36,130 nucleotides of DNA from Nitrospiraceae bacterium (GTDB taxonomy: Bacteria; Nitrospirota; Nitrospiria; Nitrospirales; Nitrospiraceae). Location: positions 1-36,130 of the forward strand of contig SYGV01000043.1 in the NCBI GenBank assembly GCA_005799365.1, read 5' to 3'. This document shows, in pieces, positions 1 to 36,130 of this stretch (the first letter of the stretch is position 1; the number at the start of each line of letters is the position of its first letter). The position numbers were made by a program, and so were the translations under genes. The notes below the pieces were generated by a model. The model was not told the origin of the DNA, made no database searches, and was given only the letters and a program-made list of their open reading frames with translations.

Positions 1-219
1 CCCTCCGCCTGAGGCCCGCGGGGGTGGAAGGGGCGCGATGCAGCGGGCTGGTCCAAAGCTGGTGCTCAGCGGCTGAGGACGAGACAATACTGGGCTAGCG
101 GCCGTTCTAAGCCTGCCGGTGGGCGTGGGCGGTTGCGAAACTTAAACGATCGGCTACACACGTAGATCTGTTGCGCTGACGGTCTTCGGACGCGGGTTCA
201 ATTCCCGCCACCTCCACCA
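1..219 (+). ncRNA. ssrA: tmRNA (ssrA), 3' part; 5' end lies before the window
   Basis: The right end is the tRNA-like end of a transfer-messenger RNA. A T-arm is visible (GCGGG 192-196, loop TTCAATT, CCCGC 204-208), followed by the 3' acceptor strand 209-215, discriminator A216 and encoded CCA 217-219. Just before it is the characteristic tmRNA segment GAAACTTAAACGATCGGC and a TACACACGTAGA element, with no anticodon arm. Further left, GCCCGC at 14-19 can pair with GCGGGC at 43-48, as expected for one of the pseudoknot regions. The 5' acceptor strand (predicted GGAGGTG) and most of the tag reading frame are outside the window. tmRNA rescues stalled ribosomes with SmpB. The identity of the 3' end is clear; the internal folding is inferred. 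Confidence 0.88.
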
Positions 220-323
220 AACCTCCTTCCTTGGCGCGACCGAAAATGCCTGGTTTATTTACCGCTGGGCAATGGCGCGCCAGCCGTACCAACGGGCCAT
301 GACGTTCCCGGCCCATGGAAAGG

Positions 324-380
324 TGTCGCGTGGCGCGACATATTTATCGGTTGATCGAGTCTGAGGCGTCGGAGAGACTC
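324..380 (+). other. Two consecutive hairpins between tmRNA and the BON gene
   Basis: TGTCGCG (324-330) and CGCGACA (334-340) form a perfect 7-bp stem with a 3-nt loop. GAGTCT (357-362) and AGACTC (375-380) form a second stem. Both lie directly before the terminator at 385-424. They could be part of a short transcript or of the tmRNA 3' trailer. No known RNA family is recognised. Confidence 0.4.
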
Positions 381-384
381 CTCC

Positions 385-424
385 AAGCCCCCGGCTTCCA
401 ATGGCGCGGGGGCTTTCTTTTTTT
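385..424 (+). terminator. Rho-independent terminator
   Basis: AAGCCCCCG (385-393) pairs perfectly with CGGGGGCTT (407-415), and the stem is followed by a T-rich tract to 424. It would end transcription coming from tmRNA or from a small RNA upstream. It sits only 24 nt before the BON lipoprotein start, so that gene's promoter must overlap it, or read-through is used. Confidence 0.85.
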
Positions 425-447
425 CCTTCCTCCTCCTATGCTTCCTC

Positions 448-1167
448 ATGGCCTCCAACCTTCGCCCGGTCCTTCTTGTGGCCGCCGTTCTCCTGGCCGG
501 CTGCAGCTTCATCATGCCCAACCCCTACACCGCACCGTTTTCGGTCGCGTCTACGGCGACAGAAATGGCCGTGGACGAACGGACGTTGGAGGAAATGGGC
601 GACGACCTCAAGGTGAAGAGCGCCATCCTGCTGGCTCTGGCCGGCGAAGGGAAAGACCTGTTCATGGCGGTGAGCGTGGACGTGTACCAGGGCGACGTCC
701 TGATGACGGGGGCGGTGAAGACGGCGGGGGACGATCAGAAAGCCGAAGCGTTGGTGAAGAAGGTCGAGGGGGTCAGCCGGGTCTACAACGAGCTGCACAT
801 CACGGAAGATTTCGGCATGCGCGAGTCGGTGCGGGACACGGGCATCGAGCTCAAGGTGAAGTTCGCGGTCATGTCCGGGGCCGGCTTCCGCTACCCCAAC
901 TACCGCTGGCGGGCGACCAACGGGACCGTCTATCTCTTCGGCATCGCGCAGACGGAGGAGGAATACGACGCGGTCTATGACAAAGTCCGCGGCATCACGG
1001 AAGTTGAGCGCCTCATCACCCACATCCGGATCAAGCCCCTCGCGCCTCCTCCGGACAAGCCCAAGGACGAAGCCAAGCCGGCTTCACCGGCCGCTTCGTT
1101 GCTTCAGCCGCAGACAGGGGTCGGAGGACCGGCTATTTCTGGATCCGATCCGGGAAATCCGAAATGA
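448..1167 (+). CDS. BON-domain lipoprotein (OsmY/DolP-like)
   Basis: A 239-residue exported lipoprotein. Residues 1-19 are a lipoprotein signal peptide with lipobox LAGC (Cys19), so the mature protein should be anchored to a membrane facing the periplasm. Two BON-type repeats follow, about residues 52-118 (DLKVKSAILLAL to VYNELHI) and 128-196 (ELKVKFAV to LITHIRI). The tail from about 200 is Pro/Lys rich and probably disordered. BON domains bind phospholipids and are typical of envelope-integrity proteins such as OsmY and DolP; that role here is by family. The gene converges on the GDPD gene and the two coding ends overlap by 35 bp. No strong ribosome site precedes the ATG (TCCTCCTATG context). 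Confidence 0.8.
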   Translation: MASNLRPVLLVAAVLLAGCSFIMPNPYTAPFSVASTATEMAVDERTLEEMGDDLKVKSAILLALAGEGKDLFMAVSVDVYQGDVLMTGAVKTAGDDQKAEALVKKVEGVSRVYNELHITEDFGMRESVRDTGIELKVKFAVMSGAGFRYPNYRWRATNGTVYLFGIAQTEEEYDAVYDKVRGITEVERLITHIRIKPLAPPPDKPKDEAKPASPAASLLQPQTGVGGPAISGSDPGNPK

Positions 1168-1864
1168 TCCCGTCCACCCCGAGGGCCGCGACCCGCTGGA
1201 TGTCGGCCGGGTCGTTGACGGTGAAGGCGAAGATCTGGAGCCCCGCCGAGTTGAGGGCGTCCACGTAGGCCTGGCCGAGCGTGTCGAACGCAATGCCGAC
1301 GTGGGTGGCCTCGGCCTCGAGCGCAAATCCGGCGGGAGTGATCGGCCGGCCGACGAGCAGCGCAAGCGTCTGCGCCTTCGGCTGCAGCCGGCGCAGGTGT
1401 AGCAATTCGTCGTGGAAGAACGACGCAACGATCACGGGGCCTGAAAATCCGCTTCGCTCGAGGGTTTCCAGGGCCGGCTCGACCAAGCCGTGGATCTTCA
1501 ACTCCAGCATCACCCCGACCTTGCCCTCCGCCGCTTTTAACCCTTCCTCGAGTGTCGGGATTGCATGGCCGCCGGGGAGCGTAAGCCGTCGCAGGTCGGC
1601 CAGGCTCAAGTCCGCCACGGCGCCCTTGCCGATCGTGAGGCGATCCACACGGCGATCGTGGAAGATCACCAACTGACGGTCGTTCGTCGCCCGGACGTCC
1701 AGCTCGACGAAATCCACCTTGAGCGTCACGGCCTTCTTGATGGCAGACAGCGTATTTTCCGGCGCATAGCCGGCTGCGCCTCTATGTCCGATTCGGAGCA
1801 TCAGCTTGGTGCCTTTCGTTGGGGTGACGCGGGGCTTTCTTTTGGCGACCGACTCCCCTACCAT
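1133..1864 (-). CDS. Glycerophosphodiester phosphodiesterase family protein
   Basis: The GDPD fold is indicated by GHRGAAGYAPENT (about residues 27-39), which carries the catalytic HRG and the ENT turn, by ELDVRATND with a metal-ligand Glu, by IFHD with the second catalytic His, by MLELK, and by the C-terminal VDGIISDFPD. The family hydrolyses deacylated phospholipids to glycerol-3-phosphate and an alcohol. There is no signal peptide, so this is a cytoplasmic form similar to UgpQ. The longest frame starts at 1864. The ATG at 1801 (MLRIGHRG) lies closer to the domain start and gives a protein of typical length, so it is a serious alternative. The 3' end overlaps the convergent BON lipoprotein gene. 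Confidence 0.88.
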   Translation of the reverse strand: MVGESVAKRKPRVTPTKGTKLMLRIGHRGAAGYAPENTLSAIKKAVTLKVDFVELDVRATNDRQLVIFHDRRVDRLTIGKGAVADLSLADLRRLTLPGGHAIPTLEEGLKAAEGKVGVMLELKIHGLVEPALETLERSGFSGPVIVASFFHDELLHLRRLQPKAQTLALLVGRPITPAGFALEAEATHVGIAFDTLGQAYVDALNSAGLQIFAFTVNDPADIQRVAALGVDGIISDFPDRIQK

Positions 1865-1872
1865 ACCACGTC

Positions 1873-2839
1873 ATGGCGGAGAATAAGCCCAGGAAACCCA
1901 GGCAGGCGGCAACCGCCGGGACCCTCCGACGCCGCAGGAAACCGGCCTGGGTCTCCACCGGACTCGCCGCGACGGAGCTGCAAGCCGCGGCTCCGCCAGG
2001 CGAGGCGGCGGCGTTGCACCGGACGATCGACGATGACGGGGGCCTGGTCCTGGCTGCCCTGCCGATCGAAAAAGTGGCCCCGACCCCCTATTCAGAGAAA
2101 TCTGTCCGACACCCACGTGCGTAAACTCGAAGGGGTGATCGGCAAGCTCGGCCGGTTCCTGGACCCGATCATCGCGGTGCGGGCCAAGGCGGGAGCGGAG
2201 GGCGGTATCGCCTACTGGACGCCCAACGGCCACCACCGGCTCTCGGCCATGAAGACCCTGGGCGCCAAGAGCATCATCGCTATCGTCGCGCCGGAGGCTG
2301 CGGCAGCCTATCAGATTTTGGCGCTGAACACCGAAAAGGCCCACAACCTCCGCGAGAAGGCTTTGGAAGTGATCCGCATGTACAAGGAACTGGCCCGGCT
2401 GGATGACGCGACGGAAGAGACCTACGCGCTGGAGTTCGAGGAACCCTCCTTCATCACGCTGGGCCTCTGTTACGAAGAGCGGCCCCGCTTCAGCGGCGGC
2501 GCCTACCAGCCGGTGCTCAAGCGTGTGGAGACGTTCCTGAAAAACCCCCTGCGGACGGCGCTGGAGATCCGGCAGGAACGGGCCAAGACCCTGCTGGAGC
2601 TGGACGACGCGGTCATCCGGCAAGTCGAGGCCTTGAAGGCCAAGGGCCTGACGAGCCCCTACCTGAAAAGTTTCGTGGTGGCGCGGATCAACCCGGTGCG
2701 GTTCCGGCCGAAAGAGGCGGAGCCCCTGTCGTTCGACGAGGCCCTCGACCGGATGGCCAAGGCTGCAGTCAAGTTCAATCCCGAGAAAATCAAAATGGAC
2801 GATCTGGCCCGCTCCGGTGGTGCCCCGGAAGAGACAGAC
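1873..2839 (+). pseudogene. ParB/RepB-like nuclease-domain protein, frameshifted
   Basis: Two frames together make one ParB-like protein. The first (1873-2092) ends in LPIEKVAPTPY. The second, shifted by one base, continues QRNLSDTHVRKLEGVIGKL, then TPNGHHRLSAMKTLGAKS, which is a ParB N-terminal-domain signature, and a long helical part. The break is at CCCTATTCAGAG (2087-2098): removing one T of TT (2091-2092) restores PTPYQRNLSD. The second frame then has no stop until 3316, so it runs in frame through the next gene. The intended C-terminus is probably near GGAPEE (about 2833). The role is unclear: such stand-alone ParB-domain proteins need not be in chromosome partition. The lesion is either a real frameshift or a read error. 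Confidence 0.75.
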
Positions 2840-2841
2840 CC

Positions 2842-2907
2842 ATGTTCTATGCCCAGCAGCGCGTCGAACAGGAATGGACCGTGGACGCGGGCTCGCGCAG
2901 CCGTTGA
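2842..2907 (+). CDS. Very short frame overlapping the ParB-like 3' end (uncertain)
   Basis: A 21-residue frame (MFYAQQRVEQEWTVDAGSRS, then Arg and stop) begins at the likely end of the ParB-like gene. It could be the beginning of a lost downstream gene or simple chance. There is no clear ribosome site except the GGAAGAGA at 2827-2834. No family is recognised. It is listed because it is the only other candidate in the 130 bp between the ParB-like gene and the dehydratase. Confidence 0.15.
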   Translation: MFYAQQRVEQEWTVDAGSRSR

Positions 2908-2971
2908 CGTTGTGCCGGATCAAGGCGACGGATTAAGATGCGCGCAGCGGAATTGCCAGGAGGAGACCATC

Positions 2972-3316
2972 ATGGGACTTGCCGATAATACATGTGTGCC
3001 CTGCCGGGGCGGTGTGCCGCCGCTGGAGCCGGCCCGGACTCAGGAACTCTTGACGCAACTGGGGCGGGGCTGGTCGCTCAACCAGGCCGGGCACCTGGAG
3101 CGTCTGTACACGTTCAAGGATTTCTCCGAAGCGCTGGCCTTCGTGAACAAGGTGGGGGCGGTGGCCGAGGAAGAGGGGCATCATCCGGACCTGCTGCTGG
3201 CCTGGGGCAAGTGCAAGGTCGAGCTCTGGACCCACAAGATCAACGGGCTGACGGAGAGCGATTTTTACATGGCGGCCAAGGCCGACCGGGCGTTCGAGTC
3301 GGGCAAGACGGCCTGA
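2972..3316 (+). CDS. phhB: 4a-hydroxytetrahydrobiopterin (pterin-4-alpha-carbinolamine) dehydratase
   Basis: A 114-residue protein with the family signature EEEGHHPDLLLAWGKCKVEL followed by WTHKINGLTESDFYMA, carrying the two active-site His of HHP and the THK-x-x-GLT motif. The enzyme dehydrates 4a-hydroxy-tetrahydropterin to the quinonoid dihydropterin, and some homologues moonlight in molybdopterin or folate metabolism. The ATG at 2972 is chosen because AGGAGGA (2958-2964) precedes it at good spacing and because homology begins there. The same frame is open upstream into the ParB-like gene with no stop, so a run-on fusion is formally possible. A hairpin at 3324-3343 separates it from the convergent gene. 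Confidence 0.9.
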   Translation: MGLADNTCVPCRGGVPPLEPARTQELLTQLGRGWSLNQAGHLERLYTFKDFSEALAFVNKVGAVAEEEGHHPDLLLAWGKCKVELWTHKINGLTESDFYMAAKADRAFESGKTA

Positions 3317-3323
3317 GCCATCG

Positions 3324-3343
3324 AACTGCGTTGCAGCGCAGTT
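3324..3343. terminator. Hairpin between convergent genes
   Basis: AACTGCG (3324-3330) and CGCAGTT (3337-3343) form a perfect 7-bp stem with a 6-nt loop between phhB and the convergent CxxC gene, and the stem overlaps the latter's stop codon. There is no T-run on either side, so it is only a weak candidate for a bidirectional terminator. Confidence 0.35.
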
Positions 3344-3674
3344 ACATCGACAGCTTCTCGGCCACGTTGCGCATCTGCACCCCGTGGACGAGCGAGGCCC
3401 CGCCGCGGATCGCGCAGGCCACATGGACCGCTTCCGTCATTTCTTCGACGGTGGAGCCTTTTTCAAGACAGGCTTGCGTATAGGCGTCGATGCAGTAGGG
3501 GCACTGGACCCCGTGGGCGACGCCAAGCGCGATCAAGGCCTTCTCCCGCTCGGTGAGCGCTCCTTCCGCGAACACGGCGGAGTAGTAGCTCATGAACTTG
3601 TCCCACAAGTCTTTGTTCCCCTTGCCCATGTCGGCGAACTTGCCCAAGTCCCTGGGATGATAGTAGGTGTCCAT
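3342..3674 (-). CDS. AhpD-like carboxymuconolactone decarboxylase family protein (arsenosugar-associated type)
   Basis: A 110-residue all-helical CMD-family protein. The redox motif is in VQCPYCIDAYTQACLEKG (CxxC, about residues 58-61), preceded by LTEREKALIALGVAHG, the AhpD-type core, and followed by EAVHVACAIRGGASLVHG. The start MDTYYHPRDLGKFADMGKG resembles the subgroup annotated as arsenosugar-biosynthesis-associated peroxidase-like protein. That assignment rests on recognition. AhpD-type proteins reduce peroxides or partner proteins through the CxxC. No arsM or arsS is visible within this window, so the substrate is unknown. Translation is likely from the ATG at 3674, preceded on the - strand by GGAGAGCGATC. 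Confidence 0.8.
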   Translation of the reverse strand: MDTYYHPRDLGKFADMGKGNKDLWDKFMSYYSAVFAEGALTEREKALIALGVAHGVQCPYCIDAYTQACLEKGSTVEEMTEAVHVACAIRGGASLVHGVQMRNVAEKLSM

Positions 3675-3689
3675 GATCGCTCTCCCAGT

Positions 3690-3768
3690 TGAAAGTTAAG
3701 AATGGAGAATGGAGAGTTTCAGGCAACTCGTCATTCTCAACTCACAACTCTACACTCTTTCGTTAGGC
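3690..3768. repeat. Low-complexity A/T-richer intergenic repeat
   Basis: The heptamer AATGGAG occurs twice in tandem (3701-3707, 3708-3714). A C/A/T-rich stretch with AACTC-type units (ACTCGTCATTCTCAACTC, 3725-3742, then CAACTCTACACTC, 3745-3757) follows and is partly complementary. Its composition is clearly less GC-rich than the flanking genes. It may be a degenerate copy of a dispersed intergenic repeat; one window cannot show this. Confidence 0.35.
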
Positions 3769-4053
3769 TGTCCCCGGTTGATCCGGCTCCGCCTCGGCCA
3801 GGACTTTCGAGAAGCGGTTCCCGACGATGCCGGTCACCTTGGCCATCAGGTCCGAGATCTCTTTCCATTCCTCCGGCTTGAGATCGTGCTTGATCTGAGG
3901 GTGAATGGCCCACTGGGCATTCACCTGTTGTCCGGCGCGGGACACCACGACCTTGAGCAGCTCCGTGTCGCGTCCGGGCGGTTGGCCCGTAGGCCCAGGC
4001 TGGCCAGGCTTGCCGGCCGGCGGCCTTCCTGAGGGGGGACTTTGTGTCGCCAT
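3763..4053 (-). CDS. Small hypothetical protein with Pro/Gly-rich N-terminus
   Basis: A 96-residue protein. Residues 5-27 are Pro/Gly/Gln rich (PPSGRPPAGKPGQPGPTGQP). The rest is a predicted helical part with KHDLKPEEWKEISDLMAKVTG. No signal peptide, membrane segment or known motif is seen. It lies alone on the - strand between the CMD gene and the broken PfpI gene. The coding call rests on an uninterrupted frame and sensible composition, with a possible GAGGCTCAC ribosome site before the ATG. Function unknown. Confidence 0.6.
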   Translation of the reverse strand: MATQSPPSGRPPAGKPGQPGPTGQPPGRDTELLKVVVSRAGQQVNAQWAIHPQIKHDLKPEEWKEISDLMAKVTGIVGNRFSKVLAEAEPDQPGTA

Positions 4054-4104
4054 GTGAGCCTCTTGTGCGGTGAATCAGCGGGCCATCATACAGTATCTGC
4101 AGGC

Positions 4105-4602
4105 TCATCGCACGCCCTGGACGCGCCGACGATTGTGTTCGGGGAACGGATACTCCATGTGACGGGCGGTGGCCCGGCGCCCGTCGAGTAGGCCGGCTTG
4201 CCCCAGCAGCATCGCGCCGGTACAGACCGAGGCGAGGGTCTTCACCTCTGTGCTTCGTTCGGTGATCCAGGCGAGGAGTCATTCGTTGGCGATCTCCTTC
4301 CTCGTTCCCCAGCCCCCCGGCACGACGAGCAGGTCCAGCGTTGGGCAGGTGCCGAAGGTATGGTCGGGGATGACCCGCAAGCCGCCGGTCGCCGTCACAG
4401 GTCCCGGCTCTTCGGCGACCAAGACCGCCTCGAACGGCGACGGTTCCTCGCGGCGGCGCTCTTCATGGAGGCGCGTGACGGAGAAGACTTCGTACGGTCC
4501 GCAGAAGTCCAGGACCTCGACGTCCGGGAAGATCAGGATCCCCACCCGATGCCGTTTCATGCATGGCTCCGCGAATCGCGCAAGGATGAGGCCTCGCCGC
4601 AT
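4105..4602 (-). pseudogene. DJ-1/PfpI (class I amidotransferase-like) protein, nonsense-mutated and 3'-truncated
   Basis: The first part (to 4279) has the PfpI start VGILIFPDVEVLDFCGPYEV and LDLLVVPGGWGTR. An in-frame TGA at 4281-4279 then interrupts it after KEIANE. Beyond the stop the same frame continues as LLAWITERSTEV, then TLASVCTGAMLLGQAGLLDG, which contains the nucleophile-elbow Cys of the family, and ends at a TGA at 4107-4105. So the stop separates the N-terminal half from the catalytic Cys. The expected C-terminal region (about 50-60 residues after the LLDGRRAT segment) is also missing. The family includes chaperones, deglycases and AraC-type regulator domains. The start could be 4602 or 4560 (MKRHRVGILIF). 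It lies 15 bp downstream of the IMPase-family gene on the same strand. Confidence 0.82.
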
Positions 4603-4617
4603 GCGCGCGCCGAGCCA

Positions 4618-5427
4618 TCAGGTTCGGCGCAGAACGTCCAGCATTTCGTCATGGATCAGCCCGTTGCTGGCCACGATGGACGGTTCGTAGATCGAGTAGG
4701 GCGCGCCTTTGAAGTCGGTGACGTGCCCGCCCGACTCGCGCAGAATGACCAGGCCAGCTGCCGTGTCCCAGGGGTGCAGCTTGAGTTCCCAGAAGCCGTC
4801 GAAGCGTCCGGCCGCCACGTAGCACATATCCAGGGCCGCCGTGCCAGTGCGGCGCACGCCTTGCGCCGTGATGGCAAAGCGTGAAAAGTTGTCCAGATTG
4901 TTCTGGGCGCTGACGCGGATGTCGTAGGCGAACCCGGTGACCAGCAACGCCCCATCCAGCCTCGGAGTGTGGGAGACATGCAGCGGGGCGCCGTTCAGGA
5001 AGGCCCCGCTCCCCGCCTCAGCGGTGAAGAGCTCTTGCCGCGTCGGGTCCAGCACGACGCCGAAGATGCAGCGGCCCCGGTATTCCACGCCGATGGACAC
5101 ACAGTAGGCCGGATAGCCGTGGGCGAAGTTGGTCGTGCCATCCAGCGGATCGATCACCCACTGGTATTCCAGGTCACGGCCCGCTTGCGCGCCCCCCTCC
5201 TCCGCCAGAATCCGATGTTCGGGGAAGGTCTTGCGGATCACCTCGATCACGGCCTGCTCCGAGCGCCGGTCCGCGTCCGTGACCAGATTGACCGAGTCTT
5301 TATATTCGACGTGAAACCCGTTGCTGGCCGCGTCAGTTAGGATGGAGCCAGCCACTCTGGCCGCTTCCAGGGCCGTGGCCTTGAGTTGCGCGCGTATGGA
5401 CGGCGAGGGAAGCTCCTGCATCGGCAT
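4618..5427 (-). CDS. suhB: Inositol monophosphatase family protein (SuhB-like)
   Basis: A 269-residue Mg-dependent phosphatase. The three metal and active-site motifs are present: LAEEGG (about residues 74-79), WVIDPLDGTTNFAHG (90-104) with Asp93 and Asp96, and the late HPWDTAAG. SLNLVTD-type NLVTDADR at 47-54 is the substrate loop. The family hydrolyses myo-inositol-1-phosphate or related sugar phosphates; SuhB also acts in rRNA antitermination in enterics. The length is normal. An extended -10 element, TGG-TATGAT (- strand 5442-5434), lies only about 7 nt before the ATG at 5427, so either the mRNA is leaderless or translation starts at the second ATG (5421). The broken PfpI gene follows on the same strand. 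Confidence 0.88.
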   Translation of the reverse strand: MPMQELPSPSIRAQLKATALEAARVAGSILTDAASNGFHVEYKDSVNLVTDADRRSEQAVIEVIRKTFPEHRILAEEGGAQAGRDLEYQWVIDPLDGTTNFAHGYPAYCVSIGVEYRGRCIFGVVLDPTRQELFTAEAGSGAFLNGAPLHVSHTPRLDGALLVTGFAYDIRVSAQNNLDNFSRFAITAQGVRRTGTAALDMCYVAAGRFDGFWELKLHPWDTAAGLVILRESGGHVTDFKGAPYSIYEPSIVASNGLIHDEMLDVLRRT

Positions 5428-5433
5428 GCGCGG

Positions 5434-5442
5434 ATCATACCA
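5434..5442 (-). promoter_or_regulatory. Candidate extended -10 promoter of the IMPase-family gene
   Basis: On the - strand the sequence reads TGGTATGATCC, a TGn extended -10 with hexamer TATGAT (5439-5434). No convincing -35 is seen. The predicted start site falls at or next to the ATG at 5427. Confidence 0.4.
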
Positions 5443-5509
5443 TATTTGCCGCCTTGCTCCGGCGCCAGCGATCCGCTATCTTGCCGGGTAGCGAGCGAGG
5501 CAAGCGACG

Positions 5510-5836
5510 ATGGCCGATGACAAGCAGACCCAAGCGATCCGCGATGAGTTCCGGGGGCACCTGGAACAGTTCTACGCGACACTGAAGCTCGCGCCGCCCT
5601 ACCACAGCGTGGAAAAGGCGATTGCGCACCTGACCGCTTCGCTCAAGGTGATGGCCCCTGATGAACGGGCCCGCCTAGCCTCTGAGCCGGCTTTGAAATG
5701 GGCCCAGTACAAGACCGCCTTCGTCGAATCTGGCTTGAGCCAGAAACACCGGGGCATCATCGCCGGCCTGGCCCGCTCCGCCAAGACCGGCCTCCCAGCC
5801 GAACACCAAGCCTTCCTGGACGCTTATTTGTCCTAA
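5510..5836 (+). CDS. Small hypothetical protein, helical
   Basis: A 108-residue soluble protein with charged, helix-forming composition throughout: DEFRGHLEQFYATLKLAPPY, then SVEKAIAHLTASLKVMAPDE, ALKWAQYKTAFVESGLSQKH and ending EHQAFLDAYLS. No known domain is recognised. It is divergent from the IMPase gene (gap about 80 bp) and converges with the next gene, overlapping it by 4 bp. GCGAGGCAAGC before the ATG is a weak ribosome site. The frame is consistent in codon use with neighbours, so it is probably real; function unknown. Confidence 0.6.
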   Translation: MADDKQTQAIRDEFRGHLEQFYATLKLAPPYHSVEKAIAHLTASLKVMAPDERARLASEPALKWAQYKTAFVESGLSQKHRGIIAGLARSAKTGLPAEHQAFLDAYLS

Positions 5837-6462
5837 TGGCTGTCCTGATGGTCTGACGTCTTCTCGAGCGCGGCCTGCAAGTCCTGGTAGGCCAGGGTCA
5901 GTCGGTGGTTCTCCAGCCGGTAGGCAAAGGCGATCGTGACGAGGCCGAAGGCCAGCACCAACAGGCCGATGCCCAGGATGCCGAGCCCCATCAAAATGCC
6001 CTGGAGCGATGCTAGGCCCCCGTCGGCCAGGTACAGGACGACGAAGGTCAGCGTGCCGGCCCCCACCGTGAAGAACCACAGGGAGGTCAGGATGGCGGAG
6101 CACCAGGGAATCCGCTTGATGCAGGTGACGCGGGAGGTCCGTTCCTCGGGCGCAAGTTCTAACGAGGCCTTCAGGGGCCAGGCGGTCCGGAGTCGGCTGG
6201 GGAGGAAGCCCTGCTGCGAACGTAGGACGATCCGTCGTTCCATCGGGAAGAAATGAGCGAAACCGTTCGGCAGCCTGAGCCGGCCATGTGCGTCAAAGCG
6301 GGCACCGATCTCCGCCAGGGACGGCCAGGGATCCTGGTCCGGCGCCCCAGCAATTCGGCATCCGTAGGCGCCGGCCTGCGCCGACTGGCTGGAGAAGTAG
6401 AACCAGTCCCCGATCACCAGGGCCAGAAACAGCAGTGCGCCGAAGACTCCCGCCAGGACCAT
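5833..6462 (-). CDS. Predicted inner-membrane protein, function unknown
   Basis: A 209-residue protein with an N-terminal hydrophobic segment (about residues 2-20, VFGALLFLALVIGDWFYF), a soluble part of about 100 residues containing LRLPNGFAHFFPMERR, and two further membrane segments (about 121-143, SAILTSLWFFTVGAGTLTFV, and 150-175, LMGLGILGIGLLVLAFGLVT). It ends in a charged cytoplasmic tail. Three transmembrane helices are expected. No family motif is recognised. It converges on the 5510-5836 gene with a 4-bp overlap. Confidence 0.65.
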   Translation of the reverse strand: MVLAGVFGALLFLALVIGDWFYFSSQSAQAGAYGCRIAGAPDQDPWPSLAEIGARFDAHGRLRLPNGFAHFFPMERRIVLRSQQGFLPSRLRTAWPLKASLELAPEERTSRVTCIKRIPWCSAILTSLWFFTVGAGTLTFVVLYLADGGLASLQGILMGLGILGIGLLVLAFGLVTIAFAYRLENHRLTLAYQDLQAALEKTSDHQDSH

Positions 6463-6832
6463 GGCCTCACCTTTCCATCAAGCCGCCAGGTCGCGCACGA
6501 TACCACACCGATCAAGAGATCGGAAGGCGTGGGGTTCGAGGCGCGAGGGGCGGGCGAGATTCTCCGCTGTCCGATCATAGGCTGGCCGCGTGCCGACCGC
6601 GCGTGATGTGCCGCAGGCCTGCGCCTGTGGCGCGATTGACTCTTCTCCATAACTTGGTTAGAGTAACCCCGTTTTCTTGTTCAGGCGGGCCTTATCGTTC
6701 CGTGTTGTGAACTCGGTTTCCCGCCGCGATTACACCCCCGCGCTGTCTCAACTCAAGGCCCTGAGGCCTGTCCCGGCGAGCTTCGTCCGGGAGTCGAGCC
6801 CTGGGACAAGATTAAACGGGGACGGAGGATGC
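6463..6832. other. 370-bp intergenic region between divergent genes
   Basis: No credible gene is seen. The frame of the methyltransferase is open leftward to 6677, but that extension has no family resemblance and lacks a ribosome site. The region holds the promoter candidate at 6636-6664. A GC-rich part at 6530-6600 shows no clear repeat. Confidence 0.5.
6636..6664 (+). promoter_or_regulatory. Candidate sigma70 promoter upstream of the methyltransferase
   Basis: TTGACT (6636-6641), a 17-bp spacer and TAGAGT (6659-6664). This gives a 5' leader of about 160 nt before the ATG at 6833. The match is fair and not tested. Confidence 0.4.
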
Positions 6833-7522
6833 ATGGATCTGGAAAAAGTCGAACGGGTTTATTCGAACTACGCAGGCGTCTACGATCAGATTTTCGGCAG
6901 GATTTTCCACGAGTCGCGCGAATCCACGGTTCGCCGGCTGCCCGTCGCATGGGGGGAGCGAATCCTCGAAGTCGGGGTCGGCACCGGTCTCTCGCTGCCG
7001 CTCTACCCCCGGCACTGCCGCTTGGTGGGCATCGACCTCTCCGCCGGCATGCTGGAGAAGGCGCGGGAGCGGGTGCGGATGTACGGGCTGGAGCACGTCG
7101 AGCTGTCCCGCATGGACGCGGGACAGATGGAATTTCCGGACGACAGCTTCGACACCGTCATGGCCGCCTACGTGGTGACGGCGGTTCCCGACTATCGCAA
7201 GGTGGTGACCGAGATGATCCGGGTCTGCCGGCCTGGAGGGCGGATCATCATGCTGAACCACTTCAGCAACGGGAACAAGCTGATCGCCGCGGTGGAAAAA
7301 GTGATCTCCCCGCTCTGCAAGCACATCGGGTTCCGGACCGACCTCTCGCTGAATCACGTGCTGGATGGCACGTCGTTGCTGGTGGCGCGGAAGGAGAAAG
7401 TCAATCCGTTGCGGTTCTGGCATCTTGTGGAGTGCGTGAATCGGAAGCACGGGAACGGATCCGGGAACGGCCATGGGAACGGCAACGGATCGGGAAACGG
7501 GGACGGACAGGCCTCTCACTGA
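6833..7522 (+). CDS. Class I SAM-dependent methyltransferase (phospholipid N-methyltransferase-like)
   Basis: A 229-residue enzyme. The SAM-binding motif I is ERILEVGVGTGLSLPLY (about residues 42-58), followed by LVGIDLSAGMLEKARERV, DAGQMEFPDDSFDTVMAAYV and the post-motif RVCRPGGRIIMLNH. The overall pattern, with YSNYAGVYDQIFGRIFHESR at the N-terminus, resembles bacterial PmtA-type phosphatidylethanolamine N-methyltransferases; the substrate is not proven. GGACGGAGG at 6820-6828 supports the ATG at 6833. The last 25 residues are an unusual Gly/Asn-rich tail with His and Ser. The gene converges with the following one (gap 9 bp). Confidence 0.85.
   Translation: MDLEKVERVYSNYAGVYDQIFGRIFHESRESTVRRLPVAWGERILEVGVGTGLSLPLYPRHCRLVGIDLSAGMLEKARERVRMYGLEHVELSRMDAGQMEFPDDSFDTVMAAYVVTAVPDYRKVVTEMIRVCRPGGRIIMLNHFSNGNKLIAAVEKVISPLCKHIGFRTDLSLNHVLDGTSLLVARKEKVNPLRFWHLVECVNRKHGNGSGNGHGNGNGSGNGDGQASH
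7451..7506 (+). repeat. In-gene repeat coding a Gly-Asn tail
   Basis: Repeated GGGAACGG-like units encode GNGSGNGHGNGNGSGNGDG at the C-terminus of the methyltransferase. Units such as GGGAACGG, GGCAACGG and GGAAACGG recur about every 6-12 nt. Such a tract can change length by slippage. Confidence 0.7.
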
Positions 7523-7531
7523 CCCGTCTCG

Positions 7532-8434
7532 TCACTCCGTCGGTTGCATCCGACGAATGACTTCTCCGGCCTGATCCGACGCGCCCCGTTGGGCCGGTTG
7601 CCCGTCCAGCCCGTGTCCCAGCCATTCTTCCCCGTCCATCACCTGATCGCCGGTGAGGCACATGCCCGGAAAGCTGCGGGCGATGAGGTCGGCCAGGGCG
7701 ATGAACAGCCGGCCGGTCGCACCGTCCTGGGGAGAGGCGGCGCGGAGTGCGATCACACAGGCGCAGCCGTCGAGAGGCCCGTAGGCCTGGACGAGCACGC
7801 CGCCGCTCCGGGGCTGGCCCTGGCTTCCGCGGGGCCGGTACGGCGCCGGCACCAGGCGGCCTTCCCACCGCAACGTCTGGTGTGCCCCGGGCGAGCGCTT
7901 GCCTGCCTGCCAGGTGCAAGGCACCCCGGCCCGGTCCAGGTGGTCCAGCAGCCATTTCACGGTCGGAAGACTGCCGGTGGGGACCTGAAAGGTCCATTCG
8001 GTCATCCCGGTGCGGCTGGGTCGGCCGGCTCCCGGTACGGAGACCTCTTCCAGCATCGCCTCATCGCAAATGACGTAGAGTTCTCCGTGCGGATCGAACC
8101 AGAACCGGAGTCGGCCCCCGAACGTTTCGGCATGGATGGTTCCGATCTCGGAACAATCCGCCCCCTCCTGCTCGAAAATCGAGAAGTCCGTGGCCCCGGC
8201 CATCGTCAGCTTGGCCACGCGCGTCAGGGGATAGAGTCCGGCGTCGCCACGGACCGCCAGGTCATAGCGGATGATGGCGGTGATGGTGGTGCCCGCCGTG
8301 ATGTGCCGTCCCGTGGACTCGTCATAGAGTCGCTGCTTGCGGACGTGCAAATCGGTCACCTGGCCGCCCTGAAAGGCGTGGGTATGGTCCAGCAGCCAGG
8401 CCAGCTCCTCGCCGGTCTTGATCCGGTACTTCAT
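7532..8434 (-). CDS. Conserved-looking hypothetical protein, 300 aa
   Basis: A soluble 300-residue protein without signal peptide or membrane segment. The N-terminal half is beta-rich with several His and charged positions (LLDHTHAFQGGQVTDLHVRK, SIFEQEGADCSEIGTIHAET, LRFWFDPHGELYVICDEA). The C-terminal half includes FQVPTGSLPTVKWLLDHLDR and LFIALADLIARSFPGMCLTG. I do not recognise a family. The frame is long, clean, and ends 9 bp from the convergent methyltransferase gene. It is divergent from the pirin gene, so its promoter lies in the 8435-8510 region. Confidence 0.65.
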   Translation of the reverse strand: MKYRIKTGEELAWLLDHTHAFQGGQVTDLHVRKQRLYDESTGRHITAGTTITAIIRYDLAVRGDAGLYPLTRVAKLTMAGATDFSIFEQEGADCSEIGTIHAETFGGRLRFWFDPHGELYVICDEAMLEEVSVPGAGRPSRTGMTEWTFQVPTGSLPTVKWLLDHLDRAGVPCTWQAGKRSPGAHQTLRWEGRLVPAPYRPRGSQGQPRSGGVLVQAYGPLDGCACVIALRAASPQDGATGRLFIALADLIARSFPGMCLTGDQVMDGEEWLGHGLDGQPAQRGASDQAGEVIRRMQPTE

Positions 8435-8514
8435 GGCGGTATTCTAGCGGAATCGCCGCTCCAAGAGCCACAAAGCAATGAAAACGCGCAGATTCGCCGG
8501 GACGGGGCTGGCCC

Positions 8515-8543
8515 TTGACATTAGTTCTATCTAGGACCATTAT
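8515..8543 (+). promoter_or_regulatory. Promoter of the pirin/VOC/QOR gene run
   Basis: A perfect -35 TTGACA (8515-8520) is followed at 17 bp by CATTAT (8538-8543); TTATAA (8540-8545) and TATAAG (8541-8546) are alternatives at 19-20 bp. It lies about 50 nt upstream of the likely pirin start at 8596. Confidence 0.55.
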
Positions 8544-8551
8544 AAGGTCCT
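8533..8551. promoter_or_regulatory. Palindromic operator candidate over the -10 region
   Basis: AGGACC (8533-8538), a 7-bp AT spacer ATTATAA, then GGTCCT (8546-8551): a perfect inverted repeat with a centre-to-centre spacing of 13 bp. Overlap with the -10 is typical of a repressor site. No regulator gene is adjacent. The bound protein is unknown; MarR-, Rrf2- or TetR-type regulators are possible by analogy with pirin and quinone-stress loci. Confidence 0.55.
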
Positions 8552-8595
8552 GTGATCGCGTGGGGCGATGGCGTGAAAAGGCAGGCAGGTGGGTC

Positions 8596-9501
8596 ATGAC
8601 TCAACCAACCGGGCGGGCGGCGGCGAAAGAGCCGACGATCGGCGGTCGGCCCAGGATCTATTCGCCTGGTTCGACGCACGTCGTCGGAGACGGCTTCCAC
8701 GTCCGCAATCTGTTTCCGAGCCACGACCTCGACCGGGACGTGAGTCCCTTCCTGATGCTGGACTATGCGGGTCCGACGGACTATCCCCCGACCGATCATC
8801 CGCGGGGCGTGGGAGAGCATCCCCACCGCGGATTCGAGACGGTGACCATCGTGTATCAAGGGAAGGTGGCGCATCGTGATTCGGCGGGGAATGCCGGTGT
8901 CATCGGTCCCGGCGACGTACAGTGGATGACGGCTGCCTCCGGGGTCGTCCACGAGGAGCTGCATGAGCGGGAGTGGGCGAAACGAGGGGGGACCTTGCAA
9001 GCGATCCAGCTCTGGGTCAACTTGCCCGCCGCGTTCAAGATGACGGCCCCGCGGTACCAGACGCTGGTGCAGGAGCGGATTCCCGTCATTCCGCTGGACG
9101 GCGGCGCCGGCTCGCTGCGCGTGATCGCGGGTGAGTTCAACGGAGTGAGGGGTCCGGCGGCGACGTTCACCCCGGTGCAGCTCCATGATCTGCGCGTGAA
9201 GGCTCGGCATGGCACGACGCTCGGGTTTGCGGCCGGATGGAATGTGGCCCTCTTCATGCTCGAGGGGCGGGCGACGGTGAACGGATCGGAGCCGGTGACC
9301 GAGGCGCAGGTGGCGGTGCTCGGCGACTCAGGCGCGCCGGTCCTCGTGGAGGCGCAACAGGATGCGACGATGCTGGTGATGGCGGGGGAGCCGATCCATG
9401 AGCCGATCGCTCGGTATGGACCGTTTGTGATGAACAGGCAGCAGGAGATCGTCCAGGCCGTGCAGGACTATCAGGCGGGCAAGATGGGGCATCTGAGCTG
9501 A
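8596..9501 (+). CDS. Pirin family protein
   Basis: A 301-residue bicupin. The N-terminal cupin carries DHPRGVGEHPHRGFETVTIVY, with the conserved metal-binding His residues, followed by GVIGPGDVQWMTAASGVVHEE with the later ligands. LQAIQLWVNLP is the typical pirin mid-segment. The C-terminal cupin has VALFMLEGRATVNG. Pirins bind Fe at this site; some oxidise quercetin, others are redox sensors. The ATG at 8596 is chosen because the family region starts soon after it and because the longer frame would begin inside the promoter. It is the first gene of a same-strand run with the two VOC genes, 13 bp before the next start. Confidence 0.9.
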   Translation: MTQPTGRAAAKEPTIGGRPRIYSPGSTHVVGDGFHVRNLFPSHDLDRDVSPFLMLDYAGPTDYPPTDHPRGVGEHPHRGFETVTIVYQGKVAHRDSAGNAGVIGPGDVQWMTAASGVVHEELHEREWAKRGGTLQAIQLWVNLPAAFKMTAPRYQTLVQERIPVIPLDGGAGSLRVIAGEFNGVRGPAATFTPVQLHDLRVKARHGTTLGFAAGWNVALFMLEGRATVNGSEPVTEAQVAVLGDSGAPVLVEAQQDATMLVMAGEPIHEPIARYGPFVMNRQQEIVQAVQDYQAGKMGHLS

Positions 9502-9514
9502 AGGAGAAATCATC

Positions 9515-9925
9515 ATGGCGGTTCAAGTCTATGGCTGCAACCACATCGTGATCGAGGTCACGGATGCCCAAAAGGCCGTGAAGTTTTATTCCGATGTCTT
9601 CGGCCTGAAGATGCTCAAAGGCGGAGAAGGCGCGGCTTGGTGCAAGCTGGGCGAACATCAGTTCATGGCGATCTTCGAGGTGGAGCAATTACAACCAGAC
9701 CGAGTGAAGCACTTCGGCCTGATGGTCCGCGACGAGAAGCAGATCAAGGAAGTGCGAAGGAAGCTCGTCAAGAAATACAAACTCAAAATGCAGCCGCATT
9801 TCCGCTGCGACTTCCGCGATCCCTGGGGCAATCGGATTCAGGTGGGCGACCTCAGCGACGAGTCGTTGGTGTGGCTCCTCCCCTATCGGGAGGTCCAGAA
9901 GGCCGGGATCACGTTCGCACCCTAA
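9515..9925 (+). CDS. VOC family (glyoxalase/dioxygenase superfamily) protein
   Basis: A 136-residue protein with the VOC pattern: GCNHIVIEVTDAQKAVKFYS at the N-terminus, FYSDVFGLKML, KHFGLMVRD in the second module and FRDPWGNRIQVGDL near the end. Conserved metal-ligand positions are partly kept: His in CNHIVIEV and KHFGLMV. The usual Glu ligand in the last strand (normally NxxE) appears as RIQVGD, so catalytic metal binding is uncertain. The superfamily includes glyoxalase I, extradiol dioxygenases and resistance proteins. AAGGAGAAATC precedes the ATG. It is 13 bp behind pirin and probably cotranscribed. Confidence 0.82.
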   Translation: MAVQVYGCNHIVIEVTDAQKAVKFYSDVFGLKMLKGGEGAAWCKLGEHQFMAIFEVEQLQPDRVKHFGLMVRDEKQIKEVRRKLVKKYKLKMQPHFRCDFRDPWGNRIQVGDLSDESLVWLLPYREVQKAGITFAP

Positions 9926-9996
9926 CGCTCCACATGCCGGTCCGTGGGCGCGGGAAGGGCGGACATGGTTTCACGGTGCCACGCAAGGAGGCCGTC

Positions 9997-10443
9997 ATGA
10001 AGGCCCATTATCTTGGTCATGTGGTGTTCTACGTCAGGGACCTCGAACGATCGCTGGCCTTCTATCGTGATTTGCTGGGATTCCAAGAAATCGGCCGCAT
10101 CTTCAATGAACAGGCCGCGGCCCTGACCTCCGGGCGCACGCACCGCGAACTGTTGCTGATCCAGGTGGGCGAGGCGCCTGGTCCTCCGCAAGGCCGGCGT
10201 CGGGGGCTCTACCATATCGGCATTAAGGTCGGCGACAGTTTGGGCGAACTGCGCGAGGCCAAGCGCGAGTTAGAGCAAGCCGGCATCGGGATCGATGGCA
10301 TGAGCGACCATACGGTGAGCCAGAGCCTGTACTTGCGCGATCCGGACGGCAACGAGGTGGAGCTTTATGTGGATGCCGACGCGTCCTTGTGGAAAGAGAA
10401 TCCCCGCTCGGTCTTGTCGCCGACCAAGCCGCTGAATCTTTAA
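9997..10443 (+). CDS. VOC family ring-cleavage-dioxygenase-like protein
   Basis: A 148-residue VOC protein. It starts KAHYLGHVVFYVRDLERSLA (first metal His in GHVVFYV), then FYRDLLGFQEIG, GLYHIGIKVGDSLGELREA (second His) and SQSLYLRDPDGNEVELYVD (third ligand Glu in NEVELY). All three ligand positions of extradiol dioxygenases are present, and it resembles the catechol-2,3-dioxygenase-like proteins of Gram-positive quinone-stress loci. The ATG at 9997 is supported by AAGGAGG (9985-9991). It lies 71 bp behind the first VOC gene on the same strand. The substrate is unknown. Confidence 0.88.
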   Translation: MKAHYLGHVVFYVRDLERSLAFYRDLLGFQEIGRIFNEQAAALTSGRTHRELLLIQVGEAPGPPQGRRRGLYHIGIKVGDSLGELREAKRELEQAGIGIDGMSDHTVSQSLYLRDPDGNEVELYVDADASLWKENPRSVLSPTKPLNL

Positions 10444-10526
10444 GAGACGAAGGTCTGTTCGTCGGTTTGCCCTCGGCCCTCGCCTATGGGATGATGAGCC
10501 GGTCCTGGAGCGTTGGGGAATGTTCC

Positions 10527-10661
10527 ATGACGGAAGCCAGTGAATTCCTGCTCCACCATGAAATTCCACGCGATCGGGACGTGCTCTATTGTCCCTGCCC
10601 CAACGAAGTGGCCAGCGCAAGCGGTGGCGCCGGCGCGGATGATGCAGGAGGAAGCCCATGA
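10527..10661 (+). pseudogene. Rhodanese-domain remnant
   Basis: A 44-residue frame beginning MTEASEFLLHHEIPRDRDV then LYCPCPNEVASA. The part HHEIPRDRDV-LYCxCPNE matches, in my memory of the family, the active-site end of the rhodanese domain carried by DedA-type membrane proteins, where the catalytic Cys lies in such an YCxCPNE loop. The rest of the domain (ARxALxLRRxG and GG-x-x-AW) is missing, and the frame ends in unrelated GGAGADDAGG. Its TGA overlaps the ATG of the following NmrA-type gene (ATGA at 10658-10661), so the remnant may still couple translation. Sequence before 10527 shows no further match. Confidence 0.5.
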
Positions 10662-11515
10662 GTAAAACGCAGATCATTTTGGTCACGGGCGCCACGGGAC
10701 AACAAGGAGGGGCGGTGGCCAGGAGCTTGTTGCGTCGGGGCCAGAAGGTCCGCGCCCTCACCCGCAATCCGGCCAAAGCGGCCCGGCTGGTGCAGGAAGG
10801 CGTCGAGGTGGCGCGGGGCGATCTTACCGATTCGGCTTCGCTCCGGGCGGCGCTGCAGGGGGTGCAGGGCGTATTCGCCATGTCCACGCCCTTCGAAGCC
10901 GGGATGGACGAAGAGGTCGCACAGGGCACGATGCTGGCCGACCTGGCCAAACAGGCCGGGGTGCAACATTATGTGTATACCTCGGTCGGAGGGGCCGAGC
11001 GCAACACCGGCATCCCCCATTTCGACACCAAGTGGCAGGTCGAGCAGCACATCCGGAAGATCGGCCTCCCCGCCACGATTCTCCGACCTGTCTGGTTCAT
11101 GGAAAACTTCGGCACCTTTTGCCGCCCCTTTATCCTCCAAGGGACGCTGGCGCTCCCGCTGCGCCCCGACCGGAAGTTGCAGATGATCGCGCTCCAGGAT
11201 ATCGGGGAGTTCGGGGCCTCGGCCTTTGTCCGCCACGACGATTTTCTCGGCCAGGCGATCGAATTGGCGGGAGACGAGCTGACCATGGCGGAGGTGGTGG
11301 CGCACCTGTCACGCACCATGGGTCATCTCATCCGGTTCCAACAAGTCCCGGACGACCAGGCTCCGGCCGCCTTCGGAGACGACTTGGCCGTCATGTTCCG
11401 TTGGTTTAACGAACAAGGCTACCAGGGAGACATCGAAGGGCTTGGGCGGCGGTACGGCATCCCGCTGACGAAATTCACAGAAGTGATTGCTTCGGCGGAG
11501 TGGGCCAGGGAATAG
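10658..11515 (+). CDS. NmrA-type NAD(P)-binding reductase
   Basis: A 285-residue atypical short-chain dehydrogenase. The dinucleotide-binding loop is LVTGATGQQGGAVARSLL (about residues 9-26), followed by VRALTRNPAKAARL, which suits NADP, and VYTSVGGAERNTGIPHFDTK with the family His/Lys pattern, ILRPVWFMENF and the substrate-lid region. It is of the NmrA/QOR2 type: some members are quinone reductases (E. coli QorB), others are redox sensors. A good ribosome site, AGGAGGAAGCCC, ends 1 nt before the ATG and its stop-start overlap links it to the rhodanese remnant. It is followed 40 bp later by the zeta-crystallin type reductase. Confidence 0.88.
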   Translation: MSKTQIILVTGATGQQGGAVARSLLRRGQKVRALTRNPAKAARLVQEGVEVARGDLTDSASLRAALQGVQGVFAMSTPFEAGMDEEVAQGTMLADLAKQAGVQHYVYTSVGGAERNTGIPHFDTKWQVEQHIRKIGLPATILRPVWFMENFGTFCRPFILQGTLALPLRPDRKLQMIALQDIGEFGASAFVRHDDFLGQAIELAGDELTMAEVVAHLSRTMGHLIRFQQVPDDQAPAAFGDDLAVMFRWFNEQGYQGDIEGLGRRYGIPLTKFTEVIASAEWARE

Positions 11516-11555
11516 TCATCGGGACTATCCTAGACTGAAGCCCGAGGAGGAAGGC

Positions 11556-12515
11556 ATGCAGGCGATCAGGGTCCATCAATTCGGTGAACCGGAAGTCATG
11601 AAGCTGGAGACCCTGCCCGATCCGACACCGGGCCCCGGCGAGGTCCTCATACGGGTCAAGGCCGCCGGCGTGAATCCCGTGGACACCTACATCCGGGCCG
11701 GCTCCTACGGGAAACTGCCGATGCCCTATACGCCGGGCCTGGATGCGGCGGGGACGGTGGAGGCGGCGGGCGTGGGGGTGAAGGTCTTCAAGGCGGGGGA
11801 TCGTGTCTATATGTCGGGCACCCTCACCGGCGCCTATGCGGAAAAAGCCCTCTGCAAGGTCGAGCAGGTACACCGGCTTCCGGACAAGGTGACCTTCGCG
11901 CAAGGGGCTGGGATGAACGTCCCCTATGCGACGGCCTACCGCTCGTTGTTCCAGAAAGCGCAGGCCAAAGGCGGTGAGGTCGTTCTCGTCCACGGCGCGA
12001 GCGGCGGGGTCGGAGTGGCCGCCGTGCAGATCGCGCGGGCCGCGGGCCTGATCGTGATCGGCACCGCCGGGTCCGACAGGGGGCTGGCGCTCGTCAAGGA
12101 ACAGGGCGCCCACCATGTGTTGGACCATCGAAAGCCGGACTACCTGGCCCAGGTGATTGGACTCTCAGACGGGCGCGGGGTGGACGTGGTTCTGGAGATG
12201 TTGGCCAACGTCAATCTGGGGAAGGACCTGACCATCATGGCGCCGGGCGGCCGTGTGGTCGTGATCGGGAGCCGGGGCTCGGTCGAAGTCAGCCCGCGGG
12301 AACTCATGGTGCGGGACGTCACCGTACTGGGCATGGTTCTCTTCAATGCGACGCCTTCGGAAACCGCGAGCATCCATGCGGCTCTGGTGGCCGGACTGGA
12401 GAACGGCACCCTGCGCCCAGTCACGGGCCGGGAACTACCGCTGGCCGAAGCTCCGCAGGCCCACAAGGCGGTGATGGAGGCGGGAGCCTATGGGAAGATC
12501 GTCTTGATCCCGTAA
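11556..12515 (+). CDS. qor: NADPH:quinone reductase, zeta-crystallin type
   Basis: A 319-residue medium-chain dehydrogenase/reductase without the structural-zinc Cys loop. The N-terminal GroES-like part has GEVLIRVKAAGVNPVDTYIR and MPYTPGLDAAGTVEAAG. The cofactor site is VVLVHGASGGVGVAAVQIAR (about 144-163). The GxRGSVEVSPRELM segment and the C-terminal GAYGKIVLIP are typical. The family transfers electrons from NADPH to quinones or reduces enones. The ATG at 11556 follows a strong GAGGAGGAAGG site; the longer frame back to 11487 lacks resemblance. It ends the electrophile-stress-type run and converges with the carbonic anhydrase gene (39-bp gap). Confidence 0.9.
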   Translation: MQAIRVHQFGEPEVMKLETLPDPTPGPGEVLIRVKAAGVNPVDTYIRAGSYGKLPMPYTPGLDAAGTVEAAGVGVKVFKAGDRVYMSGTLTGAYAEKALCKVEQVHRLPDKVTFAQGAGMNVPYATAYRSLFQKAQAKGGEVVLVHGASGGVGVAAVQIARAAGLIVIGTAGSDRGLALVKEQGAHHVLDHRKPDYLAQVIGLSDGRGVDVVLEMLANVNLGKDLTIMAPGGRVVVIGSRGSVEVSPRELMVRDVTVLGMVLFNATPSETASIHAALVAGLENGTLRPVTGRELPLAEAPQAHKAVMEAGAYGKIVLIP

Positions 12516-12554
12516 CAGGATGCTGAAAGTGGCTCCGGTCGCGGCGGTCGAGCG

Positions 12555-13262
12555 TCACAGGTCCAGCAGTTCGACCTTGCCGGTCCGAAGCCGGTAGATG
12601 CCCCCCGCGACGGTGATGGGCCGCCCCGCGTCGGTGACGAAGGGGGCGGAGCGGACCTTTCCCACCATCAATCTGACGTTTTCCCGCACCGCGTTTTCCA
12701 AAAGGTCGCCCGGCAGTTGCTTGGCCAGCCGAATGGCCGGTTCAATCGGCCTGATCAGGGCCTCGAGGTAGTCTTCGGTTGCCGAGGCATGTTTGCCCGT
12801 ATGGAACGCTGCCTTGACCGCGCCGCAATCCTCGTGCCCGAGTACCACGACCAGATTCACGCCCAGTTCGAGCACCCCATACTCGAGGCTGCCCAGCACG
12901 CCGGTCGTCACGACGTTGCCGGCGTTCCGCACCACGAAGAGATCATTGAGTCCTTCGTCGAACACGATTTCCGGCGAGACCCGTGTGTCGGAACAACAGA
13001 GCACCGCCGCATAGGGATGCGAGCCGTGCTCCGCCGCATCGCGACGGTCTTCCAGGAAGTCTTCGTGGTGCAACTGCAAGGTGGAGAATCGCGCATTCCC
13101 CGCCCGCAGTTTGTCCAAGGCCTCCTTGCTTTCGGGGGCATGGGGATGATGGGCCTCATCTGCTGTCGCCAGGCCGTCGGCCGAAGCCAGCACCGCCCCG
13201 GCGACCGTCAACCCGGTCACTTGCAGGAAACCTCGACGCGTCAACTTTCCACGGCTTGTCAT
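12555..13262 (-). CDS. Beta-carbonic anhydrase with Tat signal
   Basis: A 235-residue enzyme. Residues 1-33 are a twin-arginine signal (TRRGFLQVTGLTVAGAVLA), so the folded enzyme should be exported to the periplasm. The zinc and dyad residues are in LCCSDTRVSPE (Cys90, Asp92, Arg94) and VLGHEDCGAV (His143, Cys146), with VRNAGNVV and GSLEYGVLELGV between. It interconverts CO2 and bicarbonate. A periplasmic location suggests a role in CO2 supply or pH balance at the envelope; a physiological link to the stress genes next to it is not shown. It is on the opposite strand to them. Confidence 0.92.
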   Translation of the reverse strand: MTSRGKLTRRGFLQVTGLTVAGAVLASADGLATADEAHHPHAPESKEALDKLRAGNARFSTLQLHHEDFLEDRRDAAEHGSHPYAAVLCCSDTRVSPEIVFDEGLNDLFVVRNAGNVVTTGVLGSLEYGVLELGVNLVVVLGHEDCGAVKAAFHTGKHASATEDYLEALIRPIEPAIRLAKQLPGDLLENAVRENVRLMVGKVRSAPFVTDAGRPITVAGGIYRLRTGKVELLDL

Positions 13263-13441
13263 GCAGGGCTTTCTTGTATCGGTCAGTTGCGCCGGCCGCT
13301 TAAGCGACCGGCAACGCTGCAGAGTCGGACGAGGCTTTCACCGGGGTCCGTCTCAGCTAGGCCACCTTGCAAGGAATCTGCGCCAATCGGGTAGGAGTTT
13401 CGCGTATTCGTCCGGAAATGGCAAGGAAAACTCACAGTCCG

Positions 13442-14421
13442 CTAGGCGTTCCACGCGGAGACGACGAACCGCAGCTTGCCGCGGATGCCGGGGGTCGTCT
13501 TGCTCTCGAACGGAATGGGGAGTTCCATTTTCCCGCTTTTGAGCGCCCGTGGATTCTGTCCCTTGGCATTCACTCCCTGCACGGAGGCATGTTCGATCCT
13601 GACTAGGCCGTCGCTGCCGTGGTCGGCAAACGTGCGCGAGGCCCCCATGGCGACCTCATAATCCGCCCGGTTGGTCACGATCATGCACAAAAACAGGTCG
13701 GAGGGAAACGTCTTTTCAGGGAGGAAGCCCACGTGGCCTTCCTTTTTGTACAGCGCCTCCAGATGAAGGTATTTCGCCATCTCCTTCCGATTGAAATTCG
13801 TCATATCCGCTAGGCTGAGCCAGCTCGGCACGTTGAGGCCGACCATCTCGATTCCGTTGTGGGGGGTGGCGTAGGTGAAGACCTTGTCCACGCAGGCTCT
13901 GGCCTCGGCCTCACCAAGGGCCGGGTTCTGCAGAAATGCGCGGCAGACCAGGCCCCCCATCGAATGGGCGACCAAATAGCAGCGGAAATCTCCAGCGGCG
14001 ATCTTGCTGTTCGGGTCCTGGCAGACCAGATCCCGCACGCGGAGGATCAAATCGCTCAAGCCTTTGGCAAAGACGGGGATCCCCGGCGTCTTGCCGCTGC
14101 CCAAGTGGGTCGAGGCCTGTTCATAGTAATGGTAGATGACGATCGACTTGGCGGGGATGCTGCCGGTCCAGTCCGGGTCCATGATGTCCAATCCGTTTTG
14201 AAGACGTCGGCATAGCCGAAATCCGATCCCAAACGCAGCACGGGAGATTCGAAGATAAATTTTTTCGCAGGCTTGCTCTTGTCCGGCATCACGCGGTAGA
14301 CCGTGGAGCCCAGGTTGAACCCGCAGAAGGGATCGGCCGTGGCCTCGTCGATTTCTCCCCGCGTCATCGCATAGCCGCGCACATAGATGATCGGATGAAA
14401 CGGAGCGGCGGGGTTCGCCAT
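13442..14421 (-). pseudogene. Alpha/beta-hydrolase (lipase/esterase-like), frameshifted
   Basis: Two overlapping frames make one hydrolase. The first begins at 14421 with PFHPIIYVRGYAMTRGEIDE and runs to FGYADVF. The second, one base off, continues GLDIMDPDW, SIVIYHYYEQ, then FRCYLVAHSMGGLVCRAFLQ with the Ser nucleophile elbow (AHSMGG), VFTYATPHNGIEMV and HGSDGLVRIEHASV with a plausible late His. The break is in a run of four T (14195-14198, + strand): adding one base restores FKNGLDIMDPDW. The family cleaves ester bonds, similar to PGAP1 or LCAT-like lipases. There is no signal peptide in the first frame. The single-base lesion could be real or an assembly error. Confidence 0.78.
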
Positions 14422-14498
14422 GGCAACCTCCCTCTGATGTTCGCGGGGTGGCTCTCGCTGGTCGCGCAGAGGGTAGACAACAGGGGCATCTTAGTCAA

Positions 14499-14514
14499 TG
14501 AGTGGTCATACTCA
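14499..14514. promoter_or_regulatory. Inverted repeat in the divergent region (possible operator)
   Basis: TGAGT (14499-14503) and ACTCA (14510-14514) with a 6-bp spacer lie between the hydrolase gene and the divergent glutamine amidotransferase gene. The match is short and no regulator is nearby. Confidence 0.2.
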
Positions 14515-14643
14515 GTGATCGCATGGGATGATTCTGGGCGCCAATGCGTCCGCGCCGGCATCTATCCTATCGGGCGGCCCTTACTATTGACGCTCGACCT
14601 TTCTCTGTGTTCTCTTAGCCGTCCATTCTATTGCGGGTAACTC

Positions 14644-15330
14644 GTGAAGCGGGCGATCTGTCTACAACATGCGGCCTTCGAGGGTCCGGGAACCTTCGCG
14701 GACTTGCTGGTCGGCCGGGGGTTTGTTATTTCCAGCCACTTGGTGCCCGAGGTCGGCTTGCCGCCTGACGCGGGGGATGTGCTGCTCGTGATGGGCGGTC
14801 CCATATCGGTCAACGATCCGGAACCGTGGATCGAGGCGGAGCTGGCCTTCATCCGGGCCGCCGTTGAAAACGGGACCCCGGTCTTGGGCGTTTGCCTGGG
14901 CGCGCAGTTGTTGGCCAAGGCACTGGGCGCGCAGGTCGCGCCTGGGTCTAGCGTGGAGATCGGGATGACGCCGATTAACCTCACCGACCAGGGCCGGGAA
15001 GACCTGGTTTTCGGGACGTTGCCCGATCCCTTCGAGGTCTTCCAATGGCATGGGGAAGCTTTCGGTCTGCCCGATGGAGCGGTCCCCCTCGCCTCTTCGT
15101 ACTTGTTTCCCTTGCAGGCGTTCCGCTTCGGATCCCTGGCCTATGGCCTCTTGTTCCATCTGGAGATGCAGCGGGACGAGATCGAAGCCCTCTGCCGGGA
15201 ATGTCCGGAGGACGTGACCAAGGCCGGGCAGGATCTCTCCTCTCTGCTCCGCCACGCCGAGCCGCATCTGCCGCGTCTGCATTCGATCGCCGAGCGGCTC
15301 ATCGCCCACCTCACGGCCCCTGTCCATTGA
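14644..15330 (+). CDS. Class I glutamine amidotransferase (GMP-synthase-type domain)
   Basis: A 228-residue stand-alone glutaminase-like domain. The triad is visible: GVCLGAQLLAKALG with Cys84, and FHLEMQ with His172 and Glu174. Before it, VLLVMGGPISVNDPEPW forms the oxyanion-side loop. Such proteins are often annotated as GMP synthase-like and may hydrolyse gamma-glutamyl compounds; the true substrate is unknown. The frame starts with GTG at 14644, and there is no good ribosome site in the TTGCGGGTAACTC before it. It is separated from dapL by a 162-bp leader region. Confidence 0.85.
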   Translation: MKRAICLQHAAFEGPGTFADLLVGRGFVISSHLVPEVGLPPDAGDVLLVMGGPISVNDPEPWIEAELAFIRAAVENGTPVLGVCLGAQLLAKALGAQVAPGSSVEIGMTPINLTDQGREDLVFGTLPDPFEVFQWHGEAFGLPDGAVPLASSYLFPLQAFRFGSLAYGLLFHLEMQRDEIEALCRECPEDVTKAGQDLSSLLRHAEPHLPRLHSIAERLIAHLTAPVH

Positions 15331-15387
15331 TTGCGGCCCTCCTCCTGAAGTAACCTAGACCCTGGTTGTCTCCAAGTTAGAAAATCT

Positions 15388-15459
15388 GAAAGTCGAAACG
15401 TCTTGTTGAAAAAGAAAGCACCTCCGAAGACGTGCCAACTTTGAGATGTGATGACTTTC
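15388..15459 (+). promoter_or_regulatory. Nested inverted repeats in the dapL leader
   Basis: GAAAGTC (15388-15394) pairs with GACTTTC (15453-15459). Inside it ACGTCTT (15398-15404) pairs with AAGACGT (15427-15433), leaving a 22-nt loop. Together they make a long imperfect hairpin ending 33 nt before the dapL ATG. The region is AT-richer than its surroundings. It could be an attenuator-like or RNA-binding leader. It does not show the lysine riboswitch core that I would recognise. Confidence 0.35.
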
Positions 15460-15492
15460 CGACTCTCTTTTTGACGAAAGGAGCCAGTTCGC

Positions 15493-16668
15493 ATGGCCGG
15501 ATTTCCGATTGAATTCGCGGGACGGATCAAGACGCTGCCGCCCTACTTGTTTGCCGCAATCGACGAGATGAAGCAGAAGGCGATCGCGCGGGGCGTGGAC
15601 ATCATCAACCTGGGCATCGGCGACCCGGATCTGCCGACACCGAAGCCGATCATTGATGCGCTCAGCCGCGCCGCCGCCGATCCCAAGAACCACCAATACC
15701 CGTCCTATGAGGGGATGCTCGCCTTCCGCAAGGAAGTGGCGGACTGGTACAAGCGGCGGTTCAATGTCGCGCTGGACCCGGTCTCCGAGGTCCTCACGTT
15801 GATCGGCTCAAAGGAAGGTATCGGCCATATCCCCCTGGCCTTCGTCGATCCGGGCGATATCGTCCTGGTGCCGAGCCCCGGGTACCCGGTCTATCCGGTG
15901 GGGACCAGCTTTGCCGGCGGGCAGTCATACCTCATGCCGCTGGAAAAGAAGAATGGGTTTCTCCCGGACCTCAACGCGGTCCCCAAGGACGTGGCCAAGA
16001 AGGCCAAGCTCATGTTCCTGAACTCGCCGAACAATCCGACCTCCGTGGTCATGAGCAAGGACTATTTCAAACAGGCCGTGGCCTTCGCGCAGGAACATCA
16101 GGTCATCGTCTGCCACGATGCGGCCTATTCGGAGATCTTCTACGACGGCAAGCGGCCGGCCAGCTTCCTGGAGATCGAGGGGGCCAAGGACGTCGGCATC
16201 GAATTCCATTCCCTCTCCAAGACCTACAACATGACCGGCTGGCGCATCGGGTTCGCGGTGGGCCACAAGCAGGTCCTGACCGGGCTGGGGAAGGTGAAGA
16301 GCAACCTGGATTCGGGCGTCTTTCAGGCCGTGCAGGAGGCGGGCATCGCGGCGCTGCGGCTGGACGACTCGGTCACCGACGGGCTGCGCAAGGTGTATCA
16401 GGAACGTCGGGACGTGCTGGTGCCGGGGCTCAAGAAGCTCGGGCTGGAGGTGGACCCGCCCCCTGCGGCCTTCTACGTCTGGGTCACGGTGCCCAAGGGT
16501 TATACCTCCGCCTCCTTCACCGCACATTTGTTGGAGAAGGCCGGGATTGTGACGACGCCGGGTAATGGCTTCGGCGCGCCGGGCGAAGGCTACATCCGCA
16601 TGACCGTGTGCACGACGAAGGAGCGGCTGGCGGAGGCGGTCGAACGGATCAAGAAGGCCGGATTTTAG
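15493..16668 (+). CDS. dapL: LL-diaminopimelate aminotransferase
   Basis: A 391-residue class I/II PLP aminotransferase. It converts tetrahydrodipicolinate and glutamate directly to LL-diaminopimelate, replacing the DapD/C/E acyl route. Seen are INLGIGDPDLPTPKPIIDAL near the N-terminus, LNSPNNPTS (PLP-phosphate and carboxylate contacts), CHDAAYSEIFYDG and the PLP lysine in SLSKTYNMTGWRIGF (Lys243). YNMTGWRIGFAVG is typical for DapL. The ATG at 15493 follows GAAAGGAGCC. The other lysine genes (dapB, dapA, dapF, lysA) are 14 kb to the right, so the pathway is at two loci. folK follows after 39 bp. Confidence 0.92.
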   Translation: MAGFPIEFAGRIKTLPPYLFAAIDEMKQKAIARGVDIINLGIGDPDLPTPKPIIDALSRAAADPKNHQYPSYEGMLAFRKEVADWYKRRFNVALDPVSEVLTLIGSKEGIGHIPLAFVDPGDIVLVPSPGYPVYPVGTSFAGGQSYLMPLEKKNGFLPDLNAVPKDVAKKAKLMFLNSPNNPTSVVMSKDYFKQAVAFAQEHQVIVCHDAAYSEIFYDGKRPASFLEIEGAKDVGIEFHSLSKTYNMTGWRIGFAVGHKQVLTGLGKVKSNLDSGVFQAVQEAGIAALRLDDSVTDGLRKVYQERRDVLVPGLKKLGLEVDPPPAAFYVWVTVPKGYTSASFTAHLLEKAGIVTTPGNGFGAPGEGYIRMTVCTTKERLAEAVERIKKAGF

Positions 16669-16707
16669 TATCGGCCATTAACCATCAGCCACAGGCTCTG
16701 ACAAAAG

Positions 16708-17274
16708 ATGTCGCGCGAGATCGTCTTCATCGGCTTCGGGTCCAACCTGGGCAACCGGTTGGATTTCTGCGATCGCGCGGTCACGCTCTTGAGTCTCCTG
16801 CCGCACTCCCTGGTGACGGGAGTCTCCTCCCTCTATGAAACGGAGCCCCTGCCGGAGAATAATCCGGGCCCCCAGTGGTTTTTGAACGGCATCGTCCGTC
16901 TCGAAACCGACCTCGCGCCACAGAGCGTGTTGGAGGTGTGCCGTGAAGTGGAGAAGTCGCTGGGGAGGGACCAGGACAATCGAAGCGGTCCCCGCACGTT
17001 GGACCTGGATATCCTGCTCTATGGCGCTCGCGTCATCAACGAGCCGGGCTTGATCGTGCCCCATCCCCGGCTGCACCTCCGGCGGTTCGTCCTGGCGCCG
17101 CTGGCCGAGCTGGCGCCCGATCTGCAGCATCCTCTGTCGAACAAGACCCTGCAGGAATTGCTTGCCCAGCTCGTTGACCGTTCAGTCGTGCGGAGACTTG
17201 ATCCTCAGCCAAGCTCGCGCTACGGGAGCCGTCCTTCCTGCAGTTCCGCCGCCGCGGCTCGGGATTCAGCCTGA
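16708..17274 (+). CDS. folK: 2-amino-4-hydroxy-6-hydroxymethyldihydropteridine pyrophosphokinase
   Basis: A 188-residue HPPK. The start REIVFIGFGSNLGNRLDF is the ATP/pterin strand-loop. SSLYETEPLP, WFLNGIVRLET, and the signature GPRTLDLDILLYG with the Mg-binding Asp pair, then VPHPRLHLRRFVLAPLAEL follow. It transfers pyrophosphate from ATP to the pterin in folate synthesis. About 30 residues after ELLAQL are extra and Ser/Arg rich, longer than usual. Its TGA overlaps the panC ATG (TGATG, 17272-17276), so the pair is translationally coupled. No strong ribosome site precedes the ATG. Confidence 0.93.
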   Translation: MSREIVFIGFGSNLGNRLDFCDRAVTLLSLLPHSLVTGVSSLYETEPLPENNPGPQWFLNGIVRLETDLAPQSVLEVCREVEKSLGRDQDNRSGPRTLDLDILLYGARVINEPGLIVPHPRLHLRRFVLAPLAELAPDLQHPLSNKTLQELLAQLVDRSVVRRLDPQPSSRYGSRPSCSSAAAARDSA

Positions 17275-18149
17275 TGCGCATCATCCGGTCAGTGCCGGCC
17301 ATGACCGCGTGGAGTCTCGGGCTCCGGCGCGAGGGGATCGGCATCGGCTTCGTGCCGACGATGGGGGCGCTGCACGAGGGGCACCGGTCGCTCATCCGCA
17401 AGGCCCGCCTGGCCTGCGACGCCCTCGTGGTCAGTCTCTTCGTGAATCCAAGCCAGTTCGGGCCCGGCGAGGACTATGCCAGGTATCCGCGGATGTTCGA
17501 GGATGACGCGACGCTCTGTCGTCGCGAAGGAGTGGACGTGCTCTTCGCTCCGTCCGCCGCCGCCATGTATCCGGCCGGTTTTGAAACCGGAGTCGTCATC
17601 GGCGCTGTGGGGAAACGCTGGGAGGGGGCAGTCCGGCCAGGCCATTTCGACGGAGTCGCGACGGTTGTCACGAAACTCTTCTCGATCGTCCGACCGGACC
17701 GGGCCTTCTTCGGGCAGAAAGATTTTCAGCAATCGGTGATCGTGCAGCGGCTGGCGGAGGACTTGAACCTGGGGGTGAAGATTCTCGTCTGCCCGACGGT
17801 GCGTGAAGCGGACGGACTCGCGATGAGCTCCCGGAACCAGTACCTCACTCGGGCGCAGCGACAAGTCGCGCCGGTGCTCCACGAAGGGCTTCAGGCAGGA
17901 CGAACTGCCATTCTGCGGGGCATTCGATTCGGCGCGCAGGTCGCGCGCGCGATGCAGCGCGTCGTGGAGCAGGAACCGGGCGTCACGGTGGACTATCTGG
18001 CCTGCTGCGACCCGCAGACCCTGGAGCCGCTTCCGTGCATCGCCAAGCAAGCCGTGCTGCTGGGCGCGATCCGGCTCGGCCGCGTCCGGTTGATCGACAA
18101 TCTGCTGGTGAAAGTGAAGGCCGATAGGCGGGAGAAAGACGGGCCTTAG
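17274..18149 (+). CDS. panC: Pantothenate synthetase
   Basis: A 291-residue enzyme that joins pantoate and beta-alanine with ATP. Class I nucleotidyl-transferase motifs are present: FVPTMGALHEGHRSLI with the HxGH-type motif, VVSLFVNPSQFGPGEDYARY, VRPGHFDGVATVVTKLF, FFGQKDFQQ and the KMSKS-equivalent GLAMSSRNQYL. The length matches the family. It starts at the ATG overlapping the folK stop; the unusual late portion MTAWSLGLRREGIGIGF is normal for the N-terminus. The stop TAG (18147-18149) overlaps the remnant on the opposite strand. Confidence 0.94.
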   Translation: MRIIRSVPAMTAWSLGLRREGIGIGFVPTMGALHEGHRSLIRKARLACDALVVSLFVNPSQFGPGEDYARYPRMFEDDATLCRREGVDVLFAPSAAAMYPAGFETGVVIGAVGKRWEGAVRPGHFDGVATVVTKLFSIVRPDRAFFGQKDFQQSVIVQRLAEDLNLGVKILVCPTVREADGLAMSSRNQYLTRAQRQVAPVLHEGLQAGRTAILRGIRFGAQVARAMQRVVEQEPGVTVDYLACCDPQTLEPLPCIAKQAVLLGAIRLGRVRLIDNLLVKVKADRREKDGP

Positions 18150-18398
18150 CGCCGGCTGATGAGCAGGAGGCCTTTCACGAACTGGTTGAGGCGCTGCTTG
18201 TCCGCCGGCGGAATATCCAGAAACTCCACATGTTCATGTGCATAACGCTTCCCCTATTCCATGGCGCGGAACCGGCGGGAGCAGCGTCGGCAACGGAGGG
18301 GGGTAGCTGTAGAGGGCGCTCAACAGCCGGTCGAGCCGCCTTTCGCGATTGGCTCGCTGCACGTGGGAGTCATCGCAGTTCTGACACCGTCGTTCAAT
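18146..18398 (-). pseudogene. Degraded zinc-ribbon/PilZ-type protein gene
   Basis: Three fragments on the - strand join when lesions are repaired. First, ERRCQNCDDSHVQRANRERR, then LDRLLSALYSYP, carries a CxxC pair. After one extra C in a six-C run (near 18305), the second frame reads LRCRRCSRRFRAME, a second CxxC. It meets TAG (probably an original TGG, Trp) and continues GKRYAHEH. The third part VEFLDIPPADKQRLNQFVKG, then LLLISRR and stop, matches the end of a PilZ domain. The body of the PilZ domain (about 80 residues) is missing between HEH and VEF. The start codon position reads ATT. So there are a frameshift, a nonsense codon, an internal deletion and probably a lost start. PilZ domains bind cyclic-di-GMP. 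Confidence 0.6.
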
Positions 18399-18418
18399 GT
18401 CGGCCCTGGCGCAGCCTC

Positions 18419-18808
18419 TTAAGGCGACCGCTCGGCGACCTGTTGGCCGGCGAGGATCGCTTGCAGATCGGCCGGCGAATAGGTCGGCGGTTTGACCCAC
18501 TTGCCGTCGGCCCGCTTGTGTCCCCCGACTTTGCTCATGTTCGACCGGTGGACTTCCCGAAAGACCGGTTCCATGTCGATGCCGCACGATACGGCGGATC
18601 CATAGACCACGTACAGCAGGTCCGCCAATTCCTTGGCCATGCCCTGGAGATCGCTCTGGGCCATGGCTTGTTGGAACTCCTCGAATTCTTCCTGGATCAA
18701 CCTGACCCGGAGGGCGCGCGTCGCCTCGTCCGGGACGCAGGGCCGGTCCGACACCACAATGTCGAACCGGCGATGAAATTCTTCGACCATTCGCTGAGCC
18801 TCTGTCAT
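18419..18808 (-). CDS. MazG-like NTP pyrophosphohydrolase (DR2231-type)
   Basis: A 129-residue all-alpha NTP pyrophosphatase. The metal site is formed by RLIQEEFEEFQQAM (Glu40, Glu41, Glu43, Glu44 region) and KELADLLYVVYG (Glu60, Asp63). EVHRSNMSKVGG followed by DGKWVKPPTYSPADL is the C-terminal signature I associate with the DR2231 subgroup. These enzymes hydrolyse nucleoside triphosphates such as dUTP to the monophosphate and act in pool cleaning. The gene lies between rmuC and the damaged PilZ gene on the same strand, 30 bp downstream of rmuC. The start is ATG 18808 with GAAAGGATCGC before it. Confidence 0.82.
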   Translation of the reverse strand: MTEAQRMVEEFHRRFDIVVSDRPCVPDEATRALRVRLIQEEFEEFQQAMAQSDLQGMAKELADLLYVVYGSAVSCGIDMEPVFREVHRSNMSKVGGHKRADGKWVKPPTYSPADLQAILAGQQVAERSP

Positions 18809-18838
18809 GCGCGATCCTTTCCATTCATAAGGCGCCCG

Positions 18839-20233
18839 TCATTCCGTAGACGGCGCGGGTCTTGGGACTGAATCAATCGGTTCGAGTCTGGGCAGGTCCT
18901 TGTCGGAGGCGATCCCCAGCTCCTTGAACTTGCGGGCCGCCGGCAGGACGCGGGTCTCGATCGAGCCCACTGCCTTGTTGTACGCCTCCACGCTCTTGGC
19001 GAGCGATTGTCCGATATCGTCCAAATGCTCGGTCAGGACCGTCATCCGGTCGTACAAGTCTTTGCCCAATCGGCCCGCCTGCTGCGCATGCTCGCTCAGT
19101 TGTTCCTGCCGCCAGCCGTAGGCGCCGGCATGCAGCAGCGCGATCAGCGTGGTGGGGGTGGCGATCAGGACGCTGCGGGAAAGTCCGTCCTCGATCAGCT
19201 TGGGATCCTGTTCGAGCGCCGCCCCCAGGTACTGCTCGCCCGGCAGGAAGAGGACGACGTACTTCGGTGCCTGGGGAAATTGCGACCAGTATGCTTTGGC
19301 GCTCAGGTCTTCCATGCGCGACCGCACTTGCGCCGCGTGCTGCCGCAGAAAGGCCAGCCGTTGGGTTTCGTCTTGAGCGGCGTGGGCTTCCAGATACGCG
19401 GACAGAACCGCTTTGGCGTCTACGATGATCTGGCGATCGCCCGGAAGGTGCACCACCATGTCCGGGCGGAGACGCCCTTCGTCCCCCTCGACGCTCACTT
19501 GCTCGGTGAAGTCGCAATGCTCGACCATGCCGGCCAGCTCCGCCACCCGCTTGAGCGTGATTTCGCCCCAGCGCCCCCTGACCGTCGGGGCGCGCAGGGC
19601 TTTGACCAGGTTCCCGGTTTCCTGCTGCAGTTTCTGATGGGAGTCCGCCAGGCTCTTCAGGTGCTGATCCAGTCCGCCGTATGCAGATTGGCGGGACTGT
19701 TCCAGGAGATGGATCTGGGCTTCGTAGCGCGTTAGGGCTTCCTGGAGCGGCTTCACCATCTCATCAATGGCCTGTTGGCGCTGTGACAGGTCGCCCTTCG
19801 CCTCGGCATGCAGCCGCTCGAACGAGGTCCTGGCGAGGGAGAGAAAGGCTTCGTTGTTGGTCTTGAGCGCCTCGCCCGAGAGGGCCTTGAAGGCCTCGGC
19901 CATCTCGCTGCGGGCCTGGGAGAGCAGGGCCTTCTGCTCCTGCAGGCTCTTGAGTGCTTCTTCGCTGCGGGTGTCCGCCGCCGCGCGCGCCTGCTGGGCG
20001 CTTGCAAGCTGGTCGCGCAGCTTGGTCAGTTCCGTCCGCTCCTCTTCCGTCTGTTTTCGAAGTTCCGCGGCGGAGGCTTCAGCGCGCTGCGTCCGCACGG
20101 TTGCGTCGATCAGGGTCGCCTGCGATTCGGTCCGGAGCCGAGCCGAGCTCCAGAGCCAGGCCAGCAGTCCGCCCAGGATCAGGCCGGCCGCGAGACCGAC
20201 ACCGGCTGCCACGATGATGGCAAGGTCTGCCAT
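18839..20233 (-). CDS. rmuC: DNA recombination protein RmuC
   Basis: A 464-residue protein. An N-terminal membrane helix (about residues 5-28, IIVAAGVGLAAGLILGGLLAW) is followed by a coiled coil (about 35-175) rich in Ala, Glu, Gln and Lys, and by the RmuC nuclease-like core. The core begins around TVRGRWGEITLKRVAELAGM and includes RPDMVVHLPGDRQIIVDAKA with the PD-(D/E)xK-like Asp-x-Lys, VVLFLPGEQYLGAAL, and ATPTTLIALL. Family members limit DNA inversions. The ATG at 20233 is preferred over a TTG 30 bp upstream because the membrane helix then begins at the normal place. The MazG-like gene follows. Confidence 0.93.
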   Translation of the reverse strand: MADLAIIVAAGVGLAAGLILGGLLAWLWSSARLRTESQATLIDATVRTQRAEASAAELRKQTEEERTELTKLRDQLASAQQARAAADTRSEEALKSLQEQKALLSQARSEMAEAFKALSGEALKTNNEAFLSLARTSFERLHAEAKGDLSQRQQAIDEMVKPLQEALTRYEAQIHLLEQSRQSAYGGLDQHLKSLADSHQKLQQETGNLVKALRAPTVRGRWGEITLKRVAELAGMVEHCDFTEQVSVEGDEGRLRPDMVVHLPGDRQIIVDAKAVLSAYLEAHAAQDETQRLAFLRQHAAQVRSRMEDLSAKAYWSQFPQAPKYVVLFLPGEQYLGAALEQDPKLIEDGLSRSVLIATPTTLIALLHAGAYGWRQEQLSEHAQQAGRLGKDLYDRMTVLTEHLDDIGQSLAKSVEAYNKAVGSIETRVLPAARKFKELGIASDKDLPRLEPIDSVPRPAPSTE

Positions 20234-20326
20234 AGAAAGGATCCACGTTTCGATCGGAGGCAAGGGTACGGGAATCGGCCTGACTCGTCAAGGAAGCTGC
20301 TGGCTGGTGCGGGCTGGGCAGATTTG

Positions 20327-20334
20327 GTATAGAA
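20327..20334 (+). promoter_or_regulatory. Candidate extended -10 upstream of the 20387 gene
   Basis: TTGGTATAGAATG contains a TGn-type extended -10 with TATAGA, ending about 50 nt before the ATG at 20387. No clear -35 is seen at the right distance. Confidence 0.35.
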
Positions 20335-20386
20335 TGTGTGCTCATGAACCATGGCCTAATCGGGGCGAGGGAGGTCCCGTCCAACA

Positions 20387-21151
20387 ATGCCACAGTCTTG
20401 CCTGCCGACCCTGATCGGCGCCCTGCTCGTCCTGCTGGCTCCTAGCGGTTGGGCTTCGGCCTTTCCGGTCAGTAGTGCCGCGTGGTCGGCTGTGCAATGG
20501 GAGCAACACTGTCGGAGCGTCCGCACGAGCTACAACCCCGACACGACGCTTCGCACCGACCGACTGACGATGTCCCCGGACGATCCCCGGTTCACGGACT
20601 TTCTCTACTGGGTCTGGGCGAACAAGATCATCGAACATCAGGTGGAGCAAGTAGGCGGCACCGAATGGAAGGGCCCGAGCGACGGGGTGATCTTCCACTG
20701 GGCGCCTGGCTCTCGATGGGAGCTGCACACGGTCGTCCCGTTCGACCACGCCACCCACCACATCGTCGGTGAACATGGCTGGCGGGATAACATGTTCAAG
20801 GATTTCTTTGAACCCTTTGGCCCGATTCATGGGGTGAGTATCGGGGAACGGCTCTCGATGGACCGGCCACCCACCTGGGTGCAATTCCTCGCGCATATCG
20901 GGGGGCCGGACAGCCCCTACTACCGCTATGTCTTCCATCAAGAGAGTGCGATCGATCCAGCCAGACGGATCGTCACTCTGGTGGGAGGGCAAGGCGTCGT
21001 CTTCGAATATACCTTTGAGCGCTACCTGGCCGAGATCAAGGAAGTCTTGACCGACTGCAAGGCCTATCAATTTTTCCAACTCTATGACCAATACGGAAAA
21101 GGATTCGCCTCGCGGGCCGGCTGGGCCGGCCAGCCTTTGTCCAGCCCCTGA
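20387..21151 (+). CDS. Exported hypothetical protein
   Basis: A 254-residue protein with a Sec-type signal peptide (CLPTLIGALLVLLAPSGWAS, cleavage probably after ASA near residue 25). The mature part is rich in aromatic residues and His, with FTDFLYWVWANKIIEHQVEQ, IFHWAPGSRWELHTVVPFDH, ATHHIVGEHGWRDNMFKDFF and a C-terminal FFQLYDQYGKGF. There are two Cys in the mature form (QHCRS and TDCKAY) that could pair in the periplasm. No known family is recognised. It is divergent from rmuC and followed by a 160-bp gap before the Pal-type gene. Confidence 0.65.
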   Translation: MPQSCLPTLIGALLVLLAPSGWASAFPVSSAAWSAVQWEQHCRSVRTSYNPDTTLRTDRLTMSPDDPRFTDFLYWVWANKIIEHQVEQVGGTEWKGPSDGVIFHWAPGSRWELHTVVPFDHATHHIVGEHGWRDNMFKDFFEPFGPIHGVSIGERLSMDRPPTWVQFLAHIGGPDSPYYRYVFHQESAIDPARRIVTLVGGQGVVFEYTFERYLAEIKEVLTDCKAYQFFQLYDQYGKGFASRAGWAGQPLSSP

Positions 21152-21310
21152 TTCCAGGCGGCCGACGGACGCCCTTTCCCACGCTTCACCGTGGCGTCTG
21201 GCCGTGAGCTGTGGCCAGATGACTACTTAATAAGACTAGCAGCGCAACGCGGGCTGTGATACTCATAGGTCTGGTTGGATCGGGGCGCAATTCCCGCGGA
21301 GAGGTCCATC

Positions 21311-21928
21311 ATGACATCGTCGGCCTTGCAGTTCTTCCCCCGCATCGCCCGGGGGCTGTCCTTGCTGGGGCTCCTCATGCTGCTCACCGCCTGCGCCACG
21401 ACGACTGACTCTACCTCGGCCCAGGAGCAGGTTGCGCCGCCGGTCGAAGCGCCCCAGGTGCAGGAGAAGCCGATGGAAGCCCAGGCGCCGCCAGCGCCGG
21501 TTGAAGAAACACGCGTGGTGGAAGCAGAAGCTCCTCCTCCGCCGCCTCCCCCTCCTCCCCCACCCCCACCCCCGCCGCCCGTGGTGAAACTGCCGGAGCC
21601 GCTGGACCTCTATTTCGACTATGACCGCTACCAGCTCAAGTTGAGTGAGACTGATAAAGCCGCGCTGGGCGAGATTGCAGACCTGCTCAAGAAGAACGCC
21701 GAGCGGGTGGTGACCATCGAGGGCCATTGCGACGAGCGCGGTACCAGCGCCTACAACCTGGCGCTCGGTGAACGGCGGGCCAAGGCGGCGAAGCAATACC
21801 TGGAAAGCCAGGGCACCCTGGCGGCCCAGATCCAGACCACCAGCTTCGGCAAGGAACGGCCGGTCTGCACCGACCACAGCAAGGCCTGCTGGCAAAAAAA
21901 CCGCCGGGCGCACGTGTACGTGCAGTAA
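21311..21928 (+). CDS. pal: OmpA-domain lipoprotein, Pal-like
   Basis: A 205-residue outer-membrane lipoprotein. The signal peptide ends in lipobox LTAC (Cys28). A long Pro/Glu/Ala linker follows, with a pure run of 16 Pro (residues 75-90). The OmpA/Pal domain is at about 97-205: LYFDYDRYQLK, then the peptidoglycan-binding segment IEGHCDERGTSAYNLALGER and RRAHVYV. Family members tether the outer membrane to peptidoglycan and work with Tol proteins. No tol genes are near. The ATG at 21311 follows GAGAGGTCC, and the signal fits there, whereas the longer frame from 21275 would put a charged stretch first. Two extra Cys (CTDHSKAC) may form a disulfide. Confidence 0.88.
   Translation: MTSSALQFFPRIARGLSLLGLLMLLTACATTTDSTSAQEQVAPPVEAPQVQEKPMEAQAPPAPVEETRVVEAEAPPPPPPPPPPPPPPPPVVKLPEPLDLYFDYDRYQLKLSETDKAALGEIADLLKKNAERVVTIEGHCDERGTSAYNLALGERRAKAAKQYLESQGTLAAQIQTTSFGKERPVCTDHSKACWQKNRRAHVYVQ
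21532..21582 (+). repeat. Poly-proline codon repeat (CCN)16
   Basis: Sixteen consecutive proline codons, mixing CCT, CCG, CCC and CCA, in the linker of the Pal-like lipoprotein. The tract is prone to length change, and 16 prolines in a row usually call for EF-P during translation. Confidence 0.85.
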
Positions 21929-21939
21929 CGCCGCGCCGT

Positions 21940-24519
21940 TTATCCGGCCGGGTCTTTTGATCGTCCCAATGTCTTGACCTCTCCGTTCGATGCATCCACC
22001 GCCATCCAGTCTCCGTCCCGCAGGCGCTTGGCAGCCAGCCCTACGTTTGCGACTGCGGGCAGGCCGTATTCACGGGCGATGATCGCCCCGTGCGACAAGG
22101 TCCCGCCCATTTCCACGGCCAGCCCGGCTGCCAGACCCAGCACCGGCGCCATCCCCGGATCGATCACCGGGACCACCAGAATATCCCCCCGTTGAACTTT
22201 CTTCAGGTCTTCCGGCGAGCGAATAATGCGCGCCGGTCCTTCCGCGTATCCGGAACTGAGAGGAATGCCCGTGAGCGTCTCGCCATGGGTAATGGCTTCC
22301 CGGGGCGCTGCTTCCGCCCCTTCGATCACCGTGTCCGGCGCGTCGAGCAAGACATGCCTGGCCCGTTCCGCCTGGCGGGTAGCCACCACGTCTTTCCAGT
22401 CCCTTCGCCGATCATGCACAGCGGCGCGAATCTCGTCCTCCGTCAGGAAGAAGATATCTTCCTTCGACTGGAGCAGGCCCAACGCGACGAACGATGCCCC
22501 CAAGTGCCGCTCGCCTTGGCGCACGGCGTCCGTGAAGTGCATCAAGTGGTGACGGTTGGCTTCCCGCAGCGCAAGGAAGCGACAGAGGCGGGTGTAGGTG
22601 TAGCGGAACAAGAGCCGTTTATGCCAACGCCGGCCGAAAGCCCTGCGAATACGCTCCAACGCGTTGGTACGGACTATGTCTTGCTCTCGGCGAATGGCAT
22701 CGGCAGATCTGCCGGGCTCGGGGGAGGGGGCTTGCAAGTGGCTTCGGATGACGCCGAGTAGGTAGTCCGGTATTTCCGCGAAGCGGGCGGCCATGGGGTC
22801 CGATTCGCCGACCGCCCTGTGTCCGTACTCCGCCACGTAGGACTCGAAGTCGCGCAAGAAGTTGGTCCCGGCCAGCTTGCTCCGAAAAGAAAAAGGCTCC
22901 CAGGGCTCGGCCAGTAAAAACTCCCGCGCCATCGGTTCGTGCCTTGCTTGGTCGGCCAGTTCGGCCAGCCGGAGGATTTGTGCGGCGCTGATGATCGTGC
23001 CGATCCCTTGGAGCGCGTCGTTCAACAACGGCCGCCAGTTCTGACCGAGCCGACGCGGCAACAGCCATCCGAGCGCATACAATCCTTGGGAGACTCCGGC
23101 CACAATCGCAAACGTCAGGTCCGCCTCTCGCAGCCGCTCGTTCAGCCGATCCAGCTTGGCCAGCAAGTCAGCCGGCTGGTGCCCGGCCAGCCCCTCATCC
23201 GGCCGGTCCTCCGCCATCTGTTTCATTTCCCTAAACCAGGCCGGCGCCCGTTTGGCCGCACGCCGAATTTTCTTTTCCATCAACAGCCCGGCGCGCAGAA
23301 TCTTCCACCAAGGCAGGCGCGGAGGTCCTTCGATCGGCGGCCGTTCCTCGCCGCCCATTTGTTCGACGACCAGCCTGGGGTCGCCGCCTAATTGCACGGT
23401 GAACGATTGGAAGAGGGACACGTTGATGTAGGGCCGGCCGCGCATGATCCGAACCGTCGGCCAGCCGTCCGGGACTCGGCAACCCAGCTCGCGGTAATGG
23501 CCGACGATGTTGGTTTCCATGAAGGCTTCCAGAAACGAGAGGCCGAGGGGGCTGGGCACGTCGGGCATCGTCTCTTTAAAGTTGGCGCGGGACCAGACAA
23601 TGGGAGGGGGGGGCAACGCCGGTTTTGGCGTCGGGATCGCCCTGACTTGGAGCAACCAGATCCCCTGACCGGCCAGGGCCCATTCGATGTCTGCGGGAAA
23701 GCCCATCTGCTTTTCGACGTCTTTGATCAGACCGGCCAGGGCCAGGATCTCTCGTTCGTCCAGGACCGGCGCCCCCCGTTCCGGTTCGGCAAGCCGCCGT
23801 TCAACGACCGTTCCGGAGCCGGACCCGTCGCCCAGGTCCACGACATACTGATCCGGCGTCACGGTCCCGGAAGCAAGCGGTTCGGCCAGGCCGAAGACCG
23901 CATTGATCCACACCTGTTGCGGTTCGCCTGTGATCGGGTGGCGGGAGTAGGCGACGCCGGCGGCACGCGGCGCCAGCATCGGCTGAATGATGACCGCCAT
24001 GGCCGGCGCGACGCTTCTTCCGCTGACCCGGAGGCGGTAGACCAAGGCTGCTTCGGTCCAGAGCGAGGCCCAGCAGTCGAGGATGGCTTGGGCGAATCCC
24101 TCGCGGGGCACTCCCAGCCTGGTATGGTAGAGGCCGGCAAATGTGGCCTCGGCTCCGTCTTCATCGGAAGCGGAGGAGCGGACGGCGAACGCCGTCTCGC
24201 GCCAAATCCCCAGGCGCTGCAATTCTTCATCGATGAGGGCAAGGAGGGACTGAGACAAAGCCAGGGAGGTGACGAGACGGCGATCCTCCTCCAACAGCGC
24301 CGGCCGTCGTTCATCCGATGCTTGGCACAAGCAGGCCCACCGGGCAGCGGCGTCGAAGCCGCCAGCCCGCAGGCTCTCGCGATAGGCCTGCATCGTAATG
24401 CAGAGACCGGGAGGCACGTGGAATCCGCTTTGAATCAGGCATCCAAGACCGGCCCCTTTCCCCCCGACGAGGGTCGGGTCGTCACAGGATTCTAGCGGGA
24501 GAACAAGGTGCGCAGCCAT
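21940..24519 (-). CDS. PEP-utilising phosphotransferase, rifampin-phosphotransferase-like architecture
   Basis: An 859-residue three-domain protein. Residues 1 to about 310 are an ATP-grasp domain (LVGGKGAGLGCLIQSGFHVP, FAVRSSASDEDGAEATFAGL, GVAYSRHPITGEP, IEWAL). The middle, about 320-760, lacks the PEP synthase TIM barrel but has an own helical domain with WSRANFKETMPDVPSPLGLS, HYRELGCRVPDGWP and YEYGHRAVGE-like VAEYGHRAVGESDP. The end carries the swivelling phospho-His domain: GGTLSHGAIIAREYGLPAVA with His810. Length and layout match rifampin phosphotransferase (about 870 residues) rather than PEP synthase. The substrate is unproven. It starts 2 bp behind the glycerate kinase stop, so it is the third gene of an operon. 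Confidence 0.85.
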   Translation of the reverse strand: MAAHLVLPLESCDDPTLVGGKGAGLGCLIQSGFHVPPGLCITMQAYRESLRAGGFDAAARWACLCQASDERRPALLEEDRRLVTSLALSQSLLALIDEELQRLGIWRETAFAVRSSASDEDGAEATFAGLYHTRLGVPREGFAQAILDCWASLWTEAALVYRLRVSGRSVAPAMAVIIQPMLAPRAAGVAYSRHPITGEPQQVWINAVFGLAEPLASGTVTPDQYVVDLGDGSGSGTVVERRLAEPERGAPVLDEREILALAGLIKDVEKQMGFPADIEWALAGQGIWLLQVRAIPTPKPALPPPPIVWSRANFKETMPDVPSPLGLSFLEAFMETNIVGHYRELGCRVPDGWPTVRIMRGRPYINVSLFQSFTVQLGGDPRLVVEQMGGEERPPIEGPPRLPWWKILRAGLLMEKKIRRAAKRAPAWFREMKQMAEDRPDEGLAGHQPADLLAKLDRLNERLREADLTFAIVAGVSQGLYALGWLLPRRLGQNWRPLLNDALQGIGTIISAAQILRLAELADQARHEPMAREFLLAEPWEPFSFRSKLAGTNFLRDFESYVAEYGHRAVGESDPMAARFAEIPDYLLGVIRSHLQAPSPEPGRSADAIRREQDIVRTNALERIRRAFGRRWHKRLLFRYTYTRLCRFLALREANRHHLMHFTDAVRQGERHLGASFVALGLLQSKEDIFFLTEDEIRAAVHDRRRDWKDVVATRQAERARHVLLDAPDTVIEGAEAAPREAITHGETLTGIPLSSGYAEGPARIIRSPEDLKKVQRGDILVVPVIDPGMAPVLGLAAGLAVEMGGTLSHGAIIAREYGLPAVANVGLAAKRLRDGDWMAVDASNGEVKTLGRSKDPAG

Positions 24520-24521
24520 GG

Positions 24522-25871
24522 CTAGAGAGCGAGCAACAGATAGAGGTCGTTCACGTTCGTGCCGGTGGGCCCGGTTCGAAGGTGCCCGCCGATTTTCTTG
24601 AAGCAGCGGTATGAATCGTTGCGGGCGAGCATGGCCATCGGGTCGAGGCCAAGTCTGGTGGCCCGAAGGACCGTGTCGCCGCCGACATACGCGCCGGCTG
24701 CATCGGTAGGCCCATCCGTGCCGTCAGTTCCGAAGGCGGCAATCCAGACGTTTGGCAATCCGGCGATCTCCATCGCCGCCGCCAGCGCAAACTCCTGGGC
24801 ACGGCCGCCTCGCCCGGTTCCCTTGAAGGTCACGGTCAACTCGCCCCCGGCGATGACACAAGCGGGCCGGCGGATCGGCTTGCCGGTGGATGCGATCTCT
24901 TTTGCGATCGCCCCGAACAACTTGGCCGCTTCCCTCGCCTCCCCGGTGAGTCCGGTGGTGAGGATCAACGGATTGAGCCCTGCTTGCCTGGCCGTCTGCG
25001 CAACTGCTTGCACGGCCCCCGCATTGTTCCCGATGATCTGGTTTTGCACGCGGCGAAACAGAGGCGCGCCTAGTTTCGGCGTTTCGTTTCGGTCTCCCCT
25101 GCGCCCGGCCAATAAGTGGGCCCGAACCTCGGCCGGAACGGACCGCCAGATTCCGTGTCGCCGGAGGATCGCGCAAGCCTCGGCATAGGTGGTGGGGTCC
25201 GGAGCGGTCGGTCCGGATCCAATGGCGCCTAGGTCGTCACCCAACACGTCGGACAAGATGAGGCTTACGACACATGCCTTGGTCGCCGCTGCCAGCCTGC
25301 CTCCCTGAATGGCCGAAAGGTGCTTGCGGACCGTATTGATCTCTCGGATCGAGGCCCCGCAGGCGAGCAACAAGGAGGTTGCCCGCTGCAGGTCCGCAAG
25401 GGCCAGGCCCGCGCATGGCGCCGGCAACAGACTGGACGCGCCGCCCGACAGCAATACAAAGACTAGGTCTCGGTGGGAGAGGCTGTTGACGAGCGCCATT
25501 AAGCGGGCCGCGCCCCGCTGCCCGGCCTGATTCGGGACCGGATGGCCCGCTTCCAGGACCTCAATGGTCTTGGCTGGCGCAGCATAGCCGTTTTTGACGA
25601 CGACTAGGCCGCCTTCCAGATCACTTCCCAGCCGACGCTCCAATGCGACCGCCATCTGGGCCGAGGCCTTGCCGGCGCCTACGGCCACCACACGTCTATA
25701 GGCGCGCAAGTCGTATGACCGTCCACCGATGCGCACCATGGGGCCGGTCCGTTTCACGGTCCGACGCAGGGCGAGCTGCGGGTCCGCTGCGGCCAGGGCG
25801 GCGCGGATCAGACGATCCAAGAGACGGGGCACTGTCCGCGGAGGATACGACTGCCTGGTGGCCGGGCGCAT
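24522..25871 (-). CDS. gckA: Glycerate 2-kinase (MOFRL family)
   Basis: A 449-residue kinase of the GckA/TtuD type that phosphorylates glycerate to 2-phosphoglycerate. Seen are VVAVGAGKASAQMAVALE, VLEAGHPVPNQAGQRGA, LVFVLLSGGASSLLPAPCAG, INTVRKHLSAIQGGRLA, SLILSDVLGDDLGAIGSGPT and the C-terminal MOFRL stretch GGRAQEFALAAAMEI with FGTDGTDGPTDAAGA. Length and motifs are complete. It sits 6 bp downstream of the lytic transglycosylase stop and 2 bp upstream of the PEP-dependent enzyme. 2-Phosphoglycerate is one step from PEP, which would suit a PEP-linked neighbour, but this link is inference. There is no good ribosome site before the ATG. Confidence 0.92.
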   Translation of the reverse strand: MRPATRQSYPPRTVPRLLDRLIRAALAAADPQLALRRTVKRTGPMVRIGGRSYDLRAYRRVVAVGAGKASAQMAVALERRLGSDLEGGLVVVKNGYAAPAKTIEVLEAGHPVPNQAGQRGAARLMALVNSLSHRDLVFVLLSGGASSLLPAPCAGLALADLQRATSLLLACGASIREINTVRKHLSAIQGGRLAAATKACVVSLILSDVLGDDLGAIGSGPTAPDPTTYAEACAILRRHGIWRSVPAEVRAHLLAGRRGDRNETPKLGAPLFRRVQNQIIGNNAGAVQAVAQTARQAGLNPLILTTGLTGEAREAAKLFGAIAKEIASTGKPIRRPACVIAGGELTVTFKGTGRGGRAQEFALAAAMEIAGLPNVWIAAFGTDGTDGPTDAAGAYVGGDTVLRATRLGLDPMAMLARNDSYRCFKKIGGHLRTGPTGTNVNDLYLLLAL

Positions 25872-25877
25872 GAAAAA

Positions 25878-26957
25878 TCAGGGCGTCTTGTTTTGCTTGA
25901 AGCAGCGGTTGGGACACTCCTGCTTGGGGACTTTGAGCTGATGGGTGCCCTTGGGCAGGTATTCTTTACTGATCTCCGGGTTCAGCATCTTGATCTCCAG
26001 GAAGTACGAGCCGAACTCTTTCGCGATCAGGGACAGATGCCGCTGCGGTTCCTTGATTGTGACGGTGACCGTTTCCAGTTCCAGCGGCGCATAGAGGTCC
26101 TTCTTGGTCAGGCCGAGATACTTCTCCGGCTGGCTGTAAATCTCCTTGGCGACGATGATCCGAGGCACGTAGCGCATCGTCTCCCGCACGTAGTGGAGTT
26201 TCCAATAGTCGTCCACACGCTGTTCCTTGAGCAGCTTTCTGATCCGGTCCTCGCCCGCATTGTAGGCGGCCATGGCGAGGAACCAGTCGCCCAGATCCTG
26301 TTTGAGGAAGCGCAAGTACTTGATCGCCGCCTCGGTGGACATTTCCAGGTTCCGCCGATCGTCCCGCCACTGATTGCTGTTCAGCTTGTAGCGTTTGCCG
26401 GTGGAGCCGATGAACTGCCAGGGGCCCGATGCCTTGGCCTTGGAATAGGCTGCGGCGACGCATTTGCTCTCCACGAGCAGCATGAACTTCAGGTCGTCCG
26501 GAAGACCGGACTCGGCAAGCTGTTTCTCCACCGGGGGGAAACAGCGGCCGGTCCGTTTAGCCAGAATGATGCTGTCGCCTTCGTCTTCCAGGAACTGGTA
26601 GAACTCGTATTCGAGCCGTTCGCGGACCTGCCAGTTGTCCAGCGGCACTGGTTCGCCGGCAAACGCCAGTTTGTCCGGGAGCTTGAACGAACTTAAGAAA
26701 TGACGTTCCCCCTCGCGCTTGATTTCCGGCAGGATCACCAGCCGGTCTTCCGCATCGGGGCTGGGGTACAGGGTTTCGGCCGGAGCATTGTCCGGTTCAG
26801 CCGTCGGCTGGCTGTTCGTCGAGGGAGCGAGGGGCGCCGCTTCGTGGGAAACCGGATCAGACGGCGCACTTGCCTGCTGCGCTCGCGCCGGTTGCCGGTC
26901 CAGTGCAAGGGCGACGGAGAGGCAGGCCAGGAGCAGCGGCATCGGTCGAAGTTCCAT
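25878..26957 (-). CDS. Membrane-bound lytic murein transglycosylase (MltD/Slt type)
   Basis: A 359-residue exported cell-wall enzyme. A signal peptide at the start (MPLLLACLSVALALDRQPA) is followed by a Pro/Ala/Ser linker to about residue 62. The SLT domain has the catalytic Glu163 in LKFMLLVESKCVAAAYSKAK, ASGPWQFIGSTGKRY, and AMAAYNAGEDRI. A C-terminal part (about 290-359) contains a LysM-like segment, VTVTIKEPQRHLSLIAKEF, KMLNPEIS, GTHQLKVP. It cleaves peptidoglycan strands with formation of anhydro-muropeptides. GAGGAGGGTTGG precedes the ATG. It leads the operon with glycerate kinase and the PEP-dependent enzyme. Confidence 0.9.
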   Translation of the reverse strand: MELRPMPLLLACLSVALALDRQPARAQQASAPSDPVSHEAAPLAPSTNSQPTAEPDNAPAETLYPSPDAEDRLVILPEIKREGERHFLSSFKLPDKLAFAGEPVPLDNWQVRERLEYEFYQFLEDEGDSIILAKRTGRCFPPVEKQLAESGLPDDLKFMLLVESKCVAAAYSKAKASGPWQFIGSTGKRYKLNSNQWRDDRRNLEMSTEAAIKYLRFLKQDLGDWFLAMAAYNAGEDRIRKLLKEQRVDDYWKLHYVRETMRYVPRIIVAKEIYSQPEKYLGLTKKDLYAPLELETVTVTIKEPQRHLSLIAKEFGSYFLEIKMLNPEISKEYLPKGTHQLKVPKQECPNRCFKQNKTP

Positions 26958-27045
26958 CCAACCCTCCTCGTTCAGGATTTTCCCGGTCGGCGGCTCATGC
27001 TAACAGGAAGCCCTATGAGCGGCAAGCGCGAATCCCTTGTCTCGT

Positions 27046-27054
27046 ATGCTACAC
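27046..27054 (+). promoter_or_regulatory. Candidate extended -10 for the uracil-DNA glycosylase gene
   Basis: TGCTACACT (27046-27054) is a TGn extended -10 with hexamer TACACT. The predicted start site, about 7 nt later, is almost at the ATG at 27064, which would give a leaderless or nearly leaderless mRNA. Confidence 0.35.
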
Positions 27055-27063
27055 TGCCCGCCC

Positions 27064-27750
27064 ATGCGTAGCCTGACGCTTCTCAACGAGCAGATTGTAA
27101 CCTGCAGACGCTGTCCGCGGCTGGTGGCGCATCGGGAAACCATGGCTCGCGAGAAACGCCGACAATTCCGGGACTGGACCTACTGGGGACGCCCGATCCC
27201 GGGGTTCGGCGACCCCAAGGCGCGCCTCTTCGTCGTCGGCCTGGCCCCCGCCGCCCACGGAGGGAACCGCACCGGCCGGGTTTTCACCGGCGATCGCAGT
27301 GGCGACTGGCTCTATGAAGCGTTGCACCGATTCGGGTTTGCCAATCAGCCTGAGTCCACGCACAAAGGGGACGGGCTGGCGCTGGCGGATTGCTACATCG
27401 CGGCGGCGGTGCGCTGCGCTCCGCCCGGCAACAAGCCGACGCCCGATGAGTTCGAAGCCTGCCGGCCCTATCTGGTGGAAGAACTGCGCCTGCTGAAGCG
27501 GCTGCACGTGGTCGTGGCGCTGGGAAAGATCGCGTTCGACCAGTATCTGAAAACCTGCCGCGAGACCGGCCGGCCGGTCTCGTCTCCCCTGCCCCGCTTC
27601 GGCCACGGGGCCCGCTACTCCTTGCCTTGGGGCGTGACCCTCATCGGGTCGTATCATCCGAGCCAGCAGAACACCTTCACCGGCAAGCTGACCAGGCCGA
27701 TGTTCCACTCGGTGTTTAAGCAGGCCCGCGCCTGCCTACCCGGCCGCTGA
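27064..27750 (+). CDS. Uracil-DNA glycosylase, family 5 (UdgB type)
   Basis: A 228-residue iron-sulfur uracil-DNA glycosylase. The N-terminal VTCRRCPRLVAHRE (Cys14, Cys17) gives the first two cluster ligands and YIAAAVRCAPPGNKPTPDEF with EACRPYL gives the others. The active-site strand is LFVVGLAPAAHGGNRTGRVF, where the family-5 lack of a polar Asp or Asn at the water-activating position is seen (GLAPAAHG). VVALGKIAF and GSYHPSQQNTFTGKLT form the later motifs. It removes uracil and other deaminated bases. The start at 27064 is chosen because the family begins there. It converges with the aldolase gene (7-bp gap). Confidence 0.92.
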   Translation: MRSLTLLNEQIVTCRRCPRLVAHRETMAREKRRQFRDWTYWGRPIPGFGDPKARLFVVGLAPAAHGGNRTGRVFTGDRSGDWLYEALHRFGFANQPESTHKGDGLALADCYIAAAVRCAPPGNKPTPDEFEACRPYLVEELRLLKRLHVVVALGKIAFDQYLKTCRETGRPVSSPLPRFGHGARYSLPWGVTLIGSYHPSQQNTFTGKLTRPMFHSVFKQARACLPGR

Positions 27751-27757
27751 GAACTCG

Positions 27758-28408
27758 CTACTTGCCCGCCGGGCTGGCGTTCCAGTCCGCTAAGAACTTC
27801 TTCAGTCCGCTGTCGGTGAGCGGGTGCTTGTAGAGCGCCTGGAATACGCTGTAGGGCATCGTGGCGATATGTCCGCCCGCCAGCGCCGCCTCGACGACAT
27901 GCTGCGGGTGCCGCACGCTGGCGACGAGCACCTGGGTCTTGAAATCGTAGTTGCGGTAAATCGCGAGGATCTGGCGGATCAGCGCCATGCCGTCGGAGCT
28001 GATGTCGTCCAGCCGGCCGATGAAGGGGGAGACGCACCAGGCGCCGGCCTTGGCGGCCAGCAGGGCCTGAGTGGGCGAGAAGCACAGCGTGACATTCACC
28101 CTGGTGCCTTCCGAGGCCAGCTTCTTCGTCGCCTTCAGCCCTTCGGGAATGAGGGGGATTTTGACCACGATGTTCTTGTGAATCTTGGCCAGCTCCCGCC
28201 CTTCTTTGATCATGGCGTCGGCCTCGACGCTCACGACTTCGGCGCTGATGGGACCGTCCACGAGGCTGCAAATCTCATGGATCACGTCTTTAAAGCTGCG
28301 GCCTTCTTTGGCCACCAACGAGGGGTTCGTCGTAACTCCGTCGATAAGGCCGAAGCTGGCCGCTTCGTGGATTTCCTTGACGCTGGCGGTATCGAGATAG
28401 ATTTTCAT
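27758..28408 (-). CDS. tal: Transaldolase-like / fructose-6-phosphate aldolase family protein
   Basis: A 216-residue TIM-barrel aldolase of the short transaldolase group (TalC/MipB/FSA). Motifs: [51 protein letters not shown] with the Schiff-base Lys in [26 protein letters not shown] and SPFIGRLDD. Members either transfer dihydroxyacetone in the pentose-phosphate pathway or act as F6P aldolase; sequence alone does not separate the two. The ATG at 28408 has GAAAGGATG before it. The frame is open upstream to 28450 but the family begins at MKIYLDT. Confidence 0.92.
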
Positions 28409-28517
28409 AACGACATCCTTTCGTGCGCGGACCAAGACGCTCCCATCCACTTCCCTGTGTCGGCTATTCTATGAACAACTGAAGCCGAAAGCAACGGTGG
28501 CGGGTTCGTCTGGTCTT

Positions 28518-28546
28518 TTGACAGGGTCCCGGCAGGCCGGTACAAT
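28518..28546 (+). promoter_or_regulatory. Sigma70 promoter of the small lipoprotein gene
   Basis: TTGACA (28518-28523), exactly 17 bp, then TACAAT (28541-28546). Consensus -35 and near-consensus -10. A leader of about 35 nt reaches the ATG at 28588. Confidence 0.8.
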
Positions 28547-28587
28547 CACCCCGGCGTGACTCACTGGGCCAAGGAGGATGAGGTACC

Positions 28588-28893
28588 ATGCGGGGAACGA
28601 TCTGGTTGTTGCTGGCATTCGCGTTGTTGGTCGGGTGCGGAGGAGGGAATCCGTACTTGGATGCCACTCTGAAGCCGGCCGAGTTCGAAGGCAAGGAGAA
28701 GGCGTGGTTCGAGAAGAACTGGGGCGACCCCAGCGGGAAGGCGCCGCGGTTTTTCGGCGGAGAGACCTGGACCTATTTCCGCATCGCGGGCGCTCAGAGC
28801 GGACTCTTCAACTTTTCCCCCAACCAATGTCAGATTACCCTGAAGTTCGGAAAAGACGAGAAGCTGAGTTCGTACAGCTATTCTGGTTGTTAG
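28588..28893 (+). CDS. Small lipoprotein, function unknown
   Basis: A 101-residue protein with a lipoprotein signal ending LVGC (Cys17). The mature part is about 85 residues and contains WFEKNWGDPSGKAPRFFGGE, TWTYFRIAG and a C-terminal SYSYSGC. Two extra Cys (NQC and the last residue) might form a disulfide. AAGGAGG (28571-28577) and a consensus promoter precede it, so expression is likely strong. The fold may be of the small outer-membrane-assembly lipoprotein type, but I cannot name a family. Confidence 0.75.
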   Translation: MRGTIWLLLAFALLVGCGGGNPYLDATLKPAEFEGKEKAWFEKNWGDPSGKAPRFFGGETWTYFRIAGAQSGLFNFSPNQCQITLKFGKDEKLSSYSYSGC

Positions 28894-28910
28894 CGGGACA
28901 GGGTCCGGCG

Positions 28911-29162
28911 TTACCCGGCCAGTTGCTTCCGGAAGGTCTGCGCGCAGTCCTGGCTGCAAAAGTAATAGGTCTGGCCCCCGATGCTGGCGGAAACGGCGTT
29001 GCCGCGGGGCACATAGGTCCGGCACACGGGATCCTGGAGCATCTCGTTGTTGCCCGGTAGCACCGGCTCCTGTCCGTTCTTTCCCTTCAGCTCCCGGATC
29101 GCGCTACGCAAGAGGAAGTATAAGACAACCAGCAGTCCCACAACGAGCAACAGTCGGTACAT
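28911..29162 (-). CDS. Membrane-anchored YHS-like small metal-binding protein
   Basis: An 83-residue protein. Residues 2-20 form a membrane helix (LLLVVGLLVVLYFLLRSA). The C-terminal half, MLQDPVCRTYVPRGNAVSAS then GQTYYFCSQDCAQTFRK, has the YHS pattern: DPVC, YYFCS-x-x-C. YHS domains bind metal through these Cys; they occur alone or on copper and other metal enzymes. It converges on the lipoprotein gene (17-bp gap). A - strand promoter is visible at 29238-29266. Confidence 0.8.
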   Translation of the reverse strand: MYRLLLVVGLLVVLYFLLRSAIRELKGKNGQEPVLPGNNEMLQDPVCRTYVPRGNAVSASIGGQTYYFCSQDCAQTFRKQLAG

Positions 29163-29237
29163 ACGGTCTTCTTTGCCTCGATTCTCACGGGCCGGCGAAT
29201 GGCGCTGACCAAGGGTCTGGACGTCTGCAGCGCGTCC

Positions 29238-29266
29238 ATCCTATGGAACCCCTTGCAGCCTGTCAA
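29238..29266 (-). promoter_or_regulatory. Sigma70 promoter candidate for the YHS gene
   Basis: On the - strand TTGACA (29266-29261), a 17-bp spacer and TAGGAT (29243-29238). The start site would be about 70 nt before the ATG at 29162. The -35 forms part of a short palindrome CTGTC-AA-GACAG (29260-29271), a possible operator. Confidence 0.55.
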
Positions 29267-29426
29267 GACAGCTGAAACGACGGGGGCTTGCAGCCGGCCC
29301 GATTTTAGCCTATGTGCCAAGGGCCCGAAGGACCCATGGCCGGTTCAAGACGGGAGGCCCTTTGCCCTTTCCTGTGGGGGCTTCCGCCCGATAGACAGAG
29401 CGCTTGACCAATGTTACCTTGTCCGC

Positions 29427-29579
29427 ATGAGAACCTGCGATAAATGCAATGGCGCCATGCTGCTGGAACGAGCGGTGGACATGGATGCCGGCCTCGCCAT
29501 CACGGTTTTTGCCTGCCTGAACTGTGGGCGTCGGAAAGCCGTGGATAACGAACCCCGGCCCCTAACGGCTCGGCACTGA
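29427..29579 (+). CDS. Small zinc-ribbon protein
   Basis: A 50-residue protein made almost only of a zinc ribbon: MRTCDKCNGAMLLERAVDMD and TVFACLNCGRRKAVD, so four Cys as two CxxC pairs separated by 24-25 residues. Such small ribbons often bind Zn and nucleic acid or protein; no specific role is known. The ATG at 29427 has no clear ribosome site. It is followed 140 bp later by another small ribbon gene on the same strand. Confidence 0.6.
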   Translation: MRTCDKCNGAMLLERAVDMDAGLAITVFACLNCGRRKAVDNEPRPLTARH

Positions 29580-29613
29580 CCCAGGCCAGACTTGCTCGTT
29601 CCCTCCATCGCAG

Positions 29614-29631
29614 GGCAGAGGTGTCTCTGCC
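29614..29631. other. Perfect hairpin
   Basis: GGCAGAG (29614-29620), loop GTGT, CTCTGCC (29625-29631). There is no T-run after it, so it is more likely an RNA structure or regulatory element than an intrinsic terminator. Confidence 0.35.
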
Positions 29632-29721
29632 TTGGGCGAAAGCTTTGTCTTCGAGCCTGGCGTCCGGAAGTTGTCTGAAAATCACGCAGGGTTACGAGAG
29701 AAGCAGCAGGATAAGAACTCG

Positions 29722-29904
29722 ATGAAACCCATCATTACAAAAGTCGCGACCGTGCCGCGGACCCGGCTTATCTGTTGCCCCGAGTGTTATCAACTCATCA
29801 GCCATGACCCGCTCCAGTCCCTGGTCCAGTGTCAGGCCTGCGGGACCACTGTGTCGGGACAGACCCTGCCTGCATCGCTGGACCAGTCCGTCGTTCCCGG
29901 CTGA
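29722..29904 (+). CDS. Small zinc-ribbon protein
   Basis: A 60-residue protein with two CxxC pairs, LICCPECYQLISHD and LVQCQACGTTVSG, forming a compact zinc ribbon. There is a basic N-terminus (KPIITKVATVPRTR) and a short acidic tail. No family is recognised. Its start is placed at ATG 29722; AGGATAAGAACTCG before it holds only a weak ribosome site. It follows the other zinc-ribbon gene, and both may belong to one transcript. Confidence 0.5.
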   Translation: MKPIITKVATVPRTRLICCPECYQLISHDPLQSLVQCQACGTTVSGQTLPASLDQSVVPG

Positions 29905-30200
29905 TTGCCGCCCGACTTGCCCAGCAACGCTTGGTGAGCAGCCTCTTCATCTCCTCGCTGAGGGGACCGGCCTTGGCCGGATCGATCTTGGGCGCCACTC
30001 CGGACAGCGCTCCTGCAACTCAAGATCATAGTTCTCTTCTTTCTGCTTGCCCGTGGACTGTATCCGGACCAACCAGACCGGCCTGGCCTCGTCGCTGACC
30101 CAGACATCCAGTTTTTGACCGGCCTTCTCCCCCCGGTAAAGGTTCAGCGCCTTGCGCCGGACAAGCGCAGCTTGAATTCTGAGAGTGCCACGCCTGGAAG
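29905..30200 (-). pseudogene. Probable decayed gene on the - strand
   Basis: A protein-like stretch on the - strand reads RRKALNLYRGEKAGQKLDVW, then VSDEARPVWLVRIQSTGKQK, EENYDLELQERCPEW. One base is then missing in GAGTGGCGCCC (around 29990); in the neighbouring frame it continues APKIDPAKAGPLSEEMKRLL. Upstream, a further shift near 30145 would join GVALSEFKLRLSG to it. No start codon with a ribosome site is seen. The family is not recognised. Whether this is a broken gene or chance is uncertain. Confidence 0.3.
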
Positions 30201-30434
30201 GGCGCGGGAATCTACATTTAGTGGACAAGCCGACTCGCCCGGTTGACATTTTCTCCAGCCGGGCGCAAGCTGGGCAACACTCACCGCAGTCGGAGGGCCC
30301 GTATGGAACCGGGGTAGGCCGACAGCAGCTCTCATTCCGCACTTGTAGACAGATCGTGGCCATGTTGGTGCGCCTTCGCGGGTTTCTGCAACCTGTGAAG
30401 GCGTTGTTGTTTCTGCAGTGGACCTTTTAGACAA
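30201..30434. other. Intergenic region before the small membrane protein gene
   Basis: No credible gene is seen. It contains a perfect TTGACA at 30243-30248 on the + strand, but no matching -10 at 16-18 bp. Otherwise nothing distinctive. Confidence 0.4.
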
Positions 30435-30446
30435 AGGAGGCGGGAC

Positions 30447-30674
30447 ATGGGGCGACTACTCGGATGGGTGACGGGCGTGACGCTGGCGGGGATGCCCACG
30501 TTGGCGTTGGCCGAGGGGGCCGGGGGAAGCTATAAGGGAATCGCCCAGATCTATTTCACGTTCATTACGGTGATCCTGATGTACGGGGTCTATGACGTCT
30601 TCGGCAAGAAGGCCATGTACGTGGCAGCCCCGCTCATCGTGGTCGGGATGTACATGCTGCTTCCGAAGGGTTGA
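30447..30674 (+). CDS. Small membrane protein, function unknown
   Basis: A 75-residue protein. The N-terminus is a signal-like helix (LLGWVTGVTLAGMPTLALA), with possible cleavage after ALA near residue 22. Two membrane segments follow (IYFTFITVILMYGVYDVF and YVAAPLIVVGMYMLLP). AAAGGAGGCGGG precedes the ATG, a very strong ribosome site, and a strong terminator follows. This isolated, well-framed unit suggests high expression. No family is recognised. Confidence 0.7.
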   Translation: MGRLLGWVTGVTLAGMPTLALAEGAGGSYKGIAQIYFTFITVILMYGVYDVFGKKAMYVAAPLIVVGMYMLLPKG

Positions 30675-30700
30675 AGGGGATCAATTCGAGGCGGGATCTA

Positions 30701-30734
30701 CGGGAGGGGCTGTGTGCAGCCTCTCCCGTTTTTT
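30701..30734 (+). terminator. Rho-independent terminator
   Basis: CGGGAGGGGCTG (30701-30712) pairs with CAGCCTCTCCCG (30717-30728), 12 bp with one G-U, 4-nt loop, then TTTTTT (30729-30734). It ends the 30447-30674 gene and separates it from dapB. Confidence 0.92.
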
Positions 30735-30752
30735 CCCTGGGTCGACAGGGCG

Positions 30753-31556
30753 CTATCGCAGTCCCAGCACGTCCATCATGTCGTAGAGCCCGGGCGGCTG
30801 CTTGACGACCCAGCGGGCCGCGCGGAGCGCACCCCGCGCAAACGTATCGCGGCTCTGCACGCGATGAGTCACCTCCACCCGCTCGCCCATGCCACCGAAC
30901 AAGACCGTGTGGTCCCCCACGATGTCCCCGGCCCTGATCGTCTGGATGCCGATTTCCCCTTTTTTGCGCTCGCCGATCAGCCCCTTGCGGGCATAGACGC
31001 CGACCTGCTCCAGATCCCGGTTCACGGCCTTGGCCAGGACCTCGGCTATCTTCAGAGCGGTGCCGCTGGGCGCGTCTTTCTTCAAGCGATGATGGGCCTC
31101 GATGACCTCGATGTCGTAATCCTCGCCGAAGGTCTTGGCCATCTCCGCGATGGCCTTGAAAATGATGTTCACGCCCACGCTCATGTTCGGCGAGAAGACG
31201 CAGGGGATGGCCTTGGTCAGGTTGCGGAGCTCGGCGAGCTCCTGGGGGGAAAACCCCGTGGTCCCGATCACCATGGCCCGTCGGGACTGGGCCGCCGCCC
31301 GCAAATGTTCCAGCGTGGCCGCGGGGGCCGAAAAATCGATCACGACCTCGCCCCGTTCCATGACGGACGTGAAATCGTCGCGGATCGGCACGCCGGTATG
31401 GCCGCAGCCGGCCATCTCGCCGGCATCCTCCCCGATGGACACATGGCCCTTGCTCTCGATGGCGCCGGCCAGCGTGAGCGCGGCGGATTCCTTCAGCAGG
31501 CAGACCAGCCGCCCGCCCATCCGACCCGCCGCTCCGGCCACAATGACTTTGATCAT
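30753..31556 (-). CDS. dapB: 4-hydroxy-tetrahydrodipicolinate reductase
   Basis: A 267-residue reductase. The N-terminal dinucleotide fold is IKVIVAGAAGRMGGRLVCLL, then VVIDFSAPAATLEHLRAA, VIGTTGFSPQELAELRNL, VFSPNMSVGVNIIFKA, and the signature EVIEAHHRLKKDAPSGTALK with the catalytic His pair and Lys. It reduces the dehydrated DapA product with NAD(P)H. The ATG at 31556 is preferred, as the family begins MIKVIVAG and GAGGTTGAG precedes it; the frame is open to 31643 without homology. It is the last gene of the lysine operon, 109 bp behind dapA. Confidence 0.95.
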   Translation of the reverse strand: MIKVIVAGAAGRMGGRLVCLLKESAALTLAGAIESKGHVSIGEDAGEMAGCGHTGVPIRDDFTSVMERGEVVIDFSAPAATLEHLRAAAQSRRAMVIGTTGFSPQELAELRNLTKAIPCVFSPNMSVGVNIIFKAIAEMAKTFGEDYDIEVIEAHHRLKKDAPSGTALKIAEVLAKAVNRDLEQVGVYARKGLIGERKKGEIGIQTIRAGDIVGDHTVLFGGMGERVEVTHRVQSRDTFARGALRAARWVVKQPPGLYDMMDVLGLR

Positions 31557-31559
31557 CTC

Positions 31560-31600
31560 AACCTCGTGTGATGGGTGCTGCGTGATGGGTGCTGAGCGAG
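31560..31600. repeat. Short direct repeat between dapA and dapB
   Basis: GTGATGGGTGCTG occurs twice in close succession (about 31567-31579 and 31581-31593, with GC between), and related GTCAC/ATGACTCAGC pieces follow at 31640-31660. This resembles the small intergenic repeat debris at 32555-32608 (CAGCGATCAGCT, TGACAGCTGATACCTGAT). Confidence 0.4.
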
Positions 31601-31665
31601 GACCTCGGTCGGGCCGGCCTGCTGGCGGCCTCTCATGCGTCACTCGTCACACATGACTCAGCGCC

Positions 31666-32538
31666 TCAGATGAGCCCATAATCTTTCATGGCCTGGGCCA
31701 GCTTCTCGCGCGGTTCCGCCGACATGGGGCACAAGGGGAGGCGGAGCTCCCCGTCGATCTTGCCCATCATGGCCAGCGCGGTTTTAACGGGAATCGGATT
31801 GGTCTCGTAAAACAGCGCCGTAAACAGGGGGTACAGCTTGTAGTGCAACGACCTAGCTTCTTCCTGCCTGCCGGCTAGGAAGGCGGCCACCATCGCCGAC
31901 ATGTCGGCCGGGACGATGTTGGCGGTCACCGTGATGACGCCCTTGGCGCCCACCGCCATCATGGGCAGCGTCAGCGCGTCGTCGCCGGACAGGACCGTCA
32001 TCCGGCCCCCGCAAGCCTGGAGGATCTCGGAGACCTGCGGCAGCGACCCGGCGCCCTCCTTGGTCGCGACGATGTTGCGGATCTTGGCGAGCCGCGCCAC
32101 GGTGGCCGGCGCCATGTTCACGCCGGTTCTTCCCGGGATGTTGTAGAGGATGAGGGGAATGTCCACGGCCTCGGCCACGGCTTTGTAATGGAGGAACAGC
32201 CCTTCTTGCGTCGGCTTGTTGTAGTAGGGTGTGATCAGCAGGGCCCCGTCGGCGCCGGCCGCCTTGGCATGCTTGGTCAGCATGATCGCTTCGTCCGTGC
32301 TGTTGGAGCCGGTGCCGGCAATGACCGGGACGCGGCGGCGCACCGCCTCCACTGTCAGGGCCACGACCCGGTCATGCTCTTCGTGGGACAGAGTCGCGGA
32401 CTCGCCGGTGGTGCCGCAGGGCACGATCCCGTTGGTTCCATTGACGATCTGAAACTCGATCAGGTCGCCCAGGGCCTTCTCATCCACCCGGCCTTTGCGG
32501 AACGGGGTGACGATCGCCACATGTGAGCCGGTAAACAT
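31666..32538 (-). CDS. dapA: 4-hydroxy-tetrahydrodipicolinate synthase
   Basis: A TIM-barrel Schiff-base aldolase of 290 residues. Key residues: GIVPCGTTGESATLSHEE with the two Thr of the proton relay, VPVIAGTGSNST, ITPYYNKPTQEGLF, LYNIPGRTGVNM with Tyr132, and the Schiff-base Lys160 in IVATKEGAGSL. It condenses pyruvate with aspartate semialdehyde, the first step of lysine and DAP synthesis. The ATG at 32538 gives the usual start MFTGSHVAIVTPF; a GTG at 32544 is possible. GAGGTGG ends 3 nt before the ATG, somewhat close. Confidence 0.95.
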   Translation of the reverse strand: MFTGSHVAIVTPFRKGRVDEKALGDLIEFQIVNGTNGIVPCGTTGESATLSHEEHDRVVALTVEAVRRRVPVIAGTGSNSTDEAIMLTKHAKAAGADGALLITPYYNKPTQEGLFLHYKAVAEAVDIPLILYNIPGRTGVNMAPATVARLAKIRNIVATKEGAGSLPQVSEILQACGGRMTVLSGDDALTLPMMAVGAKGVITVTANIVPADMSAMVAAFLAGRQEEARSLHYKLYPLFTALFYETNPIPVKTALAMMGKIDGELRLPLCPMSAEPREKLAQAMKDYGLI

Positions 32539-32617
32539 AACCACCTCGTAAAAGAAGCTGTCGGCGTTCAGCGATCAGCTCTGGGTCCTGTGCTGACAGC
32601 TGATACCTGATGGCTTG

Positions 32618-33484
32618 TCACTGCCAGGCGTCCGGAAGAATGCGCCCTTCATACACTGCCCTGGCGTCTCCTTGCAAGTACACATCCGTAAACGACCCGT
32701 TGCGCCGAGAAAAATACACCGTCAGCTCCAGCCCGCTCTGGGGAATCAAGGTCACCGGCGACTCCACCTTCGCCACTAGGCTGGCGATTAGGGCGGAGGC
32801 GATGGAGCCGGTCCCGCAGGCCAGGGTTTCGTCCTCCACGCCCCGCTCGTACGTCCGGATGCGGATGCGGTGCGGGTCCAGGACCTTGACGAAGTTCACG
32901 TTGGCGCCGGCCGGCTGAAACAGCGAATGGTAGCGGGTGGGCCGGCCGATCTCCACGACGTTGACCTGGTCCGGATCGTCCACGAGGTACACGCAATGGG
33001 GGACGCCTGAGTCCAGAAAGTGCGCTTCGCGCTCGGTCCCTTCGATCGGCACCCGCAGATTCAACCGGAGCCCCTGCGGATCGGGGAAACGGACCTTGAC
33101 GGCCTCGGGTTTGCGCCCAGGGGCGGCCGCGACCATCTCCGCCTCGATCATCCCGGCCAGGGTCTCGAACCGCATCTTCCTGGGGGCGATCCGCTTGAGG
33201 AAGGCGAACCGGGCGGCGCAGCGCGCGCCGTTGCCGCTGAACTCCGCCTCGCTCCCGTCCGCGTTGAACAGACGCCAGCGGAAATCCGCCCGTTTGGACG
33301 GCTCGATCAGGATCAATCCATCGCCGCCCACGGACATACGGTGCGCGCAGACCTTGGCGGTGAGCGCACCGGCGCGGCGCGGATCCACCGCCTTCTTCCG
33401 GTTGTCCACCAGAATGAAGTCGTTGCCGCTGCCGGACAATTTCATGAACGGAATCGGTTGTGCGGTCTTTTTGGATGCGCTCAC
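32618..33484 (-). CDS. dapF: Diaminopimelate epimerase
   Basis: A 288-residue PLP-independent epimerase that makes meso-DAP from LL-DAP. The paired catalytic Cys are both present: Cys89 in SGNGARCAARFAF and Cys224 in ETLACGTGSIASA. The start PFMKLSGSGNDFILVDNR and the MSVGGDGLILIEPS segment are typical. The start is a GTG at 33484 with a strong AAGGAGGTG site; the ATG 39 bp later (MKLSGSGNDF) is the usual position in the family but has no ribosome site. 25 bp separate it from lysA upstream. The product feeds both LysA and peptidoglycan. Confidence 0.95.
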   Translation of the reverse strand: MSASKKTAQPIPFMKLSGSGNDFILVDNRKKAVDPRRAGALTAKVCAHRMSVGGDGLILIEPSKRADFRWRLFNADGSEAEFSGNGARCAARFAFLKRIAPRKMRFETLAGMIEAEMVAAAPGRKPEAVKVRFPDPQGLRLNLRVPIEGTEREAHFLDSGVPHCVYLVDDPDQVNVVEIGRPTRYHSLFQPAGANVNFVKVLDPHRIRIRTYERGVEDETLACGTGSIASALIASLVAKVESPVTLIPQSGLELTVYFSRRNGSFTDVYLQGDARAVYEGRILPDAWQ

Positions 33485-33509
33485 GCCCGCCCACCTCCTT
33501 CTCGGCCGC

Positions 33510-34769
33510 TCACCGCAAAAACTCCGGGATGGCTTCGCCGTGGATCAGGTCCTCGTAAGTTTCCCGCGACCGGATCACGTGGATCTCCCCGCCCTTGACC
33601 ATCACCTCCGGGACGCGGGGCCGGGAATTGTAATTCGACGACATCACGAACCCGTAGGCGCCGGCGCTCATCACCGCCAGCAGGTCGCCCGGCTTGACGT
33701 CCGACATGGCCCGGTCCTTGGCCAGAAAGTCTCCCGATTCGCAGACCGGCCCCACCACGTCCACCTGATGCTTTTTGGCGCCCGCCACGTCGCGCACCGG
33801 TTTGATCTCGTGGTAGGCCCCGTAGAGGCTGGGGCGGATCAGGTCGTTCATGGCCGCGTCCACGATCACGAAATGCTTGGCCTCGCCTTCTTTGTTGTAC
33901 AGGACGCGCGTCATCAGAAGCCCGGCGTTGCCGACGATGACGCGGCCCGGCTCCATGATGAGCATGCACTTGAGATCTCGCACCAGTGGCGCAATGGCTT
34001 CCGCGAGGTGGTGAGGCTGGGGTGGCGCCTCGTCCGAATAGGTGATGCCCAGGCCGCCGCCGATGTTGATATAGCGGATGTTCGAGCCTTGCGCTTTCAG
34101 CGCTTCCACCAGCGTCAGCACTTTCTTCAAGGCGTCCACGAAGGGCGTGATGTCAGTCAACTGGGAGCCGATATGCTTGTGGACCCCGACCACGTCGATG
34201 TGCTTGAGCGAAGAGGCCAGCTTGAACTCCTCCAGCGCCCGGTCGGCGCTGATGCCGAACTTGCTCTTTTTCATGCCGGTGGAAATGTAGGGGTGCGTCT
34301 TGGGATCGATGTCCGGGTTGATCCGCAGCGCGACGCGGGCCTTGCGCCCCATCTCGGCGGCCACCTCGTCGATCGTGCGCAGCTCGGCCGAGGACTCGAC
34401 GTTGAACATCAGGATGTCCGTCGAGAGGGCGTAGCGGATCTCCTCCCGGTTCTTCCCCACGCCGGCGAAGACGATCTTGGACGGCGGCATGCCGGCCTTC
34501 AGCGCCCGGTACAGTTCCCCGCCCGAGACGATGTCCGCGCCGCTTCCCTCCTTGGCCATGAGCCGCAGAAGGCCGATGTTGGAATTGGATTTCATGGCGA
34601 AGGCCACGATGTGCGGCACGCTCTGGAAGGCGCTGTCGAAGGCCCGGAAGTGCCGCACCAGCGTGGCGTGGCTGTAGACGTAGCAAGGCGTGCCCAGCTC
34701 CTTGGCGATCCGCCCGAGCGCCACGTCCTCGCAGTGGAGTTCTCCGTCCTTATAGTGAAAGTCGTTCAT
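33510..34769 (-). CDS. lysA: Diaminopimelate decarboxylase
   Basis: A 419-residue PLP enzyme of the alanine-racemase fold. The PLP Lys60 is in VAFAMKSNSNIGLL, the glycine loop is INIGGGLGITYSDE, and IMEPGRVIVGNAGLL and VVGPVCESGDFLAKDR carry the second-subunit catalytic Cys region. It converts meso-DAP to lysine and CO2, the last step. The start MNDFHYKDGELHCEDVAL is normal for the group. It is preceded by the small lipoprotein gene (38 bp) and followed by dapF, so it is in one transcript with argH, dapF, dapA and dapB. Confidence 0.95.
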   Translation of the reverse strand: MNDFHYKDGELHCEDVALGRIAKELGTPCYVYSHATLVRHFRAFDSAFQSVPHIVAFAMKSNSNIGLLRLMAKEGSGADIVSGGELYRALKAGMPPSKIVFAGVGKNREEIRYALSTDILMFNVESSAELRTIDEVAAEMGRKARVALRINPDIDPKTHPYISTGMKKSKFGISADRALEEFKLASSLKHIDVVGVHKHIGSQLTDITPFVDALKKVLTLVEALKAQGSNIRYINIGGGLGITYSDEAPPQPHHLAEAIAPLVRDLKCMLIMEPGRVIVGNAGLLMTRVLYNKEGEAKHFVIVDAAMNDLIRPSLYGAYHEIKPVRDVAGAKKHQVDVVGPVCESGDFLAKDRAMSDVKPGDLLAVMSAGAYGFVMSSNYNSRPRVPEVMVKGGEIHVIRSRETYEDLIHGEAIPEFLR

Positions 34770-34807
34770 GCTCGATCCTCGTCACAGACATAATGTCCGG
34801 CCGTCGC

Positions 34808-35023
34808 TCATCGCGGAAGCGACAGCTGCTGATTCTCATCCTCCGGGCGGTCTTCTTCCTTCTCCGGTTCCTGGGTGGGCGCCGGTTGTTGTTTGGCCCT
34901 GACCCGCTCCCGCTCCAGCTTGGCCGCCACGCCGATGTCCTCCGGGGGAATCGGCGGTCCGACCGTCCCGCAGCCCCACAGGGTCGCGAGCCACCAGGCG
35001 CCGACCAGGAACGCGAACTTCAT
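34808..35023 (-). CDS. lptM: Small lipoprotein, LptM (YifL)-like
   Basis: A 71-residue lipoprotein: the signal peptide FAFLVGAWWLATLWGC ends in Cys18, followed by GTVGPPIPPED, the CG-x-x-GP-x-x-P motif seen in the small lipoprotein next to lysA and dapF in many Gram-negative bacteria (E. coli YifL, now LptM). LptM helps LptD folding in E. coli. The rest is a charged Pro/Glu/Lys tail. Its ATG overlaps the argH TGA (ATGA, 35023-35020), so it is coupled to argH. The call is from position and motif; short sequence limits certainty. Confidence 0.75.
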   Translation of the reverse strand: MKFAFLVGAWWLATLWGCGTVGPPIPPEDIGVAAKLERERVRAKQQPAPTQEPEKEEDRPEDENQQLSLPR

Positions 35024-35486
35024 CGCAAGGACCGCTCCCACTGCTTGATGCGGGCCGCGACCCGCTTGTGCGCGGTGCCGCCGACCTGGGCTTTCCGTTC
35101 GATGGCGCCCCTGACCGTGAGCACGGCGAGCGCGTCTTTCCCGAACCGTTCTGAAAACGTCCGCAAGTCGGCCAGGGTCAGGTCGCGCAAGTCCCGGTTG
35201 TGGTCGATGCAAGCCCGGACGACGCGGCCGGTCACGGCATGGGCCTGGCGAAACGGCAGGCCTTTCGTGACCAGATAATCGGCCAGCTCGGTCGCCAGCA
35301 AATAGCCGGAGTTGACCGACCCGGCCAGGTTCTTGCGGTTCACCGTGAGTCCCTTGAGCAGGGCGGCCAGGACCTCGACCGAGGCGGCGACCGTATCCAG
35401 CGCGTCGAACAGGGCTTCCTTGTCTTCCTGCAGATCCCGGTTGTAGCTGAGCGGCAAGCCCTTCATCGTCGTCAGCAACGCCCGCT
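35020..35486 (-). pseudogene. argH: Argininosuccinate lyase, 3' part only (5' lost at IS junction)
   Basis: About the last 155 residues of ArgH: ALLTTMKGLPLSYNRDLQED, KEALFDALDTV, VNSGYLLATELADYLVTKGL, PFRQAHAVTGRVV, and ending RIKQWERSLR. The N-terminal two thirds, including the GSSIMPQKKN signature and the catalytic His and Ser, are absent. Immediately before ALLTTMKG the sequence changes into IS66-like transposase in another frame; the shift is at about 35480-35490. The remaining frame could start at an ATG within the element (35505), giving an inactive fragment. ArgH would make arginine and fumarate. The fragment is in the same order as usual (argH-lptM-lysA-dapF). Confidence 0.85.
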
Positions 35487-36073
35487 TTGCCTCCAGCCTT
35501 CGCACATGCGGATAAATACGCTGTCAGCCATTTGCCGGTGTCCATGCCCCACAACTGTATCGTTTGGAACAGCGAGAACATCATCGCCGCCAGGCGACCA
35601 CTCCACAACGCGCCCGAGCCGTAGTAGTTTTTGCGGGCCACTACCGGACCACGCAAGCGACGCTCGGCTTCGTTGTTGTCCATCGGCACTTCGGGATTGT
35701 CCACGAACACCGTCAGGCCGGCCCAGTGATTTTGCAAGCTCGTCAATGCCTTGCGTTGCGGCGTGCGAAGCTTCGGCTCCGCCAACTCACGTTCGCAACG
35801 CTGACGCATCTGCTCGACCTGATCGCGCACCAATCCATCGGCCACGACGTAGGCCGCGGCGTCTTCCTGCACGGCCAAGCGATGATTGTTGCGCTGGTAG
35901 AGCGTGCCGATCTCTTCGACCCACTGCAACGCCCACTCGCTCAGGTCCGACCAACCGGTCAGCACGGCGAGAAAGTCGCGTCGCACATGGGCCCAGCAAA
36001 ATGCCAGGACGAGGTCGCCGGCTTTGACCTGAGCGAGCCAATCGGTTTTGTCAGATGTTTGAGCTGGATCCAT
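35487..36073 (-). pseudogene. IS66-family transposase (TnpC), C-terminal half, truncated at both ends
   Basis: About 195 residues match the C-terminal half of IS66 transposases: LVLAFCWAHVRRDFLAVLTG, WVEEIGTLYQRNNHRLA, NPEVPMDNNEAERRLRGPVV, ARKNYYGSGALWSGRLAAMM and SLFQTIQLWGMDTGKWLTAY. The late DDE-type Glu is in DNNEAERRLR. The usual protein is over 500 residues. Upstream of ATG 36073 an in-frame TAG lies 30 bp away, so the N-terminal part is missing or shifted. The C-terminus after LSACAKAGGKA is replaced by argH sequence out of frame. It cannot be a working transposase. Confidence 0.85.
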
Positions 36074-36130
36074 GAGATTACTGCTCCCGAACGTCGGGGG
36101 CTAAATCGGCACTGCCCCTGCTCCAATACC
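35487..36130 (-). mobile_element. IS66-family element, internal fragment of the transposase gene region
   Basis: The sequence from the argH junction to the right end of the window derives from an IS66-type element. No terminal inverted repeat or target duplication is seen at the argH junction, so this side is truncated, probably by deletion. CCCGAACGTCGGG (36087-36099) is a short hairpin within the part before the transposase frame. The other end is outside the window. Confidence 0.75.

Follow-up and report, generated by a model that had tools for sequence, protein, structure and literature searches.

A conserved operator and a candidate MarR regulator for a pirin-VOC-reductase gene run in the Nitrospira family

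Five enzyme genes of a Nitrospiraceae bacterium of the nitrite-oxidizer type lie behind a conserved DNA switch, and their likely repressor was identified elsewhere in the same genome. The genes, their order, the operator and its conservation across the family, the link between the operator and a MarR-type regulator, and the site before marR itself all come directly from computation, and we are highly confident that MarR, operator, and operon belong together. We lean, with some reserve, toward reading the whole as a repressor-controlled detoxification operon that acts on quinones or other electrophiles. An earlier note on the window (the whole stretch of 36,130 nucleotides that was analyzed) had offered a loose guess at a stress cluster, and the guess has now become a testable stress-response circuit.

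The five genes lie on the + strand, and each matches by Pfam the family that the earlier note had assigned to it. The first encodes a YhaK-type pirin (8596-9501; Pirin, 7e-33; Pirin_C, 4e-28), the best solved match of which is 7te5, "Pirin family protein YhaK" (E 2e-97, residues 21-300). Next come two VOC-fold proteins, VOC2 (9515-9925; Glyoxalase, 2e-10) and the dioxygenase- or Fos-like VOC3 (9997-10443; Glyoxalase, 7e-17, with NCBIfam and PDB matches), followed by an NmrA-family NAD(P)H-binding reductase (10658-11515; NmrA, 1e-66, with PDB relatives) and QOR, a zeta-crystallin/PIG3-like NAD(P)H:quinone oxidoreductase (11556-12515; ADH_N and ADH_zinc_N). The open reading frames are not due to chance, because their counterparts in other Nitrospira-family genomes are conserved at roughly 62 to 96% protein identity. 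A 214-bp gap upstream of nmrA contains, by blastn against sister-species locus L112, what internal deletions have left of a DedA(VTT)-rhodanese gene (10527-10618, + strand); the gene is intact in the sister species, and the genome of the window is a fragmented metagenome-assembled genome. Neither a terminator-like site nor a second promoter-like site was found in the region from 8400 to 12700, and the five genes are presumably cotranscribed.

The sole promoter-like site in that region (8515-8543, + strand) consists of a -35 box, TTGACA (8515-8520), a 17-bp spacer, and a -10 box, CATTAT (8538-8543), and both boxes are kept across the Nitrospira family. The pirin open reading frame begins at 8515, which is the -35 box itself, and the start was corrected to the ATG at 8596. 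Inside the spacer is an 18-bp operator, TAGTTCTATCTAGGACCA (8522-8539, no strand), a predicted MarR site and an inverted repeat of 9-9 bp with the consensus TAGTTCTAnnTAGAACTA. The operator recurs at the gene that leads homologous operons across the family, usually as one site per genome and with few control matches. It was absent from the 41 pirin-bearing genomes of other phyla that were scanned, and among pirin loci totaling about 1.07 Mb, the single match was a Nitrospirae record. Control by a palindrome had been proposed before and is upheld by the conserved operator, but this conserved palindrome is shifted relative to a second one, AGGACC-N7-GGTCCT (8533-8551), which is not conserved. 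The latter is missing from the sister species and was therefore rejected as a coincidence, and a sweep of 60 genomes for TAGGAC-N9-GTCCTA returned fewer matches than the control.

Within the family, no regulator gene was found adjoining the operon, the neighbors of which encode secreted or housekeeping proteins, SnoaL-like proteins, and others. To judge from sequence, a MarR protein is very probably the regulator, because the operator stands before marR-doxX in outgroup families (f9, f3, and f20), stands before the unlinked marR gene on contig C127 of the window's genome (approximately 22055-22513), and co-occurs with marR. The co-occurrence counts were 38/0/12/29 overall (p=2e-12) and 11/0/2/26 within genus g6 (p=5e-8), neither of them corrected for shared ancestry. 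In the family, marR is single copy and unlinked and bears the same operator upstream: a site with two or fewer mismatches was present in 17 of 29 marR upstream regions, as opposed to 0.14% in shuffled sequence. Some marR genes, mostly in genera g19 and g10, had no clear operator upstream, and about 12 family genomes have MarR without an exact operator match, with near matches in some. The regulon of the window's genome was scanned by pattern search, and zero-mismatch sites were found only at the pirin and marR promoters in all four genomes of its genus. The C127 protein matches the Pfam models MarR (2.8e-14) and MarR_2 (2e-11) and no HxlR model, its matches in NCBIfam are weak and to other MarR equivalogs, and its Cys58 is invariant.

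The predicted regulon merges the part lists of two separate systems, that of MhqR in Firmicutes and that of YhaJ in E. coli. MhqP and CatD are DoxX-like and YqjF is a DoxX-family protein, and a DoxX-like gene leads most Nitrospira operons. The MhqR regulon comprises mhqNOP, mhqED, azoR2, and mhqA in B. subtilis and mhqRED in S. aureus (PMC6798810). It has several features in common with the predicted Nitrospira circuit: the regulator is of the MarR family, the operator is an inverted repeat of 9-9 bp, VOC proteins stand together with reductases, and the regulon is tiny and autoregulated and for S. aureus MhqR is one operon (PMC6798810), and in both cases the repeat stands at the promoters of regulator and target. 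The operator letters differ, however, being TATCTCGAA-type for MhqR and TAGTTCTAn-type here, and the consensus TAGTTCTAnnTAGAACTA does not match the published MhqR operator TATCTCGAA-aTCGAaATA. Moreover, the MhqR operator lies at the start site rather than between the -35 and -10 boxes, the Nitrospira reductases are of other families, pirin and FrnE are added, marR is unlinked, and S. aureus MhqR is reported not to be thiol based, whereas Cys58 is invariant in the Nitrospira MarR. The YodB, CatR, and QsrR regulons likewise control VOC dioxygenases (CatE) and quinone or nitro reductases (PMC6798810), but their regulators are of the DUF24/HxlR type. In E. coli, YhaJ controls the pirins yhaK and yhhW, the dioxygenase ygiD, and yqjF, a regulon that is inducible by hydroquinone and answers hydroquinone- or catechol-like compounds in a Gram-negative bacterium (PMC5031710). 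A YhaK-type pirin is common to both, but YhaJ is a LysR-type activator of scattered genes, with YgiD and no VOC protein as its dioxygenase, whereas a MarR-type repressor of one operon with VOC proteins is predicted here. The earlier note had likened the gene run to the Bacillus response, and the likeness holds for the architecture, including DoxX in most relatives and, in some, a nitroreductase-family gene beside marR; its restriction to Gram-positive bacteria does not, because the YhaJ regulon shares parts (PMC5031710).

The enzymes themselves agree only in part with what had been claimed of them. QOR is indeed of the zeta-crystallin type, with a full-length match to the quinone oxidoreductase 1yb5 (E 1.6e-100, residues 1-318) and a score of 230.8 bits against the NCBIfam PIG3 family, under the cutoff of 296.8. 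NmrA had been called QOR2-type, but it is nearer to HSCARG/NMRAL1 (~4e-31) than to QOR2/YtfG (2.5e-22), and its PDB relatives also include 5f5l, "Monooxygenase" (7.6e-73). VOC3 does carry the three ligands attributed to it, as H8, E51, H73, and E122 are invariant among 15 aligned sequences and H8, H73, and E122 presumably form, by VOC position, the two-His-one-Glu set. At 148 amino acids it is short of the four-module, ~300-amino-acid CatE/BphC-type architecture, and it scores 39.6 bits against the catechol_2_3 model, which has a cutoff of 320. VOC2 is nearly invariant and occurs in 53 of 60 family genomes, with orthologues 79 to 93% identical. Its H10, H66, and Gln109 are all invariant among 18 aligned sequences, and Gln109 takes, as we assume from position, the place of the usual metal-ligand Glu, leaving two His and no Glu. 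AlphaFold models of VOC2 and VOC3 were discarded for mean pLDDT values of 43 and 45 from shallow alignments.

How the circuit might operate can be predicted by analogy with S. aureus MhqR and E. coli YhaJ. MarR from C127 would bind the 18-bp repeat in the promoter spacer and stop transcription of pirin-VOC2-VOC3-(DedA remnant)-nmrA-qor, and it would also bind the same repeat before marR. A quinone-like or other electrophilic compound may inactivate MarR, either as a bound ligand or by modifying Cys58, whereupon the operon would be expressed. QOR and NmrA may then use NAD(P)H to reduce quinones or related electrophiles, and pirin and the VOC proteins may open or otherwise remove the ring of a (hydro)quinone or catechol or its thiol adduct. 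Repression is the probable sign of control, and the inducer would come from a class that takes in quinones, other electrophiles, HOCl, and nitrite. It is somewhat unlikely that the same MarR circuit answers primarily to oxidant or nitrogen-oxide stress (HOCl or chloramine, nitrite-derived reactive nitrogen), with thiol and Fe-S protection foremost and quinones secondary. The invariant Cys58 would suit such a signal, as would the FrnE/DsbA, DoxX, CDGSH, Rieske-FMN reductase, and rhodanese-type genes in relatives of the operon and the reported induction of yhaK by nitrite (PMC5031710), but QOR, NmrA, and the 2-His-1-Glu VOC3 indicate organic electrophiles, and S. aureus mhqRED is unresponsive to reactive oxygen species or HOCl (PMC6798810).

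The predicted circuit is apparently undescribed for Nitrospira, and a literature search turned up no report of how Nitrospira-type nitrite oxidizers respond to electrophiles or quinones, nor any account of pirin in Nitrospira physiology or of a MarR-DoxX-pirin operon. The analysis names a candidate for the regulator, defines the operator precisely, predicts very few targets (one operon and marR), and places VOC2 and pirin in a testable pathway. Nitrospira-type nitrite oxidizers are hard to manipulate genetically, and the predicted circuit can be assayed in vitro without genetics. We speculate, with considerable doubt, that the MarR-operator circuit is specific to Nitrospirota and that VOC2, with its Gln for Glu, is the central enzyme and together with pirin removes a reactive compound particular to the physiology of nitrite oxidizers, such as a nitrite-modified quinone, by chemistry undescribed elsewhere.

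The extent of the regulated unit varies across the family. The five-gene order is kept in the window's genus and in one other genus (G020), yet the five genes are a minority form of a family-wide module, usually DoxX-NmrA-pirin-FrnE(DsbA)-VOC2-VOC3, which is rearranged in the window's genus. Perhaps, the regulated unit is pirin-VOC2 alone, or with VOC3, and NmrA and QOR are mere downstream neighbors: most of the family lacks QOR and an NmrA like that of the window (matches occur in 15 of 60 genomes at E<=1e-30, often distant ones, and in 8 of 60 at E<=1e-60), insertions separate VOC2 and VOC3 at loci L113 and L114, and the gap with the gene remnant precedes nmrA. We find this improbable, however, as the operator of G013 stands directly before pirin-NmrA and apart from VOC2, the complete order recurs in G020, and the window region offers no second promoter-like or terminator-like site. 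Detoxification of aldehydes or methylglyoxal by glyoxalase-like VOC proteins is very improbable, as the weak similarity of VOC2 and VOC3 to lactoylglutathione lyase models (22 to 27 bits) falls far under the curated cutoff of 120, their better matches are dioxygenase and Fos type, and S. aureus mhqRED is unresponsive to aldehydes (PMC6798810). We note that the missing Glu of VOC2, the rarity of NmrA and QOR, and the insertions at L113 and L114 sit poorly with a quinone or electrophile operon.

Five genes lie in succession on the + strand of the window: pirin (8596-9501), VOC2 (9515-9925), VOC3 (9997-10443), nmrA (10658-11515) and qor (11556-12515), with spacings of 13, 71, 214 and 40 bp in that order. 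Each of the five encoded proteins has relatives that are about 62-96% identical to it, and thus all five open reading frames are genes. We confirm the run proposed in the earlier note, with the pirin start codon and the palindrome corrected. A consensus scan of 8400-12700 found a sole promoter-like site (TTGACA at 8515, 17 bp, CATTAT at 8538-8543) and no terminator-like site. The 214-bp gap before nmrA holds a remnant (10527-10618) of a DedA(VTT)-rhodanese fusion gene, of which sister species have an intact copy; relative to L112, a locus of the window's genus, the remnant is shortened by internal deletions, and the reduction could be a real deletion or a fault of MAG assembly. The genome, of the Nitrospira family, is fragmented (145 contigs, 77% complete), and the nearest named records are Nitrospira/Nitrospirae.

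How the genes are arranged in relatives varies. Most Nitrospira-family loci examined carry the module DoxX-NmrA-pirin-FrnE/DsbA-VOC2-VOC3, with an optional SnoaL, Rieske-FMN reductase or small-protein gene between VOC2 and VOC3 and an optional CDGSH gene after VOC3; the NmrA there belongs to another subfamily, about 30% identical to the window's protein. Loci of the window's genus (L112-L114) read pirin-VOC2-VOC3-DedA/rhodanese-NmrA-QOR and have no DoxX or FrnE, and in L113 and L114 an extra gene is inserted between VOC2 and VOC3. Moreover, G020, a genome of another genus, has the five-gene order of the window with a YhhW-type pirin, as read across two contigs (C45 and C38) whose ends overlap in VOC3-NmrA. 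Gene order is thus conserved in relatives, and the refuting condition that the earlier note had named, an absence of such conservation, does not apply. VOC2 is conserved much more strongly across the family than its operon neighbors: a match was present in 53 of 60 family genomes and orthologues are 79-93% identical over many genera, compared with about 62-79% for the adjacent pirin outside the window's genus.

The palindrome AGGACC...GGTCCT proposed earlier is not the conserved one. Instead, sister-species promoters share TTGAC(a/t), closely followed by TAGTTCTAnnTAGAACTA and then TTAT, such that an 18-bp 9-9 inverted repeat fills the -35/-10 spacer. The operator matrix was built from TTGAC-preselected sites; two other searches lacked that preselection, one of them with TNGTNCTANNTAGNACTA, which in a genome-wide search had matches in 35 of 60 family genomes, almost always at a single locus per genome, and few control matches. 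The genes after the fetched family sites encode DoxX, NmrA, pirin (YhaK or YhhW type) or an HtrA-like protein, all of the module, and in G013 a window-type NmrA lies behind operator and pirin, apart from VOC2. The motif was found in none of 41 pirin-bearing genomes from other phyla. We note that in L179 and L180 (G070 and G078) a similar palindrome, TAGTTCTATATAGAACTA, stands before a small gene resembling pyridoxamine oxidase, after which L180 has a different MarR gene; this is probably a separate system.

A MarR protein is the candidate repressor. In other Nitrospirota families (f9, G214, G320-G322 and G324; f3, G308; f20, G076 and G124), a MarR gene has the operator 60-100 bp upstream and DoxX downstream, and in G308 a YhhW-type pirin comes after DoxX. 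The orthologous MarR of the Nitrospira family is single copy and unlinked to the operon, and in most genomes possessing one it shares 56-64% identity with the G308 protein. The matching segment in the window's genome is C127:22079-22495, with the same operator upstream at C127:22027-22044. In each of the four genomes of the window's genus, zero-mismatch sites of a widened pattern, picked after the marR sites had been seen, fell only at the promoters of pirin and marR. A site with at most two mismatches lay just upstream of 17 of 29 family marR genes, versus 0.14% in shuffled sequence. Among 79 family genomes, 38 had both operator and MarR, 0 the operator only, 12 MarR only and 29 neither (P = 2e-12), and within one genus the counts were 11, 0, 2 and 26 (P = 5e-8), both values being uncorrected for shared ancestry. 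Genomes without marR (L240/G025, L241/G041 and others of genus g6) retain some of the operon genes (NmrA, FrnE, VOC2) but lack the operator, which suggests that the operon was rewired once the repressor was lost. The marR promoter (L208 1441-1480, on C127) is very near the start codon, and the transcript may be almost leaderless. Next to marR, on its downstream side, some relatives carry a nitroreductase-family gene; in the window's genome this gene (L208 1963-2367) looks truncated (134 versus 199 amino acids in G039). In still other relatives the position is taken by a cytochrome c-like or MBL-fold gene.

We infer the sign of control, the inducer and the substrates of the operon. By occupying the -35/-10 spacer, MarR would shut off the promoter; its release by a quinone-like or electrophilic inducer would restore expression and derepress marR too. 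Cys58, at the winged-helix domain and invariant in 39 of 39 sequences, is a candidate sensor residue. Judged by sequence, the products fit quinone or electrophile handling. QOR best matches quinone oxidoreductase 1yb5, the best matches of NmrA are NAD(P)H-binding proteins, HSCARG-like ones among them, and VOC3 retains a 2-His-1-Glu set and matches dioxygenase- and Fos-like proteins. VOC2 has an invariant Gln109 where a Glu ligand is usual, and its structure prediction gave no usable model.

The quinone-response interpretation of the earlier note is partly supported and is sharpened here. The Firmicute MhqR system (PMC6798810) combines a MarR regulator and a 9-9 bp repeat with dioxygenase and reductase genes. 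The likeness holds for architecture, as the operon in the window has a candidate MarR regulator, a 9-9 bp repeat and dioxygenase-like and reductase genes, but not for the operator letters, which are unlike those in Nitrospira. The analogy supports an operon that would work like the MhqR system, but not membership in that system. The hydroquinone-induced YhaJ regulon of Escherichia coli comprises yhaK plus yhhW, ygiD and yqjF, and in a yhaK mutant the inducing compound stays undegraded (PMC5031710); the YhaK pirin is of the same type as that of the window. Alternatively, the natural signal might be nitrite or oxidant stress, a serious rival to a quinone-like inducer because yhaK is reportedly nitrite inducible (PMC5031710) and relatives of the operon contain FrnE, rhodanese and Fe-S genes.

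Other features of the window were also noted. A UbiE/COQ5-like methyltransferase gene (6677-7522) lies upstream of the cluster, a position conserved in related genera, and its product has an unusual Gly-Asn-rich C-terminal tail. A β-type carbonic anhydrase gene (12555-13262, - strand) is convergent with qor, and its product starts with a Tat-like signal (RRGFLQ). Finally, a tmRNA gene at 20-219 encodes the tag peptide AEDETILG.

Follow-up and report, generated by a model that had tools for sequence, protein, structure and literature searches.

A Truncated argH Joined to an IS66 Transposase Fragment in a Nitrospiraceae Genome Bin: Most Likely a Chimeric Contig End

Features at the End of the Contig

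The window of 36,130 nucleotides spans all of contig C13 from the Nitrospiraceae bin G000, which comprises 1,629,470 bases in 145 contigs, is 77% complete and 4% contaminated, and appears from its size, contig count, completeness and contamination to be metagenome-derived. On the minus strand, the 3' third of argH (35482 to 35020) meets a C-terminal fragment of an IS66 transposase (35483 to about 36035), and this join lies 648 bp from the end of the contig (36130). The features of this region are:

35020..35482, minus strand: 3' third of argH (argininosuccinate lyase), assigned by profile matches and by collinearity with the argH-lysA-dapF-dapA cluster of relatives
35482..35483, no strand: argH/IS66 join, with at most 2 bp common to both sides
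35483..36035, minus strand: internal and C-terminal portion of an IS66-family transposase, truncated at either side, assigned by profile and protein comparison; the limit at about 36035 is set by the end of similarity to IS66 proteins
36036..36130, no strand: terminal ~95 bp of C13, which do not align with IS66 proteins and carry a stop in the IS66 frame

In a profile search, positions 35020-35505 of the minus strand match ASL_C2 (E 1.7e-26), and the match to the argH family TIGR00838 covers positions 303-453 of 455 with 159-162 bits against a cut-off of 279.5, which is not that of a full-length argininosuccinate lyase. Similarity to the intact argH of relatives ends at 35482-35485, the last common stretch starting base by base at 35482; with the argH of a relative as yardstick, about 153 of about 465 codons remain, in agreement with the first-pass annotation, made from the sequence alone, in which two thirds of the gene were reported missing. 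Beyond argH on the minus strand come a short frame resembling a lipoprotein gene and then lysA, dapF and dapA, named from their translations rather than by family search. The 3' third of argH is genuine to this genome.

The IS66 part, read in the frame 35490-36073 of the minus strand, matches DDE_Tnp_IS66 (PF03050) at positions 144-282 of 284 (E 3.4e-25), and its match to NF033517 (129 bits, below the cut-off of 180, over positions 221-386 of 387) is that of a fragment. As in the IS66-family transposases described by these two profiles, the tail codes for the C-terminal portion of a DDE transposase; in contrast to a full IS66 element, it has neither the N-terminal part nor a terminal repeat at the join. 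IS66 insertion sequences are characterized by the accessory genes tnpA and tnpB and by a target site duplication; C13 stops at 36130, and the far flank of any insertion is absent from the assembly.

The position of the join was set from both parents, that is, the argH loci of relatives and an IS66 relative from Planctomycetia (L179). When aligned base by base, the argH side from about 35482 onward is common to nine of nine loci of relatives, and the IS66 side down to 35483 is common to L179, which is in step with C13 down to this base (87% over residues 172-194) and past it runs for about 40 further codons to its own stop. The IS66 copy of C13 is therefore cut inside its coding sequence, before any terminal repeat, which accounts for the absence of an inverted repeat at 35482/35483. 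The switch from IS66 to argH without terminal repeat, formerly located at about 35480-35490, is thus confined to 35482/35483 within the IS66 coding sequence, and the truncation of both partners is confirmed, the argH match beginning at profile position 303 and IS66 being cut about 40 codons before the stop of L179. An in-frame argH-IS66 fusion protein is ruled out, since the two reading frames differ at the join.

On the other side of the fragment, relatives carry an aspartate-containing stretch (e.g., CDRYSAYKK) before the motif CWAHVRRDF; this stretch is missing in C13, which instead has, from about 36036, ~95 bp of unrelated sequence with an in-frame stop. Due to this second cut at about 36035, the last 648 bases consist of at least two pieces alien to argH. 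The IS66 frame is open and not decayed. The GC content of the tail (0.603) is ordinary for C13, 52 of 349 windows being equal or lower, and base composition is not decisive as to the origin of the tail. A short CCCCCGA/TCGGG inverted repeat occurs within 36036-36130.

The arg-lysA Cluster in Same-Genus Genomes

Genomes of the same genus measure 3.2-3.4 Mb, so that about half of the expected genome is missing from the bin. In one of them (G003) argD, argF, argG, argH (~465 aa), the lipoprotein gene, lysA, dapF and dapA follow one another without interruption, the gene names other than argH being read from translations; this cluster also aligns with G001 and G002. A 4 kb contig of a genome labelled as another genus, g8 (G010:C170; L043), is 95.6% identical to G003 over its whole length and is possibly mis-binned.

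According to the first-pass annotation, arginine synthesis would depend on another argH copy if the deletion were real, and a search for an intact one elsewhere in the genome had been proposed. A profile search found no second argH in the bin, but this says little because the bin amounts to 1.63 Mb against the 3.2-3.4 Mb of same-genus genomes. A match on contig C60 (69 bits, positions 73-395, in an open frame of 457 aa) lies far under the argH cut-off and was rejected as a second copy; it probably belongs to a different branch of the lyase superfamily. The incompleteness of the bin would account for the absence of the argH 5' part, which should be read as missing data and not as arginine auxotrophy.

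Search for IS66 Copies and a Donor

At the DNA level the IS66 part matches none of 60 other relatives, G000 itself being the only positive among the 61 genomes searched, while at the protein level four of 175 genomes of the family match, G000 included, the other three at 29-34% identity. Full IS66 copies elsewhere in the genome, which had also been suggested as a check, did not emerge: the bin contains one copy of the kind found in C13 and no second one. The closest matches are fragments in one Planctomycetia bin, with 75-87% identity over short stretches; in the phylum of that bin 86 of 294 genomes match and, among the matches listed, only the fragments of that bin exceed 50% identity. The IS66 piece has no match in the viral collection, and its plasmid matches are all below 60% identity among the 5000 best records. 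A donor was hence not found in the relatives, in the phylum of the Planctomycetia bin or in the viral and plasmid collections, and the piece probably comes from another organism.

Contig C123 Across the Gap

When the G003 cluster was used as query against the bin, contig C123 was retrieved, which follows contig C3 of G003 from upstream into argD and ends at 73557 of the latter, the match of C13 resuming at 77422; the 3.9 kb in between are on no contig of the bin. At the left end of C123 (L051:1-120) the last 120 bp are no longer argD and read as alaS, with profile matches to NF002436 (E 1.6e-6) and TIGR00344 (E 4.5e-5) for alanyl-tRNA synthetase. This tail has no DNA match in G001, G002, G003 or G010, and shares 43% identity over 35 residues with the complete alaS that the bin itself carries on contig C8. 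The end of C123 appears to be a second chimeric contig end, in which a foreign alaS fragment would be attached to argD. An IS66 insertion followed by a deletion predicts IS66 or argH at this end, and the presence of alaS therefore counts against it; in particular, an IS66-mediated deletion with IS66 at both sides is ruled out.

Survey of Contig Ends in the Bin

Contig ends were surveyed in 42 of the 145 contigs (C13, C123, C100-C122 and C124-C140; those longer than 20 kb and C123 in part, two being wholly masked) with 1.51 Mb of readable G003 sequence as reference. Eighteen contigs had no anchor in the surveyed part of G003. Among the 42 anchored ends, 40 have at least 1000 bases of reference beyond the anchor; 34 of these 40 align to within 10 bases of the end and six bear a tail of more than 50 bases. 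The right end of C13 has a foreign tail of ~645 bp where the reference goes on for at least 1000 bp, which is the pattern of a chimeric end. The tails at the left end of C111 and the right end of C124 have a reference match at another place on the same contig and resemble ordinary rearrangements or indels, and the right tail of C103 starts after a stop codon.

Three ends cut a conserved gene, namely C13 (argH), C123 (argD) and C121 (rpoD). At the right end of C121 (L114:5938-6036), rpoD, which reaches position 430 of 631 of the RpoD profile, is followed by 98 bp at 21% GC that interrupt the rpoD frame with stops; this tail was compared with the 1.51 Mb of G003 and with the 42 contigs (or contig starts) of the bin. 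One other RpoD-like sigma factor of the bin, under the RpoD cut-off, is located on C123, and for this reason the case for C121 depends chiefly on how alien the composition of its tail is; the right end of C121 is a probable third chimeric end. Leaving aside C13 and C123, which were selected by the finding itself, one of 37 evaluable ends is clearly foreign (C121), C103 not being classed.

Six overlaps between contig ends were found, those of the two wholly masked contigs having been dropped from the count: three of exactly 141 bases (C104/C127, C122/C129 and C111/C139) and the others of 140, 118 and 117 bases. These lengths point to a short-read de Bruijn graph assembly with k = 141.

Origin of the argH/IS66 Join

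Starting from what is read directly in the assemblies (the join, its location where a contig ends, the cluster found intact in relatives, and a foreign tail of another kind across the gap), the argH/IS66 join is very probably a chimeric contig end, that is, an assembly error and not a real mutation. At 35482 the real chromosome would pass into the 5' part of argH and on to argG, argF and argD, as in same-genus genomes; this stretch would have been missed in the bin, probably on account of a drop in coverage, and the assembler would have added 648 bp from elsewhere, consisting of the IS66 transposase piece and ~95 bp. The added sequence would most likely derive from another member of the sampled community, and a chimeric read or graph edge may lie behind the join. 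The strongest point in favor of an artefact is the differing foreign tail on the opposite side of the gap, as two sides of one gap that end in different alien sequences are not predicted by IS66 insertion and deletion. Against it speak most strongly the ~645 bp that the tail measures and the absence of any repeat common to both sides of the join: the foreign part exceeds both k = 141 and the other tails (98 and 120 bp) and must therefore be backed by several reads, and with no repeat at the join a k-mer collision is left unexplained. The open IS66 frame, the ordinary GC content of the tail and the low number of clearly foreign ends in the survey (1 of 37) also weigh against an artefact.

The first-pass annotation had preferred a real lesion, namely an IS66 insertion after which a deletion took away one end of the element together with two thirds of argH, with misassembly as the alternative. 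Such a lesion, in which the insertion would lie in or near argH, the 5' two thirds of the gene would be lost and argG, argF and part of argD may also have been deleted, and which would make the organism an arginine auxotroph or a strain variant, is consistent with the join as seen in the assembly, with the lack of another argH in the bin and with the 3.9 kb between C123 and C13 being on no other contig; however, the bin lacks half of the expected genome in any case, foreign alaS and not IS66 or argH stands at the end of C123, the IS66 piece is truncated twice, and no copy of its kind occurs elsewhere in the bin or in the 60 relatives. The lesion is very unlikely on these grounds, and the former alternative, misassembly, is the one favored by the contig-end position, the alaS tail of C123 and the lack of another IS66 copy. 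It is likewise very unlikely that the join is real and that the lineage depends on outside arginine after the loss of argF, argG and the greater part of argH around a remnant of IS66. An older remnant, namely a broken transposase gained horizontally at argH, would leave only the end of C123 as an artefact and would agree with the open IS66 frame and with a foreign stretch longer than the other foreign tails; besides meeting the same objections as the lesion, it requires that argH was lost specifically in this lineage, which no other observation suggests, and it is extremely unlikely.

With the chimeric contig end as the preferred reading, the argH/IS66 fusion is most likely not a real feature of the genome. 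Caution is advisable in incomplete bins, where the final few hundred bases of a contig are no basis for calling gene loss or IS-mediated deletion; a cheap check is the inspection of the contig across the same gap, located via a relative, and different alien tails on the two ends of the gap indicate that the assembly is likely at fault.

Chimeric contigs of the kind proposed for C13, in which sequences of different genomes are joined in one contig, are described for metagenome assembly in a spike-in study (PMC7881036), where the truth was known from the spiked reads, whereas the error in C13 is deduced from relatives and from the partner contig. According to the same study, species of low to intermediate coverage were likelier to be found in chimeric contigs, across assemblers (PMC7881036).
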